Below, in pieces: positions 1 to 64,000 of a stretch of 64,000 bases of DNA. How positions within the stretch are numbered: position 1 is the stretch's first letter; each line of letters begins with the position of its first letter. A model generated the notes under the pieces. The model did no database searches and was not told the origin of the DNA. It saw nothing but the letters and a program-made list of their open reading frames with translations. The position numbers and the translations under genes were made by a program. Where the stretch lies: positions 52,877,592-52,941,591 of the forward strand of contig CM055097.1 in the NCBI GenBank assembly GCA_029204225.1, in the 5' to 3' direction. Source of the stretch: Diphasiastrum complanatum (taxonomy: Eukaryota; Streptophyta; Lycopodiopsida; Lycopodiales; Lycopodiaceae).

Positions 1-416
1 TAACACTCTTGTCAATCAGCTAGGACTTATCTAGAATTCGTCATGTGCCTGAGCCTTTGCCAATTTCGATTTCGGAATCCAATCGTAATATTGTTCATGC
101 GTATATGGGACTAGCACACTTCTCCTTCCTCTGCTTTCACTCCAATATTGTTTTGGGAGGTCTCATTTTTTTTTATCTCTGTCCTTGTTAAGCGTCTTCC
201 CGATTTGTAGATCAGAATAAATAGCAATTTACATGTATGGGACTATCAAACTTCTCCTTCCTCAGGCTTCGCTCCAATCTTGTTGCTTTACTCTCTTACC
301 ACCTCCTGGAAGGTATATAGTCTACGCCGACCCCAGCAATAGCTCAGACGGAAGTAACAGAGAATAGAATTCGTGCATAATAACGCCAAGATTCCAGAGC
401 TCTATAGTCTAACGAA

Positions 417-875
417 ATGTCCACTAATGCAGGAGGAATAATGGCTGTTGAAATACAAAGGCGGCTATTCTTTAAGAATTTGCTTGATGCACTTTGGAAC
501 GTAGATGATGCCAACAACGGGACTTTTGCAGCGGGTGGAAACATTGCCCCAAATCAGTCAGGATCCTTCTTGGAGTCTCTACATGTAGAAGGGGCTGGTG
601 AATTGCGTCTTCCCCTCTCTTCAAATGACCATTTGAAGCTCCTTGGTGTATGCGAGCAGGCACCTTACGGCCATGGCTTGGCGACCGTTGTCAACACCTC
701 CGTCCGACGCGCTTGGCAGGTTGACGCCTCCAAAGTCAACCCTAAAGTTTCTATCACAAGGAGAGCTTGTCAAACAAAGGAAAATGCTGAATTTTATTTG
801 CATCTGTCTTTGTGGTATAATCTCCATACTTTATTTTGTGGACCAAATAAATGCCCATGTGTTTTCACCATTTGA
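417..875 (+). CDS. Truncated 2OG-Fe(II) oxygenase-like N-terminal exon
   Basis: This is a 152-codon open frame. Residues about 70-105 contain a pattern (CEQAPYGHG, then VVNTSVRRAWQVD) that resembles the segment preceding the double-stranded beta-helix in plant and fungal prolyl-hydroxylase-like 2-oxoglutarate/Fe(II) oxygenases. The HxD...H iron-binding core is absent. The frame becomes AT-rich and uninformative after about base 745, so either an intron begins near there (a GT follows TGGCAG near 719) or the gene is truncated. A TATA-like stretch lies near 314. The start at 417 is the first ATG of the open frame. The family assignment comes from memory of the motif only and is tentative. It could equally be a captured gene fragment inside a repeat. 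Confidence 0.35.
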   Translation: MSTNAGGIMAVEIQRRLFFKNLLDALWNVDDANNGTFAAGGNIAPNQSGSFLESLHVEGAGELRLPLSSNDHLKLLGVCEQAPYGHGLATVVNTSVRRAWQVDASKVNPKVSITRRACQTKENAEFYLHLSLWYNLHTLFCGPNKCPCVFTI

Positions 876-2242
876 ACTTTACATATAAAAAAATTGTTTT
901 GAACCTTTGATATGAGATATTCACAACACAAATTTGTGAACATTAATGTATATTTCACAATATGTAGAGAATAATTAAATAAAAGCTTTAAATACACACT
1001 TGCCATGTTATTAGCTTTGTGATTTTATAAATTGTCTAGACATGCTTTATTTGAGTAACTTCTTTTGTAAAAGTCTTTAATACAATATGAGGAGTAAAGA
1101 TCTATGCCAAAAAACATTTGTTGATCATATAATAAAATTAACAACAAGCAGACACCATCAAATTGAGTCGAATCAATTTGTGAATGATAATCAATAGTAT
1201 TCAATTCTAGATGTTATATTATCTCTCCAAACTTCCATCGGGTGGTTAGGATACTCGAAGAGGCTTTTAGCAATTGAAGAAATAATGGACGATGTCAAAG
1301 AAATGAACACCATTTGTACTTTCTCAAAATATGTCATTGATCGTGATGCCCAAAAAAAGGACACTGTAAAATACATCAAGATAACCCTTCTCTAAATGCT
1401 AGTAAACTTCTTGAATTTATCGGAGAATTTACGTCAATGTTCAACAAGCTAAACTATTGTTCAAGGGACAAATTGAAACTTCCAATCAAACGTGGTGCAA
1501 AGTGTTGAAATACATATGAGAAGATGAAAATAAATATCCACTTTAACGTGAGTTACCAACTTAATATATTCTTGAGCCAAATAAGTCATTCAAGTGTACA
1601 AAACATTGCATTTTGGAACAATGCTTCTAGAATACTTCAAATGGTCATAGGTTAGACCAACGTAACAAGCACAACTAAGCCAACATATACAAATGTTAAA
1701 CTCATGTCCGATGGTTTTGGTTTCAAACACTTCAGAAAAATGTGTATATATTTGCACTTTTAGATTTTCCAAAGATGGGAACATGCCTCTTTCAAGACCT
1801 GTAGAGAAGCAAGTAATGCATGACATGTCAATAAAAACTGATATCTACCTTCTTCCTTTTCATGCAATAATGTTGTTTCATTTTTGTTAAAAATTTGAAT
1901 GACTTAAAATTTGATTAAGGATCAAAAAGTTTGTGATTGAGTGTATATCAATAGAGCTATGGAGGAGGAGGAGTTCAACATAGAATACCATTATATATCA
2001 TGGAAAATGCACGGAAAAGGCTAATTAAGTTGACGATGAGGTAGCCAATAAATAAAAAGGATCGATATGATGGTGCTTATGTGATTTGTTCACAAATTGT
2101 AGAAATCCTTGCACTCAATAAAACCGACATAGGCTTCATCATTGTTATCAATAGAATATTAAAAAGTGAAGCAAAATATTGTTTGTCAACCTAAGTCTGA
2201 ACTTGTTTTAGTCTATAAATATGAATCAATTCATCTGTGATA
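876..2242. other. AT-rich intergenic stretch without a recognisable gene
   Basis: Only short, unrelated open frames occur on both strands. I recognise no domain, terminal repeat or RNA gene here. Confidence 0.5.
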
Positions 2243-2622
2243 ATCATTAGAGGAGTTCTAAATCCAAAAAAGACCCTTTGTAAAGATTCTTTCATATTTT
2301 TTCTCAATTTTTTCTTACACATGGACCAATTAAAACACTCAAATTTGAAATCTACGTAACGTAACTTTTTGCATCCACATTTTGATTCCGCACTAAAAAT
2401 GGCATAACTTTTTAGTGGCAAGTCTGAATTTAGCGGAGTTTAACGATTGGAAAGCGTTCAACAAGGGCTTTCCAATAATATGTTACATGGCATACTTCTG
2501 AGTTACGATTAAGAAGTTATGGCAAGTCAAAAGTATTAGTGTTATAATATTTTAATAATATAAACTAAATCTTGCACGAATTTGAAAAGGGTCTTTTTGG
2601 CGCTCAAAACTCCTCTAATGAT
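2243..2622. mobile_element. 380-bp MITE with TIRs beginning ATCATTAGAGGAGTT
   Basis: The left end (2243-2280) and the reverse complement of the right end (2622-2584) both begin ATCATTAGAGGAGTT. They both go on to a shared AAAAAGACCCTTT block, giving imperfect inverted arms of about 38 bp. The interior is non-coding. I see no clear target-site duplication. The terminal 15-18 bp nearly match the left end of the 9-kb element at 11,473 (one mismatch over 17 bp) and resemble its right end at 20,524. This suggests it is a non-autonomous derivative of that family. Confidence 0.75.
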
Positions 2623-2941
2623 ACGCAATGTCACACATTATACAATGATATGTTGCCTATGAATTGAACATGTGCAGTAGTGATTGTGACAATACAATGA
2701 GTAGCAAAGGCACATTGTGGAGGAAGCTAAAGTACAAAATGTCATGGCGGATGCTTCCATGGTCGTGCTACATGTCATGTGGGCTTTTTCTCAAGGCAAG
2801 TATGCCAAAGGGGTCTCAATTTTGACAATGGGGCCGTGAAGAAGGCTTTCAAGGTTTTGGAACATTCCGTTTCTTATCTTTCACAAGAATGGAATGGAGA
2901 CATACTTTGGATTCTTCACCTTCCTTCGTGAAACCTTCAGG

Positions 2942-3640
2942 TTAATCCATATAGATCTCCTCCTCAAGGTAGCCATTGAGGAAAGCATTTAATACATCGA
3001 GTTGGAACATCTTCCACTTGAAATAGCATGCAATGGAAATGATGAGTCTTATTATGGCCATCTTGGCCACGGGTGCAAAATTGTCTTCATAGTCAAGACC
3101 TTGGATTTGTGCATATCCTTTTGCACATAGTCTTGATTTGAATTTGTTGATAGATCCACCATTGTGGTACTTTATTTGAAACACCCACTTGCATCCAATC
3201 ACATGCTTGTTGATAGGTGGATCCACAAGCTCTCAAGTCTTGTTAGAAATCAAGGCATCATACTCATTGGTCATGGTTTCAAGCCACTCCTTGGATTGGA
3301 GTGCATCTTGGATATTTCTTGGCTCTTCATGAGAGATGGAAAAAGCATGATAGGTGGTGCCATCTTCCACTTGCTTGCCTTTCTCCACATAAGTGAGCCT
3401 CTTTGGCTCAGATATCTCTCTCATGGATCTTCTTGGTGTGATTTCTTGAAGATCGTCCTCCTCAAGCCTCAACCCCAACATATCTTGATTAGCATCAAGA
3501 TTGATAACTTTAGATTCATCATGAGATGGCTTGATCTCGACCTCTTCCAAGTTGAATTTTGATTTATGCAATTCTAGCATGCTAAAATCAATGATTTCTA
3601 TCTTGTAGATATAAATAGACGTGCATCCAAATTTGGTCAA
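2942..3640 (-). pseudogene. Ty1/copia reverse transcriptase fragment
   Basis: One frame, interrupted by a stop at about 3230, reads through the copia integrase-RT linker into the RT N-terminus. Recognisable copia blocks are WLETMTNEYDALI, VIGCKWVFQIKYH, KGYAQIQGLDYEDNFAPV and QLDVLNAFLNGYLEEEIY. The catalytic YVDD region, RNase H, gag and LTRs are not adjacent, so this is an orphan fragment. In most intact copia elements the WK...T linker tryptophan precedes this block; here the stop falls in that linker. Confidence 0.85.
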
Positions 3641-5254
3641 GATCTTGTTGATCCCACTAAATGTGTTTTGGATCTATATTTTTCACAATCAATACTCAAA
3701 ATGTAGACAAAAACTAGGCAGGAAGCAAAATCTCAAATTTTCATCAATTTGCATGGGAAATCCCTAATAAATATATACATAATCATCTCGGATCTGAGGG
3801 TTTAGGCTTACCTCTGACCCATTCAAGACCTAAACCTAACATCTAATCTATTAGCTCATAAGATCCACCCTAATTGTGGGTCAAGATCTTGAGATCCTTC
3901 AACAATGCAAAAATTGCTATTTTTAGCTCCTATAAAATCTTTAGCTTATCTATGTACATTTTGGCCGCACTCCAAAGGTGCCACAACAATGTCAGACTTA
4001 GAATTATCATTATTAAAAAGATCCTAACCTAGTTGGCACATGTGACATCCCACATCATGGCCAAATCACAATTTCCAAGTTGATTTTTTAAACTAGCTTA
4101 TGTAAATTCTAACATAATAATTGTTTCAATACATGGTGAAATTTTAGCATAGGCTTTGCCGACTATTTTCAATTCCGTAACTGGCCAATTTGAAGACTAC
4201 AAATTTTTTTTTATAGGCCATTTCTAAGGCCACAAAATTTCCTCTAGCCGCATTTAGGGCGGTGGGTTGAGACCCAGGCTGAGACCCAATATTATAGGCA
4301 AATTTATGCTAGTTTTCCATTGATTTTCGACTTTTACATGCCAGCTTCTACAATTTCACAAAAATCGCTCTCAAACATAGCTCGATTTCCATGCAAAAAT
4401 ATCGGCTAACACTTGGCCACCATAGTGAGAATTACAGTGATGACCAACATTGCGAGGATCAAAACGATAAAGTTATTGAAGGTTGGACCGAAGATGATTC
4501 AACTAAACCATTTAATGGTCAACGTGAACTATTGTCCAATGACTATGGATAAAAAGGTCAGAATCAATTCCAATATGGTACCAAGGACTAGTTCGTATGC
4601 ATCGACTATGTGATATATGAAAACTTATATGAGAGTGAAGATTATAATAGGAATGGAGAATGTTCTCTCTATGTCACTATAGATATTACTAGTCCTTCTC
4701 AAATGGATTAGCTATTTTTTGACGCAAATGATCTTAAAGAGAGAAGTGATACTAGTGTTAAAACGTCCCCTAGGACTCCCAATCGAGATAGAGCTTCGTA
4801 GAACACGAAGGGAGGATTGCAGTAGATGAAATCGTCCCAACCAAACCTAGACCCAATACCGGTCTAGCCCTCGAGCAATCCAGGAGATAGGCAAGCCACA
4901 AGAAGAGCGCTTCACAATCTGGTAGCATAACGGCCATAGACTCTTCAATGATCCTCATAGACACTAGTGAGGGTATATATAGAGATATAGCCAACATATA
5001 GAGATCAAACATAGAAAGGTCCATTCAATTTAGACGGGAAGAGATGTGTAAGTTAGTGGGAGAGACAAAAATTGTCCATGGTGGTTGGACATGTCTGATG
5101 GAAATCATATTGAGGAGGAGAACAAATTCATGAAAAGAACAAGCAATGGGCATTAATACAACGAAGTTCTTGCGATGATCATAGCATGTTCCAATGATGC
5201 AACATGAAGTGGTGGGGGTTTTGGTAACAAAGGTTAGGTTGTGATTGTTGTTTG
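3641..5254. other. Unassigned repeat-derived sequence
   Basis: No convincing gene is present. Bases about 4,830-5,000 share short blocks (CCAACCAAACCTAGA, TCTAGCCC, ACACTAGTGAG) with about 11,055-11,190. This marks diverged copies of one dispersed, possibly LTR-derived, repeat. Confidence 0.4.
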
Positions 5255-5850
5255 TGTTGGAATTCGATGCTCAGCCTCAAATCCATTCAATAATGAGCAT
5301 CCTGAAAAACCAGAAACAAAAGGCTTGAATTTTTGTACAGAGGATCGAATTTTCTAGAATTCTTTGATACCGGATCGACCCAATAAATTCTATATTTTTT
5401 GAGTCAGTATATATTCAGGTCAATGTACATTTTTTGATACTTGTAAATTTTGATATTGTCGGTCGAACGACTTCGCATTGACAGTCTGCCCACTTTGTAC
5501 ATGCATTAACTGTAATGAGGCGGTTGTAATAACTGCAACAAAAGGTAGTTGTAGATATTCTGTAGGATATCAATCCTAGAACCTTCATTAGAAAACTTCT
5601 TTTGATTATTCGAGTTTTTTATAGCCAACATTATTAAGCTCAACGATTGTAAGTTGAAGTTATCACTTCAAGCATTGTACTCAATGTTTGATATTAATCA
5701 GAGTGCAAATTTTCAGTCTCACTATAGTATCATTTCATTGAGCATTTGTCTGAATTATTCAATTTGAACATTCTGCTATTGTTTGTGGCATTTCCGATCC
5801 TACACCAAGCTCGCTCACTAGCTTCCTCTCATTTCCATTGATTTTTGACA
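5255..5850 (+). repeat. Putative 5' LTR of a copia element
   Basis: A 596-bp segment starts TGTTGG and ends TTTTGACA. It is followed immediately by a plant initiator-tRNA-Met primer-binding site and then by gag-like sequence. A TATATATTC motif near 5407 could be its promoter. No second copy is present in the window, so the LTR call rests on the TG...CA ends and the adjacent PBS. Confidence 0.6.
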
Positions 5851-5862
5851 TGGTATCAGAGC
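5851..5862 (+). other. Primer-binding site, tRNA-Met type
   Basis: TGGTATCAGAGC is complementary to the 3' region of plant initiator tRNA-Met, the common copia primer. It directly abuts the LTR end. Confidence 0.75.
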
Positions 5863-5960
5863 GGGCAGTTCAATAATCTGCATTTCATTGCGGGTTATCA
5901 AGTCTTGTTTCTATCATGACATTGTTCTAGCAAGCACGCAACCAACAATATTCCAAAATC

Positions 5961-6076
5961 GTTGTTATTACCAACAATGTCGCTCAAGCCAGATTGGATC
6001 TTTTGTCTCTAATCGAGAGACTCGATGGAGGGAACTATCATCTCTTGTGTGTTCAGTGACATGCAAGATGATATGG
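5961..6076 (+). pseudogene. Copia gag N-terminal fragment
   Basis: The plus frame downstream of the PBS reads ARLDLLSLIERLDGGNYHLL, which is like the start of copia gag (a LxGxNYxxW-type motif). It then meets several stops. The conserved Trp after NY-H-L is missing. The element is abandoned after about 6,080, where minus-strand sequence of another element begins. Confidence 0.5.
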
Positions 6077-6576
6077 CTAGGACTTCCACTTGGCCACTTT
6101 TTGTTGGAGAAACTCATGACTCAGATGAATCACTTTGACATCCATCCGCTTGGTGAACTCCTTGTCTGCTTGATTATATTTGTGACCTTTGAACCACCAA
6201 ATCTTGCTGTTGAACTCGTTGCTCTGCATTTTGTCTTTGTAAGACGCGTGGATTCTTGATTGGACATCTTGTACTTGGATGGTCCTCAAAGCAGCATGTA
6301 CATTCCTCCTTTTCAAGAAACTTTGCCTCGCGAGCTTGAGCTTGAGGACAGTTCTGATTTCCCATTCGATATTTCTGCGTTTGGATAGGAGTGATCTACT
6401 CTCTTCTTCAAGATAAGATTCTCCATAATGGCCGCATCTTGACATATCCGTGGCAATGAAGTGTAGGATGTGAACTTCTTCATACCAAACTTGATCTTGT
6501 GGAGTAGTCTGATATAGTAGTTCTTCATTATGGTCTCTGGGCTCAGTAGATCATTATCTTTTACTAGATTGCACAA
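6077..6576 (-). pseudogene. Retrotransposon gag-like fragment with a broken zinc knuckle
   Basis: Minus-strand frames, broken by frameshifts, resemble a copia/gypsy gag. They contain a KNYYIRLLHKIKFGMKKF segment, a serine-rich linker (about 6,330-6,350), and a CxxC...C segment (CTCCFEDHPSTRCP near 6,280-6,300) like a degraded zinc knuckle. The frames at 6313-6576, 6174-6365 and 6077-6445 must be combined to follow it. It abuts the plus-strand gag fragment, so two different elements meet here. Assignment is tentative because no protease or RT is attached. Confidence 0.4.
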
Positions 6577-7006
6577 TCATTTGGTGTATTATCGAACTGT
6601 CTCATCAGGAAACATCTGAAATGAAGCTTATTTGACAAACTCGATAGTCATGGCTAGAATGCAACGTAGTCTTGATGCAAGAGATTGCTTCAAGGGTTGC
6701 ACAAATGTGGTGTTCAACTTTTATTTTCCTTTTTTTTGAAATGAGAAAAAAGAAAAAAGAACAGAGTAGATAAAAAAAAATTGATCAATATGGATGAAAA
6801 AAAATCAGAAAGTCACAATAACAAATGGATATAACGGATGGAGTTTACAAATAGATGGATTTACTGGTAATTGATGTGAAGGAACAATGGTAACTATGGT
6901 GCCTGTCAGGTATGACTTGTATGCGATTGAGCGGGTGATTGGCATGTCAAGTCATTAGCCGATGAGGCCCCCCTTTTTTTAATTTTTTTTAGAGGAGGGC
7001 GAGTAA

Positions 7007-7240
7007 TAGGCAGTGGGCGAGTAATGGATAGTGGGCGAGTAATAGACAGTGGGTGAGTGATGATGGCAAATAATCATAGTGGGCGAGTAATGATGGTGAG
7101 TAATGGAGGTGAGTAATGATGGCGAGTAATGGAGGCGAGTAATGGATAGTGGGCGAGTAATAGACAATGGGCGAGTAATCACAGTGGATGGAGTGGCGAG
7201 TAATGGAGGCGATTAAAAGACAATGGGCGAGTAATGACAA
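7007..7240. repeat. Degenerate tandem repeat of GCGAGTAAT units
   Basis: About a dozen copies of GCGAGTAAT or one-base variants (GTGAGTAAT, GCAAATAAT) are separated by short spacers such as GGATAGTGG and AGACAGTGG. Scattered further copies, including inverted ones (ATTACTCGCC near 7,540), continue to about 7,640. Spacing is irregular, so this is a decayed minisatellite. It is not a CRISPR array. Confidence 0.8.
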
Positions 7241-8116
7241 AAAATTAGATCTTTACTCGCCAGTCTGCCAGGTACTAGATCAAGTACTATTGTACTATGC
7301 TTTGTACCGACGACGAGTAATGATACTGAAAAAAATTCAAAAAAATCTAAGTAGGCGAGTTATAGAAAAAGGCGAGAAATTGAAAAATGGCGGGAAATTT
7401 GAATATGTGAGGAATAACTTTATTACTCACGGAGCTGCAGGATGCTAGATTTGATGGTTCTGAACATGTTGTGAAGAGGGCGCGTAAAGTTACTGTAAAA
7501 ATCTCGTGAGTTATAATCACAGTAGGCGAGTAATAGACATTACTCGCCGAGCTTAAGGATGATGCATCAAGGTTTGCTCTGGCCTCTGGAAAAGTGGCGA
7601 GTAAAGAAAATGACAAAAAGTGGAAAAAACACAGTAGGCAAGTAATAAACCTGTCAAAAAAGAGAGAAAATAGCAGAAAAGTGCAAACTAAAAAAACCAT
7701 TCCTAGGACTATTTAGCACCATCTCCCCGACATCGGCACCAAAACAATGTTGGACCCTTTCCGTGCCTCTCTAATCGGTCGGATCTACAGGGTGAAGAAG
7801 GGGTTTTGTTGTGTAGTGACGGGCTTCGATCCAATGGGGAGAGGGCTAAGCGACGAAATAGGAGTGGGGATCTAGCTAGGCTTGTTAAGGTTGTCAGTCT
7901 TAACTTCGGATCTACTCGTGGAATAGCCTAGATGGATGTGGCGTTCATCTCTGATGCTATCTCTATTTTTGGTCTTTTCTAGGGTTGGTTAAATTCATGC
8001 TTATCAAGGCATTCTTGGCTCTAGATCTTCTCCTCAAGAGGTTGGTCTTCTCAAGGGAAGTGAACGGTGAAAGAAATCCTACCTACAGATCCTATTGACC
8101 ACTCCATGATTTTCTT

Positions 8117-9386
<1,270 letters not shown>

Positions 9387-9405
9387 TTGGTGCGTCTGCC
9401 GGGAG
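9387..9405 (+). other. Possible gypsy primer-binding site
   Basis: TTGGTGCGTCTGCCGGGAG follows ...ACA and resembles the TGGCGCCGTTGCCGGGGA-type site used by many plant gypsy elements, with several mismatches. Confidence 0.4.
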
Positions 9406-10392
9406 TCAAAATATTTTCAAGATGTTGTTTAAAAGAGTAGTTATCCATATCACTGGTCTACAAAGAACTAAATGTCATACTACCAATAGTCTACAAGTTT
9501 CGTAGGTCCTATATTGCATGTGTTGAAGACAATTCCACTATCTAAACCATCAGCCGCAAGCTAGCATGACCGTACAAGCGGCTAGTACCACACGTTGATC
9601 ACAAGACAAAGTGGTTAGCATCACACAGTGATGTGTGCTGATCCCACACCTAGAACATGCGTTATGAGCTCGCAATCCAACCCTAGCTGCATATGATCTA
9701 GCTTCGCCAATGCCATTCTACTTCCAACAGTTTGGAATACAATTTGGACTGGAGACTACACACAATTTTCACCAGCGCTGTGATGCCAAGTACCACTAGA
9801 AATCTTTCATAGAGTGACGGGACAGGTCAGAGCATGGGATTTTGTATGAAACCTAGGGTGAAAGTGAAAACCAGAGCCCTGAGTCGAAAGTCATTACCCT
9901 ACGACCCACCAACCCTAGCCTCCCGTAGAGACAACACCTGGTACAAAGAACCATGAAAAATTGTACATGGGTATGGTTGGATTAGGATTGAGCAGAAAAA
10001 TGACCAAGTAGAGTTAGTTAGGTCATATGTAGCATTAGTGGACGAAGGGTGGATGACCTATGGGATAACGTGGGAAAATCACAAAACACATGTGCAACGA
10101 CAGTTGATTGCTATTTGTAAGTGAGAAACATATTATGCAGCAATCATTAGTATCACCCTAGACAAGCCATCATAGGTATACCAAGGAAACCTAGGTCTAA
10201 GGGAGCACCGCACGGAGAGACTTCAAATCCCTAGAGAGAGCGTTTAGGGCTTAGAAGAAGCCATCGTGGGTTTCTTGTCCCACCAGCCTTAAATGATGAG
10301 TCTCATCCACCTATAAGGGACTTGGATGATACGTTGGAACCTATAGAAGAACTACGAGAAAAGGGAAAACCGGCCTAGAAACTAAGAGGACT

Positions 10393-10695
10393 ATGACCAG
10401 AAACCGCAGGTCTAGGAAGGATATAGACCTAAATCTGAAGAGAGGGAATATTAACCTAGGTCAAGCCCTAGAGAATCTTAAATTGGAAATAGGGCTCTGG
10501 CAAATAGTACAGTTGTCACCCACTATTAAACGCACGGTTAAACGATTGATGAGACCACCCACGACCAGAACACTGGAGCCACCTACAATAGGGAAAGTAG
10601 ATGCAAATTTGTTAGATCGCTACTGCCCTAAGGTAGATGTACTCATAGATGGCCTAGTCATTTCAGGGGCCATAGTTGATGCAAGGTCGGTATAA
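10393..10695 (+). pseudogene. Ty3/gypsy gag-protease fragment
   Basis: A 100-codon plus-strand frame ends in PKVDVLIDGLVISGAIVDAR. This has the shape of a retropepsin N-terminal half, where V-x-V-x-I-x-G leads to the catalytic D-[ST]-G. The catalytic triad here reads DAR, so activity is lost. It lies 1 kb downstream of a gypsy-like PBS in the same orientation, consistent with one decayed element whose gag is unreadable. It could also be chance similarity, since no RT follows. Confidence 0.45.
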
Positions 10696-11034
10696 AGTCC
10701 TAAACACATGATTTTAGTCCAAGCATATCATACAAAGCAACCACACATCCCGCAAAAAGGCCTAAAGTCCTTTTATTAACTTTTAACTGATCAATCAAAT
10801 AACTATGTGATCATTGGGTTGGACTTACACACGTAGGGTGCCAAATCCCTCTCACTTATTAGCTAGGGTTAGGGTTGTCTTGGGATCCGCAAACCCTCCA
10901 ACAACCGTGCTTTGTCTTTTACCACCAATTTCTTCTTACTCTTCTTTTTCTTTGACTGTTGGTATGCTCTGATACCAATATAAAGTCCTAAACACAAGAT
11001 TCTAGTCTAAGCATATCATACAAAGCAACCACAC
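10691..11034 (-). repeat. Nested LTR fragments with direct repeats and a tRNA-Met PBS
   Basis: Bases 10691-10747 and 10979-11034 are near-identical direct repeats (TATAAAGTCCTAAACACA...ACCACACA). Between them, 10748-10903 matches 23881-24036 along its whole 156-bp length; on the minus strand both copies begin TGTTGGAGGG. On the minus strand, a tRNA-Met PBS (TGGTATCAGAGC, 10977-10966) follows the 10979 repeat end. This indicates remains of minus-strand LTR element(s). Confidence 0.6.
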
Positions 11035-11472
11035 ATGGGAACCGGTGGAGGTTAAACCAACCCAACCAAACCTAGATCGTATGGATCTAGCCCCCAAGCT
11101 ATGAATCAATCAGAGTCATGGAAAGAGGAGTCACACCAGCAGCATGTAGCTACTCATCACAAATCAAGCATACACTAGTGAGAGCCCAGCAAGTATACTT
11201 ATACCCTCCAAGGCCCATGCACCACTAGTTGTGCACTCTGACACCTCACTGGACACCTCTGCAGCCTATCGGGGCCACGTCATCCAGCTCCCTAATGACT
11301 CACCGATAGACCCATACCAACTCCACCACCATGTGTTTAGGCCTACAATCATTAAGTATGACCATGTACACATAAGGGCTCCAATTCCCTTATAGTCACA
11401 ATTAACTTACGGGTTGTTGGTCTACCGGTCCCTAGCGTGGACACGCTACCCGAGACCAGTCATGGGCATGAC

Positions 11473-11489
11473 ATCATTACAGGAGTTCT
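11473..11489 (+). repeat. Left terminal inverted repeat of the 9-kb element
   Basis: ATCATTACAGGAGTTCT differs by one base from the MITE left terminus at 2243. It is similar over 15 bp to the reverse complement of 20524-20510. Confidence 0.6.
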
Positions 11490-11808
11490 CAAACTTAGAA
11501 GGGCCGTTTGTTACGAGTTTTTTTTTCCTCTCTGTTTATGTCAATGTGGCCCAATCGATTCTTGACATAGTGGCTTCTATCTAACATAACTCGCCTGACC
11601 CGGAAAACACAATTCATATTTGGGCAAATTTGAATTTCCGATCCGGTAGATTGGAAGCATACTATTGGCTGGCATGCGCAACGACTGGTTGACTAAACTG
11701 CCTGGGTTAACCTGAAGTTAAAATTATCTTGGGACTTACAAATAGGTTTGGTGCCTATTATACTTTGGACTCTCAAATTGACGAGTTCAAACGTGAACTT
11801 TTCAAGCT

Positions 11809-13156
11809 ATGGCGATGAGAAGGAGACCGAGATCCTTGATATGCTCTGCAATTTTTTATAATGAGAGGGAAGACGATGGCACATGGATTGCTCGAGAATA
11901 TCATAAGGCTTCTTGGGTACTGATGCATCCATCGGTGAGAGGGGCTTTTCGCCAAAAGAAAAAGGCCAAGTATACATATAGATCTTATTGGAAAGGGCGG
12001 ATTATTGATTTCAAAGTTTCTCCAAGAGGACAAACCATTTCAGAGGTGCTTATTCAACATGTTTATATGCATTCAGAACTTAATGTGGAGGCTATAAATC
12101 CACATGATTTTCGAAAGTGTAATTGTAAGTATCTTAATTTTTTGGATTGCTTGTCATTTTTAGAACGTAATCGTATTTATGAATTGGAGCTTATTATGAT
12201 TTTGTATTGTAGATCTATATCCTTCAAATACACATGAATGGGAACCTGTGGCGTCTCTTTCTCGTATTATAGATGTCATCCATTCAGAAATTGGCAAATT
12301 GCAACACAGAGGACGAACGACAAAAGAACTTGCAGATTCTGAAATATTTTTTTATGATGCTATGTATATTCCAAACACAAATGGAGGAATGGAAAAACTA
12401 GAGTATATACCTCTACCTAATTTTTAAGATAACATGTGGTGGATTGCAGTCAACGACAATATAATAAAATGCTTTCGTTCCAAGCTATATAATGATGTAC
12501 AAAAGTCACTCAAAACTAGTACAAGATCAAGAAATGTGCACTTAAGCTGGTTTGTTCCAATGTCATTGTTTGTCAGCTCTTTTTCAAACACGGAAGTGCA
12601 TCAAACTCTCACATTGTTTGTTTGCAAAAATCTTTCAGATGATTTTTTTATTTAAATTCATGGACAAAGGTTGGGATATAAGATCCACTGCAGATATTTC
12701 TTGTAGAATCAAACATTCATCCATATCATTTAGATACAGTATAGAAAAGCAAATGCTTAGTATGATGTTTCATTATCAGAGATGGAATTAACACAATGGT
12801 ACTCGGGCCCCATTAGATCAAGATCTAGATAGCATTGGACACACTGATCGTATAGGCATTGATATCATGGCAAATGGGGATTTACTTACTACTATTGAGG
12901 TTGAGCAAGACTGGACCTTATTCTACATTAGAATGGAACTGACACTTTTACAGCAAGATATCCCCAAATATTTCAACTTTATATTGGATGGAGAATTGGT
13001 ATGTAAAATCCATGAATTTGTATATTAATTTATATCCATTATCCTTTTTGTCAATATTCGGATCACTAACTGTAATCTGATTAATGTATGTCTGTGTAGA
13101 TACGTAAAAGACATGAAGAGAAAATCAAATGCAAAGATTTGGGCAGAATTGTTTAG
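11809..13156 (+). pseudogene. Element gene D: unknown protein, possible ubiquitin-like C-terminus
   Basis: Exons can be followed at 11809-12124, 12213-12998 and 13100-13156 with good GT/AG borders. At the first border, AAT T joins AT to restore Tyr. The middle exon carries a stop at 12425-12427 and at least two frame changes near 12650-12790. The start is uncertain, because upstream sequence (about 11,700-11,810) reads as coding in other frames. Exon 1 is basic (AFRQKKKAKYTYRSYWKGR). The last about 60 residues, with LTLLQQDIPKYFNFILDGEL and then RKRHEE, have a spacing reminiscent of a ubiquitin-like fold; this is an impression only. I do not recognise a family. It converges on gene A and is probably an accessory protein of the element. 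Confidence 0.5.
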
Positions 13157-13352
13157 ATAATAGAGCAATCATGATACAAGATTTGTAAAAGCTCTCATAA
13201 ATATCAATATATTTCTCATTTTCTGAGAATGTACATGTGTGTCCTGTATTTAACAATGGATGCTTTTTTCTCATTGTCTCTATCTTTCTATATGCCCATA
13301 ATTATTCACAGGGCATTACATAAAAAATGTATATCTCTATTTGATCTATTAT

Positions 13353-15163
13353 TTACAGCTCAAAGTAGTATGGATTATCTCCACCTTGCACTAGTGTCAG
13401 TTGTGGACTTGATTGGCCTCCCGTTTCCATAGCTGGACTGGGTGTTGCATGAGATAATAAGTTCACCAACATCTGTTGATGAAACTCATATATCTCATTC
13501 ATTGAAAATGCTCGACATTTATACTGCAAATCCAAAAGAATCGGGTCAATTGACTTATCAAAAACCAAATCGAAGATAACTTAGTTAGGCCATTCACTAG
13601 TCTATTTACCTTTCGTATATCTGGAGCCCCGGATTGCATGATGTACCACTCTAAAAAGTCCTGTACACTGCGGATGGAGAACCATCCATAGCTATGTCCA
13701 TCCTCTTGCTGAGCTGACTTCAATCACAAAACCTATAATAGGTTAGTTGTGCACTCTGGAAAAAACAGATCATATTACCTATCAAATACTTTATGAGAAA
13801 TACTTACTTCTGCATCAACAATCTCCAGGTGGCTATTTACAGTGGCCCCATCCGGCCTTGGCAAAAATGGCAACATTCTGCTATACATCACGTCCATTTT
13901 GACATGGGTAGACTTTTTTATGGGATTAATGATCCCATCTAAATCTTCCCTAAGGGAGATTATATGCATACTCCAATGCTTATTGCAAACAAGAGATAAT
14001 TAGTCAAACTAAAGGAATTACAATACCTATCAAAAATATTACTAGAATATATTCTATGTAATCACTTACTTTTGGCAGTATCAAATAATAAAGACTTTGG
14101 TCTCCGAGGTTGTATGGAGAAGATACTTCGTCGCCTTAGTTGGACTATGAAGGTTGTGTGCGAAAAAGGACAACACAACTCCAATGTCCTTAGTATCATC
14201 GCATTGACATCTATTTACAAAATACATCAAACCAGCCTCCACAACTAGATATGATATATCTGAGGTCTTCTCCTCCAGGGCATCACAAAAGTCTTTATTT
14301 ATGTGATTTATATAATTAATTGAACTTAGAAAAAAAGAAAATTGACCTCCTAGCTTGTCAATTTCTTTGGCAACATACTCATCAAAAATTATTTACCTCT
14401 CAGAATCCAAAAATGAATCTTTGGGATCAACAGGAAATCTTACACAAAGATCCTTATAAAAATCACCTATTAAACTTAAATCTAGATCCGATATTATTCT
14501 ATCTACAGTCGAGTTCATTTCCTTGTTATTGTGGGATGGAATGGAGGGAATGGAAGAGGAACTACTTGAATAGTTAGGGGTGGTGGGAGGAGAAGAAGGC
14601 ACTGCAGAATGGTGTGACGGTCCAACCAAAGCACGAGAGATGTGAGGGGGGGATGGTGATTCGCTGAGTACCACCCTTTGCTTGGCAGGCCTGGTGGGCT
14701 TGGTCTGCTTCCTCCTTCTTCATTGAGGAACAGGACCTCTCTCTGTAGGTGGTGGCCTAGAGGTGAAACCACTCTTAAAGACCTGATCATATGTACTCCT
14801 CAGCCTCATGACAAGATGCATGTCCTGAGGCATGAGGGTAACTCTCTTTGCGTGCACTGTGCAAAGCGTGGAGTCCTCAAAGAATTTGACTTGGAAGTCC
14901 TCATAGGCAGTATGGAGGGCTTCCAGGGCTATTATGTTCTAGCGAACATCATGTGAGAGCGACCTTGTTACCAGTCTCACAGATCTGTAGAAAGGAGCAT
15001 AGGGAATCAGAAGATCCGTGGTCCTTTAAAGTCTCCTGATATCCCTTAACCATGGTCTTCCGGGCCGACCTACTCTCCTACCAGTGCCCACTGCCCTTTG
15101 TAGAGGAGGGCGAGGAGGCGGGGCAAATGTGGTAAGGTGGGCTGTCTGCTTGGTACGGACCAT
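13353..15163 (-). pseudogene. Element gene A: histone H3/CENH3-like domain fused to C48 (ULP1-like) protease
   Basis: Five exons: 15163-14397, 14324-14070, 13978-13808, 13717-13610 and 13523-13353 (TAA), about 490 codons. Residues 1-9 read MVRTKQTAH, like an H3 tail. Residues about 33-122 follow the histone fold: RPGRPWLRDIRRL, TTDLLIPYAPFYRSVRLVT, and FFEDSTLCTVHAKRVTLMPQ before MHLVMRLR. The LLIP..PF..VR pattern is closer to plant CENH3 than to canonical H3. A Ser/Pro-rich linker follows (about 150-225). The C48 part has the catalytic His in HWSMHII (residue 342) and QQEDGHSYGWF (401-411), where the expected nucleophile Cys is Tyr408. In-frame stops fall at codons 46, 75 and 148. One missing base near 14,110 restores phase across exon 2. 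Phases join only if it is one gene, which supports the fusion. Confidence 0.75.
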
Positions 15164-15994
15164 TGCAAGGTAGGGTATCGATATGACGCGCCAAAAGGCA
15201 TGTAAAGCAGGTATTCGACAGGGGAGCACGTGATAGCGATATGAGTGATGGCATATCGCCACGACGTGTGGGCGGGCCAGCTGTACTGGTATGTGGGTCC
15301 TTTGGCACATGGTAGCGATATGTGTCTAACGGGGAGTGGAGGTGAACGAAGAAAACTAAGGAGAGCCAGAGAACGAAGAATTAAGAAACTAAAATAAGAC
15401 CCAAAAACATCCTTTTATACCTGTAGAACGTCCCATCATATTCGCACGTTCGATGTGACACCTCCACTCCCCGCACGTGTGGTCACACGCATCCGTCACG
15501 TGTCAAAATATTAGCGGTTCGTACGATCAGATGGCTGGCATGACGTACGAGGACACATGGCGACATCTGGACCACACACTTGTCAAAAGATGATTGGGGC
15601 GTACAATAGTACAGTTGGCATGCACGTGCGAGGACGCGTGTCAGGATCCGAAGTGTACACGTGTCATTCAGAATGATTTTGTCGTCGTTTCCACACGTGT
15701 GGCAATTTTGACCGAAGGTTACTTAGACACGTGTACGGTTCAGATGATCTGTATTAGACTATATATATGAGTGTTGTTTCTGTAATTCAGTTTTGCATAT
15801 TGAGTCCAATTTACTGGCCCGCTCCAAATTTGTTTGTACAATATCGCTACCACGCGCCCAGCAAAGACATCCATAGTTGCACTGATTCCCTGGCGCGTGG
15901 TTCCGATATTCGGATTCGCGTACAATGCGTATCGCCATCACACGCCCACTCTTACCTCGTTTATGTCCCCTGCTAACTGGTGCGTCATATCGAT
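15164..15994. promoter_or_regulatory. Divergent promoter between genes A and B, CACGTG and ATATCG clusters
   Basis: CACGTG occurs at 15227, 15474, 15497, 15623, 15658, 15694 and 15728, six of them within 260 bp. ATATCG/CGATAT occurs in two flanking groups. One group is just upstream of gene A (15179, 15237, 15253, 15316). The other is just upstream of gene B (15841, 15904, 15987-15996), including the palindrome CATATCGATATG that overlaps the gene B start codon. A TATA-like ACTATATATATGAG lies near 15,757 for gene B. CACGTG is the core of plant bZIP/bHLH sites. The ATATCG sites may be bound by an element-encoded factor (inference). Confidence 0.65.
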
Positions 15995-17513
15995 ATGGCC
16001 TCCTCGTCTGCTAGTTTGATCTATGATAAAGCTCTTAGTTCTTTCCTAGTTGATGATGAGGTTAGTGACAGACAGGCCCATTTTTTTGTCCTATTTCGAT
16101 TGACATAGAGAGATTTGTTATTGAGCACAAGAAAATTTTTCCTAAACTGTACAAGGATTTTTATGAGTGCTTGCAACAGGGTACCCTTCTGATGGACGGC
16201 CTGAGATTTGTGCATTTCACAGATTTGGCTCATGCTCAGCCAAGTGCCAAGCAAAGGCATGATCGTAAGTTTATCAAACTTATCGATCTGTTTAAACATG
16301 TCATACCCTGTGAGGAACACAATCGAGTATGTCACTTTGTTCAAGAGGGTATGGCCTTCGTGTTTTTCTTATTTGCTCTTATCCCTGATGAGGCAGAATC
16401 TTCTGGGTTGTCCATGATTGGTTTGCCTGCCCCTACTACTCGTGTGGCTTCAGAGGTTTCCATTACTGATGAGATTTTAGGAGATGTAGAGGAGGCCAGG
16501 CAAGCAGAACGATATGATCCTGCCAAGGCTCGTTCTCTGTCTATCTCTCCGTTATCTACCGCGAGCGAGATTGACCAGAGCAGAACCCTGATGGACCTCC
16601 CTGTATACCATATGGACGATGTTGCATTCTTATCCATTAGCGACATCGGAGACGTAATGGATCTCAGAGAAGATGAGATATTATCTCTTATGTCAAGGAT
16701 GATTTCTGAATTTAAAGATTTTATTGACTTTGATGATGATGACCTCATAGATGGCATCGACTATGAGGACCAGGTAGAATGGGCAAGTGGCACAGATGCC
16801 CTTCAAAGGATGCTATCTAAAAGTAGGGCATATGAGGCTAATATGCCCAGTGAGGAGGAGTTTTTGGCTTTTCAAAAAAAGTATATCCCACATATACTAT
16901 TCCAGCTGACCAACAATCCACCATTATTGCTGGTCACAATTTAGATGCTGCTGGTATGATCCAAGCTGACGAGGAGGATTTGGTAAGTACACCTTCTCAC
17001 GAAAATCATTTATTATTTAGCGTGTAATTGATTATTGATCTGCTAGTTTGACTAACACTTGATTATGTGCTGTAGGATATCATTGAAGTTGATGCCTTTG
17101 CTAATAGGCATGGAGGATTGAGAGAGAGACAAGGCGGGAGACAGAAGGATGCCTCGTTGGCTCATTATTTGAAACATTTTTTAAATAGCAAAATTTGTGT
17201 TCTTCATGAAAGGTTTTTTGTGAATGCGAGAACTTTAATCATGGCCATGAAGGCCCTATCTTATTTTGCCCAAAGGCATAAATACCCAAAAAATACACAT
17301 AGAATCATTTTTGTCAAAAGAGATGCTGCTCTTAAAGTGTTTAATTACGTGCTAGAAAATGTTCTTATGAGATCCTCTGCTCTGGCAATTCTATCAGGAT
17401 ATATAGATTTGAGCAAAAGGCGATCCACTCGATTTTTGGATCCGTATGATAGGAAAAAGCTCCTTCATGACCACGCAACAAAAATTGTCCTTAGAGACAA
17501 TGAAAAAAAATGA
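15995..17513 (+). pseudogene. Element gene B: unknown acidic protein
   Basis: Two exons (15995-16982 and 17076-17513) have a clean TTG|GTAAGT donor and TGTAG|GAT acceptor, giving about 470 residues. The ATG at 15995 (MASSSASLIYDKALSSF) opens the frame nearest the divergent promoter. Two homopolymer frameshifts break exon 1: a T7 run near 16,080 and an A7 run near 16,880. The middle is very acidic (IDFDDDDLIDGIDYEDQ, about 16,725-16,780). Exon 2 is basic (GGLRERQGGRQKD near its start; KKLLHDHATKIVL near its end). I recognise no domain. It diverges from gene A and converges on gene C, so it is likely a structural or regulatory protein of the element. Confidence 0.55.
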
Positions 17514-17660
17514 TTGTACTCTTTTCCATCTAATGTATGTGAAATTTGAGAATTTTTAATCACACGTGTTTGATTTTTATTGAATGCCATCAATCTAATT
17601 TTGGCTTATAAATTTACATGCTTTTTTGAATCTTTGATATTCAGTTGATTTTGTTGTGTA

Positions 17661-20250
17661 TCAAACTTGAGCTCGTCTATAAAACCATTGGAATAGCTGA
17701 ATAATGTAACTATTTTTTGAGGATGTTCCACCATGTTGCGTATTTCGATGAAATGTTGCTCTTGCCTGCCAATGTGATTTCTTTAGTCCTTGTGAAGACC
17801 ATATACTCAAACTGCCATACTTTTTTGCAAAAAATGATGCATGATGCCTTAGTATGTGCTGCAATATCAAAGATTTATGCATTGGTTAGAATCTATCAAG
17901 CAAGTTATATTAAAATTATAAAATTGTAAGACACTGTTCAAATGTATCTTACCATGTAGTGGGTGATGTGATCTGAGCCCCAAGCCACCCGAACTGCATC
18001 TACAAACTCTATTGATGTTTTCTCCAATAGGAGTGCATCTGCAAATGAAATTGTGTCTTTTCTAAGCACTTCAATCATATTATCAAGCTTTTTCCAAACT
18101 TCAACCTTCTTCACCCTTGTTGTTCCTTTATCTTCAAAGTCTTTTGTCGCAAAAATAACATCTTTCCAAACCGAATATTGGATCTTAGACGACTTTTTAG
18201 ACTGATTTGATAAAAATTGACGAGCTTTGACTCCTTCTATGCTAGGTTTATTGGATACGTTTCCTGTTTTTCCCGAAAGCTTTTCATCTTTTTGTATTTT
18301 AACATGGCCTTTATGAAGGCCTGCTTTTGACAACACTTCCTCTAATCGAGCGATTGCTTGTTTTGATGCTGACTCTAGCCTAGTATTCCATGCAAACAAG
18401 ATATGAAGATATATTAATTTCTCTATGATCCTCACCTCTCCATGAAGTGTGCAAATATGCACATTTTGTAAAGGGATTGCTAGTACTGGTTTCCAATTGG
18501 GATCTTCAATATCTCTTGAAACTCTTGTGTTTCTTGAAATGTCATTAGATGATTTCATACAATATAGACATGGATGTTTCGAATTTGCTCCATGAGATAC
18601 ATTGAACATACATTTCAATGACTTCAAGTCTCTAGCTAAATGCCATTCCACCAAAAATTCACCTCTTTTAGGAACACTAAGTACTTTGCCATTCATATGA
18701 TCCTTTATGATATCTGGATAACTTGTTCTGCTAAAAATCCAGGAAAGAACATTGTGATCCTCCTTGATAACCTGTTCAACATATGGAATCACAAGTTTTT
18801 ATGTATTCGAAACAATTACCAAAAGAAATTGTACATGAATAACAGCCACCTGAAAACATCCTAGCCACCATATGTTGTTTTCTGATTGCACACTGAAGTT
18901 GAGATCCCTTGAGTTTGTTGCATTGTTCAATGCTCCATTCATGAGAGTAATACTTACTCTTTCCAACTTTTGTCCTTTTATAACTTCCGATTCATCTAGC
19001 TTGACCACCAGAATAAGTTTGCTCATACTAACACTTGTAATATTATAGAATTTCACTATAAATCTCAATAAATTATTCAAATCCACAAATAAGTTGTTGG
19101 TAGAATTATATGACAGATTGCCAGACTTTGAATTGTAAATCTCATTGATGTGAAAAGGGATTCCAATGACATTTTGCATACCCTTATTCAATACATCACT
19201 CTCCAATCTTATCTAAAAAGGGCGAGGAATGGGAAATTTTCTTACATGCAATTTTCCAAAAGCCTCTTTAATAATTTTAAATATACTGGCATATGACTCC
19301 CTGCTAATACCTGAGAAATCACATGCTCCCTGAATTAACGTTCGGTCGATTACCTTACCGACCTCATTCATCAAATCCTCAGTGACCTTGGACTTGATTC
19401 GAGAATACCGATTATTGTCCAATAAAGACTTTGTGGACTTGGTTGTCAATATCGAACTCAGTGATTTTCCGATCAGGTCATTGTCCTTCAGATGCTCATT
19501 TGCAACCAATGCTGATCTGCAAATGATTATGAAAATCAAGAAACCCAAATAGGACACATAATAAATGCCATGCTACTTCACAAAACTAAAATAAAACTAA
19601 TTCAAATCAAATCCTTACTTGAATGCTTGAATCCTTTTTCTCCGTTGGCCTCCATTTAGCGAAAGCTCACAATGTCCTTCAGAATTCTTTTTTGCTTGTT
19701 TCTTTTCAATTTCTTATCTAGTATGCAAGTTTCTTCTTTTAACTGGTCATTTGATATACGTAATGTCTGAACAACTTGTCGGAATTGATCATTACTTGCA
19801 TTCAAATTTAACATAATATTATGTAAACGTGCATTATCTTCTTTTGTTTGTAATAATGCGGTCTCTTTTTCTCTATAGTCAGCAAGTAAACCATTTAACA
19901 TACATTTTAAACTCTGTATTTTCTGAACCGAGTTTGCAACACCATAAGTCATCAATCTTTCACAATAACCCAATAAACCGTCTTCTCCGTCACACAAAAA
20001 CTTTATTAATTGTGTGATGGATTGGAATTGTGGAGCTCGGATCCAATGGATACAAACTTCCGTCAATCCACAAATCGTAATTCTTTCTTTGGTTGATTCT
20101 GTGAGCGATCATATTAAGTGGAGAAACTGTGGATTCTTTCACTACTCCTCTTTTAGCTATCGGAGCATTCTCGACAGGGAGAACAATGTGTAGATGAAAC
20201 TGAGACATCTCCGCAAACATCAGATGATAGACCAAAAAGAAAATAGACAC
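17661..20250 (-). pseudogene. Element gene C: DDE-transposase-like protein
   Basis: Four exons: about 20250-19619, 19516-18850, 18771-17953 and 17858-17661 (stop). All junction phases agree (AA|A, 0, 0). The N-terminal exon has a coiled-coil segment (about 19,740-19,900) and two frameshifts, near 20,045 and near 19,690 in an A-run. Candidate RNase-H-fold acidic positions are KLDESEVIKGQKLERV (exon 2) and EWHLARDLKSLKCMFNVSHG (exon 3), the latter followed by a CLYC zinc-like pair. Exon 4 has SIWSSQGLKKSHWQARATF, where related transposase-like proteins appear to have QGxEKxH; here the Glu position is Lys. Exon 2 has a TAG stop at 19213. The superfamily is not identified with confidence; KDZ/RAG-like clades are alternatives. 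Confidence 0.5.
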
Positions 20251-20509
20251 TATTATTCATCCATGACGTACTTGAGATTCTATGTTTATTCTCTCGCTAG
20301 TTAAAACGAGGGACACAACCTCATTTTCAAATTTGAAAAAGTTAGTTAATGAGCGTCATAGGTTCTTGAAGTTGCAGTTGCATACGTCATAATCGTGTCA
20401 TGTTAACTACACATTACTAGTAAGGTTAAGCTAAACTGGACATAGAAGTCCGTCGGAGTTTTAAAACCCAGCGTTTTTTTTTGTCCTACGTGGCATTTCT
20501 TAGGCGGCC

Positions 20510-20524
20510 AACTCCTCTAATGTT
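20510..20524 (-). repeat. Right terminal inverted repeat of the 9-kb element
   Basis: Read on the minus strand, 20524-20510 is AACATTAGAGGAGTT, which shares CATTAGAGGAGTT with both ends of the MITE at 2243-2622. Confidence 0.6.
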
Positions 20525-20651
20525 CTTCCCCCCTTATTCAAGTTCTGTCCTCATAACTTAAAACTGGGAAAGCTCCTCCTTAAGCTTCCTTCCTGTTCCC
20601 AGGAATCGTCATTGTTTGTACATCCCCTCCATCGGACCAGATGCTCGGTAA

Positions 20652-22066
20652 CTATACGATTTCTAAATCGTTTAGTTCTGTATCCAAGATCTTTTCGAGT
20701 TCAAGACAAGATACACCCGATGATTCATCCAACAAGTCCAACTGATCTCCAGATCCAAGATGCTCTCCTTCACATAGACTCTTTTTGAGATGACTAACAT
20801 GAAATACGGGATGCATTTGTGATCCATCCGGGAGTTCCAATTGGTAAGCTAAGGATCCGATCTTTTCCAAGATCTTAAACGGTCCTCTATATCTAGGGGA
20901 CAACTTATAATGCTTGTCGGTACGCATTACACTTGAATCCTTCGGGATTCTTAGATATACCCAATCTCCCACTTGGAAGCCTCTCGGTGATCTTTTCAGA
21001 TTTGCATAATGTCTGTCCCTATCCTGGGCACTCTGGACATTTTCACGTGCAATCCGTAGCATTTCCTGCATATCGTGTAGGAAATCCGCTACTTTTTGAA
21101 ACTTGATCATCCGAGTCTCAACCACAATGGGTGACCTAGGTTCAAAACTGTACATAAGCATAAATGGGCTATAACCAGTAGCTGAATGCTTACTACTATT
21201 ATAGGCAAACTCGATCAATGAAAGGTACTTTTCCCAATCAGATTGTCATTTGGAAACATATGCCCGAAGCATTTGTTCCATCGTCTGAATTGTTCTTTCC
21301 GTCTGTCCATCCGTCTCATGTGATCATAAGAACCCAAGCTCAGTGTCATCTCTAGTTTAGCAAATACGGCCGACCAAAAGTGACCGGTGAACTTCGGATC
21401 GTGATCCCTCACAATATCACTTGGTAATCTGTAAAGCCTAAACAGACGTTCTACAAATATCTGAGCTAAATTAGAAGCCTTCGCGGTGGTCCTTACCAGA
21501 ATAAACGTAGCCAATTTGGTAAGATGGTTGACCACAACCCAAATTGCATCATGCTGTTTATTTGTCCCCGATAACCCAACCATTGAATCCATGGAAATAC
21601 TATCTCATCGCTTATCAGGGATATCCAATGGATGCAACAAGTCACCCACCTTACGACGTTAAGCTTTATTTGACTGGCATTGGTCACACTTGACCACATA
21701 AGATTCTACAAAGGGCTTGAGTTTTGGCCAATAGAAATTCTTTCGTACCAAATCCAATGTACGATGTATGTCGGGATGTCCTGCACATGGTGAGTCATGA
21801 CATTCATAAAGAATTTTATTCTTAACAACATCCACATCAAGCACACAAACCTTCTCTTTCCTGAATAGAAGTCCATTATGGATAGAGAAGTCATCAATAC
21901 CCTTTATATCCTTCCCCCCAGACTGATCACCATGATCATCAGTCCCGCTTGATAAAACTGCTAGAACCCTATTCCAGATTGGTCCAAAATGTGGGTCTTT
22001 CTCATAAAGACCTCTCAGGGAGAGATAAAAGTCTGTACTGATCTCAGTGAAGGAAAGTTCGTTCAC
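20652..22066 (-). pseudogene. Gypsy-1 integrase, broken into several frames
   Basis: The HHCC zinc domain (HPDIHRTLDLV...KCDQCQSNKA, 21,659-21,800), the core block DHDPKFTGHFWSAVF (about 21,365-21,410) and the C-terminal PRYRGPFKILEKIGSLAYQL (about 20,845-20,905) are present. The segment carrying the catalytic Glu (normally in a DGQTER motif) is frameshifted near 21,300. A weak chromodomain-like tail follows (LELEKILDTELNDLEIV). Stops at 21659 and 21215 confirm a pseudogene. Confidence 0.9.
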
Positions 22067-22848
22067 TTCACCAATTCAACTAAGTGCATCAGCCACCTGA
22101 TTAGATGAGCCCTTGATAGACCGCACTTCATAGTCAAAATCTTGCATGAATCTACCCATCTGGCCTTACGACCTCGCAAATCATTCTGATTACAAAAATA
22201 CTTTAAAGGTTGATGATCCATATTAACCACGAATTTATTATCGTAGAGGTAATACCTCCATGATTTCAAAGCATGGATCATAGCAAAAAGCTCTTTTTCC
22301 TGAGTGGTGTGCCTGACCTGTGCATTAGTTAGTTTCTTACTTTCAAAGGCAACGGGTTGACCCTCCTGTAAGTAAACAGCTTCAATAGCCATATCACTCG
22401 CGTCAGTGTTAATGACGAACGACAAATCTGGATCCGCTATTCTTAAAACTGGAGCTGAGGCAATTAGAAGCTTGAGTTTGCAAAAACTCTCATCTAATTT
22501 CTCATTCCATCTGATAGGAGGACTTGGCCTACCTTTGCGACTTTTCACTCCTTTCAACATATTGTTGAGAGGTGCAGCAATCTTCAAGTACTCCTCTGCA
22601 AATCTACGAAAAAACACAATGGAACCTAAGAATGATTTAAGTTCACGCACCGTTTTAGGAATTGGCCATTCCACTATCGTCTTCACCTTTTCCTTGTCAA
22701 TCTTGATCCCAAAGGAGGTGATATTATGACCTAGGTAAAGAAATTCCTTCTTAAAAAACTCGCACTTTAATTCTTTCGCATAAAGCTTCTCTTGTCTTAA
22801 GATACGTAAGACATCAGTCCGGTCCAGATTCATGACATGGAAATCCAA
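22063..22848 (-). pseudogene. Gypsy-1 RT C-terminus and RNase H
   Basis: The frame starts with protease-linker sequence (LDFHVMNLDRTDV) and jumps directly to the RT thumb (ILRQEKLYAKELKCEFFKKE). The fingers and palm with YxDD are deleted. The connection (FLGSIVFFRRFAEEY) and RNase H (FVINTDASDMAIEAV, then TTQEKELFAMIHALKSWRYY) are recognisable. The deletion is in-frame, joining at about 22,808. Without the palm this copy cannot reverse-transcribe. Confidence 0.9.
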
Positions 22849-22863
22849 CGGCTCAACATAGTC

Positions 22864-23304
22864 CTAGATCCGAAGCTCTAAGTTCGAGACTTTGACATCC
22901 CAAATCTTAGTGTTCGACCCTGAGGCAAGACGGACCACATAATGATGATCACTGGCCATGGTGGGCACTCGAAGCTTCTGCAGAAGTCGAGCATTCAAAA
23001 AATTGTGAGTACTACTTGAATCAAATAGCACATTCACGTCTTTTCCTAAAATATTGCCTCTCACACAAAACAATTGATTAGGCTTGAAAGAGATTGCACT
23101 AAAGTTACAAGTACAGTCACAATTATTTAACATATTGACTTCCAATTTACCTGCCGGTAAGTCCACAATCATGAAACTTGACGACTTTCCTTTCCGTTCA
23201 GGGCACTGTTTGGCACGGTGCCCGGGTTTATTGCAGAGGAAACACAGATTTTGTTTAAGCGCTGCCAACCGTTGTAGTGGGTTTCTTTCCTTGCCTATCC
23301 TCAA
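22864..23304 (-). pseudogene. Gypsy-1 gag zinc knuckle and protease
   Basis: The CCHC knuckle CFLCNKPGHRAKQC lies at residues about 21-34 of a 146-codon frame. A retropepsin follows with NVLFDSSSTHNFLNARLL (about residues 90-107). The usual catalytic DSG is changed to DSS, so the protease is probably inactive. A TAG at 22864 ends the frame, but the same frame continues into the RT remnant. Confidence 0.85.
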
Positions 23305-23399
23305 CCCAAGATCTAATCAATCTAGCATCAAGGAGATGAAGTTAGTTGTCACGTGTAGGTTCGTTCCCATGAGAGCGATAGTATAGTTCAGATTTCAAC

Positions 23400-24036
23400 A
23401 TGAATGGAGGATCTAACACTAACATCCATTAACACTAAGCATTAACACTACATCCATGAACCCTACTTCCATTAATCCTAAATCCACAACAATGATAGGA
23501 ACTTACTCTTTCTTTCTCTCCCTCCCTCTCTCTCACAATAAGCATAAAAAATAGCAATCCCAATAATGCTCAAATCCAACAATTAGCAAAATCCAAAGAA
23601 AGCATGAGAGATGGAAGAAAAGAGAGGAAGAGCAAGGACATTCATCAATCCATTTCTAAAGAGAACCAATCTGCTTTATTGAAAGGAGGTAATGAACATC
23701 AGGAGCAACTTGAGTTGGTCCCTTTTTATAGTAGAGAGGAGGACCCTGGCCTCTGAATTCTATTGGTCCAGTCTTGTCTCTTTTTTTATTCAAATTTAGA
23801 AAAGTGTGGGAACCATCAAAATTGGAGGGAGACCCAACTTTATTCACTAACTTGACATTTAGGCCCTGTGACATTAAAAGTCCCGCAAAAAGGCCTAAAG
23901 TCCTTTTATTAACTTTTAGCTGATCAATCAAATAACTATGTGATCATTGGATTGGACTGACACACGCAGGGTGCCAAATCCCTCTCACTCATTAACTAGA
24001 GCTAGGGTTGCCTTGGGATCCGCAAACCCTCCAACA
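23400..24036 (-). repeat. Minus-strand LTR with TATA box and polyadenylation signal
   Basis: On the minus strand the LTR begins TGTTGGAGGG at 24036, directly after a purine-rich GGTGGGGGATAC tract (polypurine-like). It carries TATAAAAAGG at 23730-23721 and AATAAAG near 23680. The lower edge is uncertain (about 23,400). Its first 156 bp recur at 10748-10903. It is probably the 3' LTR of the element encoding the ORF block at 24,087-26,950. Confidence 0.6.
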
Positions 24037-24086
24037 GTATCCCCCACCAAAACTGGTGGCGGTCCCACGACACCTGCAATATGCAG

Positions 24087-26950
24087 CTATTGGAGACTTT
24101 TATTGGCTTCGCGCCGAATCCTGATTAAATGATACTGCACCTTCTCCATAAAGTCGAGGCATGCTATATTGAAATCCAAATTGTGGGGTAGGAAACAACG
24201 GTGGGCTCCGGCAATCCACTTGGAGGTTGTCCATGAGGTGAAGTGGGATTCCCAAGAGCCTCCCATCATAGCCGCACAAAAGTAGAGACGAGCAGCCGAC
24301 AACTGATCTTTGATTTGCTCTGAGGCCATTGGCGTATTTGGATTGAATGCCAGAGGGGGGAGGCAATCGTCCCATTTGGTTGCCACTGATGCCAACAGAG
24401 TTAGATCTTTAGCAAACATTGTCGATTGTCGCACCGTTGGATCTGGAGAGTGGACATACTCTCTGTGATATGCTTGTAAAGCATGGTGGAAGTCCACTGA
24501 AATGGTCCAGCTGATGGATGATTGGCCAATATGGATGGTGATTTTGTCCATAGCCAACCCCAAATCTTTCCATTTATTTCTTCGCGGCATTGGCACATAA
24601 TAGCGCAACTGGCGAGGGCTGGCGATGTAACTCCTAATTGATTTCAGAGTTTTCTCAAAAATCGTGATTCTCCATGCTGGATGCTCTCCCAGTGCAGGTA
24701 TTTTGTCCAAATCTTTGTCGGCCTCAATCTTGGAGGTCTTAAATTTCAGAACCCATCCACCACGCGAGGACTCATGCGGATGTTGCTTTAAGAAGGTCTG
24801 GATCTGGTCCTCGACGCTAATGGGCCTTTTGAATAGAGGTCTTTTCCTTGATGAGGATGGACCTGCTTGTACTGCCGGTATGGTTGGCGGTTGATCTCCT
24901 ATATCTAGAGCTTCCCCTGGTCCATGCTCGAATTAATCCTTGTATCCATTGGTACAGCTTCTTGGCGCAGGGGGAAAAATTGCGACATGACCGGGATGGG
25001 GATTTGTGGTCCGGCTTCCAACACTTGAGCGGATGCTTTTTCATAGGCGGTGATGATCTCTTTTGCCTTGGCCAACTCGGTTGAAGCTGCTCCTTTGAAC
25101 CTATCAAAGCGGCCTTGGAATCCCTGAAGGGCCACTTTGTATGTCTCCACTTTTTTGAATAAATACGCAATCTCCGTCGGTGTGACCGGATGATCGGGTA
25201 TTTGCATTTGCAAATAGGCATGAAACTCAAGGGTGGTCGCATCCAATTCACCATGAAGCCGTGTGCGATCTTGTTCAGCCATCTGTAATTGCCCCTCCAG
25301 CAGCGGCACCTGTTGCTTGGCATCTTGCACTACTTGATCTACCTGATCTAGTGCGGTTGTCAAGGCGTTTTGTAGGGAGCTGATGTAGTTTTCCAAGCGA
25401 TCAGCTTGTTGCTGGGCCAACTGCTTTTCACTTTCAACCTTATCTTTATGTGGTTTGGCTATCTTCAGCTCTTGATCCAACTGGACAATTTTCTGGCTGA
25501 TCAGAGTGTTTTCGGACTCCAGATCAGAGATTCTCTGTTCCATTTTCTTCTTCTTATCCAGCATAGACTAGATCACTTGTCGTGGCGGCGGCAGCAGCAG
25601 GAGGACCTGATGGTACTGTCCTTGGTTGGCATGGAATAGGTGCCACGGTCTCTTCTTCTTAAAAAATATCCTCCTCTTCAAATCCTTCAGCCACTGTGGC
25701 GTCGAATTGTTTTGGTGATTTTACAGCTGTGTTGACCTGAAGTGTGGCTAGGCTACCTTGTGTGTGAGGTTTCTGGCTGGCATCTTCAACACCAATAGTA
25801 GATTCAGGATTGGGGTTCAAAGGGTGCTGGGCTCTGGAGCATTTCAAAGATTTTGGTGGCCCCAAGGGGGTCGGAATCATTGAAAATATCCATAAAGAGT
25901 TGTGTGTTGGATGAGGTGGCTTTGGTGTGCGGGAGTGAGGCGGCCTGGGTAGCTGTGATGGGAATGGTAGGCCCAATGGTCACAGACTGTCCTTGTATGG
26001 GAGCAGAGACGAGAGAAGCATCAGAGGCTACGGGGATGGGAAGTTCAGTGCAAACAACAGTAGGGGGTGGAAGCGCAACTGACGAGGTATGCCTAGTGCG
26101 ACGTCGTGACGCGGAAGGCGAGTCAGTAATTACGATCTCGCTGCGTGGATGATGACGACTATGAGAGCTTGAGGCCTGATGGGATGATTCTACCGGTGCT
26201 TCTTCATAGACCAAAAGCATAGAATCCAGGTGGGAGCCATGGATTCTGTTTTCTAAGTGAGAAGCAGCTAAAAGGGCCAATAAAGAGCCAGCAGCAAACT
26301 GCTGCTTAGTATTGGCCTTAATACTCGTTTGAGCTCACCAGAAACAGACTTGAACCAATTATATGGTTCAAGAGGGGCTTTGGCCAACTTAGTGTGGGAT
26401 TCCACTATCCTGTGAAGGATTTGAGATGTGATGCGGTCTTTTCTGAGGTTGCCAACCATCAGGAAATTATTCAATAGCTGGGCAACTGCGTGGATGGAAG
26501 GCTCAGTGATGGCTTCCAAAAGCTAGCCATCATTGGTCCAGTGCAGATCATTGGTGAGGTCAATAAATGGCTTGATGGCCTGTTTGGCGTGCTTGTGATT
26601 GGTGAGGCCTGTTTACCAGATGATATTCCTAGGGCTGCAAGGGCGGCCTCAGTGATGCGCACCTTGTGTGTGGCTCCCTGAAAAGTGATATAGAATTCAG
26701 ATTTCTCTTCCTTCCACGTACTAAAAGCAAGAGTGATGAAATCCATATTGATACGGCCCGAAAAGGCTCTCTCATGAATACCCATTGCAGTGAGTAGAGG
26801 CTCCGCAAGGGTCATCCACTGAGTGACCATGCTTGTGCTAGGAAGAATCATGATGTCCGTTGCAGATGGGACATCACGATGAATAGTATAGCGCGGAGAC
26901 TGAGAAGTATCGGTAGAAGACATGATGATCAGAAAAGGAATTATAAACAC
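24087..26950 (-). pseudogene. Retroelement-associated coiled-coil ORF block of unknown function
   Basis: Consecutive minus-strand frames (26950-26471, 26519-26268, 26280-25804, 25564-24905, 24710-24087) look like one broken ORF of about 900 residues. The N-terminal third is a globular domain (FSGRINMDFITLAFSTWKEE, then TEAALAALGISSG). A Ser/Thr/Pro-rich linker follows. A long heptad-rich coiled coil then begins LDKKKKMEQRISDLESEN (25,564). The C-terminal domain has WRITIFEKTLKSIRSYIASP and LPPLAFNPNTPMASEQIK. No enzyme motif is seen. It lies between gypsy integrase (upstream) and an LTR (downstream), the position of env-like or extra 3' ORFs in some plant gypsy elements. It could also be gag of a non-autonomous element. 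Confidence 0.55.
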
Positions 26951-27082
26951 GTAAAAGTGTATCAGAAGGCAATGCAGGAAATTTGGAAGGCTTTGGTCAC
27001 AAGAGCTTCGCTAGCACAAGTGAGGAATGAATCGAATTCAGCCAACTTATATGTGAATTTGGTGGGTCCATTACGCTGAATA

Positions 27083-27640
27083 GTAGTTTGGCTGATCAAT
27101 TCTGAATAAAAATTTGTAGGCATCTGCAGTATTGTAAAAATAGGCTATAAAAATCTCGGCGACGGTTTCTAAGGATCTGAACCTATCAGGCAAACGTTTT
27201 CCAGGGCTGGCGAAGGATGAACCTTCGCCCAGGAGGGTCCTTCGCCCAGGTACTGTCATAAATGCATTTTTTCACAATCTGAATCTTAAGATCATCTAGC
27301 AGGTCGGCGAAGGTTCATAATGAGATTAGGATGCTCGGCAAAGGTTCCCAAAATGACATATCACTGAACATTCGCCTGACTCAAAAATTGGATTGTATCT
27401 TGTCAAGAATTGCCCACCTCAATTTAGATAAATCAAGGGTGGATGTACAGTCATCAACGAAGGTTTCTGGTACTGTATTAGGCCAAATCTGCCCAAATCA
27501 GTGATTTTCTAAGTCATTGTCCATAAAAAAGATTGTCCTTACTTTTTCTTATGCTGATGACTTCCTGACTTTTGCTCATCAGTCTTTATTTATTTATTTG
27601 TTTTTTTTTTAACTGTCTTTTTCCAAAAAAAGTCAGCAAA
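27083..27640. other. Non-coding spacer with repeated GCGAAGG-type motifs
   Basis: It contains several CGAAGGTT/CCTTCGCC motifs, including an inverted pair near 27,205-27,250 (GGCGAAGGATGAACCTTCGCC). The same motif recurs at 32,590-33,200 on the other side of Gypsy-2, so these may be diverged LTR or UTR parts of that element. Confidence 0.4.
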
Positions 27641-29413
27641 TTAAATATTGAAAACAAAAAATTGAAAAACAAATAAAATAAAAAAATATATTGAGATCAG
27701 GCTTGTTGAACTGGTGGAGCAGGCTGCCAAAACTTGCGTAATCGGCTGCCATTTACTGGAGTATCGAATCGTTTTTTCATCCAAGTGCTCAAGAATTACT
27801 ACGCCATAGTTCAGGATTTCCTTCACTTTATATGGGCCTTCACCGGTAAACTTCAACTTACCCTTAATCAGCATGGTTTTGTACATCAATGCAAGATCTC
27901 CTGCTTTCAGATCTTTTTTGTGCAATCGACAATCGTGCCATGCCTTGCGGCAGGCTTTCTTTGCTGCTAAGGCATGAACTGCCATCAATCGGGTTTCACA
28001 TAATTTGTGCAACGCTTCATGACGGAGTTGTAGGGACATATCATCATTCAATCATCCTGTGGCTGCTATGCGTAAAGATGGGATTAAAAATTCAATTGGC
28101 ATAACAGCATCTTGACCATAAACCAGCTGAAAAGGTGTTTGATTTGTACTATTTTTGTAAGCGGTTCTGAATGCCCATAATGCTGCATATAGTTTATGTT
28201 CCCAATCGGACCGACTTGCTTCAACCGTCTTTGTCAAAATGGTGCAGAGAATCTTATTGGAAGATTCAGCTTGGCCATTCCCTCTGGGATAGTAGGGAGT
28301 ACTAAATCTGTGTATACCGAAAAAATCTTCCAGTAAACACTTTATTTTTTTATTAACAAAGTGTGTACCCCGATCATTGACAATTTCGATCGGACATCCA
28401 AATTTGATTATAATATTTTCATATAGAAACTTGGCCTTAGATTTCGCATCAGCCACTTTGACAGCTTTGGCTTCAACCCACTTGGTCATATAATCAATTG
28501 CGACGATAATGTATCGGGCCTGAGATCCTTGCGCGGCAGGATGAATAGGACCAACGTAATCCAGTCCCCATTTTTCAAACGGTGCTTGTGATAAAACCGA
28601 ATGCAAGGGTTCATAATTCTGTCGAGTAGGTCGTCGTGCTCGCTGGCAAACACCACATGTCTGAATAAAATTTTTTGTGTCCTTATGAAGCGTAGGCCAT
28701 CAACGGATTGCAAAAGTTTGCTAACAATAATATCTGTAGAGAAGGGTCCTCCACCAATGCCATCATATGAAAACATGATTAAATCTGGTACTTCATATGG
28801 TAAAACACACCTTCTTAAAATATTATCTGATCCACGACGGTACAATTGTCCTGCAATTAATTGATAAGGTTGAGTCTTATGAATCAATTGTCTCTTCTGT
28901 ACTTTTGTGAAAGAGTCATTCGGTTGTCCTAGCATCAGGTACTTAACGATATCTGCCGCCCACTCAGGTATTGCTTCAACATAGAACAACGCAGCATCTG
29001 GCAGTTCATCATCCACTTCAGTATTAACTGGTGCGGATTCAATTCGCAAAATGTGATCGGCTAAATATTGTTGCTTTCCCTTCCGAACCACAATCCGAAA
29101 GTCAAATTCAGTCAATAATAATAACCATGTTGCAATACGTCCAGTATTGCATGTCTTGTTTACCAAGTAAAGTAACGGTTGATGATCTGTATTCCATGAG
29201 GTTGTGACAAAATTTTCGAACAGAAAAAATCATGGCTAGCGCTTCACGTTCTGTTGTTGAATAATTCTTTTCTAGATCTGTAAGCTGTCTGCTTGCAAAT
29301 CGTATAGGAAAATCCTTCTTATAGTCACATGGCTGCGTCAAAACTGATGCAATGGCGTATTTTGAGGCATCCGTATGAACATGAAACTCTATCGTCCAAT
29401 CTGGAGAATGCAA
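27641..29413 (-). pseudogene. Gypsy-2 RNase H and integrase
   Basis: RNase H: FHVHTDASKYAIASVLTQP and LEKNYSTTEREALAMIFSVR (29,250-29,400). Integrase core: GLDYVGPIHPAAQGSQARY (first Asp), VNDRGTHFVNKKIK (second Asp) and RGNGQAESSNKILCT (Glu) at 28,606-28,240, so the D,D,E triad is intact. The C-terminal domain follows (LKFTGEGPYKVKEIL, about 27,800-27,850). Frame changes at about 29,170, 28,580 and 28,052 break the polyprotein. Confidence 0.9.
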
Positions 29414-30587
29414 TATTGGTATTGAAGTTAATGCTTTTTTTAACTTTTCAAAGGCTTCTAACGCCTCTACTGTCCAAATAGGAACAATAGTTGGTTTGTA
29501 TATAGGTCATGCTAAATCCGCAAAGAAGATAATGAAAATTCGATAGTAGTTCACATGATCCATAAACACATAAACTCCTCGAATTGTTGCTGGCAGTGGC
29601 AATTCCACAATAACTTTGACCTTAGAATAATCTGTGGCAATACCATGTCTTGATATCACATGTCCAAGCACAACTCCGTGCGAAACCCATATCTGGCATT
29701 TTTTTGGATTTAGAGAAATCTAATATTTGCGGCATCTTTCAAATACTTTCTCCAATTGATCCAGGTGGTCTGTATCTGTGCTATGAACTCCCAAGTCGTC
29801 CAAGTAAATTTCAAGTAATTTCTACAGATAATCTTTAAAAGCAGAATGTATTACTCTTTGGAATGAACTTGGTGCATTACACAGTCCAAACGACATTACT
29901 TTGTAAGCATAGGTGCCCCATTCAGTTGCAAATGCAGTTTTGTGGCGATCGGCAGGTGCAATTTTAACTTGGTTGTAGCCACTAAATTCATCCAAGAAAC
30001 TATAAGCTTCCTCTCCAGCAAGGCGATCCAAAATGCTTTCAGTAAAAGGCAACGGAAAGTGATCCTTTTAGTGTCACTTTATTCAATGCCTCGAGATTCA
30101 CACAAATCCTCAATTTTCCATTTTTCTTAGGAACAATGACAATCAGTGAAATCCATTCAGTGTGCTCGATCTCATAAATGAAATCGGCGTCAAGCAATAT
30201 TTGAAGTTCTTTCTTTATCAGATCTGCCACATTAGGATTACAGCGATAGAACTTTATAATCTTTGGAACTACATCAGGTACTAAAGGTATGGTATGTTCA
30301 ATCACTGATGTCGGAATACCCTTCAAATCTTGATAAGTCCATGCAAAGAAATCTTGATACTTAATAAGTAACAAGCGGAGTGCTTGATACTGTTCAGGAG
30401 TAAGTTGTGATCCCACTTGTACAATCTTTTTTGGTTCTCCTGGTTCGGCAAGATTCATTGGCTGCGTCCTAGTTGGGCCATCATAAACCTCTTTAGATTC
30501 CGGTATGTGTTCTTCAGGTTTATGATGTGCTTTAGGTAGCATAATAACCACATCATCCAGTGTATAATGTTTAAAATGCTCTGGCAT
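29414..30587 (-). pseudogene. Gypsy-2 reverse transcriptase
   Basis: Fingers and palm blocks are clear: LIVIVPKKNGKLRICVN (about 30,090-30,145), FLDEFSGYNQVKIAPADRHK (about 29,935-29,995), FGLCNAPSSFQRVIHSAF (about 29,835-29,890) and IYLDDLGVHS (about 29,785-29,815), the catalytic YxDD. A frameshift lies near 30,055 and a stop near 29,822. The region below 29,700 is out of frame but still resembles RT connection sequence. Confidence 0.85.
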
Positions 30588-30849
30588 ATCATGCTGGACT
30601 ACATTTGCTTGTTCTTTTTCGAAAGGACTTGTCTTGGATCTTCATTTAGCCTTCTTAGCAGGAACTGATCGTGGATGTGATGATTTTTGAGATGATAATT
30701 CTTTCTTCACAAGTGAAGACTTCCTAGACGATGATGTCTTGCTGGAAGTCTGACTTGAAGAATCATTCTTGACTTTTCTTTTGCCTTTATCCAATAGATT
30801 CTTGCAGATGTTTAATCCATTGTCTCATATCCTGATATCTTCATTTTTC

Positions 30850-32203
30850 TGCATTAAGATTTGGATAGACTCTCGATGTTGTTGGTGTATCGTTCAATGG
30901 TATAGAATCAGCAGGTACTAGATTCACTATTGGTTCTTTTTGCTTTTGTGCTCTGGTGGCCACCATCAAGGGTGCACTTGGTTTATTCTGAGCTACTGAT
31001 CCTTGCTTGATTGTTATCAAATTTATAGGTGCTGTAGCCGGTGGTGGCTTCGGTCTTGATGGACAGTCTTTATAGCAATGCCCATATCCACAATCACGAT
31101 AGAATGGTACAAATTTTTCTTTATTTAGGCATTCTGCAACTCTATGATTTTCTCCACATGCAAAGCATCCAAGTGGTGCTCTGGTCCAACTTCGCGAGGC
31201 TTGTTGTTGAGCGGCAGCATAAATGGCATATTGTTCTGAAGATCCACCTTCTTGATCATTACCATAGCTCCATTGCTTCCGTAAGGTTCTGGTTTCATCA
31301 AATTGGCAGGAGGAGCGGAGTGTTTTGGTGGGGTTGGCAAAGCTAAACGTTTCGGGTATCCAAGAGTAGATTGTCGTAGTCTTGCTGATGGATTTCCTTC
31401 ATACTGTGGTTCTCGATATCCCATCTGGGCATACCGTTGTTGAATTATCCGAGGGTTGAAGTTGGAAAAAGCAATCTCATGGTCAGGTGAATTACATAGA
31501 TGGCAAACACTGATTTCCATTCGTTTTTTCAATTGAGGACACTCGTTCACTATGTGATTTCATGTACAAATAGAACACCAGATATTTTCCCTGGTAGGAA
31601 ACTTCTCAAGTTCCTTGTTTGCTTCTCCATGGAAATTTTCCAATGCTTTGATCTTCTCAACAAATTGCAAATGCTACTTTTCCATCTATTTTTGCTGGGT
31701 CTTCCCAAGTTTCTCGAACTCATTGAGCATCATTTCTGCAGTAGCATTGGCATTTATTTATGCAATAGTGGTGGATGTCGTAGTAGTCTGCCCTGCTGTA
31801 TAAGACAACATACTGACATTCGGCTCATCATCTGAATCTTCATCCTCCTCCCGAATTGCATCGTCCATAGCATTTTGCAAAAGTGCATACTCATTATGGT
31901 GTTTCAGCTCACGTCTGATATGTTTAGGTAGACCTGAAAAAATAAGGGCTCGTTTAACAACCTCCCAATCTTTACGCTCCATTTCATCTTGGTTATAGTA
32001 CCAATCTTGTACTACGCTTGTTAAAGCTATAGGAAACAGCTTAAGTTTATCTTGAGGATAAATCTCACCATAGACCCCACAGGATTCAGCATAGATCTGA
32101 CTGGATCTATTAATCCATTATACTTGGATAGATCCAATTGGGGTGCTCTTCTAACAATAATTGGATTGACCTCATGTGGAGCAGCTCCAAGGGTAGCCAT
32201 CTT
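30850..32203 (-). pseudogene. Gypsy-2 gag
   Basis: The frame opens at 32203 and contains LDLSKYNGLIDPV, then an early stop. The next frame (31982-31758) has WEVVKRALIFSGLPKHIRRE and an acidic DAIREEDEDSDDEP stretch. A first Cys pair (CHLCNSPDH, about 31,490) and a second cluster (CRDCGYGHCYKDCP, about 31,060-31,100) could be two zinc knuckles. The length is typical of plant gypsy gag. Several frame changes are needed to read it. Confidence 0.65.
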
Positions 32204-33361
32204 TACAAATTTAGATCAGGCAGACAATGAGATTGGATCTAGATTTTTTCAAAAAACTATCTCAAATCAAATCTGCTAGATCTATTCCCTTTTTCAAGAA
32301 TTTGACTCTATATGATAAAAAAATGGTATTGTTTGTCACAACTTGCAAGATTGAAGCAATAATTTTAGTTTTAGGTGCAGATCTTCCAGCATATAGATAT
32401 ACTGAGCCAGGAATTTGAGAATATTGTAGCAATACCTACAGTGATCTTTACATTCTTTGACTTGCTTTCCGAAATTCGATCAATCGATACTTCTCAGAAA
32501 CGATAAATCTCTCATAATCCAATTCAGAATATATTAGATTTGATCCAAATTTTGACAGAGACTTGATCTGGAAAATCAGAAACTAAAACTGGCGAAGGTT
32601 CACTAGGCGAAGGTTGGCTCGACGAAGGTTAAACAATGCTATTTTGAAAAAAACTCTCTGAACAACTTTTTTGACAATTTTTTGAGAAATAACCTTTGTC
32701 GACATCTCTGGTGAAAGATTTGATACAGATAAAATTATGAAAAACCAGGCGAAGGTTTCTGACATAAGGAAATACAGTTTATGTTGTTTGGTGAGGGTAA
32801 AATTCAAGATTTTCTATGATCTGATCAAAAAGAATCTTCGTCGAACTCAAAAATAGTATTTTTCTATAAATAGAATCAAGAGTAATATTGGTAATTTTGC
32901 AACAAAAGTGACTTTTTTGACAAAAATATGGCAATATGACAACTGATCCTCTGAAACCCTTTTTATTTTTGGTATTATTCTTCGCCGACCTGGCAGTAGA
33001 TAGATCTGAATCACTTCTAAGCATGGTGAATTGGACGAAGGTTGATTTTTTGTATTTTTAGGGTTTTGATGATTTTTTGGTGTTTTTTGACGGTTTCTCT
33101 AATGTTTCTGAAAATCTGTTGGGAATTAATCTTTGCCCTTCAAACTGAAGGTTCTATGAACAAAAATGAAGGTGTTTGCAACTCGGTGAAGGTTTCTTGA
33201 AAGAGGATAAAAAGTTCTAAGCTCTGATGATGCTTTTTGCCTCTTTTTGACCAAATCTGACAGATTTGACCGATTTTTGTTATTTTCTTTGATATCTCAG
33301 ATCCAAATGGATTTTAAGATTGGTGATCTGAATAGGTTTTCCTGTTTAACAATCGAATTAG
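32204..33361. other. Gypsy-2 upstream region, no gene
   Basis: AT-rich with repeated GCGAAGGTT motifs (about 32,590-32,760 and 33,000-33,200). This is probably the 5' leader/LTR of Gypsy-2, but I could not match it to a second LTR. Confidence 0.4.
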
Positions 33362-34163
33362 ATTTCAAACAAAATGGGGCATCGACCTCATTGGCCCAAT
33401 ACACCCAGCTTCATCTAGCCGAAAACATTATATCATAGTGGCCACTGACTATTTCACAAAGTGGGCCGAGGCACGGGCTGTGGCCAAAGACAATGCAAAA
33501 GAAACCGCCTGGTTCTTATTAGAACAGGTGATAGGCCGGTTTGGTACACTCAGAGAACTCATCTTTGACAGGGGTACCCATTTCCTAAACAAAACTATCA
33601 AAGCCTTGACCAATCAGTTGACGATCAAGCACCGGAAAAGCACACTCTAGCACCCGCAAGCCAATGGTCAAGCTGAGAGCATGAACAAACAACTAGTGGG
33701 TATACTAAGGAAAACTGTATCAGACCGACAGAGGGATTGGGACAAAAAACTGTACTCGGGTGTATGGCCAAGAATGTGTATTGCCAATGGAAATAGAGCT
33801 CCCATCCTTGTGGTTTTCCATGAAGCACGACCTAGGAGAGAAAGAATCAATATAGCACCGACTGGACACTTTAAAAGACTTGGACGAGCACCGGATAGCT
33901 GCTTTAAATCACCAAGAAACCCACAAAAGACGCATGAAGGAGATTCATGATAGGAACATGCGCGATTACCAGTTCAGACAGGGGCAGTTAGTGTTGTTCT
34001 ATGATGCTAGACACGAGCTGATGCCTCAAAAGTTGGGGCCATGCTGGAGCGGTCCATATCTAATAGTGAAGCTGTATGAAAATAACACGGTTAAGCTAGC
34101 CAAGTAGAACAGTGAAATTTTTAAGCACCGAACCAACATAAACAAGATAAAAGCTTACCGTAG
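33362..34163 (+). pseudogene. Ty3/gypsy integrase fragment (Gypsy-3)
   Basis: Plus-strand frames carry DYFTKWAEARAVAKDNAK, IFDRGTHFLNKTIKAL (second catalytic Asp) and, after a stop at 33648, HPQANGQAESMNKQLVGIL (catalytic Glu). The C-terminal part, KLGPCWSGPYLIVKLYENNT, is in another frame (33880-34107). There is no gag, protease or RT upstream, because minus-strand Gypsy-2 material ends there. The fragment was therefore truncated at its 5' side. Confidence 0.85.
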
Positions 34164-34386
34164 TTAAAGAGAAGCCGAAGTCGCCTGTACAGTATGTAAC
34201 ACCTTTTCATGTTCACCTTTTCAGGTATTGGAGTGAACGACCTAGAAGCATCACGAATACGGGGAACACTCACAAAATCAAAATTGTCCTTAGTCGGACC
34301 TTGTACATATACACTAAATGAAAGGGTGCGAAAAACCAAAACAAAAATTCATAAAATCGAGAAAAATACAAAAAGATTATTGTTGT

Positions 34387-34722
34387 GATATGGAACTCAC
34401 CCAAGAACTTGGGACGTATACGTTGAAGGTAGACGGAGCCTGCAGACATTTGAATAGAGAAGGTGCCATAGGAGCAGTATTGCAGAATCCCAATGCGACT
34501 GAACTAGCCAGTATAGGAGTCCTATTAGGGAAATGATTCATGAACAACACTGCCGGATACAAAGCCCTTCTAATCGGTCTACAAATGACCATGCGAGTTG
34601 CGCAAACTATAGGCAACCTCCGAATTATGGGAGATTCACAACTCCTAATCCGAGGTATGACCGGCGTATACCGACTCAAAAGCAGGACCTTACAGGCCTA
34701 TGCAATTGCCATCAACTCTTAA
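34387..34722 (+). pseudogene. RNase H-like fragment downstream of the Gypsy-3 integrase
   Basis: The frames read YTLKVDGACRHLNREGAIGA, then KALLIGLQMTMRVAQTIG and IMGDSQLLIRGMTGVYRLKS. This is the D...E...D layout of a bacterial/archaeal-type RNase H (VDGA, then an E-like position replaced by K in YKALLIG, then GDSQL). A stop at 34534 interrupts it. In plant Tat-type gypsy elements an extra RNase H usually precedes integrase; here it follows, on the same strand. Confidence 0.6.
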
Positions 34723-34842
34723 AATTGGACTACCACCTACCAAACTAAAGTTGAACCTGATATGGCCAAATTCGACCGACGAACTCGGAACATGCCTCCC
34801 AATATAGCAAGTACTTTAACAAACACTATATAGGTGCTTCTT

Positions 34843-34895
34843 CGTGAACCGAAAGCACAGAATCCAGGTGGAAGCCATGGATTCTGTTTTCTAGA
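34843..34895. repeat. Short copy of ORF-block sequence from 26,197
   Basis: About 53 bp match 26197-26257 with few differences (GGTGCTTCTTC...CAGAATCCAGGTGG...CCATGGATTCTGTTTTCT), in the same orientation. A fragment of the coiled-coil ORF element lies just past Gypsy-3. Confidence 0.75.
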
Positions 34896-36150
34896 GTCAC
34901 GTCCCGAACAGAACTGAATACAGTAAATCTAACTAACTATACACTAATTACAGTATCACATTTGAAGCTTATACTAATGAATCAAATCAAATTGATTTCT
35001 AACATATTCCATAGTCAATAGTAATAACATTTGATAGTTCCATATTTAAAAAAATAACAAATTCCCATTTTAGAAATGCATAGGAATTAATATGTCCTTC
35101 TAGTTGTCCAATTGTGGTGATAGGTTTTCTAAAGTGACATTGTGCAATTTTTTGACAAAAAGGATAATAAACTGACTCAAAATTTCAAGCACTACCCAAC
35201 AAATGTTAGCATACCCTCATCAATAAATAAGGAAAACCTCCACTGGCTTTGTTTTCCTCTTTGGTTGATGTAGGCTATTTTATTGTAGGTAATTAACGAC
35301 AAATACTAATCAATGGAGAGGCCACATACTACATTATGTTATTATAGCTTAATTTTGATGGATCTCAATGCAACATTGAATGCATGCCAATAACTTCCAT
35401 ACATATACAATAATGCAATTCTCAAAATTATTGAACTCTGATATTAAGCCTATTCATAGAGTTTTCAACTGAACAAAAATTCATCTTTACAAATTGCCAC
35501 ATACCCTTATAACATCTATCAATCTAATGGGACACACGAGTCCATCAAATACCCCCATAGTCATTTATGATCATCGGCATGAACTGGTTTTGATGGCACT
35601 GAAAGAACTCTTAAAAAACACAAAAAAAAAAAAGCCTTGGCAAAAACCAGTCCTCCTTGAGGTTTGACGTTTGACACTCATTGGCACAAAATAAACATTT
35701 GGATCTAACAAAAAAAGCACATTTAAATTAGATCTATCATTGCACAATGTATCTATCCATGAAATTACACATAATAATGCACACTAGAACTACCAATGAA
35801 ATGCATCTACAAAGAAATGGGTCAAGACCATTTCCTCATATTGCAGCAACTTATCAAAGCTCTAAAAAATTTCATCACCCTCAAACCCTCAAGCAGATCG
35901 ATTATATTAGAGATGAACCTTTTCTGCTTTAGCGCAATGAACGTGAAGATGAATTATGTGCAGATTTTCTTTTCAAAGCGCAGAAAGCTAAAGTATCGTG
36001 AAAGAAAAATGTCTGTCAATCGACTATGCTGCATGAACGTTATTCATCACAAAATTATCAAGCCAACAATAGCGGTTTGCAGCCACAAATGAGATAGCGC
36101 CTCAAATAATGTACAAAGGAACAAGATGTCCTTCACTTAGAAATATCTAC
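34896..36150. other. Intergenic AT-rich sequence downstream of symplekin
   Basis: No gene or repeat family is recognised. It separates the retroelement cluster from the symplekin 3' end. Confidence 0.5.
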
Positions 36151-36156
36151 TTTATT
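36151..36156 (-). terminator. Candidate poly(A) signal of the symplekin gene
   Basis: AATAAA on the minus strand lies 55 bp past the stop codon at 36211, in a U-rich context. Confidence 0.5.
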
Positions 36157-36210
36157 GATGAGGAATGTCAAAAATAATTAATTTTTATCCTATAGACATT
36201 TTACATGACA

Positions 36211-36361
36211 TTATCCTTGGCTACTCTTGGCTCCAGCATCTACTGTTTGTTCTGTTGCCAATTTCAATGCTGATGACGAATCCCCAGATTGTTGAATAGT
36301 TGTGGTATTGTTATCTGTGGCTGCAGCTTCCTGAGCCACTCCTAAAACTAGAAGTGATGAT
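36211..36361 (-). CDS. ESP4: Symplekin last coding exon
   Basis: Starts with A (completing Arg), then SSLLVLGVAQEAAATDNNTT, and a low-complexity Gln/Ser/Thr tail to TAA at 36213-36211. Confidence 0.94.
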
Positions 36362-39300
36362 CTGCAAGAGAAACAAAGTTTGATATAGCACTTGAAGAAG
36401 ATTTGGAAACCAACAAGCCAAAAAACACTAGGCAGGTTGTCCACTGTACATGACTGACTGACTCCGCAGCTTTGAATTAAAGCATCCAAACCAACATTTT
36501 GAAGAATTGAATGACCTTGGTACTGTTGAACGGATGTGTGCTTGAGTTGCATGAGCTGCTAGAGGAGATTTTAAGCTTGGAAACTTTGTCAATGCATTTT
36601 CCAGCTGGGCAGAAGGCAGCTGAAAACAGATTCAAAAGCCACATACAAATCATGGGGGTTTAGATGAAGTAACTCGTCCTAAAAGCACAATCTGAAGAGA
36701 CTGCGCTTGTTTCACACAGTCATGATCGTATCCATGATCTTCATTTAGATTCACTTAAGTTTTATGAATAAGGACTATGCTTCACATCAGCATGGTTGTC
36801 TTAACTATAAAAAGGAAAATCATAAGGCAAATGTGAGCATTGCTGAACAAGAGACTCGACATCACTTACTCCCCAGACAAGGAGAAAAGCATTAAGCTAA
36901 AAACATGATTTTGGAACTCTAATTTCAGGAGGTGATCTGGCACCTCAATACCTGGAGTAAAACATGAAACGAATCAGGTGCTGTCTGATTTGCGCATTTG
37001 AGAAAGCCAACCCAGAGCTGAGGAAATTTCCAAATCTGAAAAAATAAGAACAAGTAAAGCTTTGCCAAACGGATTCAGAGTCTTTTTTTTACGACTGATA
37101 ATCCTCAATTTACTCTTTGCCCTTCTTTTGACGTAACAGAGCTAGATGGATATATATTCTAGACCGTGGAGCAAGAGATATACAAGGAGAAGTTAAATGA
37201 CAGTTAGAAGCATAACACGTACAATATGAACTAATGTACGAGGCAGCAACCATGCATAATATGTAAATGCAGTATTTGTAGCAAATGATGGACATTCACC
37301 ATGCTTAGAAGGGATACAGAAACAAAAAATTGATACAAGAACTAGGATATGTGGAACAACCCAAACACGAAGGTTTGAAGTTTACATGATTCTTGTATAC
37401 CTTTGTTCCTGTGTGCCACATTTATGAACCATCTTGCTTGATCTAATACACTAAACAGGTTGCTAGTAAACTCACCACCCAAATATAAGCTCGCACCAAG
37501 AGAGAGCTACCCAAGAGCCAAAAACCTCCACACATTAAACATTGCTAATGTCATCAAGCCTGGTCCAAATGGAGGTGTTACTAGAAGCCTAAAAGGTTCT
37601 ACTCAAGCAAGTTCAAAATACTATTCATTTGTACTTGGGAGAGATCAGTGAAGCCAATAATGAAACTAAAGTCTCGGGTTCCAATAGAGGTCCATAGGAA
37701 TGTCTTGCAAATGTGTCTGTTTAAGTCATCTATGAGCACATAAAGAGCTGCACTTTTGGAGGTTGGCTCAATCAAAACAATGTAAGCGGTTATTGACAAT
37801 GCCACCCACTGTAAGGCCATGGGTGTTCACAAGAAAGTTTCGACCTTTATATGTGCACCCATTGCATTGATATCTATTATCCTCATGCACAACATAGGTC
37901 ACCTCAATTAGGTGTTGCAGATTACCACTACATTTACTATGTCCCCTGTCACTTTCATGATGAGGAAGCCACACGCATTCCGTATGCTTCACACCTAAAG
38001 AAGCTCACACCTACTTAATCTGCTTACCACCTTGTACTTTGGGAGTGCTTCTTGTATGTGTGATAGGAGGAGAGGCTAGTCACAATGCCTTGTTTCACTT
38101 ATATTGCCATTGACATGGTGGATCATGTATAGCACCTTGCAAATGACCTACAAGTTGATAGACCGTATTGGCCAAGCCCTTTCACAAATAGTTCTTTCCA
38201 AGGACAAGTACTCTGCTTTTCCACTAGTTTGTCCAATGCCCACCTCTCGGTGCAAATTTGAAGGTTGTGGTTGAGAAATGAGATAAGTTCCATTGTCTCA
38301 TCCACATATTTGCACACCTCCATTCGAGTGGAAGAAGAGTGACAAGGAGTTTTAGATGAACTTGTGTCAGAGATAGAAGAAGAAGCTTAGTATACACCCC
38401 AATGCTCTACTCAAAGATCATGCTCATGTAGGAATCCAGAATCAAGACTATTCATTAACACAAAGTATTCTCAAAGAGAAGAGAAAGATGGTTAGATGAC
38501 CATCTTGTAGAAACTTGTGGACAGCCAATATGAACAGTAGATTGCTTAACAAAAGTGTGTCTCAAACAAATGAATGGCTACATATAAGTAGTCCAAGATG
38601 GCTATCTACCTTCATGACTATTGGCTGTCCAATAACTTGACTAATGGCTATCTAGCTACCATAAGTTACATAAAACAATTAAGTACCCCAAATAACAAGT
38701 TAGTTACTTAATTCACATGTATAGGCCCCTAGTGGACCCAAAATAGGAGAGTTGCTGAGGGCTGGCCATGCTTCATATCGACAAGTAATTGTCTCAACCA
38801 TATACACTCCGTAGTGGCTGAAAACGTTGCTCTATATTCTGATTCACTTGAGGATGTAGCAACGGTGGGCTGCTTCTTGCTTAGCCAAGAAACTGCAAAA
38901 TTTCCAATGAAAAAGCAATGACCACTAGTAGAGCGTCTAGTGTCTTGATCTCCACCCCAATCCGAGTCACAAAAACCAGCCAAACATGCATCATCACTAG
39001 AAGGATAAAACAGACCAAGTGTTTTACTTCCTTGAAGATCTCGAAGGATCCTCTTCAATGCTTTCCAATGTGATGTCAACGGAGCATGCATGAATTGACT
39101 CATGAGGGAAACACTATAAGATATGTCTGGTCTTGAGTTGCATAAGTAAATGAGACTTCCAACCGCTACTTAACTTCAGGCCCGTCTCAATTGGTGTAGC
39201 AACCGGCTTGCAATCTTCCATTTTGAAACGCTTCAAAATCTGAAACCGTTGTTGGGTAATGAAGATTCCAACCTTTCCTTGCAAAAACTCAAGACCAAAG

Positions 39301-42300
39301 TAGAAATGCAATTGGCCTAAATCTGATGTATCATAAACTGAAGCAAGATCAGATTTTAAGGCTGCAATATATTGTTCATTACTACCCATAATGATAATAT
39401 CATCAACATATAGCAAAATGATGATGATAAACTCAGATGTATGCATGACATAAAGCGTAGATTCACTAGGACTGTTAAAACCCACGATCACAAAGTATGT
39501 GTGTATCTTTTGATACCACATCCTTGGGGCTTATTTTAGTCCATAGAGAGCCTTCTTGAGAAGACACACTTTGTCTTCTTGGCCTACAACCAAAAAACCA
39601 GCAGGTTGCTGAAGGTAAACTTCCTCATTAAGATCACCATTGAGGAAGGCTGTCTTTATGTCAAGTTGGTGCATACGCCAACCATGATGGGCAGCCAAAG
39701 CAGTGACTATCCTTACGGTAGTTATTCGTGCGGTAGGTGCAAAAGTTTCTTCATAATCAATGCCCTCCTTTTGCGCATAACCTTTGGCAACAAGTCTTGT
39801 CTTGTACCTTTCAACAATACCATCGGACTTGTACTTGATCTTATAAACCCATTTACAGCCAATTGCTTTCTTTCCATGTGGAAGATCAACAAGAACCCAT
39901 GTTTGGTTCTTTATGAGTGAGTCATACTCCTCTTTCATCGCGTCCTCGCAACATTTTACTCCTCTGGCCTGCTCATAAAAAACAGGTTCTATTGCACTAT
40001 ATCCTCAATAGATGTAAGAGCAAAATCAGAAAAATCAGCAAATTCTACTGATTTAGATGAGGCATGAGTCTTCCCTTCATAGAAGCGGTTCACTTTGCTG
40101 TCCTGCAAAGTCTGCAACAGCCATTTAGGGACTGGTTTAGGCTGTCCAACAGCCTTACTTTGATCAACGCTTTGCTGTCCAAAGTGATCTGAACTGTCAA
40201 CACTTTGCTATCCAAAGTGCTCTGAAATTGGACTATGTTGTCCAAAGTTTTCAACAGGCCGTTCCTCTTCATAAATCTGCTCCTCTTGATGAATTATGGG
40301 CTGTTCGCTTGAAGAACCAGTGGGCAGTCCATTAGAGGATGATGGCAGTCCCTCCTCTTCAACATTAGATGGTGATACCAAATCTGGAAACACTTCAACA
40401 TAGACATGAATGGGCGCAAGATCATAGGAGTTCTTCTCATCAAAATGAACATCACGACTCACTGTGATTTTGTTAGTATCCACATTAAACAATCTATAGC
40501 CTTTACTTTCACTACTATAGCCCATAAAAATGCATTTTACTCCTTTATGATCTAGTTTGGATCTTAGCTTATCGGGAATAAACGCATAAGCCATGCAACC
40601 AAAAGTGCGAAAGTGAGAAACCGATGGCTTCTTACCATACCAAACTTCATAAGGAGTCAAAATCTTCAAGGCTTTAGTCGGACACCGATTACTAATGTAT
40701 GTCGCCGTAATAACCGCTTCAGCCCAAAACTTGTAGGGAACGCCCTTTGCCTTAAGCATGCAACGAGCCATCTCCATGATTGTGCAATTTCTCCTCTCAG
40801 CAACACCATTTTGTTGCGGTGTATAAGGTGTAGTCATTTGATGTAGAATGCCTTTGCTTTGAAGAAACGTGTCGAACGTACTTTTAATGTATTCCCCTCC
40901 TCGGTCGGTACGTAGTATCTTCAAAGTATGCCCAAATTGATTTTCTATCATAGCTAGAAAATCTTTGAAGCGTTGAAAATCTTCAGATTTTGCCTTCATA
41001 GGAAAGATCCATGTAAACCTTGAAAAATCATCAATAAAAGTAACGAAATACTTGCATTTACCAATGGATTCGGTCCTCATTGGACCACATACATCACTAT
41101 GAATTAAGACAAACCTATCACCAACTTTGATAGTCCCATCAATAGGAAAAGGCTTCCGTTGAAACTTACCAAGTACGCATCTTTCGCATACATGTCCTTT
41201 GGGATGCTCCATATTTGGAATGCTTTCCACCATGTTGAATTTCTTCAACATATTCAAACTTCCAAAATTGAGGTGCCCGTACCTCGCATGCCATAGTTTA
41301 GCCAACTCCAATGCATGTGAATTAGTAGCAACAAGACCAAAGGATGCCAAAGCTTTAGGTTCATAAATATCCAACAAAAACAAACCTCCTCGCAATGTTC
41401 CCAAAGCAACAATTAGAAGTGATCTCTTTGGGTCTTTTATAAGACATTTGTCTTCTTTAGATTCTACAATCAATCCTTGATTCATGATTGTAGAGACCGA
41501 AATGAGATTTTTCTTAATCTTAGGAACATAAAGCACATTTCGAATGTACTTTTCTTCCCCATTGGGAAGAATGAGTGGTATAGATCCAATGCCTTTAATT
41601 GGATAGGAGGTGTTGTCAACACCTTGAACCTTGCTTCCATCTTTGATTTTCATAAGCTTTGTGAGGACGTCTCTATGGTGAGTCATATGGCGTGTAGCTC
41701 CGCTATCAATCACCCAATCAATGGAAGAAAAAACAGCAACCTACAAAGCTGAAGTAGTGTTGTTTTCTGCTGAAAAACCAGCAAGTCAAGAAGTGGTAGA
41801 AATCTCATTTTGATTAGAAATGAGATTGTTAGTGACAAAAGCAAAATCACCAATGAAAGAATCATCCTCCTTTTGATGTTCTAATGAAATCATGGCTGTA
41901 TTTGTATCAATACCTTTCTCTTTTTCCTTAGTAAGCTGCTTCCTACATTCCTTTATGTGGTGCCCAAACTTTTTACAATAATGGCACTTACCCTTCTTTT
42001 TGGATCCTTGATCTTGGCCTTCCTTGGATTTTTGATCCTTGGAAGAAGAAGGCTTACCTTTCCACTTGCCCTTGCCTTTGCCTTTGGTGAAGAAGGCTTG
42101 ATCTTCTTGTTCACCAAAATTAATCCTTGTTTGCTCTTCTTGGAGCCAACAAGCTCTTCAAAGGAGATTTGTTGTCCCCTAAGAGATATGCTTAAAGTAG
42201 ACACAAATGGAAGATAGGAATGAGGAAGTGAATTAAGAGTAATTGAAACAAATTGAAAGTTCTCGACAATTTCGTCAATGCTAAGAAGCTCTTCACGAAG

Positions 42301-45300
42301 ATCCTTGATCTTCATCAAGTGATTTGAAAGCGTATCATCATCTTGCATCTTCAATGTTGAGAGTCGATTACGTAGAAAAAGCACTTTCGCTGTATTCTTC
42401 ACTTGGAACATCTTGGCAAGTACTTCCCAAGCACTCTTGGAAGTCTTGCATGATCGAATGTGAGGTAGGATTGATCTCTTCACGGATAGCGCTATGACCG
42501 AATGTGCTTGTGCGTCACGTCGATCCCACTTCTTTTGTTCTTCGGGAGACACCTCCACATATGTTGAAGAAGTAGCTCTTGACGGTGTAGTAGGTGCCAA
42601 ACTAGGTGGCCTCTCTTCATCACCACTTACAACTTCAAACAAACCTTTAGCAATAAAGAGGTTTTTGATCATGTAGCACCACAAGGAGAAATTAGTTCCA
42701 TCCAACCTATCTTCATTGAACAAAGAACCTATAGATTCAGTTCTTTAGCCATTTCTGAAAATTCAGCTAATAGTAGATGGGAAAAACATATTCCAGGCCA
42801 AAATCTACTAAAAAATCAGCAAAATCAAAGCTAAATTAATGAGCACTATAGATTGCAATACACCACATGCAATAGCTCATTCACAAGAAGATATAGGTGG
42901 CTGTATTCTACTAAAATAACAGAATACTAACTAATATGCAGGCTTCCAATGAAGCCAAAACCACAACCAGAACATGGTAAAATGGTGTACACTCAATGTG
43001 CTAATGGAGCAGATGGTAGGACCTTCTTCAAGGCTCAAAAACAGAAAAAATTCAGCCACTAAAAATGTGTCAAAAACACATTTGTTTTCAAGGTACATGG
43101 GCGCCCTCCTCCAAGAAGAAAATCTGAAATTTGAAGCATGTAATCTGATTTCAATCACATGAAAACTAGTTGAGCATGGGCGCCCTACTGCTGGCTCCCA
43201 AATGAGGAGGTTCCAAGCTTTTCCCTGCAATTTCCTGCACAAAAAACAAGGAGGAGCCGAACAGTTCTCTCTCCACAAAAAAATTCTTTATGAACCAAAA
43301 GAGGAGAAATGTGGCTGCCTATTGGGTGCCCTCAAGCAAGCAATCGATTCTGAAAAATGGCTCTGATACCATGTAGGAATCCAAAATCAAGACTATTCAT
43401 TAACACAAAGTATTCTCAAAGAGAAGAGAGAGATGGTTAGATGACCCTCTTGTAGAAACTTGTGGACAGCGAATTTGAACAGTAGATTGCTTAACAAAAG
43501 TGTGTCTCATACAAATGAATGGCTACATATAAGTAGTCCAAGATGGCTATCTACCTTCATGACTGGTGGCTGTCCAATAACTTGACTAATGGCTATCTAG
43601 CTATCATAAGTTACATAAAATAATTAAGTACCCCAAATAACAAGTTAGGTACTTAATTCACATGTATAGGCCCCTAGTGGACCCACGAGTCCCTACAAGT
43701 TAGTTTCATACTAACTTGGGCCTAAAATATAAATGACCATGGTTACACAGATCTCGACCTTTTGGGTCATAGTAACCTATGGCTTCTACATCATGTACAT
43801 TTATTATTCTAACAGCTCATGCTCACACACAGGCTCAGGCAATGCCAGGGCCAAGATTATGCCCGACATTATTTTCAAGTTCTAAAGCATGACTCCATGT
43901 TGCACTCACAAAAAGTTCTGAAGACATGCTCCAGAGTTATTAAAATTGGAGTATTGGTGTTTAGGGAGATCCAGTTTTGTAAAGCTCTGCACCTTAAAAA
44001 ATTTATTAACATCGGACATTTTTATGTATGATCCACATTAAAAGATTGTATTTCGAGACAAAACATTGTTTATGCCAATTCCGTTTGGCTATTTATTATC
44101 TCTGTCAACTACCTAGTTGCCATAGCTGTTAATAGATTGTGGTGATGCTGTATCAAAATAATTATAGTTTTTTATACGCAGATTGCATTTAAGAATAAGT
44201 TGAAAGATTATAACCATCAAGTAGTGTTATTCTGTATTTGTCAAGCTAATACTAATCATAACAAGGTTTTACTCTACTTCTATATTTATGAGGCTATGCT
44301 GGAAAAAACAATCAAGTAATAGGACGTATTCTATGTTCAGACTAAGTTGAAAAAAAAAGAAAATTACTAGGACTTAATTTAGATATTTTTCCCTATGTTG
44401 TTTTGAGTGAATCAATCCCAAGATGCAAGCAGTCTACTAATATCAATGCATTATTTCTTCAAAATCATTCAAATTTCCAATCATTTCAGATAAGAGTATT
44501 GAGTGCTTGCTTTTTTGCTATGTAAAATCTATAGTCTTTTTGTCTCTAAAACTATGTTCCAAAACATCAATAATTGTTTTTTAGTTAGAAAAAGGAGCAG
44601 GGTTCAAGTTGAAACATCAAATTTTTTCCATGTTTCGAAAAAAGAAAATTCAAGTAGAACTGTAAAATTCCAATTTCCTAACGTGTTGGCCCAGTGATGA
44701 CCTCAAGAACCAGGATGACAATTAATGACCCCTCAAGGTTGAAAGGCCCAGATAGAAAAAATTAGGGGTCATTTTCATCATAATAGGTTGTGATCCAATG
44801 CCTTTTAATCTTCTACTCTATTCACTAAATACTTGAGTATTTCTCTCCTTTCCAGACAGGACTACATATTGAAAGCAGATTGTCCGTAGGAATAGAGAGG
44901 ATTGGAATTGTTTAAAGTTTGTTGTACAAGGGATAGCACCTAGGAAGAAACATGGATCATGGATCATGCAAATAACACACCTTCTGTATAGTGTTTGAGA
45001 ATTGTAAACTGCAAGATTTGGTAATGGTAGCTATGACCATTGAATAGGCAACACCTTTAAAACCATCACAAATTCATACAACTATTTGTTTGATATTCCC
45101 ATTACCCCCCTATAAATGTTTAAACAACTTGGAAGATCAAATTGGAAAAAGAAGCAAAAGTTTCTACCTGTTTGTTGACAAGCCTGGAGAGTATTTCCAT
45201 CACAAAATTAACCTGCGAAATAAAAAGACAACACAACTCTGTAATATCTGGATATCAGTAATCATATGAAATAGTAAAAAAAGGTTCAAGCTAAAAATAT

Positions 45301-48300
45301 GTCATCCATGTACTTATTTTGGATCCACCTTTCGAAATCAAGTAAAACTATGTCAACGAGTCTAAAGAAACAAGATAATGACACAAGGATGCCAATATTC
45401 AAAATAGTGATTGAAAGCCAACAAAAACCAACTATAACATATATGGCCTTTCTTTGGCAAAATCATGCAGAAATGTTACGTTAAATCAAGGACTTGTCAG
45501 GTGTAGCTTTAGATTGAAGCAGGTGATATAAGTTTTTCAAGGACATTGGATTCCAGCCGAATAACATAGTATTCAAGCCAAGAAGGTCTATAATGTTTAT
45601 AATATCAGCTTTTTTTGCAAGGATCAAGCATAACTTGTGGTGAAGGCCCCAATATATCACCACCTATTGAGCATGACAACACATTATTTAGAACGTTTTG
45701 TGCTTTCAATAACCTCTATGTTCATTGGTATGTGCCAAAAGCTTGCTACTGCTTAGACGCAAAAAAATTTCTGATATCTAGTTACTTAAGTAAATGTTGG
45801 TGCCTTTTAATGCAAGCACATTTCAAAGATTTGAGTCTATGACAATAGGAAGTTGTTATTCCATCTCACTTTATATGTAATTCACCAAAACCCAACCTGC
45901 ATTACCGTGGATTTACAGGATTTCAAACTCCACAGTGAACCCTCATCAGAACGTGGGGAAAAACCAATTTTCCCAAGTTTTTATGTAGCATTTGACAAGC
46001 AGGTTTCTGCCAGTCTTGACTCATAATTCTTTTTATCAACCTGTTGGTTTGATTGATGTTCTTGAAACAGGACAATATGGTCTTACTAATGAGCATATTG
46101 TTCCTCACTATGATTGCTTATATAGACTTCTTTTGATGGATCTTAAATATTGCCGTATGTTTGAGACATTTTTGAAGCTTTATCAGTTGGCCCCTACTTT
46201 CTGCAACTACACCCCATGGGACTTCTAGTGCGAAAGCCAATCAAATAGCCTTGGAAGGTGTTGCAGAAACCCTCATCCAAACATTTCAACATTTTCACTT
46301 GGTTCGTTGAGCTGGGTCCACGTGGCGTTATGTTTAAATAATTGGATAACAGAACAATAAATTACTAATGAACGAGAATAAGTCACAAACTCTTATTTCC
46401 AAAACTAAAGACTATTCTTCGATTCGCTCACACACAGTCTCCTTTCAATTATGTATGTAGGTACCATAGTTACCGCTATCTTTGAAGAGTCTTTGTAGAA
46501 TATCATATCAAAAAATGCAGAGATTTGGCAAATTTTCACACAACTAATTTAACTGCTAACACACAAATATAACTACCAAGATATATGTAGAAAATACCAA
46601 AGACGGAAATGCCCCAATCGCTTGAATTACTGTGCGCATGAACAGCAAGGGAAGAGGAGTTTGTTCCACCTGTTTAAGGAGAAAGTAAGGGTGATTATGT
46701 TTTGGTAAATGATCTGTAAATTTGAGATACAAGTTTCAGTACCTCAGATTGTTGAAATAAATAGCAAAGCTATTGGATATTCTTTAAATGTAACCGATCT
46801 TACCAGCTGATTTAAAACCTTAGCAAGAACTTGCTGTGTAAATACAGTACGCTGTTGCAGGCATGCAGAACAGGCATCTGTAACCTGCAGATTCAGCTCA
46901 TGGCTGTGCATTATTAGATCTCAACAAGAATTGCATGGAAAAACTCATATGCTGCAATCAAAAGCCCTATACAATATTATCACATAGAACAAAACCCAGG
47001 AACATATGGTTCACAATGTCGGCTTTTTACAACAATAAGGAGCAGGGAAAATCTTGCAAGGACAAGCCAAGATCATAACAGGTTTTAGTAATCTACAAGA
47101 TAAATCAACTGAATCAGGAATTCAGGGACAAAGTTCAGCTTCATAGAAAAACAATTTCGTATTACTGTAACCAGTTTCTAATGAGAAAAATTTACAGTCA
47201 GCAATAAGAAAATAAATAGATAAACATGCGCACGCGTGCCCACACACGAGCACACACACATATCAGAGATGCATGACTCGTTCCGGAACGCGTTCTGGGC
47301 TTTTGCCCAGGAATGCTGCCCCAGAACAGCCTTTTTTTTTATTTTCCAGAAAAAAATTTGAGTGATAGGATAAAAGGAAAGCCACACTTCGACCAAGTAT
47401 GATAATCTGAAATAGGAAACTATGGGCTGAGGTGAACCACTTCTTGACAGATGATCAGAGCTTGCACATCATTGCTGACCTGGAACTAACAGAGCTGAGG
47501 AAGGGAAGACTATGAAGTAGAGTTAGATTTGAATTTACACATCTAAATAGAAGAGAGACATTTACCACATGAAAACAGCTGTTTGAATGCAACTAGACAG
47601 ATAGGAGGCAAGTAACAGGGTATGTACAGATCACAAGCAAAAACATCAGTTAAGCACAGGTGGGTAGGTTGCGCAAATGCGCACAAGGTGATCATATCAC
47701 ACTAGCCATTTTCAGTGTGTAGACTTGACAAAATTTAAACATTGATCTTAAGGATGAAGAAATCGGAAATAGATGTTTATAAGCATGAACAATGGGTGGT
47801 GCTCAAAGTTCATAGCCAGCAGTTGTAACTTGTGATAACTTTTGATTTACTCAATTGACTGTTATAGATATAGGAACTGCATGGTACACATACAACTGAA
47901 CCGTGCATGACAGTTAGAGAGCCAGATTTGACATAAACACATGCGAACCACTTTACAGATGCTAGTCTGTTGGATGATCGGCATATTCTGACATAATACT
48001 TCGAAAGGTACTATTCTAAAGTGCTAGAACTCGGTCATTGTCCATTCACATAATACCGCATTGGTGCATGATTCTATTCACACTTTGCAGGTCACTGATT
48101 TTTGTCTAGAGTACGTCACAAACTTGATGAGTTTTTTCTAGACTCCAAAGATTATTTGCTGTTGAGTTGAGGTGAAATTTGAAATTTGGCAAGTTCTTCA
48201 AACTAGAAACGGTCATTTTTAATAGAAAGTCAAACTAGTATAAATCTCAGTTTGTGGAGTTTTAGAAAAAGTCAGTTCCTTTTATGCCTGTTTTCCACAA

Positions 48301-51300
48301 GCATAGTTGAAACCTTACAAGTTAATCATTCAAAATCCATGCAACTAGTGTGTAAAACATAGTTCCCGTTTGTACCGAACATGGGAAGAATACCCAGGTT
48401 TCATACAGAATGTTATTTTATTCTCAAGTTATAAGGTCTGTATATTTAGAGCTCATTGCATTCCATTCATATGGAATGAAATGTGCAGGGTACTGAATGC
48501 TCGGAACGTTTCTCTCTTGTGCAGAATAATTCCCTAAAACAATATGCTTGAGATGAAAGACGTGGACACAAACAGAGACAGAGGCAGGAGAATATAAATT
48601 TTAAGCTACTGATTTTGTGACAAACTAAAAGGAATTGATAGAGATAATCTGATTTTGACAGCACTATCATTTGCATTCTTGTAAAAGACTTGACAGGTAT
48701 AGATAGCCTTCGTGAACTCGCTACAATAAAGAGGGAATCTAAAATGAGACTAATTGAAAGAAGTAGCAAGAACATTTGAAACTCAAATTCTGTACATGCC
48801 TTTTTCAAAGGTACGGAATCTCGCTGATGATCAATACCATGAAGAGCAATAAGAACTTCTGCGGGTGTCAAAGCAGGACCAGTATGTGCTGAGCCCTTCA
48901 AGAACAAGAAGACTTCAAATCAATTTTCTTTCAATCTTCAACAGTCCAACAATGATACTGTTCATCAAGTATACAGTTTCTCACAGAACTCATAAAAAAA
49001 ATCTAGGCTGCCTCTTTGTCATTCTTAACAAAGATATAACCAGAGCTCATTGAATTTAGCACTCATTTCCTAACTATCATCCGTGATATAGATTTGTAGG
49101 CACCTGTAATATACGTGCTAATGCAACCTGAAACTTTTCTGGAGGTAAATCCACCAACCGGGGAAAGATAGGTAACACCTGCAGTAACATGCGAAAATAG
49201 AAGATGGAAATGGTAGCTTTTAAAGAATTGGAAAAACTCTGCAAAATAGATACACAGTCACCACACAAAATTCTGCAGCATTTAAAATATTTGCAGTGGC
49301 ATAATCTTGGTTCAAAGAAGTAGGATCATCACACATTACATACATTACAGAAAAATTCCACCTAGGGCAGGTCTGACCAGCATCCTTTGCTGAAGAGCCT
49401 ATTCATGCGACATTATACCATAGATGAGCGGCGTTCTGGAACGCTGGTTCCGGGATTCAGCAGCACGATTCCTGGTGAGGTTTGTCACCAAGAGACCGAG
49501 AGTGCTGAGCATGTTCAGGGCTCATTCAGAGTTCGAAGTTTTGAGCCTGCCCCCACCAGGTATACTACATACTCATCCGACCTCTAACCTCTAAGTCGTT
49601 ACTGCTTAATCACTCGTAGCGTTTTGCAAATATTGCACAATGAATCATGATTTTCGATACAAATTAATAATCGAGATTCGATTGTGACTTGTCATTGTAT
49701 AGGTTTGCCTACATGTTTATTGTCTTGGAGCGCTTGTTGAAAGTGCATGGAAGCTTGAGGCAGATGGTCATCTCAAATCATTGGATGGACTCCATCACGA
49801 GAGCCCAGGTCGAGGAGATTCAAGTGTATTGTGCTAGGTACATCTTTCTGAGCTGAGGCACGATCTATCGTCACGGGGCTGCAGCCGATCTATAGTGTCC
49901 TGCACCTTACCGATTCAGAGGGCCGCACCTTGGGCCTTCTATATGCGTATGGATAGGATTGGTGAGCAGCTACATCCACTGCCATCAGTGCTGATAGGTA
50001 TATACTAAACGATTTTGACTTGTCACTAAAATTTAATCCCTGTGTAGTAAGTTGGCTTGTACTATGTAGTATGTAAGCTCAATCATCAATGTCGAGTGGA
50101 TGCTGGCAAGTGCTCATTGAAATTTTGAATTTAAATGCGAAATGTCATTGACACATTGCCTATGTTAAATGTACAGGCTGGAAGAGATACGATATCGATG
50201 GCAATCAAGATGGGATTGGTTCCATCATCCTCTACATGCAGTAGCCCATATCCTTCACCCGTTGTGGAGGAGTCCAGCCCAGTATTGAGATAGGGAGCTT
50301 AGGAACACCTACATTCAAGAAGTCTATCCTAATCCTGCTGACCAGCATGCATTGATGGATGACTTGATGGTGTTTAGATGTGAGACTCTTGAGTTTGGCT
50401 CTCCATCAGCATGATTGAGACCAGGTAAACTATAAATAGTGACTTGTAAATTGCAATAGTCTACCTTAACCTATTAAAACTCATTTGAAGTTGAGTCCTC
50501 ACTACCCAGGAGTTAGTTAAAAGTTTTGACTCTTGACTCATACTCTACTTGTCAAATTTCTAAATTCTTACCACTAGGCATGATGTGGCCCGTCCCATGG
50601 TGGGACAAGTATGGGATTGACGTTCCCAGATTGCAGACTCTAGCAATTCAAGTTCCCTCACAGGATTGCACAACGGCTGCATGTGAGAGGAACTAGAGTC
50701 TGTTCTCTTTGATTCACACGAAGGGGAGGAACAAACTTTCGATGCCACAGCTCGACAGGTTGGTGTATGTGCACGCCAACTTGTGATTGCTACATAGGCT
50801 ACAGAAGACTAGAGAAGCGATTCAGGTAAATTGTGGTTTAAACTTTTGATTATTCAATATTGCTAGTAGCTACTAGCTACTTAGTTAGAACTTACTCGTA
50901 ACTCCACCAACGGTAAACCTGTAACTACTAAGTTCTGACTTACAAGTATCTACTATCTAACCTTTTGAAACTTTGATTTAGTTGAAATTTGATGCAGATG
51001 AATCCCGAAAATGATAGGTGTACTTGCATAAGACTGATCAGTACGGCAGATGCCTGATACAATGATATTAGGGTAAGACCTACGACATGGTAAGAATCTG
51101 GTAGACACCACCTGCATATTGGTATTTGGAATTGCAATGGTATACACTCTTCATCTATTGTCGGCGACCTTATGGATTTCATTACAGATAGCGATATTCT
51201 TCTCTTAACGGAGACACGTGAGAGCCAGATCCGAGGACTATCTACATTCTTAGGCTACAGATGGGATTCGATATATAGGACATAGGCGAGATCCATGAGT

Positions 51301-54300
51301 GTTAGACGTTTAGGTGGGTCACATGTTTATACAGAGAGTCACTACACTCGCTTATAGAGTTTATCAGACATGACCAGTACGCATGTTATATATGGGTCCG
51401 TCTCATCGGACGTGACAACGAATTGGCCAGAGATCTCTTCATTGCTGCATGTTACTTTCCTCCTCTTATGAAGAGGTCACTGATCTCTCCACGGATATTA
51501 TCAGATTCTCAGATCGTGGCTCTATTCTTCTTACTGGCGATTTTAACACCAGAACAATTGTGCGACAGGTAGAGTTCCATGATGTTGATGACCATCTACG
51601 GATATGGGCCATTGATTGTGATGATATGGGAGTTACCAAGATTTCAGCCGACGCACTCGTCCTATCACTGGTTGACCGTTATGGTGAGTATTTGTTGCAG
51701 CTAGGAGAAGCTCACGAGCTAGCCATTTATAATGGCCTTGCTTGTTGGCCTGATTCTGGCAGCTACATATGCTACCCTCATAGTGGCGGGCATAGTGTTG
51801 TTGATTACCTCATGGGGTCACCATCCCTCATTCCACTGATATCACACTTCGCATTCCGACTACTCTATCTGATCACTCTTTCTTATCCTTCCATCTGGGT
51901 TCTGTCCCAACTCCACGAACCTCATCTCGTTCCTCAATCGACCCTGCTCCCAGATACACCTTCGCTCACCCTTACATCAAGACTTACCAGGAAGCCCTTG
52001 CCTCTTTACTCCATCACAGGCTCGTTTCCTTACCACCTTACTTTATACAACTGCCTTGGTTTCCTTTCCATCCACACCCCACCGACATGCAATCACACCA
52101 GCTCATCCTGCTCAGCCTCCGTGGTTTGATGATGAGGCTGAGACCAGGAGACTACATGCATTGGGCCTAGCTGTGATCGCACTGTTAGAAATAAATGACT
52201 ATGCTAAAGTTAATCCAGAGGTTACTTTGACCCAGAAGGTCGAGATTTGTGTAACCATGGGTATTTAGTTATTTAGGCCATCTTAAGTTTGTCTCAAGTT
52301 CAGTTGGACCCAATTTTGGTCATGTACTGACTCGTGGGTCCTTAGGGGTCTAATTTTGTTTAGGGGCCCTATCTTGACTTTTGGGGGTGCCCTACATTTA
52401 GTAAGTGGTTAACCTTAGGGTTTGGTGGCATTTGGTCACATCCAAGTAGAGTACTTAGATGCTCATTGTGTATTCCATTTTTACAGTTTGGCTAAGCATT
52501 GCTCTCCATTGCTCTTGTTGTTGTTTTCTCTCTCTCTCTCTTAGAGTTGGGCGCCTAGCCTCTTCTCTCTTGTTTTTTGGGGAGATTGATTGATAACTAG
52601 ATCTTGGTGACTTGACTCTTGCTTTCCTACATGGTATCAGAGCTACCGGATCTGCAGCAAGCTTCTTTGTTGGCGCCCTACCAGAAGAGGAGCTTCTTTG
52701 CTTTTTGTTGTGAAATTTCAGCACCTTGCTGATCTTTTCAAGTGGAGTTTGGATCAGCTTTTTTGTCTCTTTTTAGGTTGAAGGAGGGCGGCCATCAGAG
52801 ATCTTGGAGGAGCAATTTTTGGCACCCAAAAATCATAATCTCAAATCTGATTTTTATGCAACCAGTTTTCAGCAAGTTTTGTTTGGAGGAGGGCGCCCAA
52901 AAATCTGCTACTGATTTTTGGTTGTGGTGTCTCGTTATCTTGCTGTTTTTGTTTTCAGGTTTGCATTTGTGTAGGAGGGCGCCCAAAATTCAGCAAACCC
53001 TATTCAGGGTTAGGTCAACTTGTGGCTGGAAATTAGCAGATTCTCAGCAAGTAGTAGGGCGCTTTCAACAGCCCTATTGGAGTGTGTGTTGATCACACTA
53101 TTTGGCTTCCTAATTGGGTTTCAAGAAGTTGATTTTTTTGTGCAGAAAGACAGCCATCTATCCATTATCTTTTGGGCACTTTGGTTGCAGATTGAAAGAC
53201 ATCTTGTGCTCCTACTTTCAGCTCTTTGTTTGCTGCAAATTTTTAAGTAGATTTGGTTGTGGAAAGGCTCTCTTTCCTATCTACTACAAGCTGAAATTTT
53301 GTTGGAGGTAATGGCTAAAGAATCGGAAGCTATCGGTTCTTTGTTTAGTGAAGATCGGTTGAATGGCACAAACTACTCCTTGTGGAGGTACATGATGAAG
53401 AATCTTCTCATAGCGAAAGGGCTGTGGGATTTGGTCAATGGTGATGAGGAAAGGCCTCCGTCTTTGGCACCTCCTACACCTCGTGGATCATCATCTTCTA
53501 CATCTTCGGAAGAACAAAAGAAGTGGGATAGAAGGGATGCACAAGCACATTCTATGGTTGCTCTTGCTGTGAAAAGATCTATCTTACCTCATATTAGGTC
53601 TTGTAAGACATCTAAAAGTGCGTGGGATACACTTTATACTATGTATAGAGTCAAAAATCCAGCAAGAGTGGTGTATCTTAGAAATCAGCTTTCTTTGTTG
53701 AAGATGCAAGAAGGGGATCACGTGACCAATCACTTGACGAAGATCAAGGATCTTCGTGAGGAGCTTTTCAATATTGATGAGATAATTGAGGATGCTCAAT
53801 TTGTTTCCATTACTCTCAACTCATTACCTTCATCTTATCTTCCATTTGTTTCATCTTTGAGTATCTCTCTTAGGGGACAGCAACTCTCCTTTATGAACTT
53901 GTTGGGCTGCTTCTTCAAGAGGAGCAAATGAGGCAAAACTTTGCGGGTGACACTCAACAAGATCAAGCTTTCTTCATGAAAGGCAAGGGCAAAGGCAAGT
54001 CAAAAGGAAAGGGGAATCCTCCTTCCAAGGATGAGCAAAAGCCCGTTGGAGGTCAAAATGTCAACACTCAAAAGAAGAAAGGGAAGTGCCATTATTGCAA
54101 AAGAAGGTATGGGCACTTCATCAAGGATTGTAAGAAGAAGCTTGCGAAAGAGGAGAGTAAAGGAATTGATACTAGTGCTTCACTTGCTACTTTGGAGCAA
54201 GAGCTTGAAGCTAGTGGTGATCTCTTCAACCGAGACTATGCTTTTGTGTCTAATATTGCTTCTACTAGTACAACTACATCTATGAAGAATTCAGATTCGG

Positions 54301-57300
54301 TTTTGCAAGTTGCTAATTTTAAGCCCATTGAATGAGTGATTGATAGTGGTGCTACTCGTCATATGACTTCTCGTAAAGAAGCATTCACAAAATTAGTGAA
54401 AGTGCAAAATGGAAGTAAGGTACAATAATGTGCGGATGATGCATCTTATTCTATTTATGGAATTGGAATTGTAGCCATCATTTTGCCTAATGGTGAAGAA
54501 AAGTACATTAAGAATGTGCTTTATGTTCCTGGAATCAAGAAGAATCTTCTTTCGGTTTCAACTTTGTTGAAGCAAGGACTAGTTGTTGAGTTCAAAAAAG
54601 ATAAGTGTCTTGTCAAGGATCCTAAAAGATCACTGTTGATTATTGTTTCGGGAACAATGCACGTTGGCTTATTCATCATGGATACCTATGAGCGACGAAT
54701 TCCCTCTACATGTCTTGTTGCTTCTACATCACAATCATTGGAGTTGGCTGAATTGTGGCACGCAAAGTTTGGGCATCTCAACTTTGCAAGTTTGAAGAAG
54801 CTGAAGACATTTAATATGGTAGAAGACATTCCTACTATTGAGCAGCCGGAAGGGCATGTATGCGAGGGGTGCATACTTGGAAAGTTTCAAAAGAAACCTT
54901 TTCCAATTGATGGAACTATAAGGGTTCTTGAAAATTTTGATTTGGTTCATAGTGATGTTTGTGGTCCAATGAGGACCAAATTCATTGGAAAGTGCATCTA
55001 TTTTGTGACTTTTATTGATGACTTTTCCCGTTTTACATGGATCTATCCTATGAAGGCTAAATCGGAAGTTTTTCAACGTTTCAAAGATTTTCTAGCAATG
55101 GTGGAAAATCAGTTTGGGCATTCTTTGAAGACCCTACGCACCGATCGAGGAGGGGAATACATTAAGAATACGTTTGGTGCATTTCTTCGAGAAAAGGGAA
55201 TTCTACATCAAATGACAACTCCCTATACGCCTCAACAAAATGGTGTTGCCGAGCGAAAGAATCGCACACTTATGGAGATGGCCCGCTGCATGCTCAAAGC
55301 AAAGGGGCTGCCTCATAAGTTTTGGGCTGAAGCAGTTATAACGGCAAACATAAGCAATCGTTGTCCTACTAAAGCATTGAAAGTATTAACTCCTTATGAA
55401 GTTTGCTATGGAAAGAAGCCTACAATCTCTCACTTTCGCATTTTTGGTTGTACGGCTTATGCTTTTGTTCCAAATAAACTTTGTACAAAGCTTGAGGATA
55501 AAGGAGTTAAATGCATTTTTGTTGGCTATAGTAGTGAAAGCAAAGGCTATAGGCTGTTCAATTTGAGCACTAACAAGATTATTCTTAGTCGTGATATGCA
55601 TTTTGATGAAAAGAATTCATTGGATGTGGCCCCAACTCATATCTTGAAGGGGGACAGCCCACGTAGTGTGAATGTTGAAGTTTTTCCAGATTTCGTACCA
55701 TCTTCTATTGCTAGAGACAAGGGGCAACAATCAACCAGTTTCGACCTGCCCAACACCTCATCAAGTTTAGAGCCTAATGTTCATCAAGAACCGCCTGTTG
55801 TTGCTCATAATCAGCCTGTAGGAACTGTTGGACAGCAAGGACCAGTTTTGGAAGATCTTGGACAGCCAAGTGCGGTGCCGAAGGATCTTGGACAGCAAAT
55901 TGTAAGAAGAGACATGGCTGTTGGACAGCCCAAAACAGTCCCACGGTGGCTGTTGTCGACTTTGCGGGACAGCAAAGTAAGTTCATTTTATGATGGAAAG
56001 ACACGTGCCTCTACAAAATCAGTGGACTATGCTGATTTTTCAGATTTTGCTCTTACATCTCATGGAGATGTTGCAGAAGAACATGTTTTCTATGAGCAGG
56101 CCAAGGGAGTAAAATGTTGGGAGGATGTGATGCAAGATGAGTATGACTCACTTATGAAGAACCAGATTTGGGTTCTTGTTGATCTTCCTCATGGAAAGAA
56201 GGCAATTGGTTCTAAATGGGTACACAAAATCAAGTATAAGGCAGATGGTACCATCGAAAGGTACAAGGCAAGGCTCGTTGTCAAAGGCTATGCTCAGCAA
56301 AAGGGAATTGATTATGAGGAGACTTTTTCTCCTACTGCTCGGATGACTACCGTGAGGGTAGTAACTTCTTTGGCTGCCCACTTTGGTTGGCGTTTGCGGC
56401 AACTTGACATAAAGACAGCATTCCTCAATGGTGATCTCAATGAGGAAGTGTACCTTCAACAACCTGCTGGTTTTTTGGTTGAAGGCCAAGAAGATAAAGT
56501 TTGTCTTCTCAAAAAGGCACTTTATGGACTGAAGCAAGCTCCGAGGATGTGGTATCAAAAGATACATGCCTACTTTTGTGATCGAGGGTTTACTAATAGT
56601 CCTAACCAATCTACTCTTTATGTCAAGCATACTTCAGATTATATCATCATTATTTTGCTTTATATTGATGATATTATTATTACGGGAAGTAATGAGCAGC
56701 AGATTGATGCCGTAATACTTGATCTTGGTATGGTTTTTGAAACCTCAAATTTAGGCCTATTGCACTTTTATCTTGGTCTTGAATTTGTACAAGAAGGGGC
56801 TGGAATTTTCATCAAAAATGCTACATTGGGCAGATTTTGTAATGGTTCATGATGGAAGATTTCAAGCCGGTTGCTACACCTATGGAGACAGGTCTGAAAT
56901 TAAGTAGTCAAGGTGATGGTGAATAATTTGACACTACTTTATATTGTCAAGCTATTGGTTTTCTCATTTACCTATGTAATTCAAGACCGGACATTTCTTA
57001 TAGTGTCTCACTCATGAGTCAATTCATGCAAGCCCCGATGACATCACATTGGAAAGCGTTGAAGAGGATCTTTCGATAACTTCAAGGAACAAGAAGTCAT
57101 GGACTGGTTTTTCCTGCTTGTGATGATGCATGTTTGGTTGGTTTTAGTGACTCGGATTGGGGTGGAGATCAAGACACTAGACGCTCTACAAGTGCACATT
57201 GCTTTTTCTATGGAAATTCTGCAATTTCGTGGTCAAGTAAAAAGCAGCCCACTGTTGCTACTTCTTCTAGTGAGGCAGAATATAGAGCAATATTTTCAGC

Positions 57301-60300
57301 CACAACAGTGTTTATGGCTGAAAAGACTACTTGTTGACATGAAGTTTGGCGAGCCCTCAGCCACTCTTATCTTGAGTGATAGTCAAAGTGCTATTGAAAT
57401 TGCACGGAATCCTGTTTTTCATGCGAGGACGAAGCACATCGAGATCCATTATCACTTTGTTCGGGAGAGACTTCATGATGGCGACATTTTACTTGAATAT
57501 TGTCCTACGGAGGATAATATTGCGGACCTCGTCACTAAGGCGTTGCCTAGAGTCAGATTTGAAGCTATATGCAAAGCTTTAAATTTGATACCACGTGTTG
57601 GTTTTGTTACATAGTGAAGATTTCAGTTTTTGCATTGTCATTTAAGGAGGGTGTTAGAAATAAATGACTATGCTAAAGTTAATCCAGAGGTTACTTTGAC
57701 CCAAAAGGTTGAGATTTGTGTAACCATGGGTATTTAGTTATTTAGGTCATCTTAAGTTTGTCTTAAGTTCAGTTGGACCCAATTTTGGTCATGTACTGAC
57801 TCGTGGGTCCTTAGGGGTCTAATTTTGTTTAGGGGCCCTATCATGACTTTTGGGGGTGCCCTACATTTAGTAAGTGGTTAACCTTAGGGTTTGGTGGCAT
57901 TTGGTCACATCCAGGTAGAGTACTTAGATGCTCATTGTGTATTCCATTTTTACAATTTGGCTAATCATTGCTCTCCATTGCTCTTGTTGTTGTTTTCTCT
58001 CTCTCTCTTAGAGTTGGGCGCCCAACCTCTTCTCTCTTGTTTTCTGTGGAGATTGATTGATAACCAGATCTTGGTGACTTGACTCTTGCTTTCCTACACG
58101 CACTTTATGAGCAAGTTCTTAGATGTTTTCGGAGTGACACTGGCCTCTTAGAGCATATAAGGAGCACCATCGGGGTGAAGCAGGGTTGTTCCCTTTCACC
58201 TACGCTATTCGGACTATACATTGACATTGAGCAGAGTGGTGGTATAGGTTGCCGACTTTGAGATATTTTGATTGCCATTCTCCTATATGCAGATGATGTT
58301 GCTTCTCCTCGACTAGAGAGGGGTTATAGAGACAGTTCGACAGTCTTCATGGTTTCTGCACTAGATGGGGTTTGCGGGTTAACATTGAGATGACCAAAGT
58401 TATGGTCTTCAACACATCCAGGGCTTTCATGCAGCGACAAGAACTTTTTCTAGATCGACAGTCGTTGGAGATTGTGTCTGCAGCACCATGACAATGGTTT
58501 GGACTCAGCTTGGCGTACCAAGAAAGATGCTAGCACTTCGTTGGAGTCTAGGCGTGAGGTACTACATCAGAGACATAAGCTAAAAAATACCAGGATCTTC
58601 CTGCAAACCTCACAACATCTAAGAGGAGAAATCAAACCATCATTTATTTGTTTCCGTCCTCTGTGTGATATACACAATGCCTATATATATCCAAGACAAG
58701 TAAAACCACAAAATCATCTTTAAGCAAGCATTTAAGTTTACAGCCAAAAAGTACATGAAGAGAACAGGTTTGCACCTCATCCTTTGACAAAGCTGACAAA
58801 ATTGGAATGAGGAAGACAGCATCCTGCAAACAGATTATTCCTCATGAAACTTCATGATCCATATAATCTATCAAGCTTTATAAAATGGACAATAAAAAGT
58901 GTTACTATATACAACATGACAAAGCATAAGAAGCCACTGCTCCCAAAGTCGTCATTTACACTTAGGTGCAATGATTTGCATGGTTCAAAAACAATAAATT
59001 CTGAAAGGTATAAATCAAATTACCTTGAGCTTAGTCTCATACAACTGTTTCACAGTTCTTATAAGCTCAGTAGATGGTGTGCTACCCTCGGTCAAGCTAT
59101 GAATCACCTATAACCATTTCAAACATAAAAATAATAAATTGCTCTCCACATCTCTTCTTATACACTCGAATTTAAGTTTCACATGTATGTAATAATGTGG
59201 CAACATGCACTGAACCCTCATTAAGACAACCCATTTCTTTCGATGTGCTATGAGATAATTCTACTGCCACTAGTAACCAATGAAAGATCAGAAACTCACC
59301 GGCAAAAGAAGGTTTTCACTGGCAGCAGGTGGGTCTGAAATTATTTTCAGAAGATCAGCTGATGAAGAACCGATTGTACGAATAAGAATGGGTATATGCC
59401 GATGAATTGCCTATGACACAGATGAACAACATAATGCCACATACTAAGAGGGTACACATCTACAAGACCATCTGAGTGTAGACTAAAACCTTTTTTGGTA
59501 TAAAACTTTGTCCTGCTTATCAGCACATGCTCAAGAACCAAGATCTTAATGACTCCAGTGGTTTTCCATTGCAATCAGTTATAAGGACTGTATATTCAAT
59601 GATAGCCTATTCCAGGATCCAGATCATGAATTTCAGACACCCCTCATTATTCTTCTTACTACATACAACAGCATACCTGAAGCCCTATTAAAAAAAGCAA
59701 AGACCTAGAAAGCAGGCAATATTATTGATGCCAAATCGCGATATACCATAAAAAAACTGAACACTTTTTTTTTCTGAGTATCTTAGCATTCAAAAACCGA
59801 AAAAGCTTACTACAAGCTTTAAAAACTGAAAAAGAAAGTACTGCAAGGTTTTGCATACCAAGCACTTGAAAATACTTTCTGGTTGGTTGGGAAAAAAGGA
59901 TACACCTAAAGGCCTTTCATAAATAAGCACAAAGTGGACAACCCTGTATAAACTTTCAATGCAGACAATTATGTATTACATCAAACAGACAAAGAGCATA
60001 GGAAACCATGCTATCAGTTAGCATGTATGAAAAAAACTGCATACTTCTAGCAATTACTTCAGCACACTAATGACATTACCTCTTAAAGGTACACATTATT
60101 ACCAATAGAGGAGATCATATACATAACATGTGACACCACCATTTCACGTAGTCTTACATACTTGCAATTACCATATCTAAGAAACAGGAAGTAATGTATT
60201 GGAAACAAATATGTATGTGCTGTTTAGGGCAATACAATCAATGATTACAGCAACTCCACAAAACCTCTTCTAACATATAACTGTGATGATACAAAAGAGA

Positions 60301-63300
60301 ATGGACATCCCTACGATTTCCTATCTCTTTGGTGTTCAGATCCATAACCCTGCAGAAGTTATGAAATACTAAATGCTCTTTGGGAGTCAAACTGAACATG
60401 TAATCTGGAATAACAAAAGGTTCTAAATTTACCTCACTTTGTGTCGGAGAATAATAAAATTTACCTCACATACTAATCGATTTGAAACCATTGAGGTCTT
60501 AGCCATGGCAAAGAGTAAGTATTTACATAGATCCAAGTATCTCATCAAAAAGAATAATATACAAGATGAAAGTCCATTGGTATTTGAAAAAAGCCTTGCA
60601 CAAATTAGATGCTGACCAGTTCAATCAAACTGTACATGCTTGACTCAGCATCAGTTTTCATCAAAAAAAACAAGACACCAAAACAAAACTGATCACCTGC
60701 TGCCTGCATGATATAAATCTAATGTTTCTATGAGCTAATTTCTCTGAGAAGATAAAGGACTCGTAAGAAATCTCGGTGGAGTCACATCTTGCATTCTTGC
60801 AACAGGGGAAGACTTGCTAAAAAACGATCCAGTGAGGAAATTTATAATAGTTGGCAACTACTGGAAGAATTGCTCTTTGGAAAGATATTTGGAAAGAGCT
60901 GTGGATCCAATTAAAAGAAACATGGTTTGATGATTCTCATACAATTTCAACAACTTAAACCAGAACAGTATTTACTCTTCATGCACCTTGCCCTTTCTTG
61001 ATAGAAATTTGCCCAACTTGAAAGTGTCATTTAGTTCTCTGACTAACTGTCTTCTGCTGCAGTGGATATTCAAAGCCAAGAACATAAGATCTGAAACCTG
61101 AATACTCAATATAAAGCACAAGTACCTGCTTCACTGGTTTTGGAGCTCGCCCATACACACTGAAAAGCCGCTCAAGTAACGAATGTTTCTACAAAAACAA
61201 AGAATATGAACAAAATATGAGTTGATCCGGCTATTAAAAAAAAGGGCAACAAATGTTCCTTGGTTGCTATAGAAAACTGTTCCTAAGTAGGATAAAAAAT
61301 CAAGTCATGCTTAGAAAAGGAGTTTCCAGCACAAAGAATACCTTTCAAAATCTCAGTCTACCAGCCACAACATGCAAAAAACTACTATTGAAAAGCTTGA
61401 AAAGCTATTGGTGTTTTGTGAGAAGTTGTCTTCATAATTGTTGGTCTGGAAATAAATGCTCTCCAGCTCTGAGGGACACCACAAGCATGTCACTCAAAGA
61501 CTCAGGACAATCATGTGATATTTTCTCTAAACAACCAATCTATGCAAACCTGGTGAGGGTGGGCTTCAAGGGAAAGTGTTCTGTGTGGAACATGGCAAGT
61601 AAATCCTAGTGTTTCCACCTGGTTCAGAATCAACCTTTTCAGAATCGGATGAATCGGCATGAACCGTGGTTCTGAACCGGGTCCTTCCCGAAAGAATATG
61701 AAAGAATCGGCAATTTGTTTTCTTTGCATTTCTCTAGATATAACTATAAAAAATATTTAATGTCATATTTATAATGTCTACAATGTTTCTGAAATCTTAG
61801 AGATGTTAGATTGCTATTGAATACATACATTTCAAAGTCTACTGTTGCCGGTAGAAAGCTGAAGCCTGAAAGCAAATTAGAATTCAGTGTTCACAGAATC
61901 ACAAGTCCGCATGACAATGTTGAATGTACACATTTCAAGCTTCACAAACTAAAATACATGCTCCAACTTCCACTTAACATTGTAATTTATAATTTATTCA
62001 TGGCCCATCATCAAACAGCCATCACACAGTACACTAGGTAAACCCCTGAATACAAATCAGAACATTGAAAAGCCAAAACAAAGAATCGTTGATGTATGTC
62101 CAAGATCAAAGAACCGTTTTTTTTTTGTTTTTTTGTTTTGGGTCCGATTCTTTCCGATTCAAATCCTACCTGAACATTCCATTGATGAATCGTGGTTCAT
62201 CCGCCGATGAACCACGATTTATGGAAACAGTAAATCCTAGTAACATCCTACGGATATCACCTGAAAGGCGATACAAGACCAGAGCAGTGGTTGATAAAAC
62301 CACCAGAAAGCCAGAGGTTGTGAGCACTCCAGAGTCCAGAGAATCTGACATGTGAACAACTTGGGTAACCATGAGCCATCGTCTGTGACCTTGAGGATAG
62401 TATAACTACCACCTGTTCAAGGCTGGTGGGAGGCATCTAGAGCCACCAGAACCAGCTGAGAATGCCAGGTAGCAAGGAGCTCAACACTGAGTCAAAGAAC
62501 ACTTACATGGAGCAAAATCGATGTGGTTTATATATGGTTCATATATGGAAGGTTATACGACTCTGCATACAGGTGAGCTGGAATTGGGTAGTGTTAAAAA
62601 GGAAGGTTGCTCTCAGCAGAAAAGAGACAACAGTAACAAAGACTTTTCAGACCATAGCACATATTTTAAAAATGACACTGGTAGGTTTCAGATCAAACTT
62701 TTGTTATATATTTTTGATATGCTTCTGGGTATCCAGTTTCATAATTACACATACATCAACTGTACATATCATCTAGAATTATATATCAGCATAAGCTGAC
62801 ATGAAGATTTGGAACATCAGAAGCAACAAAACAGCACACCTTCGTACAGAGTGCAAAATACAATGACATGCATCGTTGAGCCTCCAACATCGATACATTC
62901 GAGTTTGTCCCCGAGTTTTTTTGCAAACTAGCATCTGTGGTGACTTCAACTGCCGCAGCATCAGTAGTCCTTTGCTCAATATCTGGCTCCAGCTTTTCTC
63001 CACCTTCCTGTTGCTGATATACGTGAACACCCAATAATGTCAACAGGAAAAATTCAAAAAACATGAGCGGAATCCAAACAACTGAAGTGAAAGATTGAGA
63101 AATATAACTACATTAATGATCCTTGACATGCAAAGGGATATAATGAGCAAATAATGAATATGTCAACAGAGAAACCAAGAGCTTCAACTTCAAATCGAAG
63201 GCTAATGTTCAGATTTCCCTCAGCACCACCTAACCAGCACATCGATAATCTTCAAAACAAAATTTATCTTAAATTCTTCTTATGTGCTATTTCGAAGAGC

Positions 63301-64000
63301 AAATGACAGACATATGTAAATCAAGAATCATGATACATTGAAACAATACTCAATCGCAGACATAGAAACATTTTTGTGTGAAGTTGGCAGCGCTGTATGG
63401 CCATACTTCTGTCCAAGTGCTCAACATCAAAGATTCTCTATATACCTAACTGATGGAATTAAAAGTTTCACAGAACTTTTACAAAAATATTCATCATGAT
63501 ACCACCACCAAAAAGCATCTCAGAGAAGAATATAAACCCATTACTACACAGGAAATTTAATAGACTCACAAAAAGGCTCTTCACTATTCTGGAGTTATAC
63601 TCTTACAATCTCAAAATAGAATAAGAACTGTCAAAAGCAGAATCTACAAATGCAAGATCATTCTGTTCATTGAACAAAAAGGGAAAATTCATCAGGCAAA
63701 AATATTCTGGTATAGACAGAGGTGCCAAGTGATGGTTTATTGAATTCATGCTTCGTCTCAAGCATGTCCAATTGTAGAGAAATGGCTATCTTGTGCCCAA
63801 ATGCAAGAAATGGCTATCTTGTGCCCAAGTGCAAGAAAGAACACTCGCTACCTTGAGTTCAGCTGTTTGCATACTTTCTGAGCCTTCAACATCCTTGCTA
63901 TTGTTTCTTCCATCCACAGGATGTTGTGGATCCACAACTGATAACAACATTGTGGTGGCAAACTCTTCGATTCTTTGAGAAACATAGTCGAGTGGATAGA
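36211..64000 (-). CDS. ESP4: Symplekin/Pta1-like mRNA 3'-end processing factor, C-terminal 14 exons
   Basis: Symplekin is the scaffold of the nuclear cleavage-and-polyadenylation machinery (CPSF/CstF); the Arabidopsis orthologue is ESP4. Fourteen exons give a continuous 444-codon frame, open at the window edge. Exons run from high to low coordinates: 64000-63852, 63013-62840, 61188-61126, 59410-59300, 59107-59024, 58823-58776, 49178-49104, 48895-48800, 46884-46804, 46669-46598, 45212-45168, 37035-36952, 36619-36516, 36361-36211. The conserved symplekin C-terminal domain runs from exon 2 to exon 13 (AQRCMSLYFALCTK, then KHSLLERLFSVYG, IHRHIPILIRTIGSSSADLL, TGPALTPAEVLIALHGID, TDACSACLQQRTVF, KLWVGFLKCA-like QLWVGFLKCA). 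No stop or frameshift is seen, so it looks functional. Introns of 9.6 and 8.1 kb hold copia insertions. Confidence 0.95.
36516..36619 (-). CDS. ESP4: Symplekin exon
   Basis: 34 codons plus two bases, LPSAQLENALTKFPSLKSPL onward to IRSTVP; the AG of an Arg codon is completed by the last exon. Confidence 0.94.
36952..37035 (-). CDS. ESP4: Symplekin exon
   Basis: 28 codons, IWKFPQLWVGFLKCANQTAP then DSFHVLLQ; TTTTTCAG acceptor. Confidence 0.95.
38427..38738 (-). repeat. Copia-1 3' LTR, 5'-truncated
   Basis: Matches the lower ~312 bp of 43372-43814 with few differences. The first ~130 bp of the LTR are deleted. Confidence 0.92.
38740..39938 (-). pseudogene. Copia-1 reverse transcriptase and truncated RNase H
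   Basis: RT blocks are VLVDLPHGKKAIGCKWVYKI, QLDIKTAFLNGDLNEEVYLQ and ILLYVDDIIIMGSNEQYI (catalytic YVDD). Stops and frame changes occur at 39531 and near 39,110. RNase H begins LGLFYPSSDDACLAGFCDSD and stops at GQPSATLLF. There the deletion joins it directly to LTR sequence, so the last ~80 residues are missing. Confidence 0.92.
40208..41713 (-). CDS. Copia-1 protease-integrase ORF (501 codons)
   Basis: The longest intact frame of the element. The retropepsin motif DSGATRHMT is at the very start (residues 3-11). The GAG-pre-integrase and HHCC zinc domain (LWHARYGHLNFGSL...CERCVLGK) span about 140-190. The integrase core has HSDVCGPM (Asp), LRTDRGGEY (Asp) and QQNGVAERRN (Glu), about residues 205-310. 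It ends in the linker before RT at a stop (40208). The catalytic residues are all present, although the full gag-pol is broken. Confidence 0.93.
   Translation of the reverse strand: MIDSGATRHMTHHRDVLTKLMKIKDGSKVQGVDNTSYPIKGIGSIPLILPNGEEKYIRNVLYVPKIKKNLISVSTIMNQGLIVESKEDKCLIKDPKRSLLIVALGTLRGGLFLLDIYEPKALASFGLVATNSHALELAKLWHARYGHLNFGSLNMLKKFNMVESIPNMEHPKGHVCERCVLGKFQRKPFPIDGTIKVGDRFVLIHSDVCGPMRTESIGKCKYFVTFIDDFSRFTWIFPMKAKSEDFQRFKDFLAMIENQFGHTLKILRTDRGGEYIKSTFDTFLQSKGILHQMTTPYTPQQNGVAERRNCTIMEMARCMLKAKGVPYKFWAEAVITATYISNRCPTKALKILTPYEVWYGKKPSVSHFRTFGCMAYAFIPDKLRSKLDHKGVKCIFMGYSSESKGYRLFNVDTNKITVSRDVHFDEKNSYDLAPIHVYVEVFPDLVSPSNVEEEGLPSSSNGLPTGSSSEQPIIHQEEQIYEEERPVENFGQHSPISEHFG
41953..42752 (-). 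pseudogene. Copia-1 gag
   Basis: The ATG at 42752 (MAKELN) is followed by a one-base loss, then LFNEDRLDGTNFSLWCYMIK, the copia gag start motif. Also present are QKKWDRRDAQAHSVIALSVK and SISLRGQQISFEELVGSKK. The zinc knuckle near 41,960-42,000 is in a shifted frame (CHYCKKFGHHIKEC). This gag-like UBN2 type is common in plant copia elements. It is broken by two frame changes. Confidence 0.9.
43360..43371 (-). other. Copia-1 primer-binding site (tRNA-Met)
   Basis: TGGTATCAGAGC on the minus strand, directly after the LTR end. Confidence 0.9.
43372..43814 (-). repeat. Copia-1 5' LTR
   Basis: 443 bp, TGTTAGAATAATAAATG...TCCTACA on the minus strand. The first ~120 bp resemble the Copia-2 LTR start (GTTACTATGACCCAAAAGGT). 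Confidence 0.92.
45168..45212 (-). CDS. ESP4: Symplekin exon (45 bp)
   Basis: VNFVMEILSRLVNKQ. The next intron is 8.1 kb and contains Copia-1. Confidence 0.94.
46598..46669 (-). CDS. ESP4: Symplekin exon
   Basis: 24 codons, EQTPLPLLFMRTVIQAIGAF onward, TTG|GTATTT donor. Confidence 0.95.
46804..46884 (-). CDS. ESP4: Symplekin exon
   Basis: 27 codons, VTDACSACLQQRTVFTQQVL then AKVLNQL, CTG|GTAAGA donor. Confidence 0.95.
48800..48895 (-). CDS. ESP4: Symplekin exon with GC donor
   Basis: 32 codons, SAHTGPALTPAEVLIALHGI to SVPLKK. The donor is AAG|GCATGT, a GC-AG intron; the next exon resumes exactly at VTDACSAC. Confidence 0.93.
49104..49178 (-). CDS. ESP4: Symplekin exon
   Basis: 25 codons, VLPIFPRLVDLPPEKFQVAL then ARILQ, with CAG|GTGCCT donor. 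Confidence 0.95.
49703..50825 (+). pseudogene. hAT-family transposase remnant (spliced)
   Basis: Putative exons with GT/AG borders are 49703-49837, 49885-49997, 50177-50424 and 50578-50825. They read YMFIVLERLLKVHGSLRQMV, PIYSVLHLTDSEGRTLGLLY, RWDWFHHPLHAVAHILHPLW and PWWDKYGIDVPRLQTLAIQV. The C-terminal dimerisation block of hAT transposases is obvious: CERN, then SLFSLIHTKGRNKL and LVYVHANL. The invariant Trp of CERNWS is a TAG stop. Frame breaks lie near 49,950. The N-terminal part with the BED finger and the first catalytic Asp is not identified. It sits in a symplekin intron, antisense to that gene. No terminal repeats were found. Confidence 0.85.
51110..52182 (+). pseudogene. LINE endonuclease (EEP) domain, 5' part of a split LINE
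   Basis: Plus-strand sequence begins IGIWNCNGI near 51,117, then DILLLTETRESQIRGLSTFL and, from 51449, ILLTGDFNTRTIVRQVEF and SGGHSVVDYLMGSPSLI. These are the N, E, GDFN and DY(H) motifs of apurinic-like LINE endonucleases. Stops occur upstream of 51449. After residue about 225 comes a short pre-RT region (PPWFDDEAETRRL) that is cut by Copia-2 at 52182. It resumes at 58,099. Confidence 0.8.
52183..52631 (+). repeat. Copia-2 5' LTR
   Basis: 449 bp, TGTTAGAAATAAATG...CCTACA. Contains a CT microsatellite near 52,530 and short repeats. Confidence 0.97.
52632..52643 (+). other. Copia-2 primer-binding site (tRNA-Met)
   Basis: TGGTATCAGAGC directly abuts the LTR. Confidence 0.95.
53311..54335 (+). 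pseudogene. Copia-2 gag
   Basis: The ATG at 53311 opens MAKESEAIGSLFSEDRLNGT, then NYSLWRYMMKNLLIAKGLWD. SISLRGQQLSFMNLLGCFF leads to a frame change at about 53,925. The second half is basic (GKGKGKSKGKGNPPSKDE) with a zinc knuckle CHYCKRRYGHFIKDC; the usual Gly of CxxCxxxGHxxxxC is retained. The 667-bp leader between PBS and ATG is long and contains several GAGGGCGCCC-type repeats. Confidence 0.93.
54334..56852 (+). pseudogene. Copia-2 pol: protease, integrase, reverse transcriptase
   Basis: Protease DSGATRHMT lies at 54,343-54,369, in a frame with stops at 54334 and 54426. From 54483 a 789-codon frame carries the HHCC domain (LWHAKFGHLN...CEGCILGK), the integrase triad (HSDVCGPM, LRTDRGGEY, QQNGVAERKN) and RT (GSKWVHKIKYKADGTIERYK, QLDIKTAFLNGDLNEEVYLQ, ILLYIDDIIITGSNEQ). 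The RT active site is YIDD rather than the usual YVDD. The frame breaks at 56,852 before RNase H. Confidence 0.95.
56853..57614 (+). pseudogene. Copia-2 RNase H
   Basis: Pieces in two frames: GFSDSDWGGDQDTRRSTSAH and SSKKQPTVATSSSEAEYRAI (57134-57310), then LILSDSQSAIEIARNPVFHA and HYHFVRERLHDGDILLEYCP (57,360-57,500). A frameshift near 57,310 joins them. The catalytic Asp/Glu/Asp positions (DSD, SEAEYR, SDSQSA) are present. It ends at TAG 57612, just before the polypurine tract. Confidence 0.93.
57652..58098 (+). repeat. Copia-2 3' LTR
   Basis: 447 bp, about 14 differences from the 5' LTR, same TG...CA ends. Confidence 0.97.
58099..58590 (+). pseudogene. LINE reverse transcriptase fragment, 3' part of the split LINE
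   Basis: It resumes after the Copia-2 target duplication with LYEQVLRCFRSDTGLLEHIR and TIGVKQGCSLSPTLFGLYID, the RT motif block. Past a stop at 58259, ILIAILLYADDVASPRLERG follows (catalytic YADD), then LHGFCTRWGLRVNIEMTKVM. About 250-300 residues expected between endonuclease and this block are absent, so the LINE carried an internal deletion. No poly-A tail was found. Confidence 0.85.
58776..58823 (-). CDS. ESP4: Symplekin exon (48 bp)
   Basis: DAVFLIPILSALSKDE with a TTTGCAG acceptor. The following intron is 9.6 kb and holds Copia-2, the LINE and the hAT remnant. Confidence 0.95.
59024..59107 (-). CDS. ESP4: Symplekin exon
   Basis: 28 codons containing HSLTEGSTPSTELIRTVKQL, phase 0, GTAATT donor. 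Confidence 0.95.
59300..59410 (-). CDS. ESP4: Symplekin exon
   Basis: 37 codons, AIHRHIPILIRTIGSSSADL onward to SENLLLP, with a GTGAGT donor. Confidence 0.95.
61126..61188 (-). CDS. ESP4: Symplekin exon
   Basis: 21 codons reading KHSLLERLFSVYGRAPKPVK plus Gln, phase 0 at both ends. Confidence 0.93.
61610..62229. mobile_element. 620-bp MITE with 11-bp target duplication in a symplekin intron
   Basis: Flanked by GTAAATCCTAG at 61599-61609 and 62230-62240. Ends are TGTTTCCA...TGGAAACA. Near the right end is a perfect 14-bp stem with a 4-nt loop (62188-62219, AATCGTGGTTCATC). Additional inverted blocks (GGGTCC, GAAAGAATCGG/CCGATTCTTTC) lie at about 61,680-61,715 and 62,141-62,160. The 9-11-bp duplication suggests a Mutator-like origin. 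Confidence 0.85.
62840..63013 (-). CDS. ESP4: Symplekin exon
   Basis: 58 codons, ending SMLEAQRCMSLYFALCTK with a GTGTGC donor. Two AG acceptors six bases apart (63014 and 63008) could include or drop Gln-Gln. The N-terminal half is a poorly conserved linker. Confidence 0.93.
63852..64000 (-). CDS. ESP4: Symplekin exon (window-edge, partial)
   Basis: Reads YPLDYVSQRIEEFATTMLLS and ends MQTAELK with a GTAGCG donor, phase 0. It continues beyond the window. A 28-bp tandem duplication lies just past the donor (63,779-63,835). Confidence 0.9.

Follow-up and report, generated by a model that had tools for sequence, protein, structure and literature searches.

The stretch of DNA analysed here, called the window in the following (64 kb), contains on its minus strand between 15163 and 13353 a gene that starts with a histone H3-like domain and continues in the same frame into a second coding block. 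We read it as a decayed gene of an unclassified mobile element, whose product combined an H3 fold, a linker and a C48-like domain and was tethered to chromatin, and we put the chances of this reading at about even. The copy itself is dead, since it contains in-frame stops, has no AG at its first acceptor and carries a Tyr at the position of the catalytic Cys; a full-length protein cannot come from this locus.

Translation of the minus strand gives an MVRTKQTA start at 15163, and the same frame is kept to about 14070. Four exons were counted from the sequence (15163-14070, 13982-13808, 13732-13610 and 13523-13353), whereas the sequence-only reading had proposed five. Exon 1 comprises the H3-like domain (14795-15163, codons 1-123, with codons 46 and 75 as in-frame stops), a linker that is first basic and then rich in Ser and Pro (14519-14794, in the H3 frame, one stop at codon 148) and a remainder that runs from MNSTVDR to a GTAAGT donor (14070-14518, stops at codons 257 and 361) and sits within exon 1 ahead of the C48-like motifs, which gives five in-frame stops for this exon. 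Exon 2 (13808-13982), with KHWSMHIISL and, further on, HVKMDVM, has an acceptor without AG and a GTAAGT donor. Exon 3 (13610-13732, QQEDGHSYGWFSIRSVQDFLEWY) has kept the Gln, shows Tyr at the catalytic Cys position and probably contains a sixth stop in its third codon, if the TATTATAG acceptor marks its start. Exon 4 (13353-13523) follows a TTTGCAG acceptor and extends to the terminal TAA. A C-to-T origin of the stops was considered and dropped as uninformative, since any stop codon may arise in this way.

Introns 2 (GTAAGT..TATAG) and 3 (GTAAAT..TTTGCAG) are both well formed and of phase 0, but intron 1, with a GTAAGT donor, has no AG at the acceptor position that would keep the frame. The coherent splice phases described earlier are found at introns 2 and 3 but not at intron 1, and the restoration of one base invoked there is one reading of the missing AG, not a demonstrated change. 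In the same way, the supposedly clean frame from H3 to C48 does include the H3 start, alphaN, LLIPYAPF and FFEDSTLC.VHAKRVTLM segments but is interrupted by stops, and the HW and QQEDGHSYGW pieces are both present in the translated downstream exons.

Sequence comparison strongly supports a true H3-type histone fold in the first part of the gene. A query of the first 147 codons, with X written at the two stops, matched the Pfam Histone family (PF00125) over residues 21-122 (E=7.3e-22, 78.3 bits), above the curated cut-off of 26.4 bits, which bears out the fold as it had been proposed. In the PDB, the best match is an H3 chain (E=2.8e-23); 178 matches passed and all 60 of those listed are H3 types, which identifies the fold as H3-type rather than H4, H2A or H2B. 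In the protein database, the 147-aa query found three proteins within E 0.001 among 75 candidates: two from fish, annotated as 'histone H3-like centromeric protein A', and a hypothetical protein from Acnodon oligacanthus. An IMG/VR scan with the H3 part delivered no relative. Compared with reference histones, the core aligns to canonical plant H3 without a gap, and 49 of 87 aligned residues differ. The core identity amounts to 44% for Arabidopsis H3.1 and H3.3 (38/87 each), 48% for rice CENH3 (42/88), 45% for Arabidopsis CENH3 (40/89), 41% for maize CENH3 (36/88), 42% for human CENP-A (38/90) and 51% (43/84) for P0004, a 735-aa ENA protein.

Neutral decay to 44% identity was simulated in 500 runs, with a plant H3.3 assumed as ancestor and assumed indel:substitution ratios of 0.05-0.15. 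The simulation produced a mean of 5.1 stops in 133 codons, and two or fewer in 9.6% of the runs; the window has two in codons 1-122, and the stop count by itself is not decisive. For zero indels in the core, the number observed, the simulated probability lies between 0.003 and 2e-8. Since a core without indels at 44% identity is so improbable under simulated neutral decay, the result argues for a long evolution of the H3 part under protein constraint, followed by late decay, as far as the assumed ancestor and rates apply.

In the sequence-only reading the histone was taken to be of the centromere type. LLIPYAPF of the window H3 indeed resembles LLIPFAPF in the rice and maize CENH3 sequences (LLIP.APF). 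However, plant CENH3 starts with RTKH, whereas the tail of the window H3 begins with RTKQTA like canonical H3, and its loop 1 has the canonical length; the three plant CENH3 rows are one to two residues longer there. A longer loop 1 is common among CENH3s, according to a passage in PMC4628103. The site of the loop-1 tryptophan of CENH3 cannot be read in the window because the aligned codon is one of the stops. In a tree of 11 rows the window H3, on a long branch, falls outside a starred branch that unites the three CENH3 sequences of plants. With a loop 1 that is not elongated and the RTKQTA start, a CENH3 identity is not supported; judged by its sequence the histone is H3-like and is left without a finer assignment.

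The frame shared by the H3 part and the following block is open far beyond chance. The region 14078-15163 contains five stops, compared with a mean of 15.5 in best-of-three-frames dinucleotide shuffles, and not one of 2000 shuffles reached five. Codons 216-355 are strongly open alone (one stop against 10.6 in shuffles, with none of 2000 having so few), and this second block is clearly coding. Taken alone, openness is not significant for the H3 part (two stops versus 5.25; 165 of 2000 shuffles as low) or for the linker (one stop versus 2.9; 359 of 2000), and another reading frame of the linker has zero stops. The evidence for the H3 part is its homology and that for codons 216-355 their openness, and the join between them follows from neither by itself. 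A joining of the H3 part to the downstream exons in one protein is probable, since they lie in the same frame, promoter-like motifs precede the H3 start only, and splice sites are found downstream. Of the originally proposed fusion, the shared frame and the downstream splice sites hold up, but the linker is not significantly open. An AlphaFold2 model of exon 1, made without alignment, was uninformative (mean pLDDT 43).

Ulp1 proteases are characterized by the pattern Q-x5-C-G and by catalytic residues in the order His-Asp-Gln-Cys. Exons 2 and 3 encode KHW, then an Asp (in HVKMDVM) that follows the His of KHW at a distance of 28 residues, and finally QQEDGHSYGW, in which a Gln stands exactly six residues before the Tyr-Gly in place of Cys-Gly. 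His, Asp and Gln are present in the catalytic order and the Cys position is a Tyr, so the catalytic set is incomplete. The Pfam family PF02902 was matched below its cut-off (13.3 and 13.5 bits versus 20.7) by two of five joined cuts, with E 0.075 in one of three cuts and E 0.066 in one of two. These matches span exons 2-3, and PF02902 is the sole family that joined cuts matched. Neither of two single-exon pieces matched it, and one of them weakly matched DUF5402 (E 0.22). Four of nine shuffled controls hit a family within E<=10, three of these at E 0.02-0.04, and none matched PF02902. Because shuffles reach 0.02-0.04, an E-value of this size has to be taken as noise for any family that was not chosen in advance. 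Since C48 had been named before any search, the per-model chance can be used, which is about 3e-6 (0.07 / 24736 models, uncorrected for the several cuts) and makes the match suggestive.

Further searches covered the same half of the gene. A 212-aa piece over the 14070-14518 block and part of the linker matched no Pfam family, and the C48 half found no relative in the protein database among 7036 candidates (0.55-1.75 times the query length, E<=10), none in the PDB apart from one chance-level match to a Ryanodine receptor (E 1.2) and none in an IMG/VR scan. A NCBIfam search with three sequences, including gene D described below, gave no match. As the profile match is sub-threshold, the C48 assignment is based on motif and spacing: the order and spacing of HW, Asp and Gln agree with the domain named in advance, but the PF02902 score and the Tyr at the Cys position do not. 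A Ulp1/C48-type, protease-like nature of the downstream half is plausible, and the protease part may once have been active.

P0004, which matched the H3 part, has the fold in a different protein context. In a search with the 520-aa joined query against 7036 candidates of 0.55-1.75 times the query length, two, P0004 and P0005, matched at E<=10, both via the H3 fold and neither with a significant match to the C-terminal part. For the H3 region of this query, one of 45 candidates passed, again P0004. P0004 and the window H3 share WLRDIR, LLIPxAPFYRxVR and HAKRVTLMP.D.HL, and they pair in the 11-row tree with support 89/89, on a branch that is not starred and with a long window row. P0004 has no C48 domain, its first 600 residues matched no Pfam family at E<=1, and outside the H3 fold it showed no further significant similarity to the window. 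Whereas the H3 fold of P0004 is the C-terminal part of a long protein, in the window gene the fold is N-terminal and is followed by the C48-like part.

Upstream of the H3 start lies a divergent intergenic region of 831 bp with promoter-like character (15164-15994). Both start codons have TGGYGCGTCATATCGATA just upstream, the two copies mirroring each other (2 matches against 0.01 expected), and the last base of the plus-strand copy is common with the ATG. A ATATCGCTACCACGYGCC-like motif occurs four times in the region, three times on the minus and once on the plus strand (0.00 expected). With up to three mismatches allowed in both scans, neither motif was detected elsewhere in the window, which includes the stretch that leads from the H3 part to the C48-like exons. 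The region also contains an imperfect 100-bp palindrome (15646-15745, 67%) centred on CCACACGTGTGG, with more CACGTG-type sites nearby.

The divergent partner, gene A (15995-17513, plus strand), apparently consists of two exons, has a frame that is broken early and belongs to no known family; its two ORFs had no Pfam match. Gene C (about 11800-13030, plus strand) converges on the H3 gene and, by eye, consists of a basic N-terminal ORF and spliced-looking exons; the first of its ORFs gave no Pfam match above cut-off. Gene D (17938-19572, with 19656-20108 upstream, minus strand) converges on gene A and spans about 530 codons, interrupted by two stops. By eye, a DDE-type transposase is suggested by an HPCLYC segment together with Asp and Glu residues scattered along the sequence; searches with gene D found no Pfam family above cut-off and no PDB or NCBIfam match, and an IMG/VR scan with one of its ORFs no relative. 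Its AlphaFold2 model without alignment was uninformative (mean pLDDT 34). We propose that these three genes and the H3 gene form one element.

Gypsy- and Copia-type ORFs are located farther out from these genes, in DNA that is rich in retrotransposons. Between 11030-11800 and 19560-20660, terminal inverted repeats (TIRs) were in no excess over shuffles, and no target site duplication (TSD) of 3-10 bases was found at the listed repeat pairs, while the true ends may lie elsewhere. The neighbouring ORFs tested, decayed pieces in some frames, contained no hAT, CACTA Tnp2 or MULE transposase domain above cut-off, and the 64-kb window holds no second copy of the H3/C48-like gene. Because no TIR or TSD was found, we infer the earlier claim of a gene inside a mobile element from its neighbourhood, which makes it likely, although the expected boundaries did not exceed chance where they were searched. 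GGGCCGTTTGTTACGAG at 11501 was rejected as a terminus, its only other match (9231-9247, three mismatches) lying outside; a shorter GGGCCGTTTGTTACGAG form is no commoner than in shuffles and was rejected as well.

A 156-bp direct repeat (10748-10903 and 23881-24036) was also considered as marking both ends of a 13-kb element that would enclose the gene. Judged by eye, it is better read as LTR pieces of the neighbours, because both copies start LTR-like (TGTTGG, minus strand) and the right copy directly follows a G-rich tract that lies downstream of other ORFs. The left copy is flanked by 58-bp direct repeats (10691-10748 and 10979-11036, 95%); together these look like recombined LTR fragments, and they contain what we take to be a tRNA-Met-like primer site. 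On the right side, several minus-strand ORFs (24087-27010), including ones of 281, 220, 176 and 179 codons, are situated between a Gypsy-type integrase upstream and the LTR-like TGTTGG start at 24036, which comes directly after them. Two of them had no Pfam match at E<=0.01, and they might belong to a large Gypsy element as an additional ORF. Scans for tRNAs and Rfam families across the window gave no matches.

Under the reading proposed here, the gene would have been part of a multi-gene mobile element and would have had its promoter region in common with the divergent partner gene. Its product would have had an H3-type fold at the N-terminus and a Ulp1/C48-type protease-like domain at the C-terminus, connected by a basic linker rich in Ser and Pro. 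The histone fold might pair with H4 or a histone chaperone and in this way tether the protein to chromatin. There the protease could strip SUMO from silencing or repair factors in the vicinity of donor or target DNA, and this removal might ease expression or insertion of the element.

The same features can be explained in other ways. They might represent two neighbours, an H3-like gene with the TGA of codon 148 as its stop and a separate C48-like gene from a Met at about codon 216, which are in frame by accident. The TGA directly after the H3 part, the Met that opens the second coding block, and a linker whose frame is not significantly open while another is stop-free all fit such an arrangement. 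Against it, the gap measures only about 200 bases, promoter-like motifs occur solely ahead of the H3 start, the frames agree, as they would in one of three cases by chance, and the linker reads as basic and Ser/Pro-rich. We regard two separate genes as doubtful, yet as a serious alternative. A different objection concerns the downstream half, which could be an unrelated protein of the element and no C48 protease, leaving the H3 part as the only one identified. The profile match is sub-threshold, PDB and database searches found no relative, and shuffled controls reach similar E-values for other families; however, His, Asp and Gln are ordered, the Gln-to-Cys spacing fits, and PF02902 was the sole family of the joined cuts (two of five) and absent from all nine shuffles. 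We regard an unrelated protein as very unlikely.

It is also conceivable that a fragment of a host H3 or CENH3 was captured by a transposon (transduplication) and has decayed neutrally, without a role in the element. Fungal hAT elements offer a precedent, as their H3 captures were amplified and inactivated in Pseudocercospora fijiensis according to an excerpt of PMC6710886, and in-frame stops are present in the window gene too. A gap-free core at 44% identity, however, is rare under simulated decay with the assumed ancestor and indel rates, and we consider neutral capture unlikely; a recent capture of an already diverged H3 may have taken place.

The preferred reading, a decayed fusion gene of a mobile element, rests on a single ruined copy, which hints at a mobile element that employed a histone of its own in the past. 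As a more tentative extension, rather improbable at present, there might be a plant mobile-element family whose own diverged H3 is fused to a SUMO-protease-type domain and, under selection, carries the protease into nucleosomes; together with P0004 it would represent an unrecognised H3-fold lineage (LLIPxAPFYR) in large fused proteins outside the host histone genes. If intact relatives exist, a transposon protein would be both nucleosome component and deSUMOylase, acting on silencing from within chromatin, and the purpose of transposon-borne histones would become testable. If there are two neighbouring decayed genes, the locus would still add a further H3 in seemingly mobile DNA, apparently outside fungi.

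Histone genes in transposons have been described in fungi. Parts of PMC3538342 report hAT elements with histone H3-like genes (H3L) in Pyrenophora tritici-repentis, and parts of PMC6710886 similar H3 captures in Pseudocercospora, Cercospora and Sphaerulina, with hundreds of inactivated copies in P. fijiensis. As far as these parts go, the fungal elements have an H3-like coding region within a DNA transposon, as proposed here, but there the H3 is encoded separately, next to the hAT transposase and between TIRs, and the Pseudocercospora elements have 8-bp TSDs, whereas in the window no TIR or TSD was found. Moreover, the ORFs tested contain no hAT domain, the H3 is in frame with a C48-like part, and the neighbourhood, to judge by its retroelement types and gene style, is of plant type instead of fungal.

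The occurrence of C48 domains in some plant Mutator-like and CACTA elements, mentioned in the sequence-only reading, is in print: a section of PMC2528002 describes C48/ULP1 regions in both, and its reference list names van Leeuwen 2007 on Mutator-like elements. C48 peptidases are also noted for oomycete Cryptons in a portion of PMC3212892. The plant ULP1 elements have a C48-like coding region as in the window, but the passages on CACTA and Mutator-like elements mention no histone domain, and the window ORFs tested lack Tnp2 and MULE transposases. A histone-C48 fusion did not appear in titles or abstract starts among the matches listed for a few phrases in the open-licence PMC literature. Transposon-borne H3 in fungal hAT elements and C48 domains in plant transposons are thus already known; new is their fusion, if it is real.
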